From Halosegnis longus (GTDB taxonomy: Archaea; Halobacteriota; Halobacteria; Halobacteriales; Haloarculaceae): DNA of 64,000 bases. This document shows positions 1 to 64,000 of the stretch, piece by piece. The DNA lies in assembly GCF_009663395.1 (NCBI RefSeq), contig NZ_QKNW01000001.1, positions 2,232,001 to 2,296,000 on the forward strand. The letters run 5' to 3'. How positions within the stretch are numbered: position 1 is the first letter of the stretch; every line of letters begins with the position of its first letter. The notes beneath the pieces are model-generated. The model was not told the origin of the DNA. It did not search any database and saw nothing but the letters and a program-made list of their open reading frames with translations. The position numbers were made by a program, and so were the translations under genes.

Positions 1-148
1 GACTGACGAGGAGACACCGCGTCCCCGTCGTCCCTTGGTCGATAGCCGCGACGTAGTGCATACCTCCACGGTCGGCGGGGTGTCTAATGTAGTCTGCTTT
101 CGACACACACACACACATCCTAAGTGGGACTACCGCCGACACCCGCGT

Positions 149-1333
149 ATGCACGAGACGGGAGTCGTCGTAGTCGGTGGCGGCGTGACGGGGGTCGGGG
201 TGGCGCGCGACCTCGCGCGCCGGGGCGTGGACGTGACCCTACTCGAACGCGGTGAACTCGCTGCCGGAGCCAGCGGTTCGATGCACGGGCTGCTCCACTC
301 GGGCGCGCGCTACGCGGTCGAAGACGCCCAATCCGCGCGCAGTTGTATCACGGAAAATCGCGTGCTGCGCGAGATTGCGGCCGACTGCATCGAGGACACC
401 GGCGGGCTGTTCGTCTCGCTCCCCTCGGACCCCGACGACTACCTCGACCGACTCGACGCCGCCTGCGCCGACGTGGGTATCGAGACGGAGCGGCTCACCG
501 GGGCGGAGGCGCGCGAGCGCGAACCCGGCCTCGCCCCGGCGACGGAGGCTGCACTCGCCGTCCCGGATGGAGCCATCGACCCGATGGCGCTCGTCGCGGC
601 GACGGCCGCCGACGCCGAGGCCCACGGCGCGGTGATTCACCAACAGACGCCGGTGGCCGACCTCGTCGTTGAAGACACGAGTGTGGTCGGCGTCGAGGTA
701 GGTGAAAAAACGATTCGCGCCGACCACGTCGTCAACGCGGCGGGCGCGTGGGCCGACCGCGTGGCGGCACTCGCCGGCGTCGACATCGAGATGCGCGCCT
801 CCCGCGGCGCGATGAGCGTGACGACCGGTCGCCACGCCGACACGGTCGTGAACCGGTGTCGGCCCAAGTCGTCGGGCGACATCGTCGTCCCGTCGGACGG
901 CCACTCCATCCTCGGGACGACCGACGTGACCGTCGAGAACCCGGACAGCTTCGCGACGGAAGAGTGGGAAACCGAACTCCTGTTCGAGGAACTAACCCCG
1001 GTACTTCCGGCGCTTGCTGACGCAGAGCTATCACACACCTACTGGGGCGTTCGGCCGCTGTACGAGCCACAAGCGACGGGCGATTCGGTCGGCTTTTCGC
1101 GGGATTACTCCGTGCTCGACCACGCCGAGCGCGACGGCGTCGCCGGGCTGACGAGCGCCGTGGGCGGCAAGCTCACGACCCACCGGGCGATGGCAGAGTC
1201 CGTGAGCGACGCGGTGTGTGATCGACTCGGCGTCGACGCCGAGAGCGACACGGCGGACGCGCCGCTGCCGGACGCGGCGGCGGCGATGAAGAAATACGAC
1301 CTCGATTCGCTCGTTACTCGGACTCGCGCTTGA
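149..1333 (+). CDS. FAD-dependent GlpA-like glycerol-3-phosphate dehydrogenase, short form
   Basis: A 394-residue FAD oxidoreductase of the DAO/GlpA family. The N-terminus carries the FAD-binding GGGVTG loop at residues 10-15, followed by SGSMHGLLHSGARYA, which matches the GlpA/GlpD signature. The start at 149 is chosen because the Rossmann fold begins at once and a CCTAAG box lies about 25 bases upstream; the open frame runs further 5' but that part is not protein-like. Canonical GlpA is about 540-580 residues and ends in a Cys-rich BFD-like [2Fe-2S] domain; this protein stops just before that domain, and no glpB, glpC or glpK is adjacent. Likely oxidises glycerol-3-phosphate or a related substrate at the membrane, but electron transfer must differ from GlpABC. 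Its 3' end overlaps the convergent stress-protein gene by 20 bases. Confidence 0.8.
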   Translation: MHETGVVVVGGGVTGVGVARDLARRGVDVTLLERGELAAGASGSMHGLLHSGARYAVEDAQSARSCITENRVLREIAADCIEDTGGLFVSLPSDPDDYLDRLDAACADVGIETERLTGAEAREREPGLAPATEAALAVPDGAIDPMALVAATAADAEAHGAVIHQQTPVADLVVEDTSVVGVEVGEKTIRADHVVNAAGAWADRVAALAGVDIEMRASRGAMSVTTGRHADTVVNRCRPKSSGDIVVPSDGHSILGTTDVTVENPDSFATEEWETELLFEELTPVLPALADAELSHTYWGVRPLYEPQATGDSVGFSRDYSVLDHAERDGVAGLTSAVGGKLTTHRAMAESVSDAVCDRLGVDAESDTADAPLPDAAAAMKKYDLDSLVTRTRA

Positions 1334-1769
1334 TGAACGTCACCGGACACGGCGCGTCGAGCAGAATCTCCTGTGCCGTGGAGCCGAACACCGCCTTTCC
1401 GGTCGGGGAGCGGCGACGCCCGCCGACGGCGAGCATGTCGGCGTCGGTCTCCTCGGCGAACCCGATGACGCCCTCGGCGCGGTTACCGATGGTCCCCATG
1501 TGTTCGACCTCGATGTCCTGCTCCTCGAAGCGGTCGCGAAGCTCTCGGACGACGAGGTTCCGTCCGGCGACGGCGTCCGGCGTCACCTCCGTGTCGTCGT
1601 CGAACTCCAGTCGTTCGAGCGCGTCGTCGTAGTCGTCTTCGGTGAAGACGTGACCGAGGACGATTGTCGCGTCCGCGGGAGCGGCGACGTCCTCCGCGAG
1701 CGTCGCCATCCGTTCGACCTGGTCGTCAGATTTCCCGCCGACAGCGAGCAGTACGGTTTCGAGTGCCAT
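1314..1769 (-). CDS. Universal stress protein (UspA family)
   Basis: A 151-residue single-domain UspA protein. It begins METVLLAV-like (MALETVLLAV), has the variable acidic middle, and ends with the ATP-binding loop GGRRRSPTGKAVFGST followed by the closing strand CPVTFIK. Such proteins bind ATP/AMP in the cytoplasm and modulate stress responses; the exact role here is unknown. The start at 1769 is preceded on the minus strand by a GCTTAAC box about 25-28 bases upstream, as expected for a leaderless haloarchaeal gene. It converges on the GlpA-like gene and is divergent from fumC. Confidence 0.85.
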   Translation of the reverse strand: MALETVLLAVGGKSDDQVERMATLAEDVAAPADATIVLGHVFTEDDYDDALERLEFDDDTEVTPDAVAGRNLVVRELRDRFEEQDIEVEHMGTIGNRAEGVIGFAEETDADMLAVGGRRRSPTGKAVFGSTAQEILLDAPCPVTFIKRESE

Positions 1770-1873
1770 ACGCGAAGGCAGGTGTGCATCCGTGTTAAGC
1801 GTCATCCCTCCGGCTCCCGACGCGCTTGCCCGGTTCCGATGGCTTTTCTTCCCGACCGCGCGACCCCCGGAGT

Positions 1874-3280
1874 ATGAGCGACGACTACCGGACGGAATCG
1901 GACAGCCTCGGAGAGATGCAGGTGCCCGCGGACGCCTACTGGGGCGCACAGACCCAACGCGCCGTCGAGAACTTCCCCATCTCGGGTATCACGTTCTCGC
2001 GGCGGTTCATCCGCGCGCTCGGCATCGTCAAGAAGTCGGCCGCGCTCGCGAACAACGACCTCGGACTCGTGGACGACGAGAAGGCCGAAGCAATCGTCGA
2101 GGCGGCCGACGAGGTCATCGCGGGCGAACACGACGAGGAGTTCCCCGTCGACGTGTTCCAGACCGGCTCCGGCACCTCATCGAACATGAACGCCAACGAG
2201 GTCATCGCGAATCGCGCGGCCGAAATCCTCGGTGAGGGCATCGGCGACCGCGTCGTCCACCCGAACGACCACGTCAACTACGGCCAGTCGAGCAACGACG
2301 TGATTCCGACGGCGATGCACGTCGCCGCACTCGAAGCCGCAGACAAGGACGTGCTTCCCGCGTTGGAGACGCTCGCTGCTGAACTCGGCGTGAAGGAGGC
2401 CGACTTCGACGGCATCGTCAAGACGGGCCGCACCCACCTGCAGGACGCCACGCCGGTCCGTCTCGGCCAGGAGTTCGGCGGCTACCGGACGCAGATCGAG
2501 AAGGGCATCGCCCGCGTCGAGTCGACGCGCGACCACCTCGCCGAACTCGCGCTCGGCGGCACCGCGGTCGGGACGGGTCTCAACACGCACCCGGAGTTTC
2601 CGGAGCGTGCGGCCGAGTACATCGCCGACGAGACGGACCTCCCCTTCCGCGAGGCGGACAACCACTTCGAGGCGCAGGCGGCCCACGACGCGATGGCGGA
2701 GGCTCACAGCGCCCTGTCGGTCGTTGCGGGGTCGATGAACAAGATCGCAAACGACCTGCGTCTGCTCGCGTCCGGCCCGCGCAACGGCTTCGGCGAACTC
2801 GACCAGCCGGAGAATCAGCCCGGCTCCTCCATCATGCCCGGCAAAATCAACCCCGTCGTCGCCGAGGCGGTGAACCAGGTGCACAAGCAGGTCGTCGGCA
2901 ACGACGCCGCCGTCTCCGCCGGCGCGGCCGAGGGACAGGTCGACCTGAACCTCTACAAGCCGGTGCTCGCGCACAACTACCTCGAATCGGCGAACATGAT
3001 TGCGAACGCGGCCGAGGTGTTCGGCGAGCGATTTGTCGCGAAGCTGGAGGCCGACGAGGGGCACATGCAAGAGCGCGTCGAGCAGTCGATGGCGCTCGCG
3101 ACCGCGCTGAACCCGGCCATCGGCTACGATAAGGCCTCGAAGGTCGCAAAGCAGGCCCTCGCGGAGGACAAGACCATCCGAGAGGTAGTCATCGAGGAGG
3201 GGTATCTCACCGAGGAGGAAGCCGACGAGGTGCTCGACCCCGAGGCGATGACCCACCGCGTCATCCTCGGCCAGGACTGA
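1874..3280 (+). CDS. fumC: Fumarate hydratase class II
   Basis: A 468-residue class II fumarase, catalysing reversible hydration of fumarate to L-malate in the TCA cycle. Family hallmarks are present: TGSGTSSNMNANEV near residue 100, GRTHLQDATP in the middle, and the lyase signature GSSIMPGKINPV starting at residue 317, whose Ser318 is the catalytic serine. Length is normal for FumC (about 460-470). The start at 1874 follows a GCTTTTCTT box 25-30 bases upstream. A T6 run between this gene and gatE (about 3294-3299) could end its transcript and also serves as the TATA region of gatE. Confidence 0.97.
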   Translation: MSDDYRTESDSLGEMQVPADAYWGAQTQRAVENFPISGITFSRRFIRALGIVKKSAALANNDLGLVDDEKAEAIVEAADEVIAGEHDEEFPVDVFQTGSGTSSNMNANEVIANRAAEILGEGIGDRVVHPNDHVNYGQSSNDVIPTAMHVAALEAADKDVLPALETLAAELGVKEADFDGIVKTGRTHLQDATPVRLGQEFGGYRTQIEKGIARVESTRDHLAELALGGTAVGTGLNTHPEFPERAAEYIADETDLPFREADNHFEAQAAHDAMAEAHSALSVVAGSMNKIANDLRLLASGPRNGFGELDQPENQPGSSIMPGKINPVVAEAVNQVHKQVVGNDAAVSAGAAEGQVDLNLYKPVLAHNYLESANMIANAAEVFGERFVAKLEADEGHMQERVEQSMALATALNPAIGYDKASKVAKQALAEDKTIREVVIEEGYLTEEEADEVLDPEAMTHRVILGQD

Positions 3281-3325
3281 CGGCGACTGGATGGTTTTTT
3301 GCCGGCGGCTCCCGGACCCCCGGTA

Positions 3326-5188
3326 ATGAGTACACAGGAGTACGACTACGACGACCTCGGACTCGTCGCCGGGCTGGAAATCCACCAGCAGCTCGACACC
3401 GAGACGAAGCTGTTCTGTAACTGTCCGACCCACCGTCGCGAGCCGGAGGAGTCGATTCGGTCGTTCTCGCGGTATCTCCACCCGACCGCCTCCGAGCTGG
3501 GCGAAATCGACGACGCCGCGCTCGAGGAGTCGCGCGTCGACCGGCAGTTCACGTATCTCGGCTATGACACCACCTGCCTCGTCGAGGAGGACGACGAACC
3601 CCCCCGCCGGCTCGACGAGGAGGCACTGGAGACGACGCTCGAAATCGCGAATCTGCTCGACGCGACGGCCGTCGACGGGCTCCACGTCATGCGGAAAATC
3701 GTCGTCGACGGGTCGAACACCTCGGGGTTCCAGCGCTCCGCGCTCGTCGCGACGGAAGGCGAAATCGAGACCGAGGAGGGACCGGTCGGCATCGAGGACC
3801 TGATGCTCGAAGAAGAGTCCGCGGCCCGCATCGAGGAGACCGAGGAGGGCGTCACGTTCGGACTCGACCGACTCGGCATCCCGCTTGTCGAAATCGGGAC
3901 GAAGCCGGACATTCGCTCGCCCGAGCAGGCGCGCGACGCGGCGGGGCGTATCGGAATGTTGCTCCGCTCGACGGGCAAGGTGAAACGCGGGCTCGGCACG
4001 ATTCGACAGGACGTGAACGTCTCCATCGCGGAGGGTGCCCGCGTCGAACTGAAGGGGGTGCAATCGCTCGACGACATCGAGGCCATCGTTCGGGAGGAGG
4101 TCGGGCGACAGGTCGCACTCTTAGACATCGCCGAGGAACTCACCGACCGCGACGCCTCAGTCGCCGACTCGCAGGACGTGACCGACGTGTTCGCCGACAC
4201 CGACTCCGGGGTCATCGCCGGCGCGGAGTCAGTGCAGGCCGTCCGGCTGGCAGGGTTCGACGGTCTCGTGGGGCGAGAGATTCAGCCGGACCGCCGGCTC
4301 GGGACCGAGCTGTCGGACCACGCCAAGCGCCACGGCGCGGGCGGCATCTTCCACACCGACGAGCTGCCGGCCTACGGCGTCACCGAGGAGGAAGTCGAGG
4401 CGCTCCGGGATGCCGTCGACGCCGACGCCGAGGACGCAGTCGCGCTCGTCGCCGCCGACGCCGACGTTGCGGACCGCGCCATCGCCGCGGCGGCAGACCG
4501 TGCTCGCGACGCGCTCGACGGCGTGCCGGAGGAGACGCGCGACGCGCTACAAGACGGGACCTCCAGATACCTGCGCCCGCTCCCGGGCGCAGCGCGGATG
4601 TACCCCGAAACCGATGTCCCGGAGATTCATCCCGAACCGAGCGACGTGGAACCGCCGGAACTGCTGACCGAGCGCGTCGAGCGCTACCAGTCGGAGGACG
4701 GCCTCGGCGAGGCGCTCGCAGAGCAGGTCGCCTTCGGTCAGTTCATGCCGCTGTACGAGCGCGCGGTCCGGGAGGGCGTCGACCCGACGTTCGCCGCGAC
4801 GACGCTCGAATCCACGCTCACCGAACTCCGCCGCGACGACGTACCGGTCGACGTGCTCGACGACGCCCACCTGCTCGCCGTGATGCAGTTGGTCGAGGAC
4901 GGCGACCTCGCACAGGAAGGGGTAAACGAAGTCCTGACGACGTTAGCCGACGACCCCGACCTCACGGCCGAGGAGGCAGTCGAGGAGGCTGGCCTGTCTG
5001 GCGTCAGCGAGGCGGAAGTGCGCGAGGCGGTCGCCGAGGTCGTCGAGCGCAACGCCGAACAGGTCCAAGAGGAGGGGATGGCAGCATTCTCCGGGCTGAT
5101 GGGCGAGGCGATGGGTGCGCTCCGCGGGAAGGCGGACGGCGAGGTCGTCTCCGCCGCCCTGCGCGAGGAGATTCAAAAGCGAAGCTAA
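3326..5188 (+). CDS. gatE: Glutamyl-tRNA(Gln) amidotransferase subunit E
   Basis: A 620-residue GatE, the archaeal-specific tRNA-binding kinase/transamidase partner of GatD that converts Glu-tRNA(Gln) to Gln-tRNA(Gln). The N-terminus shows the GatB/GatE catalytic cradle (GLEIHQQLDTETKLFCNCPT), then conserved LGTIRQDVNVSI and ELKGVQSLD segments. The insertion domain lies around residues 280-400, and the C-terminal helical YqeY-like tRNA-binding tail ends near residue 620. GatD is not in the window, as is common in haloarchaea. The start at 3326 is chosen because it lies about 30 bases after a T-rich TATA-like run. Its last bases overlap the convergent trmJ by four. Confidence 0.97.
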   Translation: MSTQEYDYDDLGLVAGLEIHQQLDTETKLFCNCPTHRREPEESIRSFSRYLHPTASELGEIDDAALEESRVDRQFTYLGYDTTCLVEEDDEPPRRLDEEALETTLEIANLLDATAVDGLHVMRKIVVDGSNTSGFQRSALVATEGEIETEEGPVGIEDLMLEEESAARIEETEEGVTFGLDRLGIPLVEIGTKPDIRSPEQARDAAGRIGMLLRSTGKVKRGLGTIRQDVNVSIAEGARVELKGVQSLDDIEAIVREEVGRQVALLDIAEELTDRDASVADSQDVTDVFADTDSGVIAGAESVQAVRLAGFDGLVGREIQPDRRLGTELSDHAKRHGAGGIFHTDELPAYGVTEEEVEALRDAVDADAEDAVALVAADADVADRAIAAAADRARDALDGVPEETRDALQDGTSRYLRPLPGAARMYPETDVPEIHPEPSDVEPPELLTERVERYQSEDGLGEALAEQVAFGQFMPLYERAVREGVDPTFAATTLESTLTELRRDDVPVDVLDDAHLLAVMQLVEDGDLAQEGVNEVLTTLADDPDLTAEEAVEEAGLSGVSEAEVREAVAEVVERNAEQVQEEGMAAFSGLMGEAMGALRGKADGEVVSAALREEIQKRS

Positions 5189-5922
5189 TCCTCGTCGGTC
5201 GATTGCTTTCCGGGCGGCACCGCGTACTCGCCGGCGCGTCGAAGAATCCCGCGCAGGGTGCGCGCCTCGCGCGGGGTCGGGTGTGCGCGGCCGACGACCC
5301 GCCGGAGCAGTCGCCGCGCCTTGTCGCGTTTTCCTTCGGGATGGTTAATCGCATCGAGCAGCGCACCGAACTGCTCGTTTAGCCCCTCCACGTCGGACTC
5401 GTCGGCGCGCTCGATGGCGTCGGGCTGTTGGTACGAGTCGACGGTTAGCTCCCGAAGCTCGTAGAGCACCACCGTCGCGGCCTGCCCGAGATTCAGGACG
5501 GGGTACTCCTCGCTCGCCGGAATCGAGACCACCTCGTCCATCGCGGCGAGTTCGTCGTTCAACAGCCCGACGCGCTCGCGGCCGAACACGACGCAGGTGT
5601 CCGTCTCGACGTCGCGCAGCGATTCGCGAAGCTCGACGGGCGTCCGGAACGGATACCGGACGTGGCTCCGGGCGTCCTCGTTGGTGACGGCCGTCGTCCC
5701 GACGGTGTGGAACTGCTCGGTGAGGACATCGAGCGTCGTCTCGGTGGCGTTCGGTAACACGTCTTCCCGGGCGTGGCCGGCGAAGCCGTAGGCGTCACCC
5801 TCGGGGTCGAGTTCGGGCGGGTCGACCAGATACAGCTCCGACAGCCCGAAGTTCTTCATCGCGCGGGCGATGGTTCCGACGTTTCCGGGCGTTTCCGCGC
5901 CGACGACCGCGACCGCAATCAT
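5185..5922 (-). CDS. trmJ: tRNA (cytidine-2'-O)-methyltransferase TrmJ (SpoU/SPOUT family)
   Basis: A 245-residue SPOUT RNA 2'-O-methyltransferase. The N-terminal NPGNVG-type motif (AETPGNVGTIARAMKNFG) and the C-terminal knot motif (PVLNLGQAATVVLYEL, about residues 140-160) are those of TrmJ, which methylates position 32 of the tRNA anticodon loop using S-adenosylmethionine. The C-terminal helical extension fits TrmJ rather than TrmH. It is translationally coupled to the upstream conserved gene: its ATG overlaps that gene's stop by four bases (5919-5922), so the two form an operon. Confidence 0.92.
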   Translation of the reverse strand: MIAVAVVGAETPGNVGTIARAMKNFGLSELYLVDPPELDPEGDAYGFAGHAREDVLPNATETTLDVLTEQFHTVGTTAVTNEDARSHVRYPFRTPVELRESLRDVETDTCVVFGRERVGLLNDELAAMDEVVSIPASEEYPVLNLGQAATVVLYELRELTVDSYQQPDAIERADESDVEGLNEQFGALLDAINHPEGKRDKARRLLRRVVGRAHPTPREARTLRGILRRAGEYAVPPGKQSTDED

Positions 5923-6506
5923 ACGTCCAAATCACCGAGACCGGGGTCGTCGATATCGAGGTCGTCCTCGTCACCGTCGCCGTCGAAATCGAGGTCCGAG
6001 AGGTCCACGTCCAGCGCGTCGAGTTCCTCGTCGTCCATCCGGGCAAGCTCCTCCTCCAGCGTCGGTATGTCGCCCTGCTGTGGCTTGGGGACCGCTTCGG
6101 GTTCCGTGTTGACGTACTCCATGCCGCCGTAGTCTTCGGGCGCGCGGTTGCCGTCGTCGAACCACTCGTAGAAGGCGTCCTCGAAGTCCGTCGGGTGGTT
6201 GGCGAGGTCGCGACCGCCCTCCTCGCGGAACCAGTAGAGGAAGTCGGGTTCGTGATCGGCGCACAACAGCACCTCGTGGAGCGGTTCGCCGTAGATGACA
6301 CGCGCGACGTTACACTGCTGGACGTTCGCGCGGCCGTGTTTGAGCCAGCAGGCGTCACACGGCTGGCCCGCGGCGACGGTGAGCCGGATGATGCGCGTCC
6401 GCGTCTCGTTGTCCATGTCGCGCAGCGGGCGCATCTCGCCGTCTTCGTCGAACACGGCGTCCTCGTCGAACCGCCAGCCGCGCAGCGCGATAGAGACCTT
6501 TCCCAT
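5919..6506 (-). CDS. Conserved haloarchaeal Cys-rich acidic protein, co-transcribed with trmJ
   Basis: A 195-residue soluble protein with no function I can name. The first half is compact and contains CDACWLKHG and later a VLLCADHEPDFLYWF segment, so four Cys and nearby His residues could bind zinc. The last 60 residues are extremely acidic and low complexity (runs of Asp with scattered Leu), probably disordered or a salt adaptation. The start at 6506 is chosen because MGKVSIALRGWRFDED is the first protein-like segment; a TTTATG box lies about 45 bases upstream. Overlap with trmJ suggests a role linked to tRNA modification, but this is inference from operon structure only. Confidence 0.8.
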   Translation of the reverse strand: MGKVSIALRGWRFDEDAVFDEDGEMRPLRDMDNETRTRIIRLTVAAGQPCDACWLKHGRANVQQCNVARVIYGEPLHEVLLCADHEPDFLYWFREEGGRDLANHPTDFEDAFYEWFDDGNRAPEDYGGMEYVNTEPEAVPKPQQGDIPTLEEELARMDDEELDALDVDLSDLDFDGDGDEDDLDIDDPGLGDLDV

Positions 6507-6572
6507 ACTTCGAGGTCGGGACGCGAAGCCAAAAGCAGCGCGAAGCTTCATAAACCAAGCCGGGACCACGCA

Positions 6573-6608
6573 CACCGTGACGTAGCCGTCACCCCGGCGG
6601 TCACGGTG
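6573..6608. repeat. 9-bp perfect inverted repeat in a divergent promoter region
   Basis: Arms CACCGTGAC (6573-6581) and GTCACGGTG (6600-6608) are perfect complements with an 18-base spacer that is itself rich in GTCAC/CCGG. It lies between the start of the Cys-rich acidic gene (6506, minus) and the dihydropteroate synthase gene (6700, plus). It could be an operator or the stem of a small RNA; a CATAAAC box at about 6549-6555 lies near -25 relative to its left arm. Confidence 0.4.
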
Positions 6609-6699
6609 ACCGCGTGGAACAGCCGCCGGGGGACGTTGCGGGTTCCACCTGTTTGCCCGCCTTCCCGGGCTTTATCGCCCGCCCGCCCTACCGTCCGGT

Positions 6700-7827
6700 A
6701 TGCGAACAGTGGACGCCGCAGGGTTGGCCATCGGCGACGACCAGCCGACCCGCATCATGGGGGTACTCAACGTCTCGAAGGAGTCGCCGTACGACCCGAG
6801 CGTGTTCGACGAGCCGGGCGAGGCCGCCGCGTACGTCGACGAACAGCTCATCGAGGAGGGGGCCGACATCGTCGACGTCGGACTCGAATCCGCGAACAAG
6901 AAGTTCGAGGTGCTCGACGCCGAGGGAGAACTCGAACGGCTCGACACCGCAATCGAGACGATGGAGTCCGTCTCGGGCGACGCCGTCTTCTCCATCGAGA
7001 CGCGCTATCACGAGGTCGCGGAGGCCGCTCTCGATGCCGGCTTCGACATGGTCAACGACATCTGTGGCTTCGCCGACCCGGAGATGCCCGCAGTGTGTCG
7101 CGACTACGACGTTGCCGTCGCGAAGATGGCCTCGCCGCCGGACCTCGAACGCCCCGGCGCAATCGAAGACGTGGACGACATCTACGACGCGCTCACGCAG
7201 AACGGGCTGACTGACAAGACCATCGTCGACCCGGCCTTCGGCGGCTGGTCCGAGGCGAAGACGGTCGACGACGACCGCGAGACGTTCGACCGGCTCCGAG
7301 AGTTCCGCGGCTACGGACTTCCGATTCTCGTCTCCATCAACCGGAAGAACTTCCTCCGGTCGCTGGCCGGTCGCGACACCGACGAGGCGTTGCCCGTCTC
7401 GCTCGCGGCGACGGCGATGGCCATCGAGCGTGGCGCACACGTCGTCCGAACCCACGACGTGGCCGAGACGGTCGACGCCGCCCGCATCGGTGACCGGTTC
7501 ACGCCGGACCGCGTGCGCGACACGGCCACGGGAGTCGAGGAACTCGACGTACAGACGCCCGGCGACGCGAGCCGGCATCTCGACCGGGTCGGTGCCGACG
7601 CCGACCCGGAGACGGCCGTGACGCGCGTCCTCGAGTTCACCGACCTCACCGAGAGCGACCACGACGAACTCACATCGCTCGCGACGACCGTTCCGGGCGT
7701 CGAAATCGCGAGCGGCGAGGACGGAACCCTCGTCTTCGGAACCGTCGCTGCACTCCGGGCCGCGAGCCGTGAGAGCGACGGCGACCTGAGCGCTCGCTTC
7801 ACCGCCGCACTCGGGGGGTCCGAATGA
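6700..7827 (+). CDS. folP: Dihydropteroate synthase, haloarchaeal type with C-terminal extension
   Basis: A 375-residue protein whose first 270 residues form a DHPS TIM barrel: RIMGVLNVSKESPYDPSVF, DIVDVGLESANKKF, FDMVNDICGF, IVDPAFGGWSEAK and ILVSINRKNFLRSL align with the family's substrate and pterin loops. Loops differ from bacterial FolP (VSKESP rather than TPDSFSDGG), as in other haloarchaea. About 105 residues follow the barrel and lack any motif I recognise; an extra domain after DHPS has been described in Haloferax. Joins a hydroxymethyldihydropterin diphosphate to an aminobenzoate-like amine for folate-type cofactors. A CTTTAT box at about 6669-6674 predicts a leaderless start. The pyrophosphokinase gene mptE follows, supporting the assignment. 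Confidence 0.85.
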   Translation: MRTVDAAGLAIGDDQPTRIMGVLNVSKESPYDPSVFDEPGEAAAYVDEQLIEEGADIVDVGLESANKKFEVLDAEGELERLDTAIETMESVSGDAVFSIETRYHEVAEAALDAGFDMVNDICGFADPEMPAVCRDYDVAVAKMASPPDLERPGAIEDVDDIYDALTQNGLTDKTIVDPAFGGWSEAKTVDDDRETFDRLREFRGYGLPILVSINRKNFLRSLAGRDTDEALPVSLAATAMAIERGAHVVRTHDVAETVDAARIGDRFTPDRVRDTATGVEELDVQTPGDASRHLDRVGADADPETAVTRVLEFTDLTESDHDELTSLATTVPGVEIASGEDGTLVFGTVAALRAASRESDGDLSARFTAALGGSE

Positions 7828-7854
7828 CTTTCACCGGCAAATCGCCAAGAGAAA

Positions 7855-7862
7855 GCTTATAC
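7855..7862 (+). promoter_or_regulatory. TATA box preceding the structured leader of mptE
   Basis: The purine-rich BRE-like GAGAAA followed by GCTTATAC (7855-7862) is a strong haloarchaeal core promoter. Transcription would begin near 7885-7890, about 65-70 bases before the mptE ATG. Most genes in this window have no such leader, so the promoter probably serves the structured element as well as mptE. Confidence 0.55.
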
Positions 7863-7887
7863 CGAACCCGAGAGTACCGCCGGATGG

Positions 7888-7935
7888 AAGCCCAGGGGTC
7901 ACGCTGGGTAGGGGTACCTTGTGACCACTGGGCCA
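7888..7935 (+). ncRNA. Long structured hairpin RNA between folP and mptE
   Basis: GCCCAG (7890-7895) pairs with CTGGGC (7928-7933), a single G/A mismatch follows, then GGTCAC (7897-7902) pairs with GTGACC (7921-7926). Inside, an asymmetric internal loop (GCTG and TT) separates this from a short upper stem GGTA/TACC (7907-7910, 7915-7918) closed by GGGG. A 12-bp lower stem, a pocket-like internal loop and a short upper stem resemble one hairpin of an archaeal H/ACA guide RNA, but I find no clear ACA box after the stem. A cis-acting leader controlling mptE is the alternative. Confidence 0.55.
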
Positions 7936-7954
7936 GCGGTCCGTTCTTTGGGTG

Positions 7955-8644
7955 ATGCGCTACGACACGTGGCGACCGGTGTACGAGTCGATACTCGACA
8001 GCTTCGGCTACGACCCGGCCGGCGACGAACGAGCCCGCGACGAACTCGCGTTGTTGTGCGAACCGTTCGACCACCGGAAGCTCGCCCACGTCCGAGATGC
8101 GACCGTCGCAATCTGTGGCGGTGCCGACTCGCTTGCCGAGGAACTGGGTGTCGCGCGACGCGCCGACGTGGTCGTCGCCGCCAGCGTCGCCGCCGACACG
8201 CTCCGCGAGGCACGCGTCGACGTCGACCTCATGGTGACCGATTTGGACAAGAACCCCGACACGGCGCGCCATCTCACCCGCGAGGGCGTGCCCGTCGCGG
8301 CTCACGCCCACGGCGACAACGTCGACCTCGTCCAGCGCGAGATACCGGGGTACGACGGCGAGTTCGTGCTCCCCACGGTCCAGTGTTCCCCGACGGGACC
8401 CACCGAGAACTTCGGCGGCTTCACCGACGGCGACCGCGCGGCGTTCATCGCCGACGCCTTTGGTGCGGCAGAACTCCGGTTTGCCGGCTGGGACTTCGAC
8501 GACCCGACCGTCGGCGACGCGAAACGGCACAAACTGGAGTGGGCGGCGCGACTGCTCTACTGGCTCGAACAGCGCCGCGGCGAACAGTTCGACCTCCTCG
8601 ACGGTCGCCGCGAATCGCTGACGCTCCCGCCGGGGTCGTCGTGA
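7955..8644 (+). CDS. mptE: 6-hydroxymethyl-7,8-dihydropterin pyrophosphokinase MptE
   Basis: A 229-residue archaeal MptE (DUF115 family), which transfers pyrophosphate from ATP to hydroxymethyldihydropterin, the step before dihydropteroate formation. Conserved pieces are ATVAICGGADSL, DLMVTDLDKNPDTA, VAAHAHGDNVDLV, the VQCSPTGPTENFGGFTDGDRA stretch and the C-terminal FAGWDFDDP with KLEWAARLL. The ATG at 7955 is preferred over an in-frame GTG three bases earlier. It follows folP, so the two enzymes act in sequence. The unusual 5' leader with a long hairpin sets it apart from its neighbours. Confidence 0.9.
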   Translation: MRYDTWRPVYESILDSFGYDPAGDERARDELALLCEPFDHRKLAHVRDATVAICGGADSLAEELGVARRADVVVAASVAADTLREARVDVDLMVTDLDKNPDTARHLTREGVPVAAHAHGDNVDLVQREIPGYDGEFVLPTVQCSPTGPTENFGGFTDGDRAAFIADAFGAAELRFAGWDFDDPTVGDAKRHKLEWAARLLYWLEQRRGEQFDLLDGRRESLTLPPGSS

Positions 8645-8683
8645 CTCCGGCAGACTTGTTAGTCCCTTGTTCGACGCCCGGGT

Positions 8684-9934
8684 ATGGACGATAGCCACGA
8701 CCACTCCGTCCGGGCTATCGCACTCGCGGTGACGGCCGGCGTCTTCCTCGGCGGCGTGGCGACCGGCGTCGCCTTCCCGACGCTCCCGCTGTTGGACCAG
8801 TATCTCGGCATCTCCGCTGCCCTGTTGGGATTTATCCTCTCGGCGAACCGCATCGCCCGGCTGGTCGCGAACACGCCGGCCGGCAACGTCATCGACCGGG
8901 TCGGTCCGCGCCGCCCGATGATCGTCGGCCTGTTCGTGCAGGGGCTCGCGCCGTTCGGCTACGTGCTCGGACTCAACGTCCCGCGTGTCGATCTCTTCGT
9001 CCTGCCCGCCGTCGGGACCGTCTCGCTCCCGGCGCTCGTCTTTATCAGCGCGCGAATCTTCTGGGGACTCGGCAGCGCGTTCGTCTTCATCGGGGCGTTC
9101 GCCATCATTACCGGCGTGACCGACCAGTCGAATCGCGGCCGCTGGACGGGGTACATGCGTGCCGGCCAGTCGATGGGGTTCCCAACCGGACTCGTCGTCG
9201 GCGGCATCGTCGCCGACGTGTTCGACATCACGACTGCGTTCCTCGCGGCCGGTACCCTCGCGCTCGCCGCCGGCGTCCTCGGCTGGTACGTTCTGCCGGA
9301 CGTGCAGCCGAGTGGGACCGACGGGCGCACGCCGCGGCTCCGTGACCTCCCCGAGACCGTGCGCTCACTCCCTGGCGTGCTCCCAATCGGGCTGGCGAAC
9401 GCGGGGGTCCGACTCCTCTTCGGCGGCGTCCTGCTCACGACCGCGGTCCAGTACGCCGACTACCTCGGTCTCACCATCGGGGCGCTGACCGCGGCCGGGG
9501 TCTCGGGACTCGTCACCGGACTCGGAGTCGTCGCCAGCGCGGGCGCGACGGTCGTCTCGGGGCGCGTCTCCGACACCGTCGACTCGCGAGCGGTCGTGAC
9601 GCTCCCCGGCTTTGCCCTGCTGGCGGCCGGCTACGCCCTGCTCGCGCTCTCTGGAAATCTTCCGGGCGTCACCGCCGGGATTGTCCTCGTCGGAGCCGGC
9701 ACGGGAGCGGTCGGGCCGGCGCTGTTGGCGACGCTCGGCGATATCGCGCCCGGTGACGAACTCGGCCGACTCGCCGGGGTCTACAACGTCTTCGGCGATA
9801 TCGGGCTCTCCGTCGGCCCGCTTGCGGCACTCCCAATCGCCGAGGCCGTCGGCTTCACGCCGACGTATCTGGCCTGTGCCGGCGTGGCCGTCGCGTGTCT
9901 CCTGCTCGTGAACGCGACGCTGTTGAAAGCGTGA
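8684..9934 (+). CDS. MFS transporter
   Basis: A 416-residue major facilitator superfamily carrier with about twelve hydrophobic helices. The loop between helices 2 and 3 reads GNVIDRVGPRRPM, the classic MFS motif A variant, and a related GRVSDTVDSRA occurs in the second half. A central acidic linker (residues about 205-225) separates the two six-helix bundles. Substrate unknown; drug, sugar or organic anion export are all possible. It follows mptE by 40 bases and has its own CTTGTTAGT box about 28 bases before the ATG. Confidence 0.85.
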   Translation: MDDSHDHSVRAIALAVTAGVFLGGVATGVAFPTLPLLDQYLGISAALLGFILSANRIARLVANTPAGNVIDRVGPRRPMIVGLFVQGLAPFGYVLGLNVPRVDLFVLPAVGTVSLPALVFISARIFWGLGSAFVFIGAFAIITGVTDQSNRGRWTGYMRAGQSMGFPTGLVVGGIVADVFDITTAFLAAGTLALAAGVLGWYVLPDVQPSGTDGRTPRLRDLPETVRSLPGVLPIGLANAGVRLLFGGVLLTTAVQYADYLGLTIGALTAAGVSGLVTGLGVVASAGATVVSGRVSDTVDSRAVVTLPGFALLAAGYALLALSGNLPGVTAGIVLVGAGTGAVGPALLATLGDIAPGDELGRLAGVYNVFGDIGLSVGPLAALPIAEAVGFTPTYLACAGVAVACLLLVNATLLKA

Positions 9935-9956
9935 ACATCGAAAAACGGGAGGTCGC

Positions 9957-11504
9957 TTACGCGTCGCGGAGTTCGAACTTCTGGACCTTCCCGGTGGAGG
10001 TGCGGGGGAGTTCGTCGACGAACTCGACCTCACGCGGGTGTTTGTACGGCGCGAGGTTGTCGAGACAGTACTGCTGAATCTCGTCTTCGGTCACCTCGGC
10101 ACCCGGCTTCAGGACGATGAACGCCTTCACCGTCTCGTTGCGGCGCTCGTCCGGGATGCCGACGATGGCGGCGTCTGCCACGTCGGGGTGCTCGAAGAGC
10201 AGTTCCTCGACCTCTCGCGGGTAGACGTTGTACCCGCCCGTGACGATCATGTGCTTCTCGCGGTCGACGACGTAGAAGAAGCCGTCCTCGTCCTGGTAGC
10301 CGAGGTCGCCGGTGTGGAACCAGCGCTTGCCGTCGACTTCGGTGAACGCCTCCTCGTTGGCCTCCGGCAGCTGGTAGTACCCCTGCATCACGTTCGGGCC
10401 GTGGATGACGAGCTCACCGACCACGTCGTCGAGTTCCGTCTCGTCGTCGACGGGTCCTTTCTCGACGGGTGGCAGCTCGTTGAAGTCGTGGTCGACGATC
10501 TTCGACTCGATGCCGGGGAGCGTCTTCCCGATGGAGCCGGGGCGTCGGTCGTTCGGGCGGTTGGCGTGCGTGACCGGCGCGGTCTCGGTCAGGCCGTACC
10601 CCTCGAACAGCTCCACGTCGTACATCGACTCGAACTGCTCCATCACTTCGATTGGCAGCGAGTCGCCGCCGGAGTTGGCGAACTCGACGGACGAGAGGTC
10701 GTACTCCTCTGCGCCGGGCGTGTTGACCACGTCGTTGAACATCGCCGGCACGCCGTGGACGTGGGTGATGCCCTGACTCTCGATGAGTTCCAGCGCGGCC
10801 TCGGCGTCCCACTCCGGCATCGGCCAGTAGGAGCCACCCTCGAACAGCGTCGAGATCATCGTGATGGTCATCCCGTAGATGTGGAACAGCGGGAGCACGC
10901 CGAGGAACTTGTCGTCCACGTCGATGCCGTCGTGGATCTTCGCGGAGGCGCGTGCGTCGAACGTGAGGTTGTGGTGGGTGAGCAGCACGCCCTTCGGCTG
11001 GCCGGTCGTGCCGGACGTGTACGGCTGGACCGCCACGTCGTCGTCCTCGCGGTCCTGGACGGGGAGCATCTCGTCGGCGAGGAACGCGTCGAACTCCGTC
11101 GCGCCCTCGGCGGGACCGCCGACGGAGACGACGGTCTCCACCTCGGTGTCGTCCTGTACCTGCTTCACCTCGGGGACGAGGTCGGCCAGCGTGATGACCG
11201 CCTTCGCGCCCGAGTCCGAGAGCAGGTGGCTAATCTCCCGCGAGCGATACTGCGGGTTCATCGGCACGACGATACCGCCGGCGCGAAGCGTTCCGACGAA
11301 GGAGAGGACGTACTGTGGGACGTTCGGCAGATACAGTCCGACGCGGTCGCCTGGCTCGACGCCCGCGTCCGCGAGCGCCTGTGCGAACTGGCCCGTCTGG
11401 GCCCAGAACTGCTCGTAGGTGAACTCGTGGCCGTCGTAGCCGAGCGCCGTCGCGTCCGGATGCTCTCCCACGGTCTTCTCGATGTCCGTGACTAAGTTAC
11501 TCAT
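9957..11504 (-). CDS. Acyl-CoA synthetase (AMP-forming fatty acid-CoA ligase)
   Basis: A 515-residue ANL-superfamily ligase that activates a carboxylic acid with ATP and CoA. Motifs are YTSGTTGQPKGVLLTHHN (A3 P-loop), GYGLTETAPVTH (A5), TGDLGYQDEDGFFYVVDREK (A7/A8 hinge) and the C-terminal RTSTGKVQKFELR with the catalytic lysine. Length and motif order fit medium/long-chain acyl-CoA synthetases. The start at 11504 (MSNLVTDIEKTV) is preferred to an upstream in-frame one because it matches family N-termini and the GCTTTTC box lies at a suitable distance. Divergent from the 2-hydroxyacid dehydrogenase gene. Confidence 0.92.
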   Translation of the reverse strand: MSNLVTDIEKTVGEHPDATALGYDGHEFTYEQFWAQTGQFAQALADAGVEPGDRVGLYLPNVPQYVLSFVGTLRAGGIVVPMNPQYRSREISHLLSDSGAKAVITLADLVPEVKQVQDDTEVETVVSVGGPAEGATEFDAFLADEMLPVQDREDDDVAVQPYTSGTTGQPKGVLLTHHNLTFDARASAKIHDGIDVDDKFLGVLPLFHIYGMTITMISTLFEGGSYWPMPEWDAEAALELIESQGITHVHGVPAMFNDVVNTPGAEEYDLSSVEFANSGGDSLPIEVMEQFESMYDVELFEGYGLTETAPVTHANRPNDRRPGSIGKTLPGIESKIVDHDFNELPPVEKGPVDDETELDDVVGELVIHGPNVMQGYYQLPEANEEAFTEVDGKRWFHTGDLGYQDEDGFFYVVDREKHMIVTGGYNVYPREVEELLFEHPDVADAAIVGIPDERRNETVKAFIVLKPGAEVTEDEIQQYCLDNLAPYKHPREVEFVDELPRTSTGKVQKFELRDA

Positions 11505-11688
11505 ACGTTTGCTACTCCGAACGGGACACCGAAAAGCTTGCCATACGGGTGAACGATGGTAACGAAATCCCACCCAGCGATACGACTGTTAGCCGATTAC
11601 CGCTCGACAGTTACCGACGGACGCGCACCGTAACGTCGCGTCGAACGACCGTGCGTAGATTTATCACGGTCGACCCATCTCATCGGGT

Positions 11689-13119
11689 ATGAGCCACGAC
11701 TGTACGTTTCTCACCGACCTGCTGTCCGACGACCAGGTCGCCTTCACCGACGCGACGCGTGAGTCACACGCCTCCGACTGGGGGTCCCGCGAGAGCGGTC
11801 ACGCGACCGTTCCCGACGCCGTCGTCTTCCCCGAATCGACCGCGGACGTGGCTGCCGTACTCGCGGGCGCACACGACCGCGAGATTCCCGTCACCCCCTA
11901 CGCGGCCGGCACGTCGATGGAGGGCAACGCCGTCCCCGCGTTCGCCGGCATCAGTCTCGACCTCACCCGGATGGACGCGATTCACGACGTGCGTCCGGCC
12001 GACTTCCAAATCGACGTGGGACCCGGCGTGCTCGGCTCCGCGGTCGAGGAGCGCGTCGCCGAGGAGGGGCTCTTTTTCCCGCCGCTCCCCTCCTCGGGTG
12101 ACCTCTCGACCATCGGCGGGATGATAGCCAACGACGCCTCTGGAATGCAGACCGTCAAGTACGGCGAGGTGGGCGATTGGGTACTCGAACTCGAGGCGGT
12201 CACCGCCGAGGGAGAGGTATTCACGGCCGGCTCGAAGGCGAAGAAGACGAGTGCCGGCTACAACCTCGCCGACCTGCTCGTCGGGTCGGAGGGAACGCTC
12301 GCCGTGGTGACCCGCGCCACGCTCGAACTCGCCGGGCGACCGGAGCAGATTCGCGGCGGCCGCGCCGTCTTCCCTTCTCTCGATGCGGCGACCGATGCCG
12401 TCGCCGACGCCGTGCAGTCGGGCGTCGACGTGGCGAAAATCGAACTCGTCGACGAGACCGCCGGCGCGATGGCGAACGCGTATCAGGGGCTCGACCTGCC
12501 CGACTCCGCGATGTTGTTCGTCGAGTTCCACGCAAACCACGGCATCGAGGCGGAAATCGACTTCTGTCGGTCGCTGTTCGAGAGCCACGGCGTCGAACGG
12601 TTCGACATCGCGAGCGACGAGGAGATGGACACGCTGTGGGAAGCGCGCGAGGAGTTGGCCTTCGCCGTCAGCAGCTACGACCCCGACCTCTCGCCCGTCC
12701 ACCCCGGCGACATCACGGTCCCCATCTCGAAGTTGGGTGAGATAATCCGCTACGCGAAACAGCGCGGCCGCGAGGAGGACCTGCTCGTCCCCTGCTTCGG
12801 ACACGCCGGCGACGGCAACGTCCACTACTCCGTGCTCGCGAACCCGAGCGACCCGGAGATGCGCGCCGCCGCCGAGGCGGTGTACTCGGACGTCGTGAAA
12901 CGCGCCATCGAGATGGGTGGTACGGCCACCGGCGAACACGGCGTCGGGCTCGGCAAGCGGGAGTATCTCGAACGCGAGCACGGCGCGGTCGCCGTAGAGC
13001 TGATGCGACAGGTGAAACGCGCCTTCGACCCGGCGGACATCCTCAATCCGGGGAAGATATTCCCGGAGACGAGCGAGGAAGGTGGCCGCGTCGCCTTCGA
13101 CCTCGCCACGGACGACTGA
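11689..13119 (+). CDS. FAD-linked 2-hydroxyacid dehydrogenase (GlcD / D-lactate dehydrogenase type)
   Basis: A 476-residue protein with an N-terminal FAD_binding_4 (PCMH) domain (PESTADVAAVLAGA, TPYAAGTSMEGNAVP, GGMIANDASGMQTVKYGEVGDWV, LLVGSEGTLAVVT) and a C-terminal FAD-oxidase domain ending in PCFGHAGDGNVHYSV, TGEHGVGLGKREYL and FDPADILNPGKIF. It oxidises D-lactate, glycolate or a similar 2-hydroxyacid to the 2-oxoacid. A GATTTATCA box lies about 28 bases upstream, consistent with a leaderless start. The next gene, an aldolase of 2-oxoacids, starts 39 bases later, suggesting a shared 2-oxoacid pathway. Confidence 0.92.
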   Translation: MSHDCTFLTDLLSDDQVAFTDATRESHASDWGSRESGHATVPDAVVFPESTADVAAVLAGAHDREIPVTPYAAGTSMEGNAVPAFAGISLDLTRMDAIHDVRPADFQIDVGPGVLGSAVEERVAEEGLFFPPLPSSGDLSTIGGMIANDASGMQTVKYGEVGDWVLELEAVTAEGEVFTAGSKAKKTSAGYNLADLLVGSEGTLAVVTRATLELAGRPEQIRGGRAVFPSLDAATDAVADAVQSGVDVAKIELVDETAGAMANAYQGLDLPDSAMLFVEFHANHGIEAEIDFCRSLFESHGVERFDIASDEEMDTLWEAREELAFAVSSYDPDLSPVHPGDITVPISKLGEIIRYAKQRGREEDLLVPCFGHAGDGNVHYSVLANPSDPEMRAAAEAVYSDVVKRAIEMGGTATGEHGVGLGKREYLEREHGAVAVELMRQVKRAFDPADILNPGKIFPETSEEGGRVAFDLATDD

Positions 13120-13158
13120 GAGCCAGCACTTTTGCCCGTCCCCTGCGGCCCACCTGCT

Positions 13159-13905
13159 ATGTTCTCCACCGACACGTTCACCGTCGGCGCGTGGGTCTCG
13201 CTGGCCGACCCGGCCGTCGCCGAGATGGTCGCCCCCGACGCCGAGTTCGTCATGCTCGACACCGAACACGCGCCCAACAGCACGGCCACCATCGCGAACC
13301 AGATTCGGGCTATCGAGGCCGCAGACGGGGAGGCGGTCCCGTTCGCCCGCGCGCTCGACAACGACACCGGCGCTATCAAACGACTGCTCGACGTGGGCGC
13401 ACAGGGTGTGATGGTGCCGATGGTCGAATCCGCAACCGAGGCCCGCGAGGCGGTCGAGGCGGCGCGGTATCCGCCAGACGGGAGTCGTGGTGTCGCCGGC
13501 ACCCGCGCCTCGGCGTACGGTCGCGACCTCGGCGAGTACGTCGCGACTGCCAACGACGAGATAACGCTCATCGTCCAAATCGAGACACGGGCCGGGCTCG
13601 ACAGCGTGGACGAAATCGCGGCCGTCGACGGCGTCGACGCGTTGTTCGTCGGGCCGGCAGACCTCTCGGCGAATCTCGGCGTGTTCGGCCGGTTCGAGGG
13701 CGACGTGTTCCGGGAGGCAGTCGAGACGGTGCTCGCTGCCGGCGACGCGACCGAGACGCCGGTCGGTACGCTCGCGACGAGTCCAGACGGTGTTGACCGC
13801 TACTGTGAGTGGGGATTCGACTACCTCATCGCCGGGACGGACGCTGGCCACATCCAGCGCGGCGTGCGGGCGATGGGCGAGCGCGCGCGAGAAAACACCG
13901 AGTGA
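13159..13905 (+). CDS. HpcH/HpaI family aldolase
   Basis: A 248-residue class II-type aldolase of the HpcH/HpaI family, which cleaves or forms 2-keto-3-deoxy acids by adding pyruvate or glyoxylate to an aldehyde. Visible motifs are FVMLDTEHAPNS, VGAQGVMVPMVESATEA, RGVAGTRASAYGRDL, IVQIETRAGLDSVDEI (metal-binding Glu) and DALFVGPADLSANLG. Start at 13159 gives the family N-terminus FTVGAWVSLADPAV. Probably in one transcript with the upstream hydroxyacid dehydrogenase; the convergent TPP enzyme ends six bases away. Confidence 0.88.
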   Translation: MFSTDTFTVGAWVSLADPAVAEMVAPDAEFVMLDTEHAPNSTATIANQIRAIEAADGEAVPFARALDNDTGAIKRLLDVGAQGVMVPMVESATEAREAVEAARYPPDGSRGVAGTRASAYGRDLGEYVATANDEITLIVQIETRAGLDSVDEIAAVDGVDALFVGPADLSANLGVFGRFEGDVFREAVETVLAAGDATETPVGTLATSPDGVDRYCEWGFDYLIAGTDAGHIQRGVRAMGERARENTE

Positions 13906-13911
13906 GGGACG

Positions 13912-15606
13912 TCAGTCGTGGACGAGGGTGTCGATGACGTCGACGCCCGGAGTCGAGAACGCCTCGTTCAGCACCGGGCCGAGTTCGTCGATGGTCTCGA
14001 CGAGGTGGCCGCGCGCGCCGTGGCTCTCGGCGTTCATCGGAATATCGACGTGCGGGTCGAAGTCCATGCCGACGTAGTCGTGATCGTCGTCGTCCCCGCC
14101 GAACATGCTGTTCGTGTTATCTTTCAAAATTCGATAGTTCCGGTTGTCGACGACGAGGACGGTCAAGTCGAGGCCGTGGCGGACGGCGGTGTAGATGCTC
14201 TGCGGGTAGTAGAGATACGAGCCGTCGCCGATGTGACCGAGCACGTCGCGCGGTTCGTCCTGCAGGGACTCGGCCGCGGCGGCCCCGATTGCGGCCGGCA
14301 GCCCGTAGCCGAGTCCGCCGCCCTTGTTCGAGAAGTAGCTCTCCGGTTCGAGCGGGTAGTGGGTGAGCAGCGCGTACTTCGCGGTGATTCCCTCATCGAC
14401 GATGCGCGGGTCGACGTCGGCCTCGATGATGGCCTCCACGACCTCGCGCTTGGACGCCCGGGGGTCGGATTCCGGGGCGTCTCCCTCCCCCATCGCGTCC
14501 ATCGAGGCGGCCATCGACTGCTTCATCGCAGCGACGTGCGAGAGCCGCGCCTCCAGCGTCTCAGCGTCAAGCTTGTCGTCGACGCGGGTGGCAATCGACC
14601 CCATGATGCGCCCGGGGTCACCGATGACGGCTACGTCGGCCGGCTCGTTCTTCCCGACCTGCCACGCGTCGTCGGAGAGGTGAATCGTCGTCGCGTCCTC
14701 GGGGACGAGCGGCTCCTCGTGGCGCAACAGGGTCGTGTTGGTCGAACAGCCCGCGAAGACGATGGTGTCCGTGTTCTGTAACATCACGGCCAGGTTCTCG
14801 CGGGGTGGCATGTACGAGAGCCACTGCTCGTGGCTGGTGGGGAACGCCACCTCGGAGCCGAGCATCTCGCCGTGGACGCGCGCCCCGGTCGCCTCTGCGA
14901 GCTCGACCGCTGCGTCGATGGCGTCGGTGCCGGCCCGCGCGACGTGGTCGCCGACCACGAGCAGTGGGTTGTCCGCCTCGACGAGCGCGTCCGCCGCCTC
15001 GCGAATCTGCCGCGGGTCGCCGCCGCCGGCGTCGGGAATCGGCCCGAGCGGCTCGGGTCGGTCCTCGGTCTCGGCCATCATCACGTCGACCGGAAGCCCG
15101 AGGAAGACCGGTCCCGTCGGCGGCGTGAGCGCCGTCCGGAAGGCCCGTCTGACCATCATCGCCAGCGAGTCGACGGACGTGACCTCGGCGGCGTACTTAC
15201 AGAACTGGTCGGTGAGCGCTTCGAGGTCGCCGGTCAGGATGGGTTCCTCGTGGCGGAAGTCGAGCTCGTGGTTGCCCGCCGTGAGGACGAGCGGTGCGCC
15301 GGTCATCGACGCGCCGTAGAGGTTTCCGATACCGTGGGCGAGACCGGGCGTGATGTGGAGATTCGCGACGCCGGCCGGACAGATGTCGGGGTCGTGGTCG
15401 GCGTGGTAGCGGCGGGTCTGTGCGAAGCCGGCCGCCGCGCCGACGGCCACGTCCTCGTGGAGTCCGAGCATGTACTCGATGTCCGAGTCGGGCAGCGCCT
15501 CCATCAGCGGGAGTTCGGTCGTGCCGGGATTGCCGAACAGGTAGGGCACGTCGTACGCTTCGAGCGCGTCGACGAACAGGTCCGCACCGGTGTAGCTGTC
15601 GGTCAT
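13912..15606 (-). CDS. Thiamine diphosphate-dependent enzyme (benzoylformate decarboxylase / acetolactate synthase-like)
   Basis: A 564-residue ThDP enzyme. The N-terminal Pyr domain has FGNPGTTELPLMEAL with the activating glutamate; the middle domain is Rossmann-like; the C-terminal PP domain has GDGSYLYYPQSIY followed about 20 residues later by DNRNYRILKDNTN, the GDG-N diphosphate motif. FGNPGTTELP and NNRNYRIL-type sequences favour benzoylformate or phenylpyruvate decarboxylase-like members over true acetolactate synthase. Substrate unproven. The start at 15606 (MTDSYTGADLFVDALEAY) matches the family. It converges on the aldolase gene; all three neighbours handle 2-oxoacids. Confidence 0.85.
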   Translation of the reverse strand: MTDSYTGADLFVDALEAYDVPYLFGNPGTTELPLMEALPDSDIEYMLGLHEDVAVGAAAGFAQTRRYHADHDPDICPAGVANLHITPGLAHGIGNLYGASMTGAPLVLTAGNHELDFRHEEPILTGDLEALTDQFCKYAAEVTSVDSLAMMVRRAFRTALTPPTGPVFLGLPVDVMMAETEDRPEPLGPIPDAGGGDPRQIREAADALVEADNPLLVVGDHVARAGTDAIDAAVELAEATGARVHGEMLGSEVAFPTSHEQWLSYMPPRENLAVMLQNTDTIVFAGCSTNTTLLRHEEPLVPEDATTIHLSDDAWQVGKNEPADVAVIGDPGRIMGSIATRVDDKLDAETLEARLSHVAAMKQSMAASMDAMGEGDAPESDPRASKREVVEAIIEADVDPRIVDEGITAKYALLTHYPLEPESYFSNKGGGLGYGLPAAIGAAAAESLQDEPRDVLGHIGDGSYLYYPQSIYTAVRHGLDLTVLVVDNRNYRILKDNTNSMFGGDDDDHDYVGMDFDPHVDIPMNAESHGARGHLVETIDELGPVLNEAFSTPGVDVIDTLVHD

Positions 15607-15651
15607 GCGATGACGTGTCAGGGCCACCGGCAAATAGCTGCCGGCAGCTAC

Positions 15652-17064
15652 TCACTCCTCGGCGGACGGTCGATACGCTCGGCTGACCGCCAGCCACCGA
15701 CCGGAGCGCACGCGCCAGAGGTTGATGAGCGCCGGTACCGTCGTCTCGGCGACGAGCGCGAGCAACAGCAGGCCGGCACCGAGAGCGACTCTCGTTCCGA
15801 GATACGCCACCGGGAGCGCGACGAGATACAGGCCGACGAGCGTCGCGGCGAAGGGGATTCGAGTGTCGCCCGCCCCCCGGAGCGTGCCGGTGATGGAGCC
15901 GTCGACGCCGAGCGGCACCGAACTCACGGCCGCGGCGACGACGAACGGGACCGTCTGCGCCACGGCCGCCGGCTCGACGAAGACGGCCGCAATCGGTCGG
16001 GCCGCGAGGAGGACCACTCCGCCGGCGACCAGGTACACGAGCAGGGAGAGCGTGGTCACCTCGCGGCTGTACGCCGTCGCAAGACTCTCTTTGCCCGCGC
16101 CGAGCGCCTGCCCGACGAGCGTCGAGACGGCGATGGAAAAGCCCCACGTGAAGCTGTTGAGCAGCTGGCGAATCTGGCGGGCGACGCCGAGCGCCGCCAA
16201 CACGACCGGGCCGAACGTCGCCGCGATAGCGAGCAGCGGGAAGATGACCAGTCCCTGTGCGGTGCGGCGTGCGACCAGCGGCACGGACACGGACAGGAGC
16301 TGTCGCGGGAGGGTTCGGCCGACGGCGACGCGGTTCAGAATGGGAAGCGGGCTCGCGCCGCGGCCGCCGTACGCTCGCCCGGTGAGTCCCCACGCGAAGA
16401 TGCAGGTCACGAGCAGGGTGGCGACGGTCGTCCCGAGTCCCGCGCCGTACACCCCAAGGTCGGCGACGAAGACGAACGTCGCGCTCAACGCGATGTTGAG
16501 CGCGGCACCGGTCGCGCGAATCGCCATCGGCGTCGTCGTGTTGCCGACGGCCGCGTAGGTGCGCGAGGCGACGAGATTGACGGCCTCAAAGAGCAGCCCC
16601 GGCGCGAGAATCGCGAGATACGTCGCGCCGTAGGTGGTCGCGTTCGCGCCCCCGTCGATGAGGCCGACCAGCGGGACGCTGGCACGATTGTACAGGAGCG
16701 CGATGGGGACGGCGAGGAGTATCGCGGCGAGCAGACTCAACTGCACGACGGCGGTCGCGCGGTCGCGTTCGTCGCCGCCGTAGTTCTGTGAGACGAGCGT
16801 GAGAGTTCCGCCCGCCAGCCCGATGAAGATGAACTTCCCGACCGTCCAGAAGCCGTTCGCGACGGTGATGCCGGCGACGGCGTCGGTTCCGACCGCGATA
16901 CCGACGATAGCCAAGTCGACGGTCCGCTTCGACATGATGGCGAAGCCGGTGACGATGCGCGGCCACGAGAGGTCGAACACGTCGCGCAGCCGCTCGTCGT
17001 CGATGACGCCGGCGCGGTCGAGGAGGCCGGCGACGTAGCGCCAAACGGCCGCGAGGAGTGACAC
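15652..17064 (-). CDS. MATE family efflux transporter
   Basis: A 470-residue multidrug and toxin extrusion-type carrier with about twelve helices in two pseudo-repeats. Each half carries typical MATE segments: DLAIVGIAVGTDAVAGITVANGFW in the first, and FGPVVLAALGVARQIRQLLNSF in the second, plus the SVPLGVDGSITGTLRGAGDTRIPF loop. It should export drugs or metabolites using Na+ or H+. It begins with GTG at 17064, 78 bases from the divergent msrA, and is 45 bases upstream of the TPP enzyme in the same direction, so the two may be co-transcribed. Confidence 0.88.
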   Translation of the reverse strand: MSLLAAVWRYVAGLLDRAGVIDDERLRDVFDLSWPRIVTGFAIMSKRTVDLAIVGIAVGTDAVAGITVANGFWTVGKFIFIGLAGGTLTLVSQNYGGDERDRATAVVQLSLLAAILLAVPIALLYNRASVPLVGLIDGGANATTYGATYLAILAPGLLFEAVNLVASRTYAAVGNTTTPMAIRATGAALNIALSATFVFVADLGVYGAGLGTTVATLLVTCIFAWGLTGRAYGGRGASPLPILNRVAVGRTLPRQLLSVSVPLVARRTAQGLVIFPLLAIAATFGPVVLAALGVARQIRQLLNSFTWGFSIAVSTLVGQALGAGKESLATAYSREVTTLSLLVYLVAGGVVLLAARPIAAVFVEPAAVAQTVPFVVAAAVSSVPLGVDGSITGTLRGAGDTRIPFAATLVGLYLVALPVAYLGTRVALGAGLLLLALVAETTVPALINLWRVRSGRWLAVSRAYRPSAEE

Positions 17065-17142
17065 GCCGGCCGTTCGTCCGGGGGCCAGTTAGCCGTTTGC
17101 AGTCGGCGTGAGGTTCAAACGGACACAGGCCCTCCGTCACGT

Positions 17143-17697
17143 ATGAGCGAACTCCAGACGGCGACGTTCGGCGGCGGCTGTTTCTGGTGTACCGACGCCG
17201 CGTTCGACGAACTCGCGGGCGTCGAGCAGACGACCGCAGGGTACGCCGGCGGTCACGTCGACGACCCCAGCTACGAGGCGGTGTGTGAGGGCACGACGGG
17301 CCACGCCGAGGTGACCCGCATCACCTATGACCCCGAAGAAATCACCTACGACGAACTGCTCCGCGTCTTCTTTACGATTCACAACCCGACGACGCTGAAC
17401 CGACAGGGGCCGGATATCGGCGAGCAGTACCGGTCTGCCATCTTCTACGAGAGCGAGGAGCAGCGCGAGGTCGCGGCCGCGTTCATCGAGGGGCTCGAAT
17501 CCGAGAACGTGTACGAGGACGACATCGTCACGGAACTGGAGCCCCTCGACACCTTCTACGAGGCCGAGGCGTACCACCAGAACTACTACGAGAAGAATCC
17601 GGGCGACGCCTACTGTCAGTTCAACGCCGACCCGAAAATCGAGAAGGTGCGCGAGCAGTTCGCGGAGAAGGTCGCCGCGAAGCCGGCCGACGATTAG
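17143..17697 (+). CDS. msrA: Peptide methionine-S-sulfoxide reductase MsrA
   Basis: A 184-residue MsrA that repairs S-methionine sulfoxide in oxidised proteins. The active-site motif GCFWC places the nucleophilic Cys at residue 13 and a second Cys at 16; GYAGGHVDDPSYEAVC, TGHAEVTRITYDP, FFTIHNPTTLNRQGPDIGEQYRSAIFY and AYHQNYYEKNP are all conserved family segments. A further Cys near the C-terminus (YCQFNADPK) could act in recycling. Normal length. It starts 78 bases from the divergent MATE gene and overlaps the convergent F420 oxidoreductase by four bases. Confidence 0.96.
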   Translation: MSELQTATFGGGCFWCTDAAFDELAGVEQTTAGYAGGHVDDPSYEAVCEGTTGHAEVTRITYDPEEITYDELLRVFFTIHNPTTLNRQGPDIGEQYRSAIFYESEEQREVAAAFIEGLESENVYEDDIVTELEPLDTFYEAEAYHQNYYEKNPGDAYCQFNADPKIEKVREQFAEKVAAKPADD

Positions 17698-18689
17698 GGC
17701 GCGAGCGCTTCCGTCGTCGCTTCGATTTCATCGAGCGTCGCCTCCCGCGGGAAGGAGACGGAGACGGCGTCGACCGCGTCGATAGCTTCCCACGCGTTCA
17801 GTTGCTCGCGGGCTTCTTCCGGCGTGCCGGCCACGGCCAGCGAGTCGAGCAGGTCGTCGTCGATTTCGGCGACTGCCTCGCCGTGGTTCCCCTCCTGCCA
17901 CGCGTCGTAGACGGCGTGGGCCGTCTCCTCGTGGCCCTGTCGCGCCAGCGAGTCGCGGTAGAAGGTCCCCATCGAGCCGAGATAGAAGGCCGTGTGTTGT
18001 CGGACGATGTCGCGGGCGCGTTCACGGTCCTCCAGTGCCGCACAGGTGAGCGACATCGTCGTCCGTGGAACCTCGTCCTTCTCGGCCATCTCCGCGCCGC
18101 GTTCGAGGTCCGAGTGGCGCTGTCTGATGCCGTCGCGCGTGAACATGAGCGCGTGCCAGCCGTCGGCGAAGCGTCCGGCCAGCTCGACCGCCTTCGGTCC
18201 CATCCCGGCCACGTCGACCGCGGGCGCGGGGTCGGGAGCCGCACACCGGAGCCGGAACCCGGAGAGGTCGAAGTTCTCGCCGTCGTACTCGACCGTCTCG
18301 CCCGAGAGCACCTGCTTGACGACATCGACCGTCTCGCGGGTTCGCTTCAGGGGGTTGCCGTAGTCGACGCCGTGCCAGTTCTCGACGACGATGGGTCCCG
18401 ACGGACCGAGGCCGAGTCGGAATCGACCGTCGGAGACCTCCTGTAGCGTGGCGGCGGTCTGTCCGAGCAGCGCGGGGGACCGAGAGTACACCGGCGCGAT
18501 GGAGGTGCCGATGCCGATATCGTCGGTCTCGCGGGCGATGCTCGTGAGGACGGTGACGGCGTCGCGGCCCCACGTCTCGGGGAGCCACGCGCGCTCGTAG
18601 CCGAGTTCCTCACCCGTCTTCGCCATGTCGACGAGCGATTCGACGCTCGGCTGGGCGGCCACGGGCAAGAACAGCTCGCGGCTGGTCAT
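17694..18689 (-). CDS. Coenzyme F420-dependent LLM-class oxidoreductase
   Basis: A 331-residue luciferase-like TIM-barrel oxidoreductase that most likely uses F420. Conserved features are GYERAWLPETWGRDAVTVLTSIA, IGIGTSIAPVYSRSP, RFRLGLGPSGPIVVENWHG and ELAGRFADGWHALMFT. It resembles a haloarchaeal subfamily typed on Natronomonas; substrate unknown. The ATG overlaps the stop of the upstream SDR gene by four bases (18686-18689), so the two are co-translated and may act on the same substrate. Confidence 0.88.
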   Translation of the reverse strand: MTSRELFLPVAAQPSVESLVDMAKTGEELGYERAWLPETWGRDAVTVLTSIARETDDIGIGTSIAPVYSRSPALLGQTAATLQEVSDGRFRLGLGPSGPIVVENWHGVDYGNPLKRTRETVDVVKQVLSGETVEYDGENFDLSGFRLRCAAPDPAPAVDVAGMGPKAVELAGRFADGWHALMFTRDGIRQRHSDLERGAEMAEKDEVPRTTMSLTCAALEDRERARDIVRQHTAFYLGSMGTFYRDSLARQGHEETAHAVYDAWQEGNHGEAVAEIDDDLLDSLAVAGTPEEAREQLNAWEAIDAVDAVSVSFPREATLDEIEATTEALAP

Positions 18690-19471
18690 ACGTCGCGGCC
18701 TTCGCCGATGTCCGGGACCCCCTTCGTGACGATGGTCTCGCCGACGATGTAGGAGGAGGCGTCACTGCCGAGGAACTGGACGATGTCGGCCATCTCTTCG
18801 GGCACGCCGATTTGGCGGTCGACGCTGTCGCGGTCGACGTTGTCGGCTGCGATACCCATCTGCGACTCGACGCCGGGCGTGGCGACGAGTCCGGGGGCGA
18901 TACAGTTGACCCGGATGTCGTGGGGTGCGTACTCGACGGAGAGCGTCGTGGTGAAGTTGACGACGGCGGCCTTCGCCGCGCCGTAGTGGCTCATGTACGG
19001 AGAGCCGCGCGTCCCGGCGATGGACGCGAAGTTGATGATTTTCCCGCCGTCGCCCTGTTCCTGCATCCGTTCGCCCGCGGCCTGCGCACAGTGGAATGTG
19101 CCGTGGAGATTGATGTCGACGATGGTCTTCCAGCCGTTCTCGGAGATGTCGTCGAAGCTCTCCATGAAGGACGCGCCGGCGTTGTTGACGAGCGTGTCGA
19201 TGCGGCCGAACTCCTCGACGGTCGCGTCCATGAGCGCCTCGACGGCGTCGCGGTCGCGCACGTCACACTCGACGGCGATTGCCTCGCCCGGCACGTCGGA
19301 GTCGTTGATTTCCTCTGCCACTGCGTCCACCTTCTCCTGTGAACGCGAGGAGACGACGACCTTCGCGCCGTCCGCCGCCAGCGTCTCCGCCGTCGTCTTC
19401 CCGATACCCTGACTCGACCCCGTAATCACTATCACGTCGCCGTCGACGCTGAATCGTTCGTTTCGTGTCAT
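18686..19471 (-). CDS. Short-chain dehydrogenase/reductase
   Basis: A 261-residue classical SDR. The nucleotide-binding TGSSQGIG motif lies near residues 18-25, NNAGASF in the middle, and the catalytic triad Ser...Tyr-x-x-x-Lys in SIAGTRGSPYMSHYGAAKAA. The DVRD acidic residue after strand 3 (CDVRDRDAVEAL) and FGRIDTLVNNAG are typical of FabG-like enzymes. An alternative ATG 12 bases upstream (19483) sits closer to the expected start of transcription from the TTTATTTAC box at about 19512-19520. Coupled to the F420-dependent oxidoreductase gene, suggesting successive redox steps. Confidence 0.88.
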   Translation of the reverse strand: MTRNERFSVDGDVIVITGSSQGIGKTTAETLAADGAKVVVSSRSQEKVDAVAEEINDSDVPGEAIAVECDVRDRDAVEALMDATVEEFGRIDTLVNNAGASFMESFDDISENGWKTIVDINLHGTFHCAQAAGERMQEQGDGGKIINFASIAGTRGSPYMSHYGAAKAAVVNFTTTLSVEYAPHDIRVNCIAPGLVATPGVESQMGIAADNVDRDSVDRQIGVPEEMADIVQFLGSDASSYIVGETIVTKGVPDIGEGRDV

Positions 19472-19603
19472 GTTTACAGTCATAAGCTCGTTTGGCGACA
19501 GCGGCCCCAGCGTAAATAAACACACCGACGAGCGTAGCCGTTGTTCGAGATTTTCGGTCGCGAGGAGCCGAACGTTTATTCGCCCGGACGGTCCGGTTCG
19601 AGT

Positions 19604-20578
19604 ATGCACGACCAACAAACACAGTCGGTCCACCGGGTGGAGTTCCCGGTCGACTGGCCACCGGGCCACGTCGCCTGTCACCTGCTCGGGGGAGCAGAGC
19701 CGGTGCTCGTCGACGCCGGAATTCCAACCGCGCCGGAGCAAGAGACACCCGCCGACGAGCGTCTCGAATCCACGCTCGCTCGTGCGGGGTACGACCTCGC
19801 TGACGTCGAACACCTCGTCTTGACCCACCCGCACGTCGACCACATCGGACAGGTGCAGACCGTGCTCGACGCCGGCGACCCGACGGTCTACGCGCCCGGC
19901 TCCGTCCGCGAGCGATTCGCACAGGACGCGACCGAACTCGGCGACCGCGTCCGCGAGAACGCCGCCGCTGCCGGAATCACGGGCGACGCCCTCGACGACG
20001 AGGTCGAGTCGGCCGTCGAGTCGCTCGAGCGGAACCGGCGACTGCTCGCCCCCGAGGCGGTCGACGAGTGGCTCACGCCGGGCGAAGCATCGTTCGGTCC
20101 CGTCTCCGGAACGGCAATCCACACCCCCGGCCACCAGGCCGACCACCTCGCGTACCTGCTCGAACACGACGACCAGACGCTCCTGTTTTCGGGCGACACC
20201 GTGATGGAACCGTTCCGCGCGGTCGTCATCCACGACGGGATGGACGACGGGTACACCGAGGCGTTCGAGGCCGCGTTCACCGCGTTGGACCGCCTCGAAC
20301 CCCACGACCCCGACCGCGTCTTCTCCGGGCACGGCAAGCCACACGAGCAGTTCGGGGAGATTCTCGACCGCGACCGCCGCCGGCTCCACAAGCGACTGGA
20401 CGCCATCGAGGACCTCGTCGACGACGGCTTCGAGACCATGCCCGAGGTCGCGGCGGAGCTCGCACGGGGGCGCAAGCCGCGATACATGTACGCCGAGACG
20501 ATGAGCGGGCTGGCACACCTCGAACAGACCGACCGCGTCGAGACCGAACTCGTCGACGGCGTCCGGAGGTACGCGTGA
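19604..20578 (+). CDS. MBL-fold metallo-hydrolase
   Basis: A 324-residue metallo-beta-lactamase-fold hydrolase. The zinc motif is THPHVDHIGQ, followed by the second histidine in HTPGHQADHLAYLLE, FSGDTVMEP with the bridging Asp, and VFSGHGKPHEQF with the last His. The C-terminal 90-residue helical tail (RRRLHKRLDAIEDLVDDGF...) is the LACTB2-type extension. Substrate unknown; glyoxalase II-like thioesters or nucleic acid are possible. A GTTTATT box at 19574-19580 predicts a start at 19604. Its stop overlaps the GTG of the HAD gene. Confidence 0.88.
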   Translation: MHDQQTQSVHRVEFPVDWPPGHVACHLLGGAEPVLVDAGIPTAPEQETPADERLESTLARAGYDLADVEHLVLTHPHVDHIGQVQTVLDAGDPTVYAPGSVRERFAQDATELGDRVRENAAAAGITGDALDDEVESAVESLERNRRLLAPEAVDEWLTPGEASFGPVSGTAIHTPGHQADHLAYLLEHDDQTLLFSGDTVMEPFRAVVIHDGMDDGYTEAFEAAFTALDRLEPHDPDRVFSGHGKPHEQFGEILDRDRRRLHKRLDAIEDLVDDGFETMPEVAAELARGRKPRYMYAETMSGLAHLEQTDRVETELVDGVRRYA

Positions 20579-21258
20579 CCCGCTACGAGGCGGTCTTCTT
20601 CGACCTCGGCGGCGTGGTCGCACACCTCCCGAGCATCCGTGAGGGGTACGCGCTGTTTATCGACCGGCTCGGTGCAGAGTACGACCTGCCGGAAAACGCA
20701 CTCGACCGGTGGAAATCGGCTCTCGGGAGCTACTTCAAAGAGCGCGACGGAAACGAGTACAAGACCGCCCGCGAGGGGTACCGGGTCGCCACCGAGCGGC
20801 TGTTCGACGGCTCGCCGCCACCCGAAGCGGAGTGGCGTGACATCTTCGAGACGGCGACGAACGAGACGGCCCGCACCGAGGACGGCGTCATCGAAGCCAT
20901 CGAGGCGCTCGACGAGATGGGCGTGTATCTCGGCGTCATCAGCGACATCGACACGGACGCGGCCCACGACCTGCTCGAGCGCAACGGCATCGACGACTGT
21001 TTCGACGCCGTTACGACGAGCGAGGCAGTCGGCTACACGAAACCCGACTCACGGATGTACGAGACCGCACTCGACGCGTGGGGCGGTGACCCGGCCGACG
21101 CCGTGATGGTCGGCGACCGCTACGACCACGACATCGCGGGCGCGGTCGACGCGGGACTCGACGCCGTCGCGTACGGGCCCGAGGCGACGGGACCGAAGGC
21201 AACCTACGAAATCGACCACTTCGACGAACTCCCACCGCTCATCCGGGGCGACACGTAG
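20575..21258 (+). CDS. HAD-superfamily hydrolase
   Basis: A 227-residue haloacid dehalogenase-like phosphatase. Motif I is FFDLGGVVA (nucleophilic Asp; the second acid is Gly, as in several HAD subfamilies), motif II is GVISDID, motif III the KPDSRMY lysine, and motif IV GDRYDHDI. The cap is the helical C1 type between motifs I and II. Probably a phosphatase of a small metabolite. Starts with GTG at 20575, overlapping the stop of the MBL gene (GTGA), so the two genes form a coupled operon. Confidence 0.88.
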   Translation: MTRYEAVFFDLGGVVAHLPSIREGYALFIDRLGAEYDLPENALDRWKSALGSYFKERDGNEYKTAREGYRVATERLFDGSPPPEAEWRDIFETATNETARTEDGVIEAIEALDEMGVYLGVISDIDTDAAHDLLERNGIDDCFDAVTTSEAVGYTKPDSRMYETALDAWGGDPADAVMVGDRYDHDIAGAVDAGLDAVAYGPEATGPKATYEIDHFDELPPLIRGDT

Positions 21259-21367
21259 CTTCTTATCCGAACGCGAGCCACCGGCTCCGTGCGTCAGTAA
21301 GCCGCCCGGAGCGCGACAGGCGAATGCGTGACACACCGCTCCGGGGCGGGCCGGTGTCACCTGTTCG

Positions 21368-21841
21368 CTACGACAGTTCAGCGACCGCGTCCTCGATTTC
21401 CCCGCGCGGAACCGGCGAAATCCAGTCGTCGGCCAGCCACCGGTAGCGAATCTCGCCCGTCTCGTCCACGACGAACACCGAGCGGCGCGCCGTCCGAACC
21501 CCGGCCATCCCCTCGCGCTCGACGAGCAGGTCGTATCGCTCCGCGACCGACCCCTCAACGTCGGCGATGGCGTCGAACGGTACGTCGATATCGCGCAGGA
21601 AAGCGTTCACCGCGTAGGGACCGTCGCGCACGACGGGGACGACGGGCACGTCGAACTCGTCCCAGCCGGCGCGCGCGTACTGTTTCCACCAGTTCTCGTT
21701 GATGGCATTGAACGCGAAGCCCGCGAACACGAGGACGCCCCCATCCTCTAGCAGGTCACGCGCTTCGCGCTCGCGAAACGTCTCGCCGTCGCAGTACAGC
21801 GCGGTGAACTCCGGGCTCGTGTCGCCGACAGCAGGTGGCAT
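21368..21841 (-). CDS. Peroxiredoxin-like (AhpC/TSA fold) protein lacking the peroxidatic Cys
   Basis: A 157-residue thioredoxin-fold protein aligned with the BCP/AhpC family: PAVGDTSPEFTALYCDGETF at the N-terminus, VPVVPVVRDGPYAVNAFL, DVEGSVAERYDLLVEREG and RRSVFVVDETGEIRYRWLADDW. Where peroxiredoxins have PxxxTxxC, this reads VFAGFAFNAINENWWKQY and has no Cys; the only Cys is in ALYCDG. It therefore cannot work as an ordinary peroxidase and may have a binding or chaperone role. Transcribed divergently from the glutaredoxin-like gene 78 bases away. Confidence 0.8.
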   Translation of the reverse strand: MPPAVGDTSPEFTALYCDGETFREREARDLLEDGGVLVFAGFAFNAINENWWKQYARAGWDEFDVPVVPVVRDGPYAVNAFLRDIDVPFDAIADVEGSVAERYDLLVEREGMAGVRTARRSVFVVDETGEIRYRWLADDWISPVPRGEIEDAVAELS

Positions 21842-21919
21842 ACCGGCGAGTCACCCGCTCGTGACAAAAGCATTCGCCGCGCCCGTGAGATTATGTGCCG
21901 CGGCGTCCAACGACCGGGT

Positions 21920-22198
21920 ATGAGCGACCGCGTTCTCTACCGGCTCGAAGGCTGCCCGTTCTGTGAACTCGTCGTCGACGAGCTGGACGACCTCGGACTC
22001 GACTACGACTCCGTCTGGACCGAAGGGCTTCACTCCAAGCGCAACGAGGTGCAGGCCGTCTCGGGCCAGCGGGCCGTGCCCGTCCTCGTCGACCCCGAAC
22101 ACGGCGTCACGATGGCCGAATCGGCGAACATCGTCGAGTACCTCCACACTACCTACGGCGACGCCGACTCCCCGGAGGAAGTCGAGGCATCGCTCTAA
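21920..22198 (+). CDS. Glutaredoxin/GST N-terminal domain protein
   Basis: A 92-residue single thioredoxin-fold domain. The redox motif CPFC is in LEGCPFCELVVDEL near residue 12, the cis-Pro loop is RAVPVLVDPEH, and ESANIVEYLHTTYG is the glutathione S-transferase N-domain motif. Haloarchaea use gamma-glutamylcysteine rather than glutathione, so the partner thiol may differ. Full GSTs carry a helical C-domain that is absent here. A GAGATTATG box about 25-28 bases upstream fits a leaderless start. Confidence 0.88.
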   Translation: MSDRVLYRLEGCPFCELVVDELDDLGLDYDSVWTEGLHSKRNEVQAVSGQRAVPVLVDPEHGVTMAESANIVEYLHTTYGDADSPEEVEASL

Positions 22199-22596
22199 TC
22201 GAGCGAGTGCGGGTCTAATCCGGGGTCGTCGACGTACGGCGCACCAATAGCGAGCACGACGCCCTGCTCGTCACCGACGCAGCGGTGGCCGTGGCCCATC
22301 TCCGGGCTCGCGACCCAGAACGTTCCGGGACCGGCCTCGACGTACTCCTCCTCGCCGGACTCCCCGAGCTTCAGCGAGAACTCGCCTTCGAGCACGTAGA
22401 ACAGCTCTTCCTGTTCGCTGTGGGCGTGATAGCCGATTTCTTCGCCCGGCTCGAAGTACCACAATTTTACGCCGATTTGCTCGGTTCCGAGCGCGGCGTC
22501 GATAGCCCGGATGTTCAGGTCCGGCGGCATCTCCTCGGACGCCGAGAGGTCTTCCAGCGGTACGTCGTCTGTATCGACCACTTCGTAGTGTGGCAT
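22195..22596 (-). CDS. Cupin-domain protein
   Basis: A 133-residue single cupin. The metal motif HAHSEQEELFYVLEGEF matches G(X)5HXH(X)3-4E(X)6G, and the second motif is PGTFWVASPEMGHGH. Metal-binding cupins include dioxygenases, isomerases and sugar or auxin-like small-molecule binders; the substrate here is unknown. It converges on the glutaredoxin-like gene with a four-base overlap and is followed upstream by the Asp-box propeller gene on the same strand. Confidence 0.88.
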   Translation of the reverse strand: MPHYEVVDTDDVPLEDLSASEEMPPDLNIRAIDAALGTEQIGVKLWYFEPGEEIGYHAHSEQEELFYVLEGEFSLKLGESGEEEYVEAGPGTFWVASPEMGHGHRCVGDEQGVVLAIGAPYVDDPGLDPHSLD

Positions 22597-22629
22597 ACAC
22601 TACCGCGCGCTTGCCGTCGACAAAAGTGC

Positions 22630-23535
22630 TTACCCGAGTTCGAGACACCGTCCGCCTGCGGGAACTGTTCCGAGCATGGTCCACTCCCCGTCGTACCGGA
22701 CCACTTCAGCGGGATGTGACTGTCCGAACCCATCACCACACTGTAGCGTCACGGCGTACAGTCCCTCACTCGCGACGGCGCAGCCGACGAGAAACCCGGT
22801 GTCGACAGGCGTCTCGATTCGGTCCACGCCGTCGTCGCCGTATCTAAACACCCCACCGGTCCCCGTGTCTGGTCCCCAGCCGGCGGCGGAGGTAAACAGG
22901 CTTCCGTCGTGGGTCGTGACCGTCCGGTGGTAGTTGTACCAGAAGTCACGGAAGTCGGTGTCGAGCCGCTGCCACGACCGACCGGCGTTGGTAGTCCGGT
23001 AGAGTCCGTTTCCGGTGGCGGCGACGAACTCCTCTGCTCCGACGGGATGGAGTTCGTGAACGTCATCGTGGAGTCCCTCTGATCGGTCCGTCCACGTCGC
23101 CCCACGGTCCTCAGAGACGAGTGCGCCACCGACCTCAACACCGGCGACGATTCGCCCCGTCGGGTCAACGGCTATCGACCGGACCTGCGACCCGTCCGAC
23201 CGCGGTGACCGGTCTGCCCACCGACCGGTGTCTGCACACGCACGGAACTGTTCGGCTTCCTGCCATTCTCCGGTCGCGTCACGGGCGAACACCCGTGCTG
23301 GGTACGTTCCGGCAAAGACACATGCTCCGTCACCGGTGACCGCGACGACGCTCTCGGCGACTGACTGCCGCTGCCACTGTTCTCCGTCGGTGGACTCAAA
23401 CAGCCCTGCGTCGGTGGCCGCATACCAGCTATCGCCACGCCAAAGATCGTTGATACGTCCGTCCAACAGTTGCTCGACCGACTCAAACGGCTCGCGAGGG
23501 ACTCGATACAGACCCTCGTGTGTGCCGACGAGCAT
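22630..23535 (-). CDS. BNR/Asp-box beta-propeller protein
   Basis: A 301-residue repeat protein with at least two clear Asp-box hairpins, VSEDRGATWTDRS and RTTNAGRSWQRLD, plus degenerate ones (LFESTDGEQWQRQ), spaced as in WD40/YVTN/BNR-like propellers. It has no signal peptide or membrane segment, so it is probably cytoplasmic. Related haloarchaeal proteins are annotated only as repeat proteins. Its GC and codon use look less extreme than its neighbours' (many TGT, TCT and ACA codons). Translation is coupled to sir2: its ATG overlaps the sir2 TGA by one base. Confidence 0.8.
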   Translation of the reverse strand: MLVGTHEGLYRVPREPFESVEQLLDGRINDLWRGDSWYAATDAGLFESTDGEQWQRQSVAESVVAVTGDGACVFAGTYPARVFARDATGEWQEAEQFRACADTGRWADRSPRSDGSQVRSIAVDPTGRIVAGVEVGGALVSEDRGATWTDRSEGLHDDVHELHPVGAEEFVAATGNGLYRTTNAGRSWQRLDTDFRDFWYNYHRTVTTHDGSLFTSAAGWGPDTGTGGVFRYGDDGVDRIETPVDTGFLVGCAVASEGLYAVTLQCGDGFGQSHPAEVVRYDGEWTMLGTVPAGGRCLELG

Positions 23536-24299
23536 CACTCGTCCACCTCCGCTGTCACCTCATGCAACGCCGGCAACACGTCGGTCACGTCCTGGTGGAA
23601 GACGAACTCCGCGCGCTCGTCGGCGCGCGTCGCTTCGAGGTTCACGACGACGAGCGTGCTCCCGGTGTCGGCTGCGAGGTCCGGAAGCGACGCCGCCGGC
23701 TCGACGCTGAGCGACGACCCCGCGACGAGGAAGTAGTCGCTCTCCCTGGTGAGGGTACGAGCGCGATTCAGCGGGCCGAGGGGCATCTGCTCGCCGAACA
23801 ACACCACGTCGGGTTTGAGCAGGCCGTCGCAGGTGGGACACGCCGGCGCGCCGTCGATATCTCCCTCGCGCACGGCCTCGTAGTACGGCTCGGCGTCGAA
23901 CCGCGCCTCGCAGCTCCGGCAGGCGACCCGGCTCCCGGTGCCGTGAATCTCGACGGGGTCGTCGCTGCCGGCGTCGCGGTGAAGTCCGTCGACGTTCTGC
24001 GTGATGGTAGCGTCGAGATAGCCGTCGGCTTCCAGACCGGCGAGCGCGTCGTGTGCGCTGTTCGGCTCGTGGCCGTCGTACACCTCGGCCACCATCGCGG
24101 CGCGGTCCCGCCAGAACCCGTCGGGGTCGCGCTCGAAGCGACGGATGTGGAAATCCATCGGGTCGTACCGGTCCCAGATACCGCCGTCGCTGCGGAAGTC
24201 GGGTATCCCGGATGCCGTCGAGAGCCCCGCACCGGTGAAGGCGACGGCGCTGTCGGCGGCCCGGAGTCGGGCCGCGGCCTCGCTGACGCGGTCGGTCAT
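23535..24299 (-). CDS. NAD-dependent protein deacylase, Sir2 family
   Basis: A 254-residue sirtuin. NAD-binding motifs are FTGAGLSTASGIPDFRS and TQNVDGLHRDAG; the catalytic His is in VEIHGTGSRVAC; the zinc ribbon Cys pairs are CRSC and CPTC; KPDVVLFGEQMP and VAGSSLSVEPA complete the fold. It removes acetyl or longer acyl groups from lysines using NAD. The start at 24299 is taken because MTDRVSEAAARLR matches sirtuin N-termini. Downstream it is coupled to the Asp-box propeller gene. Confidence 0.95.
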   Translation of the reverse strand: MTDRVSEAAARLRAADSAVAFTGAGLSTASGIPDFRSDGGIWDRYDPMDFHIRRFERDPDGFWRDRAAMVAEVYDGHEPNSAHDALAGLEADGYLDATITQNVDGLHRDAGSDDPVEIHGTGSRVACRSCEARFDAEPYYEAVREGDIDGAPACPTCDGLLKPDVVLFGEQMPLGPLNRARTLTRESDYFLVAGSSLSVEPAASLPDLAADTGSTLVVVNLEATRADERAEFVFHQDVTDVLPALHEVTAEVDE

Positions 24300-24328
24300 A
24301 CGCGAGGTTGTGACCGCGGTCGGATAAC

Positions 24329-25522
24329 CTATGCGTCGACAGCGGCTCGCCGCGTGGCAAGCCAGAGAAGCGCGATTGCGAGCAAACAGACGACGGCCAC
24401 GGCTCCGAAGACGGGCCGCGGCCCCCGGCGGTCCGCGAACGCGCCCGCCGCGACCAACAGCGGGAGTCTGGCGAGCGCGTACGTCATCGACGCGGCCGAG
24501 AGCGTCGTCGCCCGGCCGGCGTCGGTCACGCGGTCGTTGAGGAAGCCGGCGGTCACGCTCCGGAGCAGCGTCGCTGCTCCCTTGTACGCGAGGAAGGCCG
24601 GAATCGCGAGCAGCGGGAACAGCGTCACGAGACCGACGCCGAGAATCACTAGCGGCGCGGCGAGAACGACCGTGCGCCGCGAGCCGAGCCATGCGTCGAC
24701 AGCGCCGGTGTAGTAGCCCGCAACGGCCGACACGAGGGTGAAGCCAGCGTACAGGGGTCCGAGGAGCGACACAGGCAACCCGACGACGTCCCGCACGGTC
24801 GGCTGGACGTAGCTGTTGACCGTGTTGGTGTACGCGAACAACACCGCGGCGACGGCGACGACCGTCCGCGTTCCGGGGGCGGTGAGCTGTTCCCGGACGA
24901 CGCGTGCGGTGGCACGCACTGGGACGGCACCATCGCGGCCGTCCTCGAACGCGGTCGTCTTGGGGAACGAGAGCAGTATCGGGACCCCGAGCGCGTGGAG
25001 TCCAGCTGAGACAGCGAAGGGAAGCGCCGGCTGGACGGTGTACAGTGCCCCGCCGGCGAGGGTCGCGACCACCGTCACCCCGAGAGTCACCGCCCGCCCG
25101 CGCCCCCGGACCGCGGTGAATCGTCGCTCGTCGTTGAGTCGGTCTCGAAGCGTCTCGTAGAGCCACGCGTCCCCGGTCCCCGACCGGAACACCCGCGCGA
25201 GTGCCCACAGACCGTAGAGGATGACGAAGGCCGGAAACGACTCCGCGACGACGAATCCTGCGATAGAGAGCGTCATCGCCGTCGTAGAGACGAGCAGACT
25301 CGTCCGCCGGCCGAGTCTGTCGCCGAGATAGCCGCTCGGCACCTCGCCGACGACGGTGAGTATTGCACTCTCCGTCGAGAGGAGCGCAATCTCGGTGTAC
25401 GAGAGGTCCCGGGCGAGGAGGAAGATGGTGAACACCGGCGCGAAGAACCCGAAGGAGAGCGTCGCCTGGTACGCGTAGTACGTCGCGACCACGCGCGAGG
25501 GGAGCCGCGACCGGAGCGCCAT
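24329..25522 (-). CDS. MFS transporter
   Basis: A 397-residue major facilitator with about twelve hydrophobic helices. Motif A is present in the loop between helices 2 and 3 as GYLGDRLGRRTSL, and the family B-type helix 4/5 region contains LYGLWALARVFRSGTGDAWLYETL, which is seen in several drug/nucleoside-like exporters. Starts are possible at an ATG (25522) or the GTG one codon upstream. Substrate unknown. Divergent from the APH-like phosphotransferase gene. Confidence 0.85.
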   Translation of the reverse strand: MALRSRLPSRVVATYYAYQATLSFGFFAPVFTIFLLARDLSYTEIALLSTESAILTVVGEVPSGYLGDRLGRRTSLLVSTTAMTLSIAGFVVAESFPAFVILYGLWALARVFRSGTGDAWLYETLRDRLNDERRFTAVRGRGRAVTLGVTVVATLAGGALYTVQPALPFAVSAGLHALGVPILLSFPKTTAFEDGRDGAVPVRATARVVREQLTAPGTRTVVAVAAVLFAYTNTVNSYVQPTVRDVVGLPVSLLGPLYAGFTLVSAVAGYYTGAVDAWLGSRRTVVLAAPLVILGVGLVTLFPLLAIPAFLAYKGAATLLRSVTAGFLNDRVTDAGRATTLSAASMTYALARLPLLVAAGAFADRRGPRPVFGAVAVVCLLAIALLWLATRRAAVDA

Positions 25523-25650
25523 CACCAGAGTGTCAGTCGGCCCGCTCTAATCGGTTTCCTGACGCGAGATTTTGTACGCCGACTGGTATGTTCTCTCGGC
25601 GTGCGCTCGGGTAACCCGTACACTTTCCTCCTTGCGGTCGGAAGCCCCGG

Positions 25651-25663
25651 CTAACAATGTTAG
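25651..25663. promoter_or_regulatory. CTAAC-AAT-GTTAG palindrome upstream of the APH-like gene
   Basis: A perfect 5-bp inverted repeat with a 3-base spacer, ending 10 bases before the chosen GTG start at 25674. It covers the place where a TATA box would lie for a leaderless transcript, so a protein bound here could block initiation. Short palindromes occur by chance, so confidence is low. Confidence 0.3.
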
Positions 25664-25673
25664 GTGTTCACCC

Positions 25674-26747
25674 GTGAGCGAGAAAACGTACTTCGAGCGA
25701 ATCGTCGACGTGGAGAAGCTCGCCGCGTTCCTCGAAGCGGAGCTCGGTCCCGTCGACGAGTACGAGGTCCACCACCACCAGGAGGGCCACTCCAACGAGA
25801 CGCTGTTCGTGACGTGGGGCGACGACCGGCTCGTCATCCGTCGTCCACCGCCGGGCGAGACGGCCGACACGGCCCACGACGTGCTCCGCGAGTATCGCGT
25901 CATCGACGCACTTCAGGACACTGACGTTCGGGTGCCGAAGACCTACGTCGCCTCCGACGACCACGACGTGCTCGGGTCGGACTTCTACGTGATGGGCCAC
26001 GTCGAGGGCGACGTGCTCCGCGAGGGCGAGCCGGAGCGATTCCAGAATCCCGAGGCGCGCGAGCAGATCGGCTACGAGCTGGTGACGAACCTCGCGCGCA
26101 TCCACCAGGTCGATTACGACGCCGTCGGGCTCGAACACGGCGACTTCGGCTACCCCCCGGGGTTCACCGAGCGACAGGTCGACCGCTGGTCCGAACAGCT
26201 GATGTGGGCCTTCGACGTGACCGCCGAGGAGCGCGAGGTGCCAGAGCTGTACGACGTGATGTCGTGGCTGAAGGACAACGTCCCGGAGGACCCGCCGGCC
26301 ACCCTCGTCCACGGCGACTACAAGCTGGACAACGTGATGTACGGACCCGAGGCCGACCCCGAGGTCGTCGCCGTCATGGACTGGGAGATGTCGACGCTCG
26401 GTGACCCCCTGACCGACCTCGGCTGGATGCTCTCCTACTGGTGGGACCCGAAGGACCCCGACCCGCCACGCGGTGACGACACCGCGAACGACTTCATGGC
26501 GACCGACGACTACCCGACGCGCCGCGACCTCGTCGACCGCTACGAGGAGCTGACGGGCTTTTCGTACGACAACGACCGGTTCTACCGGGCACTCGCCGTC
26601 TACAAGCTCGCCGGTCTCGGCGAGATGTTCTTCCGCCGCTATCTCGAGGGGAACAGCGACGACGACATGTACCCCCAGATGCGCGAGGGAGTCCCGAACC
26701 TCGCCGACCGCGCGCTCCGCATCATCGAGGGCGACGAGCCGCTGTAG
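25674..26747 (+). CDS. APH-like phosphotransferase (ACAD10/11 N-domain type)
   Basis: A 357-residue small-molecule kinase of the aminoglycoside phosphotransferase fold. Motifs are HQEGHSNETLFVTW (nucleotide loop), RRPPPGETADTAHDVLREYRVI, the Brenner motif HGDYKLDNVMYG with the catalytic Asp, and VVAVMDWEMSTLGDPLTDLGWML with the metal-binding Asp. This subgroup is the stand-alone version of the kinase domain fused to acyl-CoA dehydrogenases in ACAD10/11 and phosphorylates 4-hydroxyacyl-CoA-like substrates in animals. GTG at 25674 is chosen because VSEKTYFERIVD begins the alignment. A T6 run at 26762-26767 follows the gene. Confidence 0.87.
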   Translation: MSEKTYFERIVDVEKLAAFLEAELGPVDEYEVHHHQEGHSNETLFVTWGDDRLVIRRPPPGETADTAHDVLREYRVIDALQDTDVRVPKTYVASDDHDVLGSDFYVMGHVEGDVLREGEPERFQNPEAREQIGYELVTNLARIHQVDYDAVGLEHGDFGYPPGFTERQVDRWSEQLMWAFDVTAEEREVPELYDVMSWLKDNVPEDPPATLVHGDYKLDNVMYGPEADPEVVAVMDWEMSTLGDPLTDLGWMLSYWWDPKDPDPPRGDDTANDFMATDDYPTRRDLVDRYEELTGFSYDNDRFYRALAVYKLAGLGEMFFRRYLEGNSDDDMYPQMREGVPNLADRALRIIEGDEPL

Positions 26748-26789
26748 CCGGGGCCCGACGCTTTTTTGATTGCCGTGTGGCCCTTCGGT

Positions 26790-26990
26790 ATGGGCTCTGA
26801 CGGACTCATCGACATCGACCAGTCCTGCTGGCGGCTGCTCGCGAAGTACAACCTCGCCCTCGCGACCGTCTTCGGCGTGGTTACCCTCGCCGCGCGGGTG
26901 ACCGACGCCGGGACGCTGCTCGTCGCCGAGAACGGCATTCTCGCGCTCGTCTTCGGCGCGCTTCAGACGTACGCGTGGCTCTCTGCCTGA
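26790..26990 (+). CDS. Small two-helix membrane protein
   Basis: A 66-residue protein with two hydrophobic segments, NLALATVFGVVTLAARV and LLVAENGILALVFGALQTY, separated by a short loop, so probably both ends face the same side of the membrane. Function unknown. The T-rich run at 26762-26767 can act as its TATA box at about -25, supporting a leaderless ATG at 26790. It stands between the APH-like gene and an MFS gene on the same strand. Confidence 0.65.
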   Translation: MGSDGLIDIDQSCWRLLAKYNLALATVFGVVTLAARVTDAGTLLVAENGILALVFGALQTYAWLSA

Positions 26991-27031
26991 GCCACGCCGC
27001 TTTTGCCCGTCGTCGCGCTCTCCGCGAGTAG

Positions 27032-28228
27032 ATGGCCGACGACCACGCGTCCGACTCGCCCGGCGTCGAGCCGCTGGTCTTCGTCGGCGGGCTCTGGCTG
27101 ACGGCGAAGCTGGCGCGGTACAGCTTTCCCGCGCTGTTCCCGACGCTCGAGGTGTCGCTGTCGGTTTCGAACAGCGAACTCGGCGTCGCCTACACCGCGA
27201 TGCTGCTCGTCTACGCGGTGGTGCAGTTCCCGAGCGGCGCACTCGCCGACGCGCTCGACGACGTGCGCGTCATCGCCGCCGGGGCCGCGACGGCCGCGGC
27301 CGGTGCCGTCGTCCTCCTCCTGCCGACCTCGTACGCGCTGCTCGTCGCCGGGATGTTGCTCGTCGGGCTCGGCACGGGCGTCCACAAGACCGTCGCCGTC
27401 GGACTGCTCGCCCGACTGTACCCGAGTCGGACCGGACGCGCCCTCGGCGTCTTCGACACCCTCGGCACGGTCGGTGGTATCGTCGCACCGCCGGCCGTCG
27501 TCTTCGCGCTCTCGTCGGTCGGCTGGCAGGCCCACTTCGCCGTCGTCGGCGGGGTCGTCGCGCTCCTGACGGTCGGCTTGCTCGTCCGGGTTCCGCGTGC
27601 GAACACCGGCGCGGGAGCGAGCGTCTCCGACCTGCGCGACCGCCTCGCCGTCCGGCCGTATCTCGGTCCGTTCCGCGACCGCGGCTTCCTGTTGTTCGTC
27701 GCCGTGACCCTCTGTTTCTCCTTCGCCTACAACGGGGTCGTGGCGTTTCTCCCCACCTACCTCGTCGAGCGGGGGCTGTCGGAGTCGACGGCCGCACTCC
27801 TCTACAGCGGGCTGTTCGCCGTCAGCGTCGTGCAGGTGGTGACCGGCGGACTCTCCGACCGGCTCGGCCGGCTCCCGCTCGTCGTCGGCGTGCTCGCGCT
27901 CGCGACGGGCGCGCTCGTCGGACTGGTCGTCGTCGGGGGAACGCTCCTCCCGCTGGGAGTCGCGACGTTGCTCCTCGGGATTGGGAGCCACGGATTCCGA
28001 CCGGTTCGCGCGGCGTATCTCTCGGCGGCGATTCCCGACGAGATTGCCGGCGGCGGACTCGGACTCGTGCGGACGCTACTGATGGGCGTCGGCGCTGTCG
28101 CTCCGGCGACGGTCGGTATCGTCGCCGACGCGACCAGCTTTCGGGTTGCCTTCTCGGTGCTCGCGGGGACGATGGGGCTGGCCGCCGGCTTCGCGCTCCT
28201 GACGACGCTCACTCGTCGGGGCGGGTAG
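27032..28228 (+). CDS. MFS transporter
   Basis: A 398-residue major facilitator with twelve predicted helices. The first half has FPSGALADALDDVRVI (motif A region) and GLGTGVHKTVAVGLLARLYPSRTGRALG, the second VTGGLSDRLGRLPLVVG, a second copy of motif A. It resembles the sugar/monocarboxylate or nitrate/nitrite-type MFS clades; substrate unknown. It follows the small membrane-protein gene by 41 bases and is followed by an alcohol dehydrogenase-like gene, possibly as one unit. Confidence 0.87.
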   Translation: MADDHASDSPGVEPLVFVGGLWLTAKLARYSFPALFPTLEVSLSVSNSELGVAYTAMLLVYAVVQFPSGALADALDDVRVIAAGAATAAAGAVVLLLPTSYALLVAGMLLVGLGTGVHKTVAVGLLARLYPSRTGRALGVFDTLGTVGGIVAPPAVVFALSSVGWQAHFAVVGGVVALLTVGLLVRVPRANTGAGASVSDLRDRLAVRPYLGPFRDRGFLLFVAVTLCFSFAYNGVVAFLPTYLVERGLSESTAALLYSGLFAVSVVQVVTGGLSDRLGRLPLVVGVLALATGALVGLVVVGGTLLPLGVATLLLGIGSHGFRPVRAAYLSAAIPDEIAGGGLGLVRTLLMGVGAVAPATVGIVADATSFRVAFSVLAGTMGLAAGFALLTTLTRRGG

Positions 28229-28256
28229 TTTTGTGGGCCGGCCGCGAGACGCATGT

Positions 28257-29261
28257 ATGCACGCCGCTGCGTTCACCGACCTCGTCGGTCCCGACGGTGT
28301 CGACCTCATCGAACAGCCCGACCCGACACCCGGCGACGGGGAGGCGCTCGTCGACGTGAAGGCCTGCTCGCTCAACCGCCACGACCTCTGGATTCTCGAC
28401 GGCGATTCCGCGATGATTCGCGGCGAGAGTCTCCCGTTCGTCTCCGGATTAGACCCGGCCGGCGTCGTCCGCGAGGCCCCCGCCGATTCCGATATCGAGG
28501 CCGGCGACCGCGTACTCCTGTGTCCGAACCAGACCTGCGGCACCTGCGACCGGTGTCGCGAAGGCCCCGAGAACACCTGCGAGCAGTTCTCACTGTACCA
28601 CGGTGGCTTTGCGGAGCAGGCAGTCGCTCCCGCTCACCGGCTAATTACCCTCCCCGATTCGCTCTCGTTTGCGGCGGCGAGCGCGCTTCCGACGGCGTAT
28701 CTCACCGCGTGGCACATGCTCGGAAAGGCCGACGTGACGGCCGGCGACCGCGTCTTCGTCCCGGGTGCGACCGGCGGGGTCGGGCTCGCGAGTATCCAAC
28801 TGGGGAACGTGCTCGGCGCGACCACCGTCGGCACGACCACCTCCGAGTCGAAGGCCGACCGACTCGCGCAGTTCGCCGACGAGGTGGTCGTCGGGGGCGA
28901 CGAGGAGACCCTGGTCGCGGGGGCCGGTGAGTCGAGCGCCGACGCCGCGCTCAATCACCTCTCCGGCTCATTCACCGACATCTGTGGTCGCGTCCTCCGA
29001 ACCGGTGGGACACAGGTCGTCTGTGGTCGGACCGCCGGCGCGACGCTCGACCAGCACGCCGCGCCATTCTTCCTTTCCCAACAGGCGATTCTCGGCAGCA
29101 CGATGGGGACCCAGCCGGAGCTCGAACGGCTCGTCTCGCTCGCCGGCGAGGGTCGGTTCGAGCCGCTGGTGGACGCGACCTACCCGCTCGCCGAGACGGG
29201 TGCCGCCTTCGCCGACATGAAAACGCGCGACGCGTTCGGCAAGCTCGTGGTCACGCCATAG
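28257..29261 (+). CDS. Zinc-type medium-chain alcohol dehydrogenase
   Basis: A 334-residue MDR-family dehydrogenase. The N-terminal GroES-like domain has CSLNRHDLWILDG, LDPAGVVRE and the structural zinc cysteines in CPNQTCGTCDRCREGPENTC; the Rossmann domain has VFVPGATGGVGLASIQLG. The usual catalytic-zinc site (Cys-x-x-Asp...GHE) is altered: SLNRHD and FVSGLDPAG, so this resembles quinone oxidoreductase-like or crotonyl-CoA reductase-like members. It reduces or oxidises a carbonyl with NAD(P)H. Start at 28257 gives MHAAAFTDLVGPDGV. Confidence 0.87.
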   Translation: MHAAAFTDLVGPDGVDLIEQPDPTPGDGEALVDVKACSLNRHDLWILDGDSAMIRGESLPFVSGLDPAGVVREAPADSDIEAGDRVLLCPNQTCGTCDRCREGPENTCEQFSLYHGGFAEQAVAPAHRLITLPDSLSFAAASALPTAYLTAWHMLGKADVTAGDRVFVPGATGGVGLASIQLGNVLGATTVGTTTSESKADRLAQFADEVVVGGDEETLVAGAGESSADAALNHLSGSFTDICGRVLRTGGTQVVCGRTAGATLDQHAAPFFLSQQAILGSTMGTQPELERLVSLAGEGRFEPLVDATYPLAETGAAFADMKTRDAFGKLVVTP

Positions 29262-29289
29262 CTATACGGCTCCGCCCGCACCCCTCGAT

Positions 29290-30918
29290 ATGGACCCGCT
29301 CGCTCGCGTCTCTCGTCTCCTCCTCGTCGGGACGGTCCTCCTCTCTGTGGGTATCGTCCTCAGACTCGCCCGCCCCGGGGGAGAGTGGGGACGAAGGCTC
29401 CGCTCGCGGCTCGTCCTCGGCGTGCCGTGGGGGACGCTGTTTACGACTCTGCTCGTCATCGCCGTCTACCTGTTCGTACAGGGTGGGCTCGGCAACTGGT
29501 ATCGCCCCGTCGTCATCCCGTTTCGCTCGTGGTCGTACTTCTATCCGCTCGGCATCCTCACCTCGGGGCTGGCACACTCCGGACCGGGCCATCTGCTCGG
29601 AAATCTGTTCGGCACTGTCCTGTTCGGCTCGCTCGCGGAGTACGCGTGGAGCCACTTCCCCACCCAGCGCGGGTCGTCGTCGTTCGGCTCGCGGCGGACG
29701 AATCCGTTCGTCCGGATTCTCGCCGTCCCTGTCGTCGCGGTGGTGCTGGCAGTCGTGACGGGGCTGTTCGCGCTCGGCCCGGTCATCGGCTTCTCGGGCG
29801 TCGTGTTCGCGTTCGCCGGCTTCGCGCTCGTCCGCTACCCCGTCGTCACGCTCGTGCTCGTCGTCGCGGGCGACTTGGTGAATCTGGGCTACAGCGCGCT
29901 CCGCTCGCCCGTCTTCACCGCCAGCGGCTCGACCCGGTACGTGACGCCGGGCTGGTCGGATATCGCCGTGCAGGGTCACGCGCTCGGCATCTTCATCGGT
30001 ATCGTGCTCGCCATCTTCCTCTTTCGCCGGCGCGAGGAGCTCCCATCACCGGGGCGTATCTGGCTCGGAACCCTCGGGTATGCGGCCGCACAGGGGCTGT
30101 GGGCGCTGTATCTCTTTCAGGGTGGGGACACGTACGTCCTCTTTCGAGCGGTCGGTGTCGCCGCGGTGTTCGCACTCGCCGCGCTCGTCACCCTCGCAGC
30201 CAAGAGTTCGGCCCGACCACTGCTGCCACAGACGGACCTGACCAGACGACAGGCCGCCGTACTGACACTCGTCGGTGTGCTCGCGCTCGTCGCCGGCATC
30301 GCCGTCCCGTACAATCTGCTCGTCGTCGACGACGCAGCAACGCCGGACGAGAGCGTCGAAATACGCGATTACACCGTCTTCTACGGCGAGGACGTGCCCG
30401 ACCAGTACGTCGGCGCGTACGACCTCCCCATCTACAACGCCTCGGGGGTGACGACGAGCGGCGTCATCGTCGCCAGCCCGGACAGGCAGGTGTGGCAGAC
30501 GGTGATACCGGCCGGGCGGCTCGCAGACGGTGAGGCGCGGACGGTGAGGGTCGGCGGCGTCGGCTGGCGCGACACCGTCGTCGCCCAGCGCGTCCAGTGG
30601 AACGTCGTCGGCAACCGCTCGGTGTACACGGTCCGGCTGAACCACGGCGTCGAGTCGACGCTCGCGTACACGTCAGCGCCGTCGCGCGCGACGCCCACTA
30701 TGGACGGGCGCAACGTCACAGTCGTCTCGACGCGCGACGGCTTCCGGCTCTCGGTCACCAGACGCGGGACCGAGCTGGGTCGCACGTCGATACCCGTCGC
30801 GAACGAGACGACGGCAGTGGGCGGGCTCTCAATCGAGAACGACGAGGGAACGCTCGTTGCGGTCAGCGGAGAAACGCGCGTCCCGGTCGCCCGGCGCGCG
30901 AGCACCCGCGGGAACTAA
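29290..30918 (+). CDS. Rhomboid-family intramembrane serine protease with extracytoplasmic C-domain
   Basis: A 542-residue membrane protein. The rhomboid core spans residues about 35-250: HSGPGHLLGNLFG (His/Asn of helix 2), GFSGVVFAFAG with the nucleophile Ser169, and HALGIFIG with the catalytic His230. Further helices follow to about residue 345 (LTLVGVLALVAGIAVPYNLLVV), then about 190 residues of beta-rich sequence without helices, likely outside the cell. It cleaves transmembrane substrates; haloarchaeal rhomboids have been linked to S-layer and pilin glycosylation. The long C-domain has no motif I recognise. Overlaps the convergent methyltransferase by four bases. Confidence 0.88.
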   Translation: MDPLARVSRLLLVGTVLLSVGIVLRLARPGGEWGRRLRSRLVLGVPWGTLFTTLLVIAVYLFVQGGLGNWYRPVVIPFRSWSYFYPLGILTSGLAHSGPGHLLGNLFGTVLFGSLAEYAWSHFPTQRGSSSFGSRRTNPFVRILAVPVVAVVLAVVTGLFALGPVIGFSGVVFAFAGFALVRYPVVTLVLVVAGDLVNLGYSALRSPVFTASGSTRYVTPGWSDIAVQGHALGIFIGIVLAIFLFRRREELPSPGRIWLGTLGYAAAQGLWALYLFQGGDTYVLFRAVGVAAVFALAALVTLAAKSSARPLLPQTDLTRRQAAVLTLVGVLALVAGIAVPYNLLVVDDAATPDESVEIRDYTVFYGEDVPDQYVGAYDLPIYNASGVTTSGVIVASPDRQVWQTVIPAGRLADGEARTVRVGGVGWRDTVVAQRVQWNVVGNRSVYTVRLNHGVESTLAYTSAPSRATPTMDGRNVTVVSTRDGFRLSVTRRGTELGRTSIPVANETTAVGGLSIENDEGTLVAVSGETRVPVARRASTRGN

Positions 30919-31535
30919 TCCCACCGTATCCGGAACAGTTCGGTGTCGAGCGTCCGCGTCTCCGCGTCGTGGTGGTCGTACTGGCTCGGCACGTCGAACT
31001 CGGCGGCGAAGGCGTGGGTCACCTCGCCACCCTCGTCTGCGGCGAACGACTCGACGAACTCGCGGCTGCCGGCGTTGTGGATGGAGTACGAGACCGACCC
31101 GAGTGTTCGGGCCGCAGCGAGGAAGGCGCGGTCGGCGTGTTCGTTCCCGTCGCGCGCCCCGAAGGGTGGATTCATCACGACGGTCGCGTCCGAACACGAG
31201 AGCGGCGGCCGGGTCGCGTCGCCGCGGAGCCACGCTACCTCGCTGCGCGCGCCGACGCGTGACTCGTTTTCGCTCGCGGTCGCGAGCGCGGCGGCGTCGA
31301 GTTCGACGCCCACCGACAGCCGCGCGCCGGCGAGCGCACTCGCGAGGGTCAACATCCCCGTCCCGCAACCCAAATCGACGACGGTTCGGTCCGCGATGTC
31401 GTCTTGGAGCGCGGCGACGTGGACGAGGTGGGCGGCGAGCTCCGGCGGCGTGCGGTACTGTTCGAGGTCGATACGCGGGGTATCGAAGCCTGCGACGACG
31501 CCGAGCTGCTGTGCGAGTTGACTGCGTTCGGTCAC
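30915..31535 (-). CDS. METTL5-like RNA/DNA N6-adenine methyltransferase
   Basis: A 206-residue class I SAM-dependent methyltransferase. Motif I is VVDLGCGTGMLTLASALAGA, motif II the acid in GVELDA, and the catalytic motif IV is NPPFGARDGNEHADRAFL, the N6-adenine type. The layout matches the archaeal COG2263 family related to METTL5, which methylates one adenosine of small-subunit rRNA. It is transcribed with dph2 just upstream (six-base gap), so both belong to a translation-related unit. Confidence 0.87.
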   Translation of the reverse strand: MTERSQLAQQLGVVAGFDTPRIDLEQYRTPPELAAHLVHVAALQDDIADRTVVDLGCGTGMLTLASALAGARLSVGVELDAAALATASENESRVGARSEVAWLRGDATRPPLSCSDATVVMNPPFGARDGNEHADRAFLAAARTLGSVSYSIHNAGSREFVESFAADEGGEVTHAFAAEFDVPSQYDHHDAETRTLDTELFRIRWD

Positions 31536-31541
31536 GTTACC

Positions 31542-32588
31542 TCACCAGGTGCCGTGGAAGGTGTCGAAGGAAAGCTCGTCGAGCGGTTTCTCGCCGATGG
31601 CGATCTCGTACTCGCCGGGGGTGAGCATGGGCTGTTTGAACTGCGGGCCGTCGTCGGTCGTGATGCGTGGACAGCCGGTGTTGACGTAGGCGTCGAAGCC
31701 GAACTGGGTGAGTCGGTCCGGCGTGACCTCGTCCATCGTCAGCATGTAGGCGTTCTCGTTGTTCTCGACGATTTCGTTGGCCACGTCCCAGCGACCCTGC
31801 CCGATTTTGGTACAGAAGACGACGCCCCACGTCTCTGCGTCCATCGCGCGGTGGACCGCGCCGTAGCGCTGTTTGAGGAACTTCTCGGTGTCCGCGATGG
31901 TGACGACGTTGTTGACGGGGTCGGCGATGACGACGTTCTTGTCGGGGTGTTCCATCGCCAGCCCGAGCGGGTGGAACTTCCCGCCGCCGACGTACAGCAC
32001 CTGGTCGGCGTCGATGTCCGCGGAGGCGTAGTTGCAGCCGAGCACCTGTCCCTCGTTGGTGAGTCGGTCGTCGCCGCGGCGGGTGTGGACGGTGTAGCCG
32101 CGGGCTTCGAGCCACTCGCGCATCTCGTCGAACTTGTTCATGTGCTGGGCGGTCGTGACGAGTCCCACGTCCGGATTCTCCTCGGGGTCTGCAAGCTCCT
32201 CCAGCGAATCCTCCATGATGGGTGCGACCTCGACGTTCGAGAACAGCGGGACGTAGATGATCTTGTCCGACTCCTTCATCGGGGAGTGGCCGAAGTGGAC
32301 GAACACGTCCGTCCGGCGCATCATGTACGTGTCGAGGTCACAGGCACCGTAACAGGGTTTGCCCGAAATCATGACGGTCACGTCCTCCGGGAGGAGGGCG
32401 CGGAGGTCGTCGGCGACGTGTGGGGCGCGCCGTTTCAACCCCTCCGGGAACTGGAGACCGATCTTCTGTGCGTTGCGCTCCTCGGCGGCCTCGACGATGC
32501 GGTCGAGTTCGTAATCCCACGTCCGCTCGTGTTTGAGGGCCATCCCCGTGTTCCGGAGGTCCCCTTCTGTGCGCGGCTCTTGACTCAT
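31542..32588 (-). CDS. dph2: 2-(3-amino-3-carboxypropyl)histidine synthase (diphthamide biosynthesis)
   Basis: A 348-residue archaeal Dph2, the non-canonical radical-SAM enzyme that starts diphthamide formation on elongation factor 2. The three [4Fe-4S] cysteines are visible, one per domain: KPCYGACDLD, VLGCNYAS and VNTGCPRITTDDG. Other family blocks are IGLQFPEGLKRRAP and YVGGGKFHPLGLA. Length is as expected. It lies upstream of the METTL5-like gene and is divergent from the YlbF-like gene. Confidence 0.95.
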   Translation of the reverse strand: MSQEPRTEGDLRNTGMALKHERTWDYELDRIVEAAEERNAQKIGLQFPEGLKRRAPHVADDLRALLPEDVTVMISGKPCYGACDLDTYMMRRTDVFVHFGHSPMKESDKIIYVPLFSNVEVAPIMEDSLEELADPEENPDVGLVTTAQHMNKFDEMREWLEARGYTVHTRRGDDRLTNEGQVLGCNYASADIDADQVLYVGGGKFHPLGLAMEHPDKNVVIADPVNNVVTIADTEKFLKQRYGAVHRAMDAETWGVVFCTKIGQGRWDVANEIVENNENAYMLTMDEVTPDRLTQFGFDAYVNTGCPRITTDDGPQFKQPMLTPGEYEIAIGEKPLDELSFDTFHGTW

Positions 32589-32673
32589 TACACGGTGTAT
32601 CGACCCGAGGCGTAAAACGAGCGCGCTTTCCCCTATTCGGCAAACCTAAACGGTCACAGTCCAACGGTAACGC

Positions 32674-33096
32674 ATGAGCACCGAACCCACGGAGGCGGAT
32701 CCGGAGGCGAACGCGGATTCGGGGATGGCGACGGCGGCACGCGTGACCGAACTCGCTAGCGACCTCGGTTCGACCATTCAGGAACTCGACTCCTACCAGC
32801 GGTTCGCGAAGGCGAAACGCGCCGTCGAGAACGACGAGGAGGCCCAACAGCGCATCCAGGAGTTCGAACAGCTCCGCGAGGAGTTCATGATGGCCCGCCA
32901 GTCCGGCGACGCCTCCAACGAGGACCTCCGTGAGCTACAGGCCGCACAGGAGGAACTCAACGAGATGCCGGTGATGGCCGAGTATCTCGAGGCACAAGAG
33001 CAGATGGAGATGGAGCTCCAGGAGCTGAACAAGATGATCTCCGCGCCCCTGTCGGTCGACTTCGGCGAGAAGGCGGGCGGCTGCTGTCAGGACTGA
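32674..33096 (+). CDS. YlbF/YmcA family protein
   Basis: A 140-residue, mostly helical and very acidic protein aligned with the YlbF/YmcA (com_ylbF) family: ASDLGSTIQELDSYQRFAKAKRAVENDEEAQQRI followed by a second long helix. In Bacillus these proteins form a complex that modulates RNase Y and phosphorelay; haloarchaeal copies have no tested role. The protein ends with GGCCQD, a double Cys that could bind metal or an Fe-S centre. A CCTAAA box lies 28 bases before the ATG. Confidence 0.8.
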   Translation: MSTEPTEADPEANADSGMATAARVTELASDLGSTIQELDSYQRFAKAKRAVENDEEAQQRIQEFEQLREEFMMARQSGDASNEDLRELQAAQEELNEMPVMAEYLEAQEQMEMELQELNKMISAPLSVDFGEKAGGCCQD

Positions 33097-33149
33097 ACGC
33101 CCCTCATTTTCCACAACAGTGATATGTTCGGGTAGCGACCGGTCTCTCG

Positions 33150-34181
33150 ATGGACCAGTCGACTCCGGCAAACGACCACGTACTCGCAGAGTTGACGATG
33201 ACGCGCGGCCGGACGGTCCAGTTGACCGCCGTCGGCACGCTCGGATTCGTCGTCGCGACTGCGGCCTTCGCGGCCGTCTATCAGGCCGTCACCGGTGAGC
33301 CTGCGGGGTTCCAGTTCGCCCCCGACGTCGGCTGGTGGACGAGTGCCCTCTACCTGCTCGCGCTCGCCGTCCTATCGCTTCTGTTCATCCCGCTTCACGA
33401 GTGGCTCCACGGGCTGGCGATTCGCTACTACGGCGGCGAGCCGAGCTACGGCGTCGGCGTCGCGCACTTCGTCCTTCCGTACGCGTACGCGACGACGGAT
33501 TACGAGTTCACCCGCGACCAGTTCGTCGTCGTCCTGCTCACGCCGCTGGTCGCGATTACCGCAGTCGCCACGCCAGCGATGGTGGTGCTCGGCTGGGGGT
33601 GGCTGGTGATTCCGCTCGCGGCCAACGCGGCCGGCGCAGTCGTGGACGTGTGGATGGCGCTGACGCTGACGAACTACCCCTCGCACGTTCTCGTCCAAGA
33701 TTACCGGGACGGCGTCCGCGTCCTCGGTCGCGAGGGCGACAGAGCGCGGTCCATCTCGATTGCGACGTTCGCGTGGAACGCACTCGCCGGCGGTGCGGTC
33801 GCCGTGTTCGCCATCCTCATCGTCGTCGCTATCGCGGGACCGACGCTTCTCTCGGCGCTGGGCGTGGACTCGTTCACCCTCGGTCGCCCGGGGACGTTCA
33901 CCTACGTGTTCCGGTACGTCTACTCGCCGACCGAAATCTCGCTCGGCGTCGGCCCGGGCGTGGTGAGTCTCGGTGCGCTCGTCGGCATCGCGTACTCGCT
34001 CGGAGCTACCTCGGCCGGTCGCGGTGAAGCGCGGCGATTTTTCCGTCGCGACCGCGAACGCCGACCATGGCACACGAGTTTCCCGGCTCCGACTGGGGCG
34101 ACTGGCTTCCGCGCGCGGTCGCCGACGCGACCCCCGACGGTGTCGACCTGTGGTATCTCGGCTGCAACGGCTTCATCCTGA
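33150..34181 (+). CDS. DUF3267 membrane zinc-metalloprotease-like protein, C-terminus doubtful
   Basis: A 343-residue open frame with about six hydrophobic helices. LFIPLHEWLHGLAIRYYGGEP has the zincin HExxH motif inside a helix, as in DUF3267/M50-like proteins, and AANAAGAVVDVWMALTL may supply the third ligand. The last 55 residues after LGATSAG are Arg/Pro/Thr-rich and lie in a frame that runs 115 bases into the following MBL gene, and do not look like real protein. A stop in another frame at 34025-34027 would give a natural end. A frameshift, a sequencing error or genuine read-through are all possible. Confidence 0.7.
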   Translation: MDQSTPANDHVLAELTMTRGRTVQLTAVGTLGFVVATAAFAAVYQAVTGEPAGFQFAPDVGWWTSALYLLALAVLSLLFIPLHEWLHGLAIRYYGGEPSYGVGVAHFVLPYAYATTDYEFTRDQFVVVLLTPLVAITAVATPAMVVLGWGWLVIPLAANAAGAVVDVWMALTLTNYPSHVLVQDYRDGVRVLGREGDRARSISIATFAWNALAGGAVAVFAILIVVAIAGPTLLSALGVDSFTLGRPGTFTYVFRYVYSPTEISLGVGPGVVSLGALVGIAYSLGATSAGRGEARRFFRRDRERRPWHTSFPAPTGATGFRARSPTRPPTVSTCGISAATASS

Positions 34182-34906
34182 AGGCGAGCGACGGCACGAC
34201 ACTGTTCATCGACCCGTACTGCGGAAACGGTGACCCGCCGCGAACCCGGCGGATGATTCCCGTCCCCTTCGACCCCGACGACGTTGCAGAGTGCGACGCC
34301 ATCCTCGCGACACACGAACACTCCGACCACGTCCACGGGCCGACCCAGCGCCCGATACTCGCGAACACAGACGCGACGTACTACGGTCCCGACGACTCAG
34401 TCGCCGTCACGGAGTCGGAGGGGTGGACCGACGACGCGGACACCGACGCCGACCAGTTCGAGACGGTGACCGAGGGCGATACCTTCGATGTCGGCGCGTT
34501 CACCGTCCACGTCGAACCCGCCCGGGACCCGGATGCGACCCACCCGGTCTCGTACGTCATCGACCACGAATCGGGGACGTTCTTCCACGGCGGCGACGCC
34601 CGCTCCAGCGAGGCGTTCGAAACCATCGGTAGCGAGTACGACATCGACCTCGCGGCGCTGGCGTTCGGCTCGTCGGGGTACCTCCCCGACCCCGACGGGG
34701 GCGTGATGTACAAGCAGTGGTACGCCGACGAGAACGAAGTTACCGAGGCGGCCACACAGCTTTCGCCCGACCGACTGCTCCCGACCCACTGGGACATCTG
34801 GAAGAACCTGACCGCCGACCCGACCGCGCTCCACCCGCATATCCGGTCGTCCGACCGGCCCCGAACGCTCGAACTGGCCGAGGTCGGCGACCGCGTCGAG
34901 CTATAA
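34067..34906 (+). CDS. MBL-fold metallo-hydrolase (UlaG/RomA-like)
   Basis: A 279-residue metallo-beta-lactamase-fold protein of the beta-lactamase_2 / UlaG-like type. It opens with VDLWYLGCNGFILKASDGTTLFIDPYCG; the metal motif is ATHEHSDHVHGP, later HPVSYVIDHESGTFFHGGDA and LLPTHWDIWK, typical of the clan that includes L-ascorbate-6-phosphate lactonase and NAPE-PLD. Substrate unknown. A GATTTTTCC box about 27 bases before the ATG supports a leaderless start at 34067, even though the upstream open frame overlaps it by 115 bases. Confidence 0.88.
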   Translation: MAHEFPGSDWGDWLPRAVADATPDGVDLWYLGCNGFILKASDGTTLFIDPYCGNGDPPRTRRMIPVPFDPDDVAECDAILATHEHSDHVHGPTQRPILANTDATYYGPDDSVAVTESEGWTDDADTDADQFETVTEGDTFDVGAFTVHVEPARDPDATHPVSYVIDHESGTFFHGGDARSSEAFETIGSEYDIDLAALAFGSSGYLPDPDGGVMYKQWYADENEVTEAATQLSPDRLLPTHWDIWKNLTADPTALHPHIRSSDRPRTLELAEVGDRVEL

Positions 34907-35085
34907 CTGCCGTAGCTGGCCTCACGCCCGGATTTTGCACCGGAACTGTCGTCTCTCGAACAGCGGCTCGTTCGGCCTCACTGAATGAATTCTATATCGC
35001 AGTATGTGATTTATGAGTTCGCCGAGCGACAGTCGTCACGGCGCGATACTGACAGACGGAGTGAATATTGGCGAGAATCAGGGAG

Positions 35086-36111
35086 TCACAACAGCGAGTA
35101 GATGTGTTCGTCGTACGTCTCGCGGACGCGGTCGCCCCAGTTGTGGGTGTAGGTGTCGATGATGTCGTCGGCCACGTCGCCACGGAGATACTTCACGATG
35201 CCCCGGTCGCCGGTGCGGTCGCGCAGGTGCGTCGTGAAGAAGTGCCGGAAGTAGTGGGGGGTGACGTTCTCCTCTGCGCCGCCGCCGGTCCGGTACCAGC
35301 CCCGCCGTGTGGCGTACGACTGGACCGACTGGCCCACCATCCCGATGGTGAGTCGGCGGCCCCACTCGCTCGTCGAGCAGAACAGCGGCTCTCCAGCGGC
35401 TCGCGTCTCCGGGCGAACCGCGAGCCAGCGCTTGAGGACGCGTTTCAGCTCCGAATCGACGGGGATGACGGTCGCGCGTCGGCGCTTGTTCGATTCCGTC
35501 CGCTCTTCGCCGTTGACGACGACGCCGCGAGACGGCTCCGCGGAGACGTACAGCGAGTCCGGGCGGCCGTCAAGTCCGCCGCGGTGGCCGGTGTCGAACG
35601 CCGCCTGCACTTCACTGTCGTCGAGATACAGGTCCTGCACGTCCAGATTACACAGTTCCCCGACACGCATCCCGGTCTTGAGCAGCGTCACGACGACCGC
35701 GCGGTCGAGCGGGTGCTCGATGTCTGTGACGAACTCCCGCATCTCTGGGAGCATGATCTCACGACGTGCGGGGTCCGTGTCGATGGATTCGTCCATCTCC
35801 TCCAAGACGAGCGTCATCGGGTTCTGCTCGAAGACGCCGACCTGCGTCATGTACGCGTAAAACCGGTGGAGATACGACGCATACGAGGCGACGGTCGAGG
35901 GGGCGCGTCCGTCGCGGAGCGTGTGGACCCACGCCATACAGCCCCGTTGGGTCGCGTCGGCGAGCGTGACGCCCCGCTCCGCCCGGATGAAGCTCTCGAA
36001 CTCCCTGAGAACGCGCTCGTAGGCCTCTCGCGTGCGTTCGGTCTTCCCGTGGTAGGTGAGGTCCTGGAGGAAATATCCGACGGGATCATCCGGGTCGGCG
36101 GTCTCACTCAT
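35086..36111 (-). CDS. Chromosomal tyrosine recombinase/integrase (XerC/D-like)
   Basis: A 341-residue site-specific recombinase. The N-terminal SAM-like core-binding domain spans residues 1-110 (TREAYERVLREFESFIRAERG), the catalytic domain 125-341. Catalytic residues seen are Arg in LLKTGMRVGELCNL, the His-x-x-Arg box in TPHYFRHFFTTHL, and the nucleophilic Tyr in IDTYTHNW; the usual LGH motif is LRG. There are no phage or transposon genes around it, so it is probably a resident chromosomal recombinase, not part of an integrated element. Its ATG lies within the end of the DUF5805 gene (8-base overlap). A 21-bp inverted repeat lies upstream of that gene. Confidence 0.9.
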   Translation of the reverse strand: MSETADPDDPVGYFLQDLTYHGKTERTREAYERVLREFESFIRAERGVTLADATQRGCMAWVHTLRDGRAPSTVASYASYLHRFYAYMTQVGVFEQNPMTLVLEEMDESIDTDPARREIMLPEMREFVTDIEHPLDRAVVVTLLKTGMRVGELCNLDVQDLYLDDSEVQAAFDTGHRGGLDGRPDSLYVSAEPSRGVVVNGEERTESNKRRRATVIPVDSELKRVLKRWLAVRPETRAAGEPLFCSTSEWGRRLTIGMVGQSVQSYATRRGWYRTGGGAEENVTPHYFRHFFTTHLRDRTGDRGIVKYLRGDVADDIIDTYTHNWGDRVRETYDEHIYSLL

Positions 36112-36517
36112 CGGTGGAGAGGGTGTATCCGCCGTGGCGGCCGCTGTAGTGAACGCGGTTCTCCTGTTGGAGCGTTTCGAGCGTCTGCTCCAATCGCTCT
36201 TCCACGTCGTCGGTCACGCCGGCGAGCAGTTCATCCCACGACCGGTGTGAATCTGTGTCGAGCAGCTCGACGAGCTGTGTTTCGAGGCCGTTTACCCCAG
36301 GGTTTGCACCCTCCGAACTGCCATTGTCGGGGTTACTCGCATCGGAATCGCCCTCGGCGTCGAATTCGAAGCTTCTGCGCCCCGCCTGCACCATCGTCCG
36401 GACGAACTCCGCCTGACTCATCCCCAATCGGTCTGCGTCCTCGACCCACGCCTCTTTCTGGTAGCGCGGGACGTACGTTCGCACGCTCGCGCGCTCGCGG
36501 TCGTCGTCGGTTGCCAT
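36104..36517 (-). CDS. DUF5805-family protein coupled to the recombinase
   Basis: A 137-residue haloarchaeal protein. The N-terminal 50 residues (VRTYVPRYQKEAWVEDADRLGMSQAEFVRTMVQAGRR) look like a strand-helix-helix DNA-binding unit reminiscent of ribbon-helix-helix proteins; a Gly/Ser/Asn-rich linker follows, then a winged-helix-like C-terminal part (ELLDTDSHRSWDELLAGV...LETLQQENRVHYSGRHGGYTLS). I match the N-terminus to DUF5805 from memory. Overlap with the recombinase gene means coupled translation, suggesting a regulator or directionality/accessory factor for recombination. Confidence 0.75.
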   Translation of the reverse strand: MATDDDRERASVRTYVPRYQKEAWVEDADRLGMSQAEFVRTMVQAGRRSFEFDAEGDSDASNPDNGSSEGANPGVNGLETQLVELLDTDSHRSWDELLAGVTDDVEERLEQTLETLQQENRVHYSGRHGGYTLSTDE

Positions 36518-36611
36518 ACCGGGAGAAACACAGCCAGCATCTTCAAACTATCCCAGATTGCAGAATAAGTGGAGTTATCTCAGCATCTAACCCGCTATCT
36601 ACCGGCGGATG

Positions 36612-36632
36612 TAGATTATATCTAATAATCTA
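36612..36632. repeat. 21-bp inverted repeat, candidate recombination site or operator
   Basis: TAGATTAT (36612-36619) and ATAATCTA (36625-36632) are perfect inverted complements around a 5-base spacer ATCTA. It stands in the most AT-rich stretch of the neighbourhood, about 95 bases upstream of the DUF5805-recombinase operon and about 140 bases before the divergent GT2 gene. Inverted arms around a 5-8 base centre are the layout of tyrosine-recombinase core sites. A second loose pair, ATCTAGC (36628-36634) and GCTAGAT (36654-36660), overlaps its right arm. Confidence 0.5.
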
Positions 36633-36771
36633 GCTCATTATTTCGCTGCGTGGGCTAGATAGATGGATACACCTGGTGAATAGATCGGTGGAGCGAGTCG
36701 GAGCGACAAGCACGCCCCGGCCAGCGAGTAGTTTTCGGCGCACCTAAATATGGGCGTGTCCCATACCGAGT

Positions 36772-37455
36772 ATGGCGGAGTACACCTTCGACGATCTGAG
36801 TGTCGTGATGGGGACGTACAACGAGGTCGAGGCCATCGAGACCGTGCTCAACGACATCGACCGGGTGACCGATGGGCGGGCCGAAGTGGTCTGCGTCGAC
36901 GGGAGCGACGACGCGACCCCGGAGATTGCTCGCGAGCACGGCGCACGGGTCATCGAACAGGAGCCTCGTGGCTACGGCTACGCCGTCAAGGAAGCGCTTG
37001 AGTCGGCCTCTCGTCCGCTCATCATCACGACGGACTGTGACGACACCTACCCGATGGACGCGATTCCGCGCTTCATCGACCTCGTGAACGAGGGATACGA
37101 CGTGGTCTCTGGCGACAGGCTGTATCGCGGCGGCGAGGCGATGCCGACGACGAACCTCATCGGCAACGAACTGTTCGCGCTGGCCGGCTCGGTGCTGATG
37201 GGCGAACGCGTCCACGACACCACGACGGGGATGCGCGCCTACCGCGAGGAAGTCATCCGCAACATCGAGTGGACGGAAAACACCGGTCTCTCCGCGGAGC
37301 TGCTGTTGCGCCCGCTCGGCCGCGGCTACGACGTGTACGAGGAGCCAATCGCGTACGCCGAACGCGCCGGCGAGACGAAACTCGACCCGCTGGCCGGCGG
37401 CTACGCCATCGCCAAGTCCATCGTCAAGGTCTCGCTGCAGGAGCAGTTCCGATAA
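36772..37455 (+). CDS. GT2-family glycosyltransferase (dolichyl-phosphate sugar synthase-like)
   Basis: A 227-residue GT-A glycosyltransferase. LSVVMGTYNEVEAIETVL is the nucleotide-sugar loop, VVCVDGSDDATPEIA the second, and DCDDTYPMDAI the metal-binding DxD; the lack of C-terminal membrane helices matches the short soluble haloarchaeal Dpm1/AglJ-like enzymes that charge dolichol phosphate for N-glycosylation. Donor sugar unknown. A CCTAAATATGG promoter box sits about 25 bases before the ATG, in the AT-rich gap shared with the recombinase operon. The gene has usual haloarchaeal base composition. Confidence 0.87.
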   Translation: MAEYTFDDLSVVMGTYNEVEAIETVLNDIDRVTDGRAEVVCVDGSDDATPEIAREHGARVIEQEPRGYGYAVKEALESASRPLIITTDCDDTYPMDAIPRFIDLVNEGYDVVSGDRLYRGGEAMPTTNLIGNELFALAGSVLMGERVHDTTTGMRAYREEVIRNIEWTENTGLSAELLLRPLGRGYDVYEEPIAYAERAGETKLDPLAGGYAIAKSIVKVSLQEQFR

Positions 37456-37824
37456 TTCCGCGCTACAGTCTACCCTTGCTCGGTCGTCTGTCATCGTTTC
37501 AGTAGTGGATAGTCATAGGGCTCGATATCCTGAATTGCTCGTCTATTGGTGTATGTTATCTGAAAGTACTGTGTTTCGCGGCGTCTGGTGCGCAACTCAT
37601 AAATTATATGCTGCTATATCGAATCTCTCTCGTGCGGACGTGAACCGACTGTTCGAACTGCAACATTTGGGAACCGCGAGCGCGAGCCAACTCCCAGACG
37701 ACACCAGCGAGTACTGGGCGGGGAAAATCCATGTGCAGTTCGGAGACGCCGCTGTGGCTGTGCAATCGGGAGAAAGAGTGAGAACGGCGGCGGCCACGCG
37801 AAGTGGCCGGCGTAACGGGTTGGG
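37456..37824. other. 369-base gap with no confident gene
   Basis: The stretch between the GT2 gene and halorhodopsin is AT-richer than its surroundings at 37480-37630. A TATA-like CATAAATTATATG lies at 37600-37612. From a GTG at 37640 a 62-codon frame reads to a TAG at 37826-37828, inside the halorhodopsin stop region; it includes a DDTSEYWAG stretch but has weak third-position GC and no family I know. I do not call it a gene. The other frames show nothing better. Confidence 0.3.
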
Positions 37825-38655
37825 TTAGTCGTCCGCGGGAGCCGAGCCTGCGCTCGTTCGCCGCGACGTGGCGACGGTCTGTTCGTTGGCCGCGACCCAC
37901 CGCAACAGGAGGAACGCGAACACGTACTTCGCGAGCACGTCGAGCGCGGAGTACCCCCACGACGTGAGTCCGACCGACTCCACGATGGCCAGCCCCTCGA
38001 CGCCGAGCGCCCAGATGATCGGGTAGCCGAGCCACAACACGACCGTCATGACGCGGAGGGTTGAGAATATCTCCGCGGTGCCGGCGTCGCTCGCTGCGTC
38101 GGCCCACTCCGTCAGCAGGGCGTACAGCACGACGACGAAGAACGCACAGCTGACGATGTAGAACGCCCACCGAACCATGTAGGAGGACGTGACCAGCGCG
38201 GCCGCGAGGCCGGTGACGCACATCCCGATATCGGCGGCGATGACGGTGAACAGACTGCCTCTGTCCACGTCAGCCAGCAGTCCGAGCGCGAGCAGTATCA
38301 TCGGCGTCGAGAGTGCCCAAGTGAGATAGCGGCCCCACTGGCTCATCACCTCTTGGCCCGCGAGGGCGTGGCCCGCGGGCATCTCGATGAAGCCGACGGT
38401 CAGCCCCGAGAGCAGCCCCAGGTAACTGGAGATGGAGACGAGCGGCACCATCAGCGTCGCTGCCCAGATGAACCGGGCACGGCTGCTCGTAACTGTCCGT
38501 CCCATGTAGACGAACAGGAGAATCGCGAACCCCGCGAGGGCGATGTTCACCCACAGCGAGGAGCTCAACAGCGCGTCGTTTTGTATCTGTGTGAATGCGT
38601 CTGACTGCGTTGTCTGTAGTAGGGCGTTGCCTACTTCGAGTGGTCCCCCGTGCAT
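37825..38655 (-). CDS. hop: Halorhodopsin, light-driven chloride pump
   Basis: A 276-residue seven-helix microbial rhodopsin. Helix C reads WGRYLTWALSTPMILLALGLL: where proton pumps have two Asp residues, this has Thr and Ala, the TSA pattern of chloride pumps. The long B-C loop (GFIEMPAGHALAGQEVMSQ), DIGMCVTGLAAALVTSS of helix D, LGYPIIWALGVEG of helix F and the Schiff-base Lys in LDVLAKYVFAFLLL all match halorhodopsin. It imports Cl- in light to balance osmosis and potential. A CATAAA box (38682-38687 on the plus strand, TTTATG on the coding strand) is 27-30 bases before the ATG. No retinal synthesis (brp/blh) or bat regulator gene is nearby. Confidence 0.95.
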   Translation of the reverse strand: MHGGPLEVGNALLQTTQSDAFTQIQNDALLSSSLWVNIALAGFAILLFVYMGRTVTSSRARFIWAATLMVPLVSISSYLGLLSGLTVGFIEMPAGHALAGQEVMSQWGRYLTWALSTPMILLALGLLADVDRGSLFTVIAADIGMCVTGLAAALVTSSYMVRWAFYIVSCAFFVVVLYALLTEWADAASDAGTAEIFSTLRVMTVVLWLGYPIIWALGVEGLAIVESVGLTSWGYSALDVLAKYVFAFLLLRWVAANEQTVATSRRTSAGSAPADD

Positions 38656-38728
38656 GCAGTGTGGGGTTCGCGCCTCACCCACATAAACTGTGAGATGAAA
38701 TACCAAAGCCCACGGGGCGACACACTGG

Positions 38729-39892
38729 TCACTCGGCGTCGGGCGTCCGGTTCGAACCGCTCGGGAACCACGCGAGGTCGTGGGCGACGTCGAGGTCGAC
38801 CCGGATGGGTTCGTTGAGCGGAATCTCGGCGTCGTGGTTGTGCATGCAGCCGACCGTGTCACCGGAGTCGAGTTCGACCCGATAGAGCACGGTCGGGCCG
38901 AGGAACCGCCGGTGGACGGCCTTCCCGTTGGCCTCGGATATGTCCGCGGGGCGAGCGACCACGTCGTCCGGCCGGAGCATGATGTCCACCTTGGAGCCGT
39001 CGTACTCCGTCGCGAGTCCGTCGACGTTCCGCCGGGCGATTGAGCCGAGCCCGGTTTCGACGATGTCGCCGTCGACGCGACCGGAGACGAAGCTTGCGTG
39101 CCCGAGGAAGGAGGCGACGAACCGCGAACGCGGCTGCTGGAAGACGCGTTCCGGCGTGTCTACCTGCTCTAGCTGCCCGTCGTACATGACCGCGACGCGG
39201 TCGGAGATCGACATCGCCTCCTCCTGGTCGTGGGTGACGGAGACGGCAGTGACGCCCGTCTCCTTCAGAATGCGTCGCACCTCTTCGCGCATCTCGACGC
39301 GGAGCCGTACGTCCAGATTCGAGAACGGCTCATCGAGCAGGAGCACGTCCGGTTCGGGCGCGAGCGAGCGAGCGAGCGCGACGCGCTGTCGTTCTCCCCC
39401 CGAGAGGTCGCTCGGCGAGCGGTCGCCGTACTCCGAAAGCCCGACGAGGTCCAGAAGCGACTGGACGCGCTCGGGGTTCGACGCTTCCAACCCGAAGCTG
39501 ATGTTCTCGGCGACGGAGAGGTGCGGAAACAGCGCGAACTCCTGAAAGACGAGTCCCACGTCGCGGTCTTCGGGTTGCGTGAACCCGCCGTTGTCGGCGA
39601 CGGCCGTGCCGCCGACGCGAATCGTCCCCTCCGACGGTGCCTCGAGACCGGCAATCATCCGGAGGGTCGTCGTCTTCCCACAGCCGGACGGACCGAGCAG
39701 CGTGAGCAGCTCCCCGTCTCGGACGGTGAGGTCGAGTCCAGAAACCGCCGCCGCGTCGCCGAACCGCTTTGTCACGTTCCGGAGCTGTAACACCGGGTCT
39801 CCGTCCTGTGTGGCTGCCGTCCGGGTGTCCTGTTCGAACCGTGGCGAGTCGTCGGTCGCCGGCTGTCGGAACTGCCGTGTGTCGTTGCTCAT
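38729..39892 (-). CDS. ABC transporter ATP-binding protein, ferric iron/spermidine-type (FbpC-like)
   Basis: A 387-residue importer ATPase. Walker A is GPSGCGKTT, Q-loop VFQEFALFPHL, signature LSGGERQRV, Walker B VLLLDEPFSNLD, and the H-loop VTHDQEEAMSISD. After residue 250 come the dimerisation/TOBE regulatory domains typical of Fbp/Pot/Mal importers. In an operon with the permease and iron-type binding protein upstream, it powers Fe(III) or Fe-chelate uptake. Its ATG overlaps the preceding Tat-protein gene by four bases. Confidence 0.92.
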   Translation of the reverse strand: MSNDTRQFRQPATDDSPRFEQDTRTAATQDGDPVLQLRNVTKRFGDAAAVSGLDLTVRDGELLTLLGPSGCGKTTTLRMIAGLEAPSEGTIRVGGTAVADNGGFTQPEDRDVGLVFQEFALFPHLSVAENISFGLEASNPERVQSLLDLVGLSEYGDRSPSDLSGGERQRVALARSLAPEPDVLLLDEPFSNLDVRLRVEMREEVRRILKETGVTAVSVTHDQEEAMSISDRVAVMYDGQLEQVDTPERVFQQPRSRFVASFLGHASFVSGRVDGDIVETGLGSIARRNVDGLATEYDGSKVDIMLRPDDVVARPADISEANGKAVHRRFLGPTVLYRVELDSGDTVGCMHNHDAEIPLNEPIRVDLDVAHDLAWFPSGSNRTPDAE

Positions 39893-40431
39893 GCTTGTGG
39901 CCCTCGTTGGTAGCTCTGTGTGCCCCCGGGGTGTCCCATCGGGTTCTCGGTGCCGACCAACTCCCCGCCCGTCGGGGTGGAGTAGAGCGCGAACAGCAGG
40001 TCGTTGATGAGATAGTAGCGGACGCGCTCTACGTCCGACCCTTGGGGGTCTGGGTCGGCGGTGTCGGCACCCATCTGTTCGAGCGTCGCCGCCCGCCGGT
40101 CGGGCGAGAGGTCACGGAACGGTGCGTCGTCCAGCGTCTCGCTGTACGTGTCCAGATACTCGATCGTCGCCGCGACCTCGCGGGCGTGGTCCGGGCGTGC
40201 ACTCGCGCGCGTCTGCGTGAACCGCCGCACGAACGACTCGATCCCGTCCACCGCTGTCGGGTAGACGACGCGACCGAGCGCGACGAGCGTCGCGAGGTCG
40301 GACTCGTCGAGTGGTCCCGGCGTCGTCTGGCTATCGGCGTCGTCACGGAGCTGGTGGACGCCGACGCCGGCACCGACGCCGAGCCCGACGGCTCCGAGCG
40401 CCTTCGCGAGATCACGGCGGCTGAGTTCCAT
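39889..40431 (-). CDS. Tat-exported gluconate 2-dehydrogenase subunit 3-like protein
   Basis: A 180-residue protein with a twin-arginine signal, ELSRRDLAKALGAVGLGVGAGVG, so it is folded before export. The mature part (LVALGRVVYPTAVDGIESFVRRF ... DLSPDRRAATLEQM ... YYLINDLLFALYSTPTGGELVG) matches the small subunit-3 family of flavin/haem dehydrogenases, yet no large FAD subunit or cytochrome is near. Being inside a ferric ABC operon, it may assist iron binding or reduction at the cell surface; this is inference. Overlaps the ATPase gene by four bases. Confidence 0.78.
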   Translation of the reverse strand: MELSRRDLAKALGAVGLGVGAGVGVHQLRDDADSQTTPGPLDESDLATLVALGRVVYPTAVDGIESFVRRFTQTRASARPDHAREVAATIEYLDTYSETLDDAPFRDLSPDRRAATLEQMGADTADPDPQGSDVERVRYYLINDLLFALYSTPTGGELVGTENPMGHPGGTQSYQRGPQA

Positions 40432-40458
40432 CTGCCGCTCGATTAGGGGAGCCGAAAG

Positions 40459-42483
40459 TTACGTGTTTGGGTCCGCGTCGAGGCTCGTCTCCATGAAAAT
40501 CCCCTCCGGGCCGTAGCCGGGGACGTACGCCGCCGCGCCGTCACAGGCGCGAGCGTCGCGACACCACTCCAGCTCCGGCGAGAGTGCACGCGTCTCACCG
40601 TCGACGCGTTCGACGGGCATCTCGACGCGGTACGTGAAGCCGGTGCCGCCGGGGTAGTCGATGAACGCCGTCGCGACCACCGGCCCCTCGCCGCGCGCGA
40701 CCGAGTTAGACCGTCCGTTCTCGCCCACGAGCGTGAGCGTGTCGTCGGTCACGTCCACGCTGAACGAGACGGAGCCGTCGGTCGGCGTCGCGCCGTAGTA
40801 GGCGCTCGTCTCGTCTGCTCCCGACAGCCGGACCGTGACACTGGTCGCGCCGGGTGGCGTTCCGAGCGTCGTGTCGAGGCCGAGTCGCTCGCCCTGCGCG
40901 ACCGTGACCGGTTGGACGCGGGCCGCCTGTGGCGACCCGTCCGGCGGATTCCAGAAGCCGCGGAACGCGTACCGGTAGAGGTCGCGGTCGGGGTACTCGT
41001 CGGCGATGGCGAACGGCTCGTTGTGGAGCGCGTACACCGTCTCGCCGTCGAAGCCGGGGTCGTTCCGGAGCGGCTGGAACGGGTGATTGAGCCAGCCGCC
41101 GTAGGTGTCGGGCAGGAGGACGACCGCGTCGGTCGGCGGATTCTCGATCGGCTCGTACGCGTCCTCGTAGGTGTCGGTGATTTCGGCGTTGCGACCGAGT
41201 CGCTCGTCGAGCGAGACGGCGGTCACGCCGGCGAACAGGCCGCCCGAGAGCACGAGCACGACGAGGAAGACGGTGCGCGCCCGCGAGGCCGGCAACCGGG
41301 AGTCGAGCAGCGAGTGGAGCCACCGACCGCCGTAGAGCGCGCCGACGGCCGCAAAGGCCGCCGTCGGCAACAGGAGGTCGAAGTGGTAGTAGGGGCCGTG
41401 GGTGGCGATGAAGCCGTCGCCCGGCCGGTCGAGCACACCGAGGATGTTGTAGTTCCCCCAGAAGTAGGCGTTGCCGACGCCGACCGAGAGGAAGACGCCC
41501 GCGAGCGTGAGCTTCCGGGCGGACGGGCGGCGACGGAGCACGGCGGCGACACCGCCGGCGGCGAGTGCAGTTCCGAACAGCCCGCCCGCCACCCAGCTGG
41601 TGTAGAGACTCCACAGTACCTTCCGTGACACCTCCAGCGCGAGCTGAGGCGTGTACATGAGTTCGTGGTCGAGCAGTCGCCGCTGCCCGAAGCCGAGCCC
41701 GTCGAGCGGCGCGAACTCCTGGTACGGGAAGACGAACGGCGAGCCGGTCATCACGGCGTTGTAGCCGAGGGTGACCGCGACGCCGGCGAGTCCGAGGACT
41801 GCGGTCGCGGCCTGTCGCGGGAGCGCGTCTCTCGGATTTCGATACAGCGTCCAGAGGGCGTGGACGATGAACGGCGTCGCGAAGAGGACGGCTGTGAACG
41901 GGCGCGCGAAGAACGCCAGCCCGACTGCCGCGCCCGCGGCGAGGGCACTCCGGCGGCTCCCGGTGCGGTCGGCGCGCAGATAGCCGTACGCGAAGGCGAG
42001 ATTCAACAGCGTCGTCGGCGCGTACGGGAGGAACACCGACGCGTCGATGACGAACAGCGGCGAGAGGCCGACGAATACCGCCGCGAGCAAGCCCGCGCGG
42101 GCGTCGAACACCTCACGCACGACCGCGGCCGTAAGTGCGAGGATGCCACCGCCGATGCCGACGAGCGCGAGCCGGTAGCCGCCCAGCAGCTCGCCGACGG
42201 CGAACATCGCCGCCGGCACCGGGGCGTACTTGGAGTAGAGGCCGTCCGGCGTCTCGATGAAAAACCACGGGCGAAACAGCCCGTCGATGGGGGGATGGAG
42301 CCAGAGTTTGCCGTCCAACAACATCGCGGCCTGCTGGAGATACACTCCTTCGTCGTGGTTGAGCGAGTGGTACGGGAAGACGGTGTTCGCAACCGTCCAG
42401 ATGTCGAGCGCGCCAAAGAGCACGACGGCGGCTGTCGCGGCGAGGACGGGGCGCTCGCGGATGATAGCTCTGGGGTCGCGCAT
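40459..42483 (-). CDS. GT39-like polyprenyl-phosphate-dependent membrane glycosyltransferase
   Basis: A 674-residue protein with roughly eleven membrane helices in its first 430 residues and an extracytoplasmic C-terminal region of about 240 residues. The first loop has SLNHDEGVYLQQAAMLLDGKLWLHPPIDGLFRPWFF, with the Asp-Glu pair of ArnT/PMT (GT39/GT83) catalytic loops, and LYSKYAPVPAAMFAVGELL. It probably transfers a sugar from a lipid-phosphate donor to a protein or lipid outside the cell. It starts one base after the permease stop and lies between the permease and Tat-protein genes of an iron importer, an odd place for such an enzyme. Confidence 0.75.
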   Translation of the reverse strand: MRDPRAIIRERPVLAATAAVVLFGALDIWTVANTVFPYHSLNHDEGVYLQQAAMLLDGKLWLHPPIDGLFRPWFFIETPDGLYSKYAPVPAAMFAVGELLGGYRLALVGIGGGILALTAAVVREVFDARAGLLAAVFVGLSPLFVIDASVFLPYAPTTLLNLAFAYGYLRADRTGSRRSALAAGAAVGLAFFARPFTAVLFATPFIVHALWTLYRNPRDALPRQAATAVLGLAGVAVTLGYNAVMTGSPFVFPYQEFAPLDGLGFGQRRLLDHELMYTPQLALEVSRKVLWSLYTSWVAGGLFGTALAAGGVAAVLRRRPSARKLTLAGVFLSVGVGNAYFWGNYNILGVLDRPGDGFIATHGPYYHFDLLLPTAAFAAVGALYGGRWLHSLLDSRLPASRARTVFLVVLVLSGGLFAGVTAVSLDERLGRNAEITDTYEDAYEPIENPPTDAVVLLPDTYGGWLNHPFQPLRNDPGFDGETVYALHNEPFAIADEYPDRDLYRYAFRGFWNPPDGSPQAARVQPVTVAQGERLGLDTTLGTPPGATSVTVRLSGADETSAYYGATPTDGSVSFSVDVTDDTLTLVGENGRSNSVARGEGPVVATAFIDYPGGTGFTYRVEMPVERVDGETRALSPELEWCRDARACDGAAAYVPGYGPEGIFMETSLDADPNT

Positions 42484-44103
42484 CTACGTTCGCTGCTCCT
42501 GGTGGAGGATGACACCCATCGAGAGCGCGGAGATGACGACGAGCACGAGGGCGGGAATCGCCGCCTGCCCGTACGCGCCGGTCTCGCGCACGCTCCAGAT
42601 GTGGGTGACGAGCGTTTCGAAGCCGAGCGGTCGAAGCATGAGAGTCGCGGGGAGTTCTTTCATAGTAGTGAGGAAGACGAGCGCCGCGCCCGTCGCGACC
42701 CCGGGGACGATGAGCGGGAGCGTCACGGCTCGGAACGTCTGGAGCCGCGACCGACCGAGGGTTCGGGCCGCCTCGTGGAGCCGGCTGTCCACCTGCAGGA
42801 CGGAGGTGCGTATCGAGCCGACCGCCTGCGAGGAGAAGCGAACCACGTACGCGAACACGAGCAGCGGAATCCCGTAGTTGCGGTAGACGACCGGTGCGAT
42901 GTCGAGCGTGAACCACAACAGCGCGAGCGCGAGGACGATCCCCGGCGTCGCGTAGCCGACGTACGGCGCGCGTTCCGCCAGCCGGGAGAGCCGGGAGTCG
43001 GCGTTTGCACCCCGCAGCCCGATCGGGAGTGCGACGACGAGCGAGGCGACCGCCGCGAGCACCGCGACCTGGACGGAGTTGGTCGCGAAGGCCCACTCGA
43101 AGGCCATCCCGTCGGACGCGAGTCCGGTGCCGGGCCGGAACAGCCACGCGGTGAAGATACCGATGGGAAGCCCGACGGCGAGCAGCCCGATACCGGCTGG
43201 TAAGAGCATCGCCGGATACCGGAACACGCCGAGGTCGAAGCCGAACTTCCCGCGGTTCCCGCGGCTCTCGTAGGCTCCGTCGTCGTCGGCCCCAATTTTC
43301 GATTCGAGGAAGAGCACGACGGCGGTGACGGCGAGCAACTGGAGCGACAGCAGGGCGGCGTACCCCTGCTGGAAGGCGTCGAACCGGCTGTAGATGAACT
43401 GCGTGAACACCTGGACGCGCATGAAGGCGGGCGTCCCGAAGTCGGCGAGCGCGTACAGCGCGACCAGCAGGGCACCGGCAGCGATTCCCGGTGCAATCTG
43501 TGGGAGCGTCACGCGCCGGAACGCCTCGAACCGCCCGGCGTTGAGCGTGCGAGCCGCCTCGACGAGCGACGCGTCGAGCGAGAGCAGCGACGCCCGCGTC
43601 GTCAGGAACACGTACGGGTAGGTGTAGATGGTGAGGACGAACGCCGCACCCCAGAAGCCGAACACCGACGGAATCTCCTCGATGCCGAGGGGGGCGAGCA
43701 GGTCGACGAAGGCACCGCGCGGCCCGAACGCCGAGATGAACGCGAACGCACCGAGATAACTGGGGACGGCAAGCGGCAGCGCCGCGGCGACGGTCCAGAA
43801 CCGCTTGAACGGGAGATTCGACTGGACCGTCAACACGGCGAGGGAGACGCCGACGAGGACGCTCGCGGCCGTGACGGCGGCGACCAAGGCAACGCTCCGT
43901 CCGAGGACGGCGAGCGTCGTCGCGGAGGTGAGCAGTGCGGGGATCTGGTCGCCGAGCGTCGCGGTCTGGACGAACAGCCACGCGAGCGGGACGACCAGCA
44001 GGAAGGCGAGCAGAACTGCGATGGCAGTGACTGCCCGGCCACCGAGGTCACCGGAGCCGTCGAGACGGTCGGTAATCGGAGCCGGCCAGTCGGGGACGCT
44101 CAT
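42484..44103 (-). CDS. ABC transporter permease, ferric iron type (FbpB-like)
   Basis: A 539-residue double permease with two repeats of about six helices. Each repeat has the EAA loop that contacts the ATPase: VEAARTLNAGRFEAFRRVTLPQIAPGI in the first and HEAARTLGRSRLQTFRAVTLPLIVPGV in the second. This fused layout is that of FbpB/SfuB/ThiP importers for Fe(III) or thiamine. Its ATG overlaps the stop of the binding-protein gene by four bases, so the two are translated together. Confidence 0.93.
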   Translation of the reverse strand: MSVPDWPAPITDRLDGSGDLGGRAVTAIAVLLAFLLVVPLAWLFVQTATLGDQIPALLTSATTLAVLGRSVALVAAVTAASVLVGVSLAVLTVQSNLPFKRFWTVAAALPLAVPSYLGAFAFISAFGPRGAFVDLLAPLGIEEIPSVFGFWGAAFVLTIYTYPYVFLTTRASLLSLDASLVEAARTLNAGRFEAFRRVTLPQIAPGIAAGALLVALYALADFGTPAFMRVQVFTQFIYSRFDAFQQGYAALLSLQLLAVTAVVLFLESKIGADDDGAYESRGNRGKFGFDLGVFRYPAMLLPAGIGLLAVGLPIGIFTAWLFRPGTGLASDGMAFEWAFATNSVQVAVLAAVASLVVALPIGLRGANADSRLSRLAERAPYVGYATPGIVLALALLWFTLDIAPVVYRNYGIPLLVFAYVVRFSSQAVGSIRTSVLQVDSRLHEAARTLGRSRLQTFRAVTLPLIVPGVATGAALVFLTTMKELPATLMLRPLGFETLVTHIWSVRETGAYGQAAIPALVLVVISALSMGVILHQEQRT

Positions 44104-45260
44104 CCGGAGACGCCGGCCTCCTCCATCAGGTCGAGGGTCGTCTCCAAATCGGACAGCTCGGAGAGGTCGATCTCCGGCGGATTCAGCTCGCTGACCAGCG
44201 GCAGGTCACCGACCGGCTGAACGCCGTCGATCATCGGGTACGCGAAGCTCCGGGTCGCGAAGAACTCCTGTGCTTCCGCCGTGAGCAGGTGGCGGATGAA
44301 CAGGTCGGCGAGGTCGGCGTTGTCGGTCCCCTGAATCCGGGTCGCGCCGGCGACGTTGACGAGCGCACCGGCGTCACCCTCCGTGAACGCGAGGTCGATC
44401 GGCGCGTCCGGGCGCTGGTTTTGCACGCGCAGCGCGTAGTAGTGGTTCGCGAATCCGGCGTTGAGGGCACCGTCAGCCACCTGCTGGGAGACGACGTACT
44501 CGTTGCCGTAGCGTTCGGTGCCGGCCTCGCGCATGTCGACGAGCCACTGACGGGTGGCGTCCTCGCCGCGCAGCAGTCGCATCGCCGTGATGAACGACTT
44601 GAACGCGCCGTAGGTCGGTGCCCAGCCCATCGTTCCCTGAAGCGCCGGCGTGTTCGGGAAGTCGGCGACCTTGTTCGGGATGTCGTCTTCCGACAGCTCG
44701 TTCGTGTTGTACGGAATCGCGCGAGCACGGCCGGCGATTCCAACCCACGCGTTGTCCGGGCCGGTGAACGAATCCGGAACCGGACTCGTCACCTCCTCGG
44801 GGAGCGACTCGACCGCGTCGTTTTGGGTGACGTACGCGAGCGAACTCGCGTCGATGGACCAGAACACGTCGGCGCGCGAGGCCCCGCTGTTGACTTCCTC
44901 GACAATCTGTTGTGCGAGCGTCGAGGAGGTGTTCGTCGTCGGCAGAACGGTGAACTCGGGGTACGCCTGCTCGAGAATCTCGACGAACTCGCGGTAGATA
45001 CCGCCTTCGCCGCCGCCGAGATACAGGCTCAACTCGCCCGAGAGGTTCGGGAGGTCGTTGATGGAGGTGCCCTCCGGCTGCGGGCGACCTTCGACGATAG
45101 AGCCGGAGCCGCGAAGCTGCGTGAGCGCGGGCACTTCGACCTGCTGTGACGGGTTCCCTTCGTCGCTGTCGCCGCCGAGCAGATTGTTACAGCCAGCCAA
45201 CCCAGCAGTCACCGCGGTACCGAGACCGGCGAGATACCGGCGTCGGGTCGAGTCGTTCAT
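44100..45260 (-). CDS. Iron(III) ABC transporter substrate-binding lipoprotein
   Basis: A 386-residue binding protein with a Tat signal and lipobox: STRRRYLAGLGTAVTAGLAGC, so the Cys is lipid-anchored outside the membrane. The mature protein is a class II periplasmic-binding fold of the FbpA/FutA family (LSLYLGGGEGGIYREFVEILEQAYPEFTV, RADVFWSIDASSLAYV, YNTNELSEDDIPNKVADF). The start at 45260 is chosen for its signal peptide. A TTTAGGGTCCCCAAAA element (operator-like) overlaps the promoter just upstream. It opens the operon binding protein - permease - GT39 - Tat protein - ATPase. Confidence 0.92.
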   Translation of the reverse strand: MNDSTRRRYLAGLGTAVTAGLAGCNNLLGGDSDEGNPSQQVEVPALTQLRGSGSIVEGRPQPEGTSINDLPNLSGELSLYLGGGEGGIYREFVEILEQAYPEFTVLPTTNTSSTLAQQIVEEVNSGASRADVFWSIDASSLAYVTQNDAVESLPEEVTSPVPDSFTGPDNAWVGIAGRARAIPYNTNELSEDDIPNKVADFPNTPALQGTMGWAPTYGAFKSFITAMRLLRGEDATRQWLVDMREAGTERYGNEYVVSQQVADGALNAGFANHYYALRVQNQRPDAPIDLAFTEGDAGALVNVAGATRIQGTDNADLADLFIRHLLTAEAQEFFATRSFAYPMIDGVQPVGDLPLVSELNPPEIDLSELSDLETTLDLMEEAGVSG

Positions 45261-45266
45261 ATCTGC

Positions 45267-45282
45267 TTTTGGGGACCCTAAA
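45267..45282. promoter_or_regulatory. Iron box-like operator before the binding-protein gene
   Basis: TTTTGGGGACCCTAAA matches TTTAGG-N4-CCTAAA with one mismatch (T for A at position 4). It ends seven bases before the ATG of the iron-binding lipoprotein and so overlaps the initiation region. The same palindrome occurs twice at 46481-46523. The TTAGG...CCTAA arms recall bacterial DtxR/IdeR boxes, and haloarchaea have DtxR-family iron regulators. Confidence 0.6.
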
Positions 45283-45306
45283 TCGGAAAACCGTGTCGGT
45301 TCACGC

Positions 45307-46467
45307 TCAGTCATCGGCGGCCACCTCCGGGGTGCGGCGACCGTCGGCTTCGAGCGCGTCGAGGGTTGCGAGCCAATCGCGCATGTGTTCGCCGACGAAG
45401 TTGAGGAACTCGCCGTTGGTCCACTGGTCGTACTCCGTGGTAGCGAGTCGGTCTGCCATCGCGGCGAACGCTTCGCGGTAGCTCTCGGCGTCGGCTCCGA
45501 CGGCGTCGACTTCTTCCCAGACGTGTTCGTTGAGTTCCAGCGCCGGCACCTCGTTGTTGAGGTCGTCGAACGTCGAGCGGGGAGCCTTGTTGTGTTCACA
45601 CAGCGGCGTCCCCGTCAGCACGCTGTCGCCGAGGATGTCTGCCGCGCGCTTGAGGAAGACGCCCGACCAGATGTCGTCGAACCGGCCCACGTCCCACTCG
45701 TTGTCGTCCATCGGCAACTGGTAGAAGGCCGGGACGACGCGCCGGCGGAAGGCGAGATTCATCGAGCAGACGGTGAGGTAGTTGTCCTCGGCGGCGACGA
45801 AGTCCTCGCCGTAGTCGTCGGCGTCGAGTCGGGTCTGTGCCAACCCTTCGAGGTCGCCGTCCATCAGGATGCGGACGGCGTCGAGGTCGGGGACGTTCGT
45901 CCACAGCCCCTGTGAGGCGACGACTTCGCCCTCCGTGAGTTCCGTCGTCGACTCCGCGACCGTCTCGTCCATCGCGGCGTAGGGGTAGCCGCGCGGGTAG
46001 AGGTCGTGGTCGTCGACGTTCTGATAGAGGACGTTCACCCACTGCTCGTCGGAACTGACCTCTCGAATCTCGCCAGACCGGTCGAGGTTCTCGTAGTGGC
46101 CGCCGAAGAAGTCGGTGTCGTGGGGAAGCGTGTCGTCGTCGATGAAGAAGCCGAACTCGAAGTCGCCCTCCCACATGTAGAGGAGACCGAAGGAGGTCTC
46201 GGCGTGGGAGGCGGCCGGGACGACGTGGCCGTAGTCGCTCATGCCGTGGTCGTCGTACCACTGCTCGCGGTCGCTGCCGTCGTACACGGCACCCTCCACG
46301 TCGAGGTCGTCCAACATCGCCTCCATCGCGTCGGTGTCGCAGAACTCCTCGGTGACGAGCAGGAAGAACAGTCGGTCCGCGTGGCCGTGCTCGCGGGCGT
46401 TCGCCACGTACTCGCGGATACACTCCCACTCTCGAATCGTCGGGACGATTACGCAGGTGTCCGTCAT
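45307..46467 (-). CDS. Reversibly glycosylated polypeptide/alpha-glucan-protein synthase-like protein
   Basis: A 386-residue protein resembling the RGP/UPTG family (GT75-like), known in plants as UDP-arabinopyranose mutase or self-glycosylating proteins. TCVIVPTIREWECIREYV is the nucleotide-sugar loop, FEFGFFIDDDTLPHDTDFFGGHYENL has the DDD metal site, and NLAFRRRVVPAFYQLPMDDNEWDVGRFDDIWSGVFLK is the conserved C-terminal block. Cytoplasmic, function in archaea untested. It starts next to the two iron-box palindromes and ends 46 bases before the binding-protein gene, so it is probably iron-controlled. Confidence 0.8.
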   Translation of the reverse strand: MTDTCVIVPTIREWECIREYVANAREHGHADRLFFLLVTEEFCDTDAMEAMLDDLDVEGAVYDGSDREQWYDDHGMSDYGHVVPAASHAETSFGLLYMWEGDFEFGFFIDDDTLPHDTDFFGGHYENLDRSGEIREVSSDEQWVNVLYQNVDDHDLYPRGYPYAAMDETVAESTTELTEGEVVASQGLWTNVPDLDAVRILMDGDLEGLAQTRLDADDYGEDFVAAEDNYLTVCSMNLAFRRRVVPAFYQLPMDDNEWDVGRFDDIWSGVFLKRAADILGDSVLTGTPLCEHNKAPRSTFDDLNNEVPALELNEHVWEEVDAVGADAESYREAFAAMADRLATTEYDQWTNGEFLNFVGEHMRDWLATLDALEADGRRTPEVAADD

Positions 46468-46480
46468 ACCCGATAGGTGG

Positions 46481-46496
46481 TTTAGGCCTTCCTAAA
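46481..46496. promoter_or_regulatory. Perfect iron box-like palindrome 1
   Basis: TTTAGG-CCTT-CCTAAA, a perfect 6-bp inverted repeat with a 4-base centre. It is 14 bases upstream of the ATG of the glycosyltransferase-like gene (46467, minus strand), where it covers the TATA region, and between that gene and the divergent MFS gene. Together with box 2 it probably binds an iron-dependent repressor controlling both directions. Confidence 0.65.
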
Positions 46497-46507
46497 GCGT
46501 GTCGATG

Positions 46508-46523
46508 TTTAGGTATCCCTAAT
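46508..46523. promoter_or_regulatory. Iron box-like palindrome 2
   Basis: TTTAGG-TATC-CCTAAT, one mismatch at the last base from the same consensus. Its centre is 27 bases from that of palindrome 1, and it lies 40 bases before the GTG of the MFS gene, so it could cover that gene's TATA box. Spacing of 27 is not a whole number of helical turns, so the two may act separately on opposite promoters. Confidence 0.6.
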
Positions 46524-46563
46524 AGTTCTGAACAGACGGGTTCAAGCCCGCCCGCCGGCGCGT

Positions 46564-47733
46564 GTGAGTGTGACCGAAGAACGACTGGTCGGCGGCTACA
46601 GCGGTCGTCTGCTGCTCGCGATTTCCGTCGGCTGGGCATTCATCCAGGCCGGACGGCTCGTGGTCTCACCGTTGCTCCCGGAGATCAGCGGCCAGTTCGG
46701 ACTCTCGCCGACCGAAGAAGGGCTGACCGTCACGACCATCTGGTTCGTCTACGCCTGTCTCCAGTATCCGAGCGGGCGGCTGTCGGACGTGCTCACCCGC
46801 ACCACGCTGCTCGTCGCCGGGCTCTGTGTCATCGCGGTCGGCTTCCTCGTCTTTGCGGGCGCACCCACGTATCTCGTCGTACTGGTCGGAGCCGTGCTCG
46901 TCGGCTTCGGCGCGGGGCTGTATCCGACCCCCGCACGCGGACTCGTCTCCGACCTCTACGTCGAGCGCCGCGGACAGGCGTTCGGGCTTCACACCGCCTC
47001 CGGCGACGTTGGCGGTGTCATCGCGGCCGGGCTCGCCGTAGCGACCCTCGCCGTCGCCTCGTGGCGCGGAGCCTTTCTCCCGGTTGCAGTCGTCCTCCTG
47101 TCTGTCGCGCTCGCCTTACACGTGTGGAGCCGCGAGGGATATCACGTCGAATCGGTCGACCTCGAGGTCCGCGCGACCGCACGCCGACTGCTCGGAGACC
47201 CGGGCACCCGCCGGCTGATACTGGCGTACGCGCTGTACGCGTTCACGTGGCAGGCCGCGACCGGACTCCTCCCGACGTTTCTCCGGCGGTCGAAGTCGTT
47301 CTCGCCGGCCATCGCGACCGCGAGCTTCGGGACGCTGTTCGTCGTCGGCGCGGTCGTGAAGCCCGTCGCCGGCGGCTTGGGCGACCGGGTCAGACGCGAC
47401 CGGCTCGCACCGGCCGCACTCCTACTCGCTGCGGTCGCGCTCACCGGCGTCGTCCTCGCGTCGAGTGAGCTCGCCGTGACGGTCGGCGTCGTCGTCTTCG
47501 CAGCCGGGCTGATGTCGTATCCGCCGGTGATGCAGGCGTATCTGATGGACACCTTCCCGACCGAGAGCATGGCCGGCGACCTCGGCGGGATGCGTTCACT
47601 CTACATCGGACTCGGCTCGCTCGGCCCGACGGCCGTGGGGTTCGTCGCCGGGCGAGCCGACTACGCGGTCGCGTTCGCCGGCCTCGCCGGCTGTCTGCTC
47701 GTCGCCGTCGCGCTCATCCTCACCGGCGAGTAG
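46564..47733 (+). CDS. MFS transporter in the iron-box intergenic region
   Basis: A 389-residue major facilitator with about twelve helices; motif A appears as YPSGRLSDVLTRTTLL and again as GGLGDRVRRDRLA. The gene starts with GTG at 46564, 40 bases from an iron-box palindrome, and is divergent from the glycosyltransferase-like gene. In an iron-controlled setting it may export a siderophore or metal chelate, or take up one, but no siderophore synthesis genes are in the window. Followed by the thiolase gene on the same strand. Confidence 0.85.
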   Translation: MSVTEERLVGGYSGRLLLAISVGWAFIQAGRLVVSPLLPEISGQFGLSPTEEGLTVTTIWFVYACLQYPSGRLSDVLTRTTLLVAGLCVIAVGFLVFAGAPTYLVVLVGAVLVGFGAGLYPTPARGLVSDLYVERRGQAFGLHTASGDVGGVIAAGLAVATLAVASWRGAFLPVAVVLLSVALALHVWSREGYHVESVDLEVRATARRLLGDPGTRRLILAYALYAFTWQAATGLLPTFLRRSKSFSPAIATASFGTLFVVGAVVKPVAGGLGDRVRRDRLAPAALLLAAVALTGVVLASSELAVTVGVVVFAAGLMSYPPVMQAYLMDTFPTESMAGDLGGMRSLYIGLGSLGPTAVGFVAGRADYAVAFAGLAGCLLVAVALILTGE

Positions 47734-47775
47734 GCCGACCCGAAACGTTAGGACACGTCCACGAGAGTGGCCGGT

Positions 47776-48930
47776 ATGACCGACGTAGCGATTATCGGCG
47801 CGTCGATGACGCAGTTCGGCGAGCGCGACGGCTGGGTGTGTGACCTCCTCGCCGAGGCCGCGACGGCGTGTCTCGACGACACCGGCGTCCGTGCCGACGC
47901 GCTCGACCACCTGTACGTCTCGAACATGGCCAGCGGCGAGTTCGAGGGCCAGACCGGCGTCCCGAACGCACTGGCCCACGACATCGGCGCGCTCGGTGCC
48001 TACACGCAACGCGTCGACCAGACCTCCTCCTCGGGCGGCGCGGGCATCTACGCGGCGTGGCAGTCGATTGCCTCGGGCGCGAGCGACCTCACACTGCTCG
48101 TCGGGGGCGAGAAGATGACCCACCGGACGACCGGCGAGGCGACCGACGTGATCGCCTCGCTCACCCACCCGCACGAGTACAAACACGGCGTCACGCTCCC
48201 CTCGTTTGCGGGGCTGACCGCACGCGCGTATCTCGACCAGTACGACGCCCCGCGGGAGGCGCTCGCCGAGGTCGCCGTCAAGAACCACGCCAACGGCGTC
48301 GACAACCCACACGCGCAGTTCCGCAAGGAAATCAACCGCGAAACCGCACTCGACTCGCCGCTCGTTGCCGACCCGCTCCGGCTGTACGACTTCTGTCCGA
48401 TTACCGACGGCTCCGCCGCACTCCTGTTTTGTCCCGTCGACGTGGCGAGAGAATACACCGACGACTACGTGCGCGTTGCGGGCGTCGCGGGCGCGACCGA
48501 CACCCACGTCGTCCACGAGCGCCCGGACCCGACGACGATGAACGGCGTCGTGAAATCCGGCGAACGCGCCTTCGAGCAGGCCGGTCTCTCACCCGAGGAC
48601 GTGGACGTAGCAGAGCTTCACGACATGTTCACCATCCTCGAATTTCTCCAGTACGAGGACCTCGGTTTCGCAGAGAAGGGCCACGCGTGGGAGGACGCGA
48701 TGGACGGGACGACCGCCCGCGACGGCGACCTGCCCATCAACACCTCCGGCGGACTCAAGTCGAAGGGCCATCCGCTCGGTGCGTCGGGCGTCGCACAGGG
48801 GTACGAGATATACAAACAGCTCGTGGGTGAGGCCGGAGATCGGCAGGTCGACGCCGAGGTGGGACTCGCGTGTAACGTCGGCGGCTTCGGGAACTGCGTC
48901 ACGACGGCCATCTTCGAGGTGGGCGCATGA
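47776..48930 (+). CDS. Thiolase-family protein with Ser in place of the catalytic Cys (BktB alpha-like)
   Basis: A 384-residue thiolase of the archaeal/SCP2-like type. The usual active-site Cys is replaced: residues 80-90 read VDQTSSSGGAG, putting Ser84 where C-A-S-G has its Cys. The histidine loops KSKGHPLGASG and ELHDMFTILE, and the C-terminal CNVGGFGNCVTTA are kept. A Haloferax mediterranei beta-ketothiolase (BktB) is known to use a Ser-His-His triad with an OB-fold second subunit, and the DUF35 gene overlaps here by four bases, fitting that pair. It would condense acyl-CoA units or cleave 3-ketoacyl-CoA. The ATG at 47776 matches family starts. Confidence 0.85.
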   Translation: MTDVAIIGASMTQFGERDGWVCDLLAEAATACLDDTGVRADALDHLYVSNMASGEFEGQTGVPNALAHDIGALGAYTQRVDQTSSSGGAGIYAAWQSIASGASDLTLLVGGEKMTHRTTGEATDVIASLTHPHEYKHGVTLPSFAGLTARAYLDQYDAPREALAEVAVKNHANGVDNPHAQFRKEINRETALDSPLVADPLRLYDFCPITDGSAALLFCPVDVAREYTDDYVRVAGVAGATDTHVVHERPDPTTMNGVVKSGERAFEQAGLSPEDVDVAELHDMFTILEFLQYEDLGFAEKGHAWEDAMDGTTARDGDLPINTSGGLKSKGHPLGASGVAQGYEIYKQLVGEAGDRQVDAEVGLACNVGGFGNCVTTAIFEVGA

Positions 48931-49280
48931 GCCTCGACGCCGGCCGCTGTCCGAACGGCCACCTCTCGTGTCCCCCGCATCCACGGTGTCCGGAGTGTGG
49001 CGAGCCACAGTCCGAGACGGTCGACCTCGCCGACGAAACGGCGACGGTCGTGACCTGGACGACCTCCTACGCCACGCCGCCGGGCGTTCGCGAGCCGAAC
49101 ACGCTCGCTATCGTCGAGTTCGAGGCGTACGACGTGCGGCTGCTCGGGCAGGTGGACGGCGACGTAGAGATCGGCGACACTGTCGAGGCGACCTACACGG
49201 AAGAGCTCCGGGACCCCGAGGCGGGAATTCGCGAGCCGGCGAGTCAGGCGTGGGACGGCTACCGGTTCTCGCCGTCGTAG
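48927..49280 (+). CDS. DUF35 OB-fold zinc-ribbon protein, thiolase partner
   Basis: A 117-residue protein with an N-terminal zinc ribbon (RCPNGHLSCPPHPRCPECG) and a C-terminal OB-fold (TATVVTWTTSYATPPG ... YDVRLLGQVDGDVEIGDTVEATY). Such proteins form fixed complexes with thiolases and can channel acyl-CoA. Its ATG overlaps the thiolase TGA (ATGA), typical of this pair. The 3' end overlaps the convergent acidic helical gene by 22 bases. Confidence 0.9.
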   Translation: MSLDAGRCPNGHLSCPPHPRCPECGEPQSETVDLADETATVVTWTTSYATPPGVREPNTLAIVEFEAYDVRLLGQVDGDVEIGDTVEATYTEELRDPEAGIREPASQAWDGYRFSPS

Positions 49281-49840
49281 TCGTCGAACACCGTCCGCTC
49301 GTCGGCGACCTCGTCGCGAATCGTCTCCAGTTCGTCCTCGACGTCGATATCGGTCCCGTTCTCGTCGTTCACAGTCGCGTCGGTGACTGGTATCTGTACC
49401 CCGTCCTCGACGGGCGTCGGCCCGGACTCGTCGCCCCCGTCTGTCCCCTCGGCCGGGATGCGCCCGTCGACGCGGTCGCGAATCTCGGCGCGGAGGTCAC
49501 GCACTTCCTGGAGCAGTTCGCGCGCCTCGGGGTCGGTCGGGTCACCCCGAACCGCGGCGGTCACGTCCTCGACGGCGCGGTCGACGGTCTCGACGGCGGC
49601 CTCGCGGCGCGCTCGTGCGCGGGCGGTCGTCTCCTCCGTGCCCTGAAGCAGTCGAATCGCGCCCGCGAGCGCCTCCAGCGCCCGGATGTTGGCTTCCAGG
49701 CCGGCAATCGCCGTCGGGATGGCGTACCGCTCGGTGAACTGGAGCACCCCGTCGCTCGCGTCCGCGCGGTCGCGAAGCTCGCGGAGCCGGTCGGCGAGTT
49801 CACGCACGGTCGGCGAGAGGTCCTCGTCGGCGTCGCTCAT
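49259..49840 (-). CDS. Conserved haloarchaeal helical acidic protein
   Basis: A 193-residue protein without a named function. Residues 1-115 are strongly helical with heptad-like Leu/Ala spacing (RELADRLRELRDRADAS, LEANIRALEALAGAIRLLQG, ARARREAAVETVDRAVEDV) and could form a coiled coil or bundle; the last 70 are acidic and low complexity. The start at 49840 is the first one followed by protein-like sequence. Located between the nitrilase-family gene (54 bases upstream) and the thiolase partner; no functional link is visible. Confidence 0.72.
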   Translation of the reverse strand: MSDADEDLSPTVRELADRLRELRDRADASDGVLQFTERYAIPTAIAGLEANIRALEALAGAIRLLQGTEETTARARARREAAVETVDRAVEDVTAAVRGDPTDPEARELLQEVRDLRAEIRDRVDGRIPAEGTDGGDESGPTPVEDGVQIPVTDATVNDENGTDIDVEDELETIRDEVADERTVFDDYDGENR

Positions 49841-49893
49841 GGCCGAGGGTTGGGCGAGCAGGACCAAAGGTCCGCCGTTGGTTCGAGACCCCG

Positions 49894-50667
49894 TCACTCG
49901 GAGCCGACGGAGACGCCGACGATGTCGCGCTGGGACTCCAGCACGTCCGCGTCGAGGGTTCGGACGAGCGTGCCCGGTTCGTATGCGAGCTCGCCGGCGA
50001 CGACGCCGTCGGGTCTGACGACCAGCGAGCGCCCGGCGTACTCGCTCACGCGAGCGTCCGGCACGTCCTTGCGACCGGTCCGCCCGCAGGCGACGACCCA
50101 GCGAACCCCGTCGAGTGCGCGGGCGCGGGCGAGCAGCCGCCAGTTCGCGGCGTGGGTCGCCGGCCACGCGCCCGGAACGAACAGCGCGTCGACGCCGGCA
50201 TCGAGGAGGGCCGTGCTCTCGTGGACGAAATTCAAGTCATAGCAGGTGAGCAGTCCCGTGCGACCGGCGGGGGTGTCGACGACCACCCGCTCCTCGCCGG
50301 GCGTGAGCCACGCCGACTCGCTGCCCCAGAGGTGTCGCTTCCGGTACGGCGTCAGGTCACCGTCCGGGGTGACGTACGCGAGCGTGTTGTGGTAGTCGTC
50401 GCCCCGCTGCTCGATACAGCCGACGAGGAGGGCGGTGTCGGTTTCGCCCGCGTGTGCGCGCAGTCGGTCGAAGACCGGTCCGCCGAGGTCGAGCGCGACG
50501 GATTCGCTGCGGTCGTCAGCGACGAAGCCGGTGAGCGCGTACTCGGGAAAGACGGCCACGTCGACGCGGTCGGGGAGGGCGGCGAGTCGGTCGACCACGG
50601 TCGCGACGTTCGTCTCCGGGGCGAGGTCGGCCACCTCGATTTGGCAGGCGGCGACGGTCGGGTCCAT
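49894..50667 (-). CDS. Carbon-nitrogen hydrolase (nitrilase/omega-amidase family)
   Basis: A 257-residue nitrilase-superfamily amidase. The Glu-Lys-Cys triad is visible: Glu42 in AVFPEYALTG, Lys110 in PYRKRHLW, and Cys142 in LLTCYDLNFVHES. Length and motifs suit omega-amidase or branch-5/10 amidases that hydrolyse small amides; substrate unknown. It is upstream of the acidic helical protein gene on the same strand and divergent from a small membrane-protein gene. Confidence 0.9.
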   Translation of the reverse strand: MDPTVAACQIEVADLAPETNVATVVDRLAALPDRVDVAVFPEYALTGFVADDRSESVALDLGGPVFDRLRAHAGETDTALLVGCIEQRGDDYHNTLAYVTPDGDLTPYRKRHLWGSESAWLTPGEERVVVDTPAGRTGLLTCYDLNFVHESTALLDAGVDALFVPGAWPATHAANWRLLARARALDGVRWVVACGRTGRKDVPDARVSEYAGRSLVVRPDGVVAGELAYEPGTLVRTLDADVLESQRDIVGVSVGSE

Positions 50668-50734
50668 GCGTCGGCTGTCGGCGGCGTCGGCTTAGTCCCC
50701 GTGAAGTTATGTCGCGGCTGTTCGTACGTCCGAT

Positions 50735-50941
50735 ATGGCAGAAGTGTACGCACTGGCGTGGGCTGGACTGAAGTGGAGCTACGACGAGTACGGCGTGAAG
50801 GGCGCGGCCGCGTTCCTCGTCGCTGGACTGCTCGCCTACTATCTCGTGATGGAGCGGTTCCGCGAGACGTTCGAAGACGTCGACGTGGACACCGACGCGG
50901 TCGCGAAGGCGCTGCCCGACGACGTGACGGACGCGGCCTAA
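50735..50941 (+). CDS. Small single-pass membrane protein
   Basis: A 68-residue protein with one hydrophobic helix, KGAAAFLVAGLLAYYLVMERF, and an acidic C-terminal tail (DVDVDTDAVAKALPDDVTDAA). No family recognised. Third-position GC is high and the start has a GAAGTTATG box about 28 bases before it, so I consider it a real gene. Converges with the next gene with a four-base overlap. Confidence 0.65.
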   Translation: MAEVYALAWAGLKWSYDEYGVKGAAAFLVAGLLAYYLVMERFRETFEDVDVDTDAVAKALPDDVTDAA

Positions 50942-51300
50942 CGGCGCAACACCATCGCGTCGTAGCCGTCGAAGTTCGACCCGTCGACGACGCGGCGCGC
51001 CTGCGCGTCGTGGACCGATTTTATCGCCCGAAGCTCCGTGTCCGACAGCGATAGCTGTTGGCCGAACTCCGTCCAAATCGACGACTCGACGGCGAGCAGA
51101 TAGGCGTCGGCAGTTCGCTCGACCAGCGGCTCGTAGGGGAGAAACCGCCGCCACTCCATCACCAACTCGTCGATGCCGGGGGTGGTGGCGGCGTGGTCGT
51201 GGTGGTCGACGAGTCGCTCTCGGAGGGTCACAGCGTCGAGTCCAGCCTCGGCCGCGGCCTGCTCGATGAGGTCGTCGTCGAACGGCGTGAGTGGGTCCAT
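50938..51300 (-). CDS. Conserved hypothetical protein
   Basis: A 120-residue soluble, mostly helical protein (DDDLIEQAAAEAGLDAVTLRERLVDHHDHA..., VERTADAYLLAVESSIWTEFGQQLSLSDTELRAIKSVHDAQARRV). Evenly spread hydrophobic residues and strong third-position GC indicate a genuine gene. I do not recognise a family. It is divergent from the MaoC gene 80 bases away and ends over the small membrane-protein gene. Confidence 0.68.
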   Translation of the reverse strand: MDPLTPFDDDLIEQAAAEAGLDAVTLRERLVDHHDHAATTPGIDELVMEWRRFLPYEPLVERTADAYLLAVESSIWTEFGQQLSLSDTELRAIKSVHDAQARRVVDGSNFDGYDAMVLRR

Positions 51301-51379
51301 ACCCTCGGTAGGCGAGCCGTCAGGTTGTGCGTTTCGTCGCTGCCGACACCGTTAGGTGCGTGACAAGAGAGGGGTGTGT

Positions 51380-51817
51380 ATGCAGTACTTCGAGGACATG
51401 ACGGAGGGTGACGTGCGCGAGTTCGGCGAGTACACGATGACCCGCGAGGAGATTCTGGAGTTCGCGAACCAGTACGACCCGCAGCCGTTCCACACCGACG
51501 AGGAGGCGGCAAAGGAGTCGCAGTTCGGCGGACTCATCGCGTCGGGCTGGCACACCGCCTCGGCATGTATGCGGATGCTCGTCGACAATCACCTCTCAGA
51601 GTCGGCGAGCGCCGGAGCACGCGGGATTCGCGAACTGAAGTGGATTCGTCCGGTTCGGCCCGGGGACACGCTCACCTGTGAGTCGGAGGTCATCGAGACG
51701 GACCCCGGCGAGGGGCCGGTCGGGACCGTGACGAGTCGGCTGACCGGCTTCGTCGACGGGGAGCCGGTCGTCCAGTGGACGGCGGAGGCGATGTTTGAGA
51801 AGAGAGAGGCCGAGTGA
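51380..51817 (+). CDS. MaoC-family acyl-CoA dehydratase
   Basis: A 145-residue single hot-dog domain. The (R)-hydratase signature is in FANQYDPQPFHTDEEAAKESQFGGLIASGWHT, with catalytic Asp and His; WIRPVRPGDTLTCESEV is the second conserved block. It hydrates 2-enoyl-CoA to 3-hydroxyacyl-CoA, in fatty acid or polyhydroxyalkanoate metabolism. It fits with the thiolase, acyl-CoA dehydrogenase and ligase elsewhere in the window, though each is transcribed separately. Confidence 0.9.
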   Translation: MQYFEDMTEGDVREFGEYTMTREEILEFANQYDPQPFHTDEEAAKESQFGGLIASGWHTASACMRMLVDNHLSESASAGARGIRELKWIRPVRPGDTLTCESEVIETDPGEGPVGTVTSRLTGFVDGEPVVQWTAEAMFEKREAE

Positions 51818-51899
51818 AGCGAGGCCTCCCGGAGCGGGAGCGAGCAACGCGAGCGACGAAACCGAAAGTTTGGGTAGCGACGGGAAACGGTGAGAACGC

Positions 51900-52202
51900 A
51901 TGGACGAACAAGCCCGCGTCGGACGGTTCATCGACGAGCACGACCTCTCGTGTCCGCCGGCGTACCGACTGCTCGACCTCTCGGCCGAGGTCGGTGAACT
52001 GGCCGCGGACGCGACCGCTTCGAGCGACTACGGCGCGAATCCGGACGCGCTGTCGGTGAAGCAGGACGAACTCGGCGACGCGCTGTTCGCGCTGCTCGCG
52101 CTGTGTGAAGAGTTAGACGTGGACGCCAGGGAGGCTCTCGACACGTCGATACAAAAGTACGAGCGACGGCTCACCGAGCGGGGGGACGCGGGAAGTCAGT
52201 AG
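51900..52202 (+). CDS. MazG-like nucleotide pyrophosphohydrolase
   Basis: A 100-residue protein of the all-alpha NTP-PPase (MazG) type. LDLSAEVGELAAD and KQDELGDALFALLALCEEL supply the ExxE and ExxD metal ligands. These house-cleaning enzymes hydrolyse non-canonical NTPs to NMP and pyrophosphate. A GAAAGTTTGGG box lies about 30 bases before the ATG. The YbaK gene follows 31 bases later on the same strand. Confidence 0.87.
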   Translation: MDEQARVGRFIDEHDLSCPPAYRLLDLSAEVGELAADATASSDYGANPDALSVKQDELGDALFALLALCEELDVDAREALDTSIQKYERRLTERGDAGSQ

Positions 52203-52233
52203 CTACAAGCCGGCGGCGATAGAGCGGCGTGGT

Positions 52234-52707
52234 ATGCACACGCGCGCCACGGAGTTCAGCGAACTCGCACGCGACCGATACGACTTCGACCCGGATATCG
52301 AGGAGTTTCCGGCCGGGACGAAAACCGCAGCAGACGCCGCCGAGGCGGTCGGCTGTGCGGTCGGACAGATTGCGTCGTCCATCGTCGTCGAAACCGAGGA
52401 CGGACTCGCGGTCGTCGTGACCAGCGGCGCGAACCGCGTCGACATGGACCGGGCGGCCGCGGTGCTCGGCGTCGAACAGGTCTCGATGGCCGACGCCGAC
52501 GACATTCGCGAGACGGTCGGCTGGTCTATCGGCGGCGTGCCGCCCTTCTGTCACGAGACGGCGGTGCCGGTGGTCATCGACGAGACGCTGTTCGAGTACG
52601 ACGAAATCTGGGCCGCCGCCGGAACGCCGCAGGCGGTGTTCGAACTCACGCCGGGCGAACTGGAGTCGCTGTCTGGCGGTGATCGGGCCGCGATAGCCGA
52701 GTCGTAG
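52234..52707 (+). CDS. YbaK/ProX-type aminoacyl-tRNA deacylase
   Basis: A 157-residue protein of the YbaK/EbsC family that clears misacylated tRNA (for example Cys-tRNA(Pro) or Ala-tRNA(Pro)). Recognisable parts are KTAADAAEAVGCAVGQIASSIVVE, the invariant Lys region, VTSGANRVD, and SIGGVPPFCHETAVPVVIDETLFEYDEIWAAAGTP. Length is usual. Likely co-transcribed with the MazG-like gene. Confidence 0.9.
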   Translation: MHTRATEFSELARDRYDFDPDIEEFPAGTKTAADAAEAVGCAVGQIASSIVVETEDGLAVVVTSGANRVDMDRAAAVLGVEQVSMADADDIRETVGWSIGGVPPFCHETAVPVVIDETLFEYDEIWAAAGTPQAVFELTPGELESLSGGDRAAIAES

Positions 52708-52764
52708 ATCCACGGCTTGGCCCCTTCGCCCGAGGTTAAGTGACACCAAGCCGAACTCTGAAGC

Positions 52765-53724
52765 ATGAGCCACCGGGTCGTCTCGACGGACGCAAAGACC
52801 GCCGACGTGCTCACGACCGCCGACTGGGGCGGCCACGAGGTCACCGTCGAAATACTGGACGCGGACCAGGAGGTCGACCTCGCGGGCGCGGTCGACGGCG
52901 CAACGGCGCTGGTCGTCGACGCGGGGACGCAGGTGACCGAACGCGTGCTCCGGGAGGCAGCGCCGGGACTCGTCGTGCGTGCCGGCATCGGCGTCGACAA
53001 CATCGACATCGCGGCCGCTCGCGAACTGTCGATTCCGGTGGCGAACGTGCCGGAGTACTGCATCGAGGAGGTAGCCACCCAGTCGCTGTCCCTGCTGCTC
53101 TCGGCGTGGCGACAGCTCCGCCCGTACGACGAGCAGGTGCGGGCCGGCGGGTGGGAGCGTCGCGAACAGCCGATACGACGGCTTTCGACCGCGACCGTCG
53201 GGATGGTATCGTTCGGGAAAATTGCACAGCGGTTTGCCGACCTGCTTTCGGGTTTCGGCTGTGAACTGCTCGCGTACGACCCGTACCTCGACGAGGCGGT
53301 CGCCGACGCCCACGGCGTCGACCTCGTGGAGTTCGACCGGCTGTGTCGCGAGTCGGACGTGCTCTCGGTACACGCGCCGTTGACGCCGGAGACCGAGGGA
53401 CTCGTCGACGAGACGGTGTTTTCGGCGATGCCAGACGACGGGGTTGTCGTCAACACCGGGCGAGGCGGAGTTATCGACGAGGAGGCGCTCGCTGTGGCGC
53501 TCGAAACAGGAGACATCGGCGGGGCCGGACTCGACGTGCTGGCGACCGAGCCGCCGGAAGCAGTACCGACCGACCATCCGAACGTCGTCTACACGCCCCA
53601 CACCGGGTGGTACTCGGAGCAGGCGATACAGGAGTGTGGGACCACGGTCGCGGAGGCAGCCGTCGCGTTTCTCGACGGCGAGACGCCGCGGACGCTGGTC
53701 GACGAGTCGTGGATATCCGGATAA
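52765..53724 (+). CDS. D-isomer 2-hydroxyacid dehydrogenase (CtBP-like)
   Basis: A 319-residue NAD-dependent dehydrogenase. The cofactor loop is atypical, TVGMVSFGKIAQRFADLL (GxVxFG rather than GxGxxG); conserved RAGIGVDNIDIAAA, VHAPLTPETEGLVDE, NTGRGGVIDEEAL and the catalytic His in TPHTGWYSEQA are present. It belongs to the C-terminal binding protein-like subset of D-3-phosphoglycerate dehydrogenase relatives; substrate unknown. Two strong hairpins follow the gene directly. Confidence 0.9.
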   Translation: MSHRVVSTDAKTADVLTTADWGGHEVTVEILDADQEVDLAGAVDGATALVVDAGTQVTERVLREAAPGLVVRAGIGVDNIDIAAARELSIPVANVPEYCIEEVATQSLSLLLSAWRQLRPYDEQVRAGGWERREQPIRRLSTATVGMVSFGKIAQRFADLLSGFGCELLAYDPYLDEAVADAHGVDLVEFDRLCRESDVLSVHAPLTPETEGLVDETVFSAMPDDGVVVNTGRGGVIDEEALAVALETGDIGGAGLDVLATEPPEAVPTDHPNVVYTPHTGWYSEQAIQECGTTVAEAAVAFLDGETPRTLVDESWISG

Positions 53725-53746
53725 CGACGCGGTCGGAAACGTTGTA

Positions 53747-53828
53747 CCGACTCGACGACTGGCGTCGAGTCGGGTAGGCGGTGTCGGGCAAACACCGCCC
53801 ACGCCGGATGTGTCAGAGGCGTCCCGGC
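53747..53828. ncRNA. Tandem hairpins downstream of the 2-hydroxyacid dehydrogenase gene
   Basis: CCGACTCGACG (53747-53757) pairs perfectly with CGTCGAGTCGG (53763-53773) around a 5-base loop. Three bases later GGCGGTGT (53777-53784) pairs perfectly with ACACCGCC (53792-53799) around a 7-base loop. A weaker third pair, GCCGG/CCGGC (53803-53807, 53824-53828), follows. No T-run comes after, so this is not a usual archaeal terminator. It may be a 3' UTR structure, a small RNA or a repeat-type element. Confidence 0.45.
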
Positions 53829-53859
53829 ATGAACCAACTCAAACTCGGGTGTATTTACC

Positions 53860-53873
53860 TTACCTGACGGTAA
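53860..53873. promoter_or_regulatory. TTACC-TGAC-GGTAA inverted repeat upstream of the HTH gene
   Basis: A perfect 5-bp inverted repeat with a 4-base centre, about 64 bases before the HTH regulator start. It may be the operator through which that regulator controls itself. The 200-base gap also holds the tandem hairpins and a TATA-like GCATATGAATT. Confidence 0.35.
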
Positions 53874-53936
53874 CCCGACCACGATCTGGTACCTGCATAT
53901 GAATTCTTCGGTGATTGAATACAGATACGGGCCAGA

Positions 53937-54761
53937 ATGCTTTTCAACATTCCACCGGAGGAACACGTGATGCCGGTGACCACCGATATCATCCCGCTGT
54001 TCGCCCGCCGGGAGCAACTGCTCGAACAGCTTTACGGTGGTACACAGTCGAAGGCGGCGCTGGCCGAGTCGCTGGACGTCTCGCGGTCGACCGTAGACCG
54101 GTCGGTGCGGACGCTAGCGACGGCCGGGGTGGTCGAGCGCGAGCAGGGCGGGTACGGGTTCACGCTCACCGGCCGACTGCTCTACGAGGAGTTTCGCTCG
54201 TTCAGCGAGCAGGCGGAGTCGCTGGCCGCGGCCCAGCAGTTACTCTCGTCGCTGCCCGCGGACACCGAGCTTCCCCGGGAGGCTATCGTCGGGTCCACGG
54301 TGACGTATCCCGAGTCGACCGCGCCGTATCGGCCGATGGAGCGACACGTCGAGATGATTCGCCGCGCCGACGAGATTGATCTACTCGCAACGGCCGTCGC
54401 ACCTCGGTTCATCGACGCCTACCGGGAGCGGGTGATGGAGGGAACGCTAACGCTTCGGGCGGGGCTGAGTCCGTCGGTCGCCGAGCGGGTTGCAACGAAC
54501 CACGGCGAGACGGCCCGAGAGATGATCGCGACCGGTGGGTTGACGCTGCGCGAGCTCGACCAGCGGCCGCCGTTTTCGTTTACGCTATCGCGGGTGGGCG
54601 ACACGGAGTACCTCTCTTTGCTCATCTACGGGACGGAGGGACTCAACGGCTATCTCGTCAACGAGCGTCCCGAGGCGGTCGCGTTCGCGACCGAGCTGTT
54701 CGAGCGCTACTGGACGGAGACGACCGCGTGGTCCGCCGAAGACTCCCGTGTCTCGTCGTGA
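53937..54761 (+). CDS. HTH transcriptional regulator, haloarchaeal type
   Basis: A 274-residue regulator. Residues about 20-85 form a winged helix-turn-helix: REQLLEQLYGGTQSKAALAESLDVSRSTVDRSVRTLATAGVVEREQGGYGFTLTGRLL. The remainder resembles the effector domain seen behind ArsR/TrmB-like helices in haloarchaea (DEIDLLATAVAPRFIDAYRERVMEG ... FSFTLSRVGDTEYLSLLIY), probably sensing a small molecule. A second start at 53970 (MPVTTDIIPLF) is possible. Target genes are not evident; the PRC-barrel gene follows. Confidence 0.82.
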   Translation: MLFNIPPEEHVMPVTTDIIPLFARREQLLEQLYGGTQSKAALAESLDVSRSTVDRSVRTLATAGVVEREQGGYGFTLTGRLLYEEFRSFSEQAESLAAAQQLLSSLPADTELPREAIVGSTVTYPESTAPYRPMERHVEMIRRADEIDLLATAVAPRFIDAYRERVMEGTLTLRAGLSPSVAERVATNHGETAREMIATGGLTLRELDQRPPFSFTLSRVGDTEYLSLLIYGTEGLNGYLVNERPEAVAFATELFERYWTETTAWSAEDSRVSS

Positions 54762-54816
54762 GACGGTCGTCAGACGCGTCGGCAGCGTTAAGGAAACGGC
54801 CCCTGTTGCTGGCGGT

Positions 54817-55110
54817 ATGAACGAAGACGTTCCACAGGAGATTACGTCCCTCGTCGGCCGTGAGGTGTACTCGAACAACGGCGTGTTCGTCGGACAGGTC
54901 GAGGACCTCCGGCTCGACCTCGATACGGAGACGGTCACCGGCCTCGCGCTCGGCTCGCTGAACCACGACCTGTTTCACGGGCGCGCGGCGGGAGCCAACG
55001 GCGTCATCATCCCCTACCGGTGGGTCCGGTCGGTCGGTGACGTGATTTTGGTCAACGACATCATCGAGCGGATGAAGAACACGGACGACGACGCGCAGGC
55101 GGTCGCGTAA
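54817..55110 (+). CDS. PRC-barrel domain protein
   Basis: A 97-residue protein with a single PRC barrel: SLVGREVYSNNGVFVGQVEDLRLDLDTETVTGLALG, then NGVIIPYRWVRSVGDVILV. Small PRC-barrel proteins are abundant in archaea; some influence RNA processing, and in haloarchaea members are part of the CdpA/CdpB cell-division machinery, CdpB being a short PRC-barrel protein. This one has an acidic tail (ERMKNTDDDAQAVA). Whether it is CdpB cannot be told from sequence alone. GCGTTAAGG box about 28 bases upstream. Confidence 0.85.
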   Translation: MNEDVPQEITSLVGREVYSNNGVFVGQVEDLRLDLDTETVTGLALGSLNHDLFHGRAAGANGVIIPYRWVRSVGDVILVNDIIERMKNTDDDAQAVA

Positions 55111-55111
55111 C

Positions 55112-56569
55112 TCAGGCGTTGTTCGTCGATTCGCCGCTCGACGACTCGACACCCATCGCGGCGAACAGTTTCGTCTTGACGGCTTCACGGACGAGCGACA
55201 GCAGCGTCTCCTGGTTCTCCTCGGTCGTCTCGATGCCGGTAAAGATGCCGAGTGGAATCTCGACGGTCGCGTCCGTCGAGTGGCCGACCACGTCCCCGCT
55301 GTCGCCGAACGCGTCGGCGAGCACGGAGCCGATATCCATCCGGATATCCTTCGAGCGCGCGGCGAGGTAGATGGTGTCGTCGGCGATAGCGAACACGGCG
55401 GTCGTCGTGATGCCTTCGAGGTTCAGGAGGTGTTGTGCGGCCTCCGAAAGCGCCTCGCGGTTCCGGATGAACCCCGCGTTCGAGACGAGGTGGCTCCCCT
55501 TCACGTCGCGGTTGCGAATCGCCTCCGCGAGCACGTCGAGCGTCTCGGGACTCATCGACGGCGATTCCACCTGTTCGAGCGTGTCGTGGTTCGCGAACGG
55601 GTAGAGATACGCCGCGGCCGTCAGGTCCGCCGGCGTCGTGTCGCGCTTGAAATCCAGCGTCTCGGCGCGAATCCCGTACAACAGCGCCGTCGCCACGTCC
55701 TCTTGGAGATTCAGGTCGAACTCCTGGATGTACTTCGTGAGGATAGTCGAGGTGGAGGAGACGTTCGGCCGCACGTCGATGAACGTGGCGTCGTACTCGA
55801 CTTCGGGTTCGAAGTGGTCGATGAATATCTCCACGTCGCCCTCGACGGCCGGCTCGGAGGCCTTCGCGTGGTCGACTAACGCGAGCGTGTCGTAGGTGTC
55901 GAGACTGACCTCCGACAGCGGCGTCAGGTCGATGCCGAAGAGGTTCACGAACGCGCGATTCTCCTGGTGGCCGATTTCGCCGTCGTAGAGGATATCCGCC
56001 TCGACGCCGCGTGACTCGGCGATGGCTTTCAGCGCCACGGCGCTCGCGATAGAGTCGGGGTCGGGCGACCGGTGGGTGAGAATCGCCATCCGTCGGTCGG
56101 TCTCGTCGATGACGCTCGCGAGCTGTTCGGCTTTGTACTCCAGTTCGCCCGTCTCCAGTGCCCGCAGTGCGGAGTCGGCGATGACGGCCGACGGATTGAT
56201 GACGGTGTCGACCCCGAGCTCGGTGAGTTCGTCGGCGGTGACGGGGTCGGAGGCGCGGACGACGATGAAGTGGTCGCTGCCGTGTTCACGGATGTTCTCG
56301 ACGGCGGCGCGGTTGGCGTCCACGTCCGACGAGAGGATGAGAATCACGTCGCGGTCGGCGACAGTCTCGGCGGTCTCGGGGTCGGAGATGTCACCGACCC
56401 GGGCGTTGAGGTCCTGGTCGCGGAGCGCCTCGACGCGGCCCTCGTCGCGGTCGAGGATGAGAACGTCCTTCTCCTCGCCGACGAGCGCCTCCGCGACGGC
56501 GTGGCCGACGCTCCCACAGCCCAAAATCGCGTAGGTAGACATCGACGCCATCGAGATACCGGTGCTCAT
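55112..56569 (-). CDS. DHH phosphoesterase with N-terminal TrkA-N (RCK) domain
   Basis: A 485-residue fusion. Residues about 10-125 are an NAD-binding RCK/TrkA-N domain (YAILGCGSVGHAVAEALVG, DVLILDRDE, DRDVILILSSD). Residues about 150-330 are a DHH domain (ILTHRSPDPDSIASAVAL, ALVDHAKASEP, IFIDHFEPEVEYDATFIDV), the last 120 a DHHA1 domain. It may hydrolyse cyclic dinucleotides or oligonucleotides under nucleotide control; such fusions are common in haloarchaea. Starts at 56569 or 56542 are possible; 56569 lies about 27 bases from an AGTTAAG box. Confidence 0.88.
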   Translation of the reverse strand: MSTGISMASMSTYAILGCGSVGHAVAEALVGEEKDVLILDRDEGRVEALRDQDLNARVGDISDPETAETVADRDVILILSSDVDANRAAVENIREHGSDHFIVVRASDPVTADELTELGVDTVINPSAVIADSALRALETGELEYKAEQLASVIDETDRRMAILTHRSPDPDSIASAVALKAIAESRGVEADILYDGEIGHQENRAFVNLFGIDLTPLSEVSLDTYDTLALVDHAKASEPAVEGDVEIFIDHFEPEVEYDATFIDVRPNVSSTSTILTKYIQEFDLNLQEDVATALLYGIRAETLDFKRDTTPADLTAAAYLYPFANHDTLEQVESPSMSPETLDVLAEAIRNRDVKGSHLVSNAGFIRNREALSEAAQHLLNLEGITTTAVFAIADDTIYLAARSKDIRMDIGSVLADAFGDSGDVVGHSTDATVEIPLGIFTGIETTEENQETLLSLVREAVKTKLFAAMGVESSSGESTNNA

Positions 56570-56697
56570 ACCCGCGTTGGGTCGTCCTCTCACTTAACTT
56601 CCCACCTCTGTCCGAGTCGCGCGGGAACCGTGCGACGGCGCGGCTGTGGATCGAAACGCAAGGTATATCCCCCGGCCGTCGTTACGCAGTGTTGTCG

Positions 56698-56771
56698 GGG
56701 CCGATAGCTCAGCCCGGCAGAGCGACTGGCTCTTAACCAGTCGGTCAAGGGTTCAAATCCCTTTCGGCCCG
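56698..56771 (+). tRNA. tRNA-Lys (anticodon CUU)
   Basis: A 74-base cloverleaf: acceptor arms GGGCCGA (56698-56704) and TCGGCCC with discriminator G at 56771; D arm GCTC...GAGC; anticodon stem ACTGG/CCAGT with loop CTCTTAA, hence anticodon CTT (Lys, AAG codon); T arm with GGTTCAAATCC. CCA is not encoded. No intron. It lies between the DHH gene and a small zinc protein gene. Confidence 0.95.
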
Positions 56772-56852
56772 TTCTGTACCCAACTTCTGCGGAGCGATGG
56801 CTGGCGCTCAAACTAGCGAAATCTTATTTCGACGGCGGTGGTCACTCTCCAC

Positions 56853-57020
56853 GTGTTCGATGCTCCCCCGTGTCCGACCTGCGGGAGCGAGTATCTCGTG
56901 GCGCGGCTCCGGACCCACGGCTACCCGCAAGACAGGGACGGAACCGTCGAGCGATACTACCGGTGTTTCAGATGCTTCGCCAAGTTCGGCGAGGATGAGG
57001 CCGCCCCGACGAACGAATAA
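56853..57020 (+). CDS. Small zinc-finger protein with two Cys pairs
   Basis: A 55-residue protein with CPTCGSEY near the N-terminus and CFRCFAKFG near the C-terminus, a two-knuckle zinc ribbon of the kind common among haloarchaeal microproteins. The frame is open to a GTG at 56838, but the TCTTATTT box at 56823-56830 places the transcript start near 56850, which supports the GTG at 56853 as a leaderless start. Function unknown; the fold suggests nucleic acid or protein binding. Confidence 0.65.
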   Translation: MFDAPPCPTCGSEYLVARLRTHGYPQDRDGTVERYYRCFRCFAKFGEDEAAPTNE

Positions 57021-57151
57021 CATCGGCCGTCAGTCACCCCACACCGCCACTCTGTGACGGCGAAATAACGCCTCCACTATCGCTTGATTGCTGTCTACTG
57101 CATCGAATAAGAAATGTGTCCGGGGCTCAGACCGGGTCGCTTCGCGGGCGC

Positions 57152-58393
57152 TTAGACCGTCTTGTCGAGCTCGGGGTCGAACTGGAGGACGTTCTCCATG
57201 TCGGCATCGTTCACGTCCTCGAAGGCGTGGCGGGCGATGCTGCGGCGGTGGACCTCGTCGGCCCCGTCCACGATGCGGAACGCGCGGACCGCCTCGTAGA
57301 AGTGTGCGACGGGGAGGTCCTTTCCGATACCGTTGCCGCCGAGACACTGGACGGCGAGGTCCATGACCTCGTTCGTCACGTTGGCGGTGAACATCTTCGA
57401 CATGGCGACCTCAATGCGGGCGTCGCTCTCGTCGAGTTCGCGGGCGGCGTGGCGGACCATCGTGCGCGCGGCGTGGAGTTCCGTCTCCGCGGTCGCGATG
57501 CGGTGGCGCAGCGCCTGCTTCTCAGCGAGCGGTTCGTCGAACGCCTCCCGCTCCTGCAGGTAGGCCTTCGAGATGTTGAGCGCGCGCTCTGCCATCCCGG
57601 AGTAGCGCATACAGTGGGTGAGCCGACCGCCGCCGAGCCGGAGCTGTGCGAGCCGGAACCCCTCGTTTTCCTCGCCCAGGAGATTCTCCTCGGGGACGCG
57701 GACGTTGTCGAACTTGATTTCGGCGTGGCCGAGCGACACGTCGACGATACCGTGCCCGCCGAGGTGTGGGATGTTGCGGACGATATCGACACCGTCCGTG
57801 TCCGTCGGCACGAGGATGATGGAGGTGCCCTCGTACGGGTGGGCATCGAGGTCCGTCCGTGCCATCACGAGCAGGAAGTCGGCGTTGTATCCGTCCGAGG
57901 ACCACCACTTGTGGCCGTTGATGACGTACTCGTCGCCGTCCTTGATTGCCGTGGTGCGCAGCATCTTCGGGTCCGAGCCGCCACCCTGCTGTGGCTCCGT
58001 CATCGAGAACGCCGACTGGAGTTCGCCCTGCACGAGCGGGCGGAGATACTCCTCTTTCTGTTCTTCCGTGCCCGCCATCTCCAGGGTGTGCATGTTCCCC
58101 TCCTGTGGTGCGTTCGCGCGGATGGCGAGGGCACCCCACAGCGAGCGGCCGACCTGCTCGAAGGAGGGGAGCATGTCGCTGAACTCCAACCCTTGTCCGC
58201 CGTACTCCTCGCTCACCTGCGGCGCGAACAGGTCACGCTCCTTGGCGAGTTCCCACGTCTCGTGGAGTTCGTCCTCGGAGATGAGCTCGCCCGTGCGGAG
58301 TGCTTCCCGTTCTCGCGGGAGGACGACCTCCTCCATGAAATCCTCGACGCGGCCCGCTACTTCCTTCGCCTTCGCAGAGTCGTGATACTCCAT
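57152..58393 (-). CDS. Acyl-CoA dehydrogenase
   Basis: A 413-residue FAD enzyme that introduces the 2,3 double bond in acyl-CoA. Motifs: QVSEEYGGQGLEFSDM, AFSMTEPQQGGGSDPKMLRTTA (flavin loop), YVINGHKWWSSDGYNADFLLVMAR, and CLGGNGIGKDLPVAHFYEAVRAFRIVDGADEVHRRSIAR near the C-terminus. The Glu equivalent to the catalytic base in short/medium-chain enzymes cannot be placed with certainty; the layout is nearer to ACAD10/11-type. The start at 58393 is supported by a CTTTAC box about 28 bases upstream, which abuts an AGCTATAGCT palindrome. Confidence 0.93.
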   Translation of the reverse strand: MEYHDSAKAKEVAGRVEDFMEEVVLPREREALRTGELISEDELHETWELAKERDLFAPQVSEEYGGQGLEFSDMLPSFEQVGRSLWGALAIRANAPQEGNMHTLEMAGTEEQKEEYLRPLVQGELQSAFSMTEPQQGGGSDPKMLRTTAIKDGDEYVINGHKWWSSDGYNADFLLVMARTDLDAHPYEGTSIILVPTDTDGVDIVRNIPHLGGHGIVDVSLGHAEIKFDNVRVPEENLLGEENEGFRLAQLRLGGGRLTHCMRYSGMAERALNISKAYLQEREAFDEPLAEKQALRHRIATAETELHAARTMVRHAARELDESDARIEVAMSKMFTANVTNEVMDLAVQCLGGNGIGKDLPVAHFYEAVRAFRIVDGADEVHRRSIARHAFEDVNDADMENVLQFDPELDKTV

Positions 58394-58421
58394 ATCACGT
58401 CTCACAACCGGAGCCATGTAA

Positions 58422-58431
58422 AGCTATAGCT
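58422..58431. promoter_or_regulatory. AGCTATAGCT palindrome next to the acyl-CoA dehydrogenase TATA box
   Basis: A perfect 10-bp palindrome. Read on the minus strand it abuts the CTTTAC box of the acyl-CoA dehydrogenase gene (start 58393), the position where a bound regulator would block TFB/TBP. An identical palindrome occurs at 58491-58500. Confidence 0.5.
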
Positions 58432-58490
58432 GTTCGTCCGTAACTGCAAGAATAATCCCGACGGTTGGTTTACGCTGTAGTCGATTTAGG

Positions 58491-58500
58491 AGCTATAGCT
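58491..58500. promoter_or_regulatory. Second AGCTATAGCT palindrome
   Basis: Identical 10-bp palindrome 69 bases upstream of the first, in the gap between the stress protein gene (ends at 58573) and the acyl-CoA dehydrogenase. It is followed by TTTCAGCTG. A pair of identical sites suggests cooperative or looped binding of one regulator. Confidence 0.45.
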
Positions 58501-58572
58501 TTCAGCTGTTGTATGCACACCAGACATCAAGCGCCGGCGCGCGCAGTGCTGGCGGGGGAGTTCGTCTGCCGA

Positions 58573-59022
58573 TTACTCGGTTACCTCGGTCTTCACGACC
58601 GTCGCGGGCCGAGTGGTCAACCGGAGCACGCGGTCGGTCACGCTCCCGAGCAGCGTTCGGTACTCGTCGGGCCGGCGCTTGGTCCCAAGCACGAGCAGGT
58701 CCACGTCTGCATCGTCGGCGTAGGAGACAATCGTCTCGGCGGGCTGTCCCTGCCGGGTGACCGTCTCGATGTCGACGCCCATCTCCGCGGCCCGGTCGCG
58801 GAGCGCGGCCAGTGTCTTCTTTGCTTCCTCCTCGAGTCCGTGTTCGGGACCTTCGGCCTCGTCGACGTACTCGTCGCCGCTGTAGGCCGTGACTACGTCC
58901 TCGTCGACGACGTAGAGCGCGTGGAGTTCGGCGTCGGTCGCGCTCGCGAGTTCGAGCGCGTGGGTCTCGGCCGCCGTCGAGGCGGCTGTCCCGTCGGTCG
59001 ACAGTAGAATTCGGTCGTACAT
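58573..59022 (-). CDS. Universal stress protein (UspA family)
   Basis: A 149-residue UspA protein: YDRILLSTDGTAASTAAETHALELA at the N-terminus, an acidic helix 2, and the ATP-binding loop near the end, GTKRRPDEYRTLLGSVTDRVLRLT with closing strand PATVVKTEV. The Gly-x2-Gly pattern is slightly altered (GTKRRPDEYRTLLGS), so nucleotide binding is likely but unproven. It is unlike the first stress protein of the window in the loop sequence. Upstream of the acyl-CoA dehydrogenase on the same strand but separated by 180 bases with regulatory palindromes. Confidence 0.88.
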   Translation of the reverse strand: MYDRILLSTDGTAASTAAETHALELASATDAELHALYVVDEDVVTAYSGDEYVDEAEGPEHGLEEEAKKTLAALRDRAAEMGVDIETVTRQGQPAETIVSYADDADVDLLVLGTKRRPDEYRTLLGSVTDRVLRLTTRPATVVKTEVTE

Positions 59023-59071
59023 CACCACCCGATTCGACGGTACGTGTAATAAATCTATGACGTGTCGGCGG

Positions 59072-60550
59072 CTACTCCTGCGGGGAGTAGTTCGGTGCCT
59101 CGTCGGTAATCATCACGTCATGGGGGTGGCCTTCCGTCTGGCCGGCCGAGGAGACGCGGACGAACTCGGCGCGCTGCTTGAAGCCGGGAATCGTCTCCGC
59201 GCCGACGTAGCCCATCCCCGAGCGCATCCCGCCGACGAGCTGGTGAAGCTCGGATTCGAGCGACCCCTTGTACGGGGTTGCGGCTTCGACGCCTTCGGGG
59301 ACGAACTCCTCGTCCTCGTCGGCGTCCTTCAGATAGCGGTCGCCGCCGCCCTCGGACATTGCGCCGACGCTGCCCATACCGCGGTACTGCTTGTACTTCT
59401 TGCCCTGCATCGTGATGACGCGACCCGGCGCTTCGTCGGTGCCGGCGAAGTAGGAGCCGAGCATGACCGCGTCCGCGCCCGCGGCGATTGCCTTGATGGC
59501 GTCACCGGAGTAGCGAATTCCACCGTCGGCGATGACGGGCACGTCCTCGCGGGTGGCCACGTCTGCGACCTCGGCGACGGCCGTAATCTGTGGCATCCCC
59601 GCCCCGGAGACGACGCGAGTCGTACAGATGGAGCCGGGACCGATGCCGACCTTCAGCCCGTCCGCGAAGTCGACGGCGGCCTCGGCGGCCTCGCGCGTCC
59701 CGATGTTGCCGACGACCACGTCGGCCGCGACTTCCGCCTTGATGTCGCGGGCGGCGTCGAGGACGTTGAGGTTGTGAGCGTGTGCACAGTCGATGAAGAT
59801 GATGTCGGCTCCGGCCTCGTCGGCGGCGGTCGCGCGGTCCGTCTCGAACGGGCCGACGGCGACGCCGACGCGGAGCTTGCCGTCCTCGTCGCGGGCGGCG
59901 TCGTCGTACTCGCGCCGGGAGAGAATCCCCTTCATCGTGACGAGTCCGGTGAGCCGGTTCTCGTCGTCGACAATCGGGATGCGCTCGATCTTGTGTTCGT
60001 ACATCAGTTCGAGCGCCTCCCGCGCCTCGATACCCTCCGTCGCCGTGATGACCTCGTCGGTCATCGCCTCCCGGACGGTATCGTCCTCGGCGATGCCGAT
60101 GTACGGGCGAATGTCGGTGCCGGAGATGATGCCGAGCACCTCGTTGTCCTCGTCGACGACCGGTGCCCCCGAGACGCCCGACCGGCCCATCAGCTGGTCG
60201 ACCTCCTCGACGGTCATCTCCGGCGACGCGGTGACCACGTCACGGATGATGAGTTCGTCCGCGCGCTTGACCTCGGTGACCTCCTCGGCGGTCTCCTCGA
60301 CGCTCATGTTGCGGTGGATGACGCCGAGCCCGCCCTGTCTGGCCATCTCCGTCGCGAGGGGGGCCTCGCTGACGGTGTCCATCGCCGCCGAGAGCACGGG
60401 AACGTTCAGTTCGACGTTGCGGGAGACGCGGGTGCTGGTGTCGGCCGCGTCTGGCTCTACGCGCGACTCCTTGGGTCGAAGGAGCACGTCGTCGAACGTC
60501 AGCGCCTCTGGTACGTCGAGCTTCTGTGAGAATCTGTTGTCGTCCGCCAT
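59072..60550 (-). CDS. guaB: Inosine-5'-monophosphate dehydrogenase
   Basis: A 492-residue IMPDH, which oxidises IMP to XMP in guanine nucleotide synthesis. The TIM barrel begins [18 protein letters not shown]; two CBS domains lie at about residues 95-215 ([34 protein letters not shown]); the catalytic loop is [17 protein letters not shown] with the active Cys; the flap has [12 protein letters not shown]. The start at 60550 gives the family N-terminus [12 protein letters not shown]. Divergent from the small 60-residue gene 164 bases away. Confidence 0.97.
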
Positions 60551-60714
60551 GTAAACGGTGCGCAGCCTCGCCGGAAAAGGATTCCGAGAGATACGACAGT
60601 CGAGGTGTGTGAACACATCGCACAAATCGGACGATTCCACTCTGTGAACGGTCCACATTCAACAAACGGCAATTTCTGCACAATACTTATGTGACATAGC
60701 GCGTACATTCGCGT

Positions 60715-60897
60715 ATGGACGCCGCATGTTCCAACGTGGCTCGTGTTGCCGGAATGAGTGAGAACTCCATCGACACGACGAACACAAAGCGCACGTTTGG
60801 AACAGCGGCCCGGTTCGCGTTCGATTGGCTCGGTCTCATGCCGGGTTATCACGACGCAGACCACCCATCGGCGACGGGGTATCGCCATCGCCCCTGA
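60715..60897 (+). CDS. Small leaderless haloarchaeal protein of unknown function
   Basis: A 60-residue protein with no family I recognise: TFGTAARFAFDWLGLMPGYHDADHPSATGYRHRP in the second half suggests one short amphipathic helix then a His-rich tail. The TATA-like ACTTATG at about 60686-60692 is at -27 for the ATG at 60715, good support for transcription and leaderless translation. Its TGA is immediately followed by the ATG of the DUF5794 gene, so the two are almost certainly one operon. Confidence 0.6.
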   Translation: MDAACSNVARVAGMSENSIDTTNTKRTFGTAARFAFDWLGLMPGYHDADHPSATGYRHRP

Positions 60898-61722
60898 ATG
60901 AGCGTCTCGAAACATCCTGTCGCGGTTCGGCTCGAGCAACAGGTAGGGAAGGGGACGCGCCTGCTCGCGACGGTGATGTGTCTCCCGCTCGTCGACGGCA
61001 TCTTCCCGGCGCTCGTCCTCGCTGGCGCGCTCTCCACCACCCTCGGTATCATCGAGGTCGGACTGCTCGTCTTCGGCGGCTCGGCGACGCTCGCCGTCGT
61101 GCTCGCCGAGATGGAAGGGACCCGCCGCGAACAGATTCAGTCGATTCTGCTCGTCGGGGTTCCACTCGTGGTCGTTGCCGGCGTCGAGGCTGCACTCGCC
61201 CCGACGATTGCGAACATGCTCGATATCCCGACGTTCGAGCGGTTCGCCGCGCTCGTCATCCTCGCTATCGCCGCCAAGACGGCGTCCGCGACGGTCGGGG
61301 AGTATCTCCCCTCGCCGGGCGTCATCGTCGGACTCGGATTAGTCGCCTCTTTCCAGCCCAACAGCTTCGAGTTGGCCTTCAGCGCGAACCCGGAGGTCGT
61401 GCTCCGCGGGATGGCCGCGGCCGGTGCGGGCGTGACGTTCGCGCTCGGCGCTGCCCTGTTCGGCCCGTGGCTCCGTGGGAACGTCGACATCGACCGGTTC
61501 CGCTTCGGCAGCGCGGTCGCGCTCGGCGTGCTCCCGCTGTCCATCCTCGGACTCATCGAGGCGAACGTGCCGCTTGCCCTCGCCGTGCTCGCGGTGACCT
61601 CCCTGCTCTCGCTCGACCCACAGGGCGCGGTCGATTCGATGCCGGTGGACGACGAGAACACCGACGAGACGGAGGAGCCGCCGGCCGACCCCGGCGCGAA
61701 CGAGCAGGCCCCGTGGCTCTGA
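60898..61722 (+). CDS. DUF5794 membrane protein
   Basis: A 274-residue membrane protein with about seven helices, for example ATVMCLPLVDGIFPALVLAGAL, IIEVGLLVFGGSATLAVVLAEM and VTFALGAALFGPWL, and an acidic soluble tail (DENTDETEEPPADPGANEQ). I recognise the haloarchaeal DUF5794 family, function unknown. It begins directly after the stop of the 60-residue gene and is followed by a DUF5795 gene 36 bases later, a grouping that suggests functional connection. Confidence 0.85.
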   Translation: MSVSKHPVAVRLEQQVGKGTRLLATVMCLPLVDGIFPALVLAGALSTTLGIIEVGLLVFGGSATLAVVLAEMEGTRREQIQSILLVGVPLVVVAGVEAALAPTIANMLDIPTFERFAALVILAIAAKTASATVGEYLPSPGVIVGLGLVASFQPNSFELAFSANPEVVLRGMAAAGAGVTFALGAALFGPWLRGNVDIDRFRFGSAVALGVLPLSILGLIEANVPLALAVLAVTSLLSLDPQGAVDSMPVDDENTDETEEPPADPGANEQAPWL

Positions 61723-61758
61723 CGACAACGCTTTGACGCGCCGGCCGCACCGTTAGGT

Positions 61759-61983
61759 ATGGCAGACAACCGCGTCGTCGAGGGCCGGATGGTCACGCCG
61801 AAGAAGCTCGCCGAACGCATCGAGGGCGACTCCGTCATGGACGCCGAGGGAATCGAAGACGCGGACTTCGACTGCCCGGACTGCGGCGAGAGCGTCCTCG
61901 CCGTCGGCTACATGCCCAGCGTGACGAGCTTCCACACCGGCTACAAGTGCCAGGAGTGTCCGTGGTCGGACATCGAAGAGTAG
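61759..61983 (+). CDS. DUF5795 small zinc protein
   Basis: A 74-residue haloarchaeal protein with two Cys pairs, CPDCGES and CQECPW, in a zinc ribbon separated by a strand-rich stretch (SVLAVGYMPSVTSFHTGYK). I match it to DUF5795 from memory. Strongly acidic. The last base before the next gene on the opposite strand is its stop, so it abuts the ferredoxin gene end to end (convergent). Confidence 0.82.
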   Translation: MADNRVVEGRMVTPKKLAERIEGDSVMDAEGIEDADFDCPDCGESVLAVGYMPSVTSFHTGYKCQECPWSDIEE

Positions 61984-62319
61984 CTACCGCGGCAACAGCT
62001 GTCCCCAGTACCGCTTCTCGATGAGTTCGACGGTCAGCGGCTCCGTCACCGACAGCTGACACGAGAGCCGAGGATAGCCGTAGCGTGCCGCCAGCCTGTC
62101 GTGCCAGTGGTCGGCCGCCGGCTCGGTGTCGTCGGCGGTGTGAACGCGCACACCACAGGTCGCACAGAGACCGCGCCCGCCGCAGTTGGCTACCTTCGCG
62201 GCCGGCGCGTACACCTCGAACCCTGCATCGAGCAGGAGTTCGCGCAGATTCTGGCCATCGGCCGCCGTGAGCTCCGTCGCGTCGCCGTCATCGAGCACCC
62301 GGACGGTGTGGTCGGTCAT
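61984..62319 (-). CDS. [2Fe-2S] ferredoxin
   Basis: A 111-residue ferredoxin. Cluster ligands are Cys46, Cys52, Cys55 and Cys87 in NCGGRGLCATCGV and YPRLSCQ; the C-x5-C-x2-C spacing is nearer to adrenodoxin/ISC or Rhodobacter FdVI types than to the plant-type C-x4-C-x2-C ferredoxin that is the main haloarchaeal electron carrier. The start at 62319 gives MTDHTVRVLDDGDATEL, a proper ferredoxin N-terminus. Soluble electron carrier; partner unknown. Confidence 0.9.
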   Translation of the reverse strand: MTDHTVRVLDDGDATELTAADGQNLRELLLDAGFEVYAPAAKVANCGGRGLCATCGVRVHTADDTEPAADHWHDRLAARYGYPRLSCQLSVTEPLTVELIEKRYWGQLLPR

Positions 62320-62400
62320 ACCCGGCCGTTCGGTCCCGAGGGGTATAGTCGTCCCCCGAATCGAAACCCCTTTACAGCGAATCCGTGTACGAATTGGCGA

Positions 62401-62579
62401 GGGGCTGTGGCCAAGCCAGGCATGGCGACTGACTCCAGAGGCCACGCGCCCGGTGACGAGACTCCAGACTGATATACCGAGCGACCGACTGATCATCGCT
62501 CGCGATGACGACCCTCTGGAGGACCGAGGCGCACACCGGAGATATCAGTCGATCGGGGGTTCAAATCCCTCCGGCCCCA
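62401..62579 (+). tRNA. tRNA-Trp (anticodon CCA) with a 105-base intron
   Basis: Exons are 62401-62438 and 62544-62579, giving a 74-base tRNA: acceptor GGGGCTG/CGGCCCC with discriminator A, anticodon stem ACTGA/TCAGT, loop CTCCAGA with anticodon CCA at 62435-62437. The intron (62439-62543) follows position 37, the usual bulge-helix-bulge site, and has the length known from Haloferax. It carries box C-like GGTGACGA and C'-like CGATGACG motifs and two antisense stretches to the tRNA exons, as in haloarchaeal introns that act as box C/D guides for 2'-O-methylation of C34 and U39. Confidence 0.95.
62439..62543 (+). ncRNA. tRNA-Trp intron acting as box C/D methylation guide
   Basis: TCTGGAGGA (intron, followed by D-like CCGA) is antisense to the anticodon loop; counting five bases upstream of CCGA, the G pairs with C34, obeying the box D plus five rule. 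CGACTGAT is exactly antisense to ATCAGTCG, positions 38-45 of the tRNA, and would target U39. Both agree with the guide function shown for the Haloferax tRNA-Trp intron. Confidence 0.8.
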
Positions 62580-62875
62580 TACTCAGCTTAAACGAACGCA
62601 AACGCATCGAGAGCCGTTCGTGTCACGCTTTTGTACCTGATGTGAGCGTTAACCACCAGGCGAAATCGTCGTCATATTGTTGATGCCCGGCCTAGTCTCA
62701 CTGGGGAGGGTAGCACGGTCCTCATTGGGACAGCCCCCAGCGCCAGCAAGTACGGTCGCACGAGAGAATCCAGCCGACGTGTTAGTGGAACTTTGTCTGT
62801 GGTGTCAGGATTTTCGAGCAGTTTGCAGTATCTGTTAAGTAGGAGCAAGTCAGTACCAACATTTGAACTGTACCG
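62580..62875. other. 296-base gap between tRNA-Trp and the sensor gene, no gene seen
   Basis: No frame here has haloarchaeal codon bias. Composition is lower in GC than neighbouring genes. A CTGTTAAGTAGG box (about 62832-62843) probably is the promoter of the downstream sensor gene. No attachment-site copy of the tRNA 3' end is visible. Confidence 0.5.
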
Positions 62876-64000
62876 ATGGGTGTCAGCGACCAACCAATTC
62901 ACGTTCTCCACGTGGAAGACGACGCCGCGTTCGCGGAGCTGGTGTCCGTCTATCTCGAGCGCGACGAGGACGCGATATCGGTACACACTGCGGCGACGCC
63001 CGAGGAGGGACGCGAGTTGTTGACAGCCAGGGAGATAGACTGTATCGTCTCCGACTACGACATGCCCGAGATGAACGGCATCGAGTTCCTGGAACGGGTC
63101 CGCGAGACGTATCCGGACCTTCCGTTCATTCTGTACACGGGCAAGGGGTCAGAAGAGGTTGCGAGCGAGGCGATCTCCGCCGGCGTGACCGATTATCTGC
63201 AAAAAGAGCGTGGGACGAGCCAGTACACGGTCTTGGCGAACCGGATTCACAACGCCGTCGAACAGTACCGGTCGACCCGGGCGCTCGAATCCAGTCGCCA
63301 GCGGCTCTCGCTGCTCTTCGAGGAGTCGCCACTCGGCATCATCGAGTGGTCGGAGTCGTTCGAAATCGCGCGCGTCAACGATTCCGGCAGGGAGATTCTC
63401 GGCTACGAGGAGGGCGAACTCGCCGGAACGTCCTGGGAGACAATCGTCGCCGACGCGGAGCGAGACGAGGTCGGCGATATCGTCGAACAGCTCCAGTCGG
63501 GCGACGGCGGCTTTCACAGCATCAACGAGAACGTCCGGGCCGACGGTGAGTCGATTATCTGCGAGTGGCACAACCGTCTCGTGACCGACGACGACGGCAA
63601 CGTCGTCACGATATTCTCACAGTTTCAGGACATCACCGAGCGACAGACACGACAGAGAGAGCTAGAACAACACCGGGCGCTCATCCACGCCGCGAACAAC
63701 GCGATTATCACCGTCGACGAGTCGAATCGCGTGCAGTCGGCGAACGCGGCGGTAGAAGAGATGTTCGGCTACGAGCCGTCGGAGCTCATCGGCGAGCCGG
63801 TGACGACGCTGATGAACGACGACACCGCAACGCGCCACGAGGCGATGTTCACGCGGTATCTGCAGACGGGCGAACAGACCCGAGCGTGGAACGACATCGA
63901 GGTCGAAGGGCAACACAGAGACGGGTCACGGGTTCCGCTTTCGGTCACGTTCGGCGAGGTCGTCCAGGGCGGCGAACGGCTGTTCGTCGGCATCATCCGC
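62876..64000 (+). CDS. REC-PAS signalling protein, probably a histidine kinase (partial)
   Basis: 375 residues are seen before the window ends. Residues 1-120 are a receiver domain: HVLHVEDDAAFAEL with the acidic pocket, the phospho-acceptor Asp in DCIVSDYDMPEMNG, and the conserved Lys region in TDYLQKERGT. Two PAS domains follow, about 145-260 (SPLGIIEWSESFEIARVNDSGREILGYEEGELAG, ITERQTRQREL) and about 268-375 (ANNAIITVDESNRVQSANAAVEEMFGYEPSELIG). In haloarchaea this layout usually leads to a HisKA/HATPase kinase, but that part is outside. No membrane helix so far, so a cytoplasmic sensor. Confidence 0.9.
   Translation, partial: MGVSDQPIHVLHVEDDAAFAELVSVYLERDEDAISVHTAATPEEGRELLTAREIDCIVSDYDMPEMNGIEFLERVRETYPDLPFILYTGKGSEEVASEAISAGVTDYLQKERGTSQYTVLANRIHNAVEQYRSTRALESSRQRLSLLFEESPLGIIEWSESFEIARVNDSGREILGYEEGELAGTSWETIVADAERDEVGDIVEQLQSGDGGFHSINENVRADGESIICEWHNRLVTDDDGNVVTIFSQFQDITERQTRQRELEQHRALIHAANNAIITVDESNRVQSANAAVEEMFGYEPSELIGEPVTTLMNDDTATRHEAMFTRYLQTGEQTRAWNDIEVEGQHRDGSRVPLSVTFGEVVQGGERLFVGIIR

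Follow-up and report, generated by a model that had tools for sequence, protein, structure and literature searches.

The locus analysed here very probably constitutes a single-recombinase Xer/dif module of haloarchaea with the DUF5805 protein as its obligate partner, a reading to which we assign a probability of roughly 0.85. It is located in the window, the whole stretch of 64,000 nucleotides of Halosegnis longus DNA that was analysed, and consists of a tyrosine recombinase gene, a DUF5805 gene and a 34-bp candidate dif core upstream of both. The initial annotation had proposed a haloarchaeal chromosome-resolution unit at this locus, and this proposal is strongly supported by the conservation of the locus, the dif-like core, the position opposite the origin of replication and the insertion of an element into the spacer of the site.

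According to the proposed mechanism, the recombinase (35086-36111) would bind both inverted arms (36549-36594) and exchange strands at the 6-bp spacer (36569-36574), and strand exchange at this place, opposite the main origin, would convert chromosome dimers to monomers. DUF5805 would be the obligate partner, probably binding the four 20-bp units U1 to U4, where it could build the synapse and set selectivity without FtsK, and/or autoregulate the operon, whose promoter would abut the candidate dif site. The assignment of the proteins to the units, recombination by the resident Xer and the role in dimer resolution are what we infer from the combined data.

The recombinase-DUF5805 gene pair

The recombinase gene (35086-36111, minus strand) encodes a candidate haloarchaeal Xer protein of 341 amino acids with Phage_integrase and SAM-like matches (Pfam PF00589 and PF02899), and the DUF5805 gene (PF19121; 36104-36517, minus strand) encodes a protein of 137 amino acids with a predicted N-terminal ribbon-helix-helix (RHH) and a predicted C-terminal winged-helix domain. 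The 8-base overlap of the two genes that had been reported initially is present in the coordinates of the open reading frames. The genome contigs were scanned with the recombinase as query and the best 80 relatives were kept; all of them belong to the Halobacteria, and DUF5805 was located directly upstream of the recombinase in all 80 loci. Of 292 Halobacteria genomes, 289 contain PF19121, in most cases as a single copy. The three genomes lacking it have each kept the recombinase orthologue, and the two of them that were inspected contain a diverged RHH-like or DUF5805-like gene directly upstream of it. Judged from occurrence and gene order, DUF5805 and the recombinase form a core haloarchaeal operon. 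A scan of viral contigs with the recombinase yielded no relative or true orthologue, and a close orthologue was present in only two PLSDB plasmid records (70% and 64% identity), both of which are megaplasmids (1.16 and 0.99 Mb). On the Natrinema megaplasmid, the one of the two that was inspected, a dif-like site is also present with the recombinase. No description of DUF5805 was found in the open-access literature searched.

Two local rearrangements were observed around the pair. On the other side of the site, one genome (G064; L346 2500-5064) contains an incomplete and broken copy of DUF5805 and the recombinase in inverted orientation. In the second-closest relative (L002), a local inversion carried the pair together with its glycosyltransferase neighbour, since a beta-lactamase-fold gene located downstream of the pair both in the window and in L001 is found on the opposite side in L002.

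The residues R149, K209, H286, R289 and Y321 of the recombinase, mapped on XerD, are invariant in the alignment, and the catalytic R, K, HxxR and Y set expected of Xer proteins is complete. The fifth catalytic position, where most family members have His or Trp as expected of Xer, is occupied by an aspartate (D312) that is likewise invariant, and our claim is accordingly phrased such that the system would work like Xer/dif. Against the XerA model (NCBIfam equivalog NF040815) the recombinase scored 110 bits, below the curated cut-off of 220 bits, and a canonical XerA above this cut-off was present in none of 39 haloarchaeal genomes, for which reasons the recombinase was not filed as XerA. Additionally, the genome of the window encodes a second, XerA-like recombinase of 312 amino acids (G000:C1:453235-454086), which at 205 bits remains just under the cut-off; scores of more than 190 bits occurred in only four of the 39 genomes. 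The AF2 model of the recombinase (pLDDT 83) gave structural matches to the Tn1549 integrase, XerA (4a8e/5hxy), Cre and XerH (5jjv). The AF2 model of DUF5805 is of low confidence (pLDDT 67.8), and Foldseek returned RHH and winged-helix matches, none of them significant, the best being VapB, NikA, CopG, Arc and CdbA (E > 0.1); its prediction as a DNA-binding protein of the RHH plus winged-helix type has low confidence.

The candidate dif site and its accessory units

The alignment of the upstream regions revealed the candidate dif core A-N9-ATAA-N6-TTAT-N9-T at 36555-36588, with the 6-bp spacer GTGGAG (CTCCAC on the gene strand) at 36569-36574. The core is located upstream of the DUF5805-recombinase operon in 109 of 110 loci, including those of a second search, and in nearly all of these approximately 110 haloarchaeal loci it is positioned 62-67 nt before the DUF5805 start. 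ATAA-N6-TTAT is fixed in the main group. Across the 75 well-anchored loci, ATAA and TTAT are 97-100% conserved, and symmetric outer A/T positions follow 10 bp beyond them; in family f3, TTAG replaces TTAT in one arm. A TATA-like box (TTTGAAG; 36541-36547, minus strand), which lies some 25-30 nt ahead of the ATG of DUF5805, coincides with a conserved TTGAAGT column and points to a leaderless promoter at this position. A dif-like core upstream of the pair was not found in two deep-branching genomes. In these, the palindrome GTCTAAYGTTAGA (L241 near 985, L242 near 1045) is situated at the start of the diverged DUF5805-like gene, either overlapping or adjoining it, and may be regarded as a candidate operator.

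A pattern search detected ATAA-N6-TTAT only once in the 2.77-Mb genome. In 116 genomes, matches of the strict form away from the pair were about as frequent as those of a reversed-pattern control, and the genome survey gave no further candidate that exceeded chance. Two inverted arms, a 6-bp spacer within the range of 6-8 bp, inner ATAA and TTAT and one site per chromosome, the features of Xer/dif sites, were all found. The dif site of E. coli has the same ATAA...TTAT ends around a 6-bp spacer. These ends also characterize the published dif sites (Cortez et al., PMC2958812), and no description of a haloarchaeal dif site was found in the open-access papers searched. Neither second sites nor insertions were found in the stretches examined near the degenerate loci L091 and L100, and, among the matches listed, those of the 14-mer core pattern in viral contigs are likely chance matches. 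Two further palindromes were observed at other places. The two related genomes G055 (L235 near 3094) and G083 (L236 near 2929) have a second dif-like palindrome, CATAA-ACTGCA-TTATG (in one orientation), elsewhere in the chromosome, within an AT-rich region common to both. In two congeneric species, an identical 34-bp palindrome of the ATAA-N6-TTAT form, ATACAGGGTAATAATATTTGTTATTCCTAAATAT, is located at a non-Xer locus (G089, L237 near 2523; G079:C2:520043).

The core arms extend to a 20-bp unit (TTATC...TnTGG-AC). The gene-proximal arm unit U4 (TTATTCTGCAATCTGGGATA; 36549-36568, minus strand) abuts the TATA-like box, and U3 (TTATCTCAGCATCTAACCCG; 36575-36594, plus strand) is the gene-distal arm unit. 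Two upstream accessory half-sites form the arms of an inverted repeat, I1: U2 (36618-36637, plus strand; score 15.4), at a fixed position 43 bp from U3, and U1 (36651-36670, minus strand; score 10.8). In most clades a unit in '-' orientation lies 43 bp from one arm and one in '+' orientation near 105 bp from the other, spacings that amount to about 4.1 and 10 helical turns; family f3 has '+' units near -119, -84 and -53. In total, the upstream regions contained 285 units compared with 71 in shuffled sequences. The idea that DUF5805 has its operator here is compatible with this sequence arrangement, because the same units overlap the promoter, and an operator role of the site DNA is likely to be additional, not alternative, to the dif role.

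The initial annotation had sought the recombination site in a 21-bp inverted repeat at 36612-36632. The perfect 8-bp arms separated by 5 bp are present, as is the stretch TTATATCTAA at 36616-36625 that had been likened to one arm of the Thermococcales dif site. The repeat is ruled out as the site by its lack of conservation: such a repeat occurs in only one of 109 orthologous upstream regions, TTATATCTAA occurs in the window alone, and the true core lies approximately 40 bp nearer to the genes. The repeat is marginal with respect to chance, an equally good one being present in 1.6-2.8% of dinucleotide shuffles, and a genome search for inverted copies built on its motif gave no match. It overlaps the genuine conserved half-site U2 and was judged incidental.

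In the relative G069, the 6-bp spacer is interrupted precisely by a 2,041-bp element (approximately L345 1737-3783; G069:C1:1402036-1404082). In G272, a congener, the uninterrupted site reads AATAA-CTGGCC-TTATCCTC, in which the right arm begins with TTATCC; in G069, the left junction (attL) reads AATAA-CTACGT-TTATTCGC, beginning with TTATTCG, and the right junction (attR) reads TCTCA-GTGGCC-TTATCCTC; blastn likewise places the break at this base, within the spacer. The insert codes for a tyrosine integrase of 208 amino acids and for a VapBC pair, i.e. a VapB-type antitoxin and a PIN protein, and the insertion has restored a complete core at its left end, as do insertions of IMEX elements at bacterial dif sites (cf. 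Legionella, PMC9765430). This single case shows that crossover can occur inside the haloarchaeal spacer. The insertion may have been catalysed by the integrase of the element itself, not by the resident Xer, and the element probably belongs to a class of haloarchaeal elements that use dif.

Moreover, related species often carry the spacer as its exact reverse complement, as in the window (CTCCAC) and L001 (GTGGAG). The Halorubrum spacers GTGACC and GGTCAC require at least six changes on the tree by parsimony, some nodes of which are weakly supported, and 7 reverse-complement pairs were counted among 60 distinct spacers compared with 1.7 expected (P 0.0006). In the Halorubrum examples the outermost arm asymmetry is kept, which restricts the flip to the symmetric core. 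Such flips could be the result of template switching on the palindrome or of two rounds of antiparallel recombination.

Chromosomal position and alternative explanations

The position of DUF5805 relative to an oriC1-type orc1 gene, used as proxy for the origin, was determined in 41 complete or near-complete chromosomes. With single contigs assumed to be circular, and with several origins in haloarchaea, the median distance was 0.452 of the circle (0.5 being exactly opposite), and the locus lay at 0.40 or more in 37 of the 41 chromosomes compared with 8.2 expected. The nominal P value of about 1e-22 is too small, because the genomes are related and not phylogenetically independent. By the Orc1 proxy the locus thus falls into the terminus half, the location of Xer/dif sites, and the antipodal position was seen across seven family-level groups. 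The radA gene, as a control, was origin-proximal (median 0.046; none of 41 at 0.40 or more), and the neighbouring glycosyltransferase (agl) gene was randomly placed (median 0.206; 9 of 32), so that shared synteny alone is insufficient to account for the antipodal position. No reproducible switch of GC skew or of ASPS/KOPS-like oligomer polarity was detected at the site within flanks of 20-40 kb; one 5-mer was considered as a polarised marker and rejected, its apparent polarity in 11 genomes having failed in 10 others.

The arrangement of the units invites the view that they are an operator only, on which DUF5805 or the recombinase would autoregulate the operon by means of four in-phase half-sites, the true dif being elsewhere or nonexistent. 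The units stop at the TATA-like box at a constant distance from the start codon, the upstream units share the arm motif at fixed positions and clearly outnumber those in shuffles, and DUF5805 is a predicted DNA-binding protein. We nevertheless consider this view improbable, as it leaves unexplained the exact geometry of the dif core, the catalytically intact tyrosine recombinase in the operon, the antipodal position and the integrase element that has entered the spacer, and the genome survey offered no second site above chance.

A second alternative is that the pair represents an integrase, resident or domesticated, with an adjacent att site that simply attracts mobile elements as a hot spot and plays no role in chromosome maintenance. 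The recombinase family is indeed common on mobile elements, and the G069 element occupies the site, but the gene is near-universal and single-copy, no relatives were found in viruses and plasmids carry it very rarely, a core is retained in 109 of 110 loci with an element in one case only, and across seven family-level groups the locus lies opposite the origin, which together make this explanation very unlikely. Repeated flipping of the 6-bp spacer between species could be taken as the trace of an invertible switch or phase-variation unit that flips a segment to control genes, and an inversion unit had also been suggested initially. This can practically be dismissed: at the kilobase scale an inversion unit finds no support, flipping is restricted to the spacer, differences among the flanking neighbours are those of ordinary rearrangement, and no invertible segment is defined because the genome lacks a second copy of the site. 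The single-recombinase Xer/dif module with its DUF5805 partner remains the preferred reading. A tentative and rather doubtful extension of it is that haloarchaea exchanged XerA/dif for a separate clade of Xer whose obligate RHH/winged-helix partner organises four in-phase half-sites, that selectivity for dimer resolution would come from this locally encoded DNA-binding protein and not from an FtsK-type motor, and that spacer flipping would be the footprint of homology-independent antiparallel strand exchange.

Comparison with known recombination systems

Dimer resolution in haloarchaea, with their circular, polyploid and multi-origin chromosomes, has so far been an open question. A review from 2020 counted 12 xerC/D genes in Haloferax volcanii, four of which had been deleted without loss of viability, and left their role undetermined (PMC7776575). 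The data presented here name one gene pair and one 34-bp site, which now form a directly testable system, and suggest a function for DUF5805. For haloarchaeal chromosomes the site provides a landmark on the terminus side; it is also a natural target for integration and might serve as a tool for site-specific recombination in halophiles.

With the archaeal XerA/dif systems of Pyrococcus, Sulfolobus and Thermoplasma (PMC2958812, PMC8371274) the haloarchaeal module shares the single tyrosine recombinase, inverted arms with ATAA/TTAT ends around a 6-bp spacer, one site per chromosome and the terminus-side location; the Thermococcales dif core is likewise ATAA-N6-TTAT. It differs by a recombinase that scores below the XerA cut-off and has Asp at the H/W position, by the obligate DUF5805 partner, by a second conserved block about 10 bp further out in the arms and by upstream accessory units. 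Moreover, the Thermococcales dif site is located away from the xerA gene, whereas the haloarchaeal site lies beside the recombinase operon. In this respect it resembles the XerS/difSL and XerH/difH modules, in which one recombinase is genetically linked to its site and is slightly longer than XerC/D, as is the haloarchaeal protein (PMC5357621, PMC2731167). The sites of these modules are unrelated to the haloarchaeal one (difSL has 31 bp with an 11-bp centre), and the portions of the reports consulted mention no RHH/winged-helix partner, in contrast to the haloarchaeal module with DUF5805.

In the plasmid cer and psi systems, a core site is combined with phased accessory DNA, and partner proteins could provide topological selectivity. 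The haloarchaeal accessory units differ from these in resembling the core arms, the gene of the partner would belong to the operon of the recombinase, and topological selectivity is putative. The XerL/dif system of the Legionellales (PMC9765430) is likewise a single-recombinase system that was revealed by a mobile element at a terminus-proximal dif site; it is bacterial, with activity and phenotype proven by experiment, whereas the haloarchaeal system is deduced from sequence.
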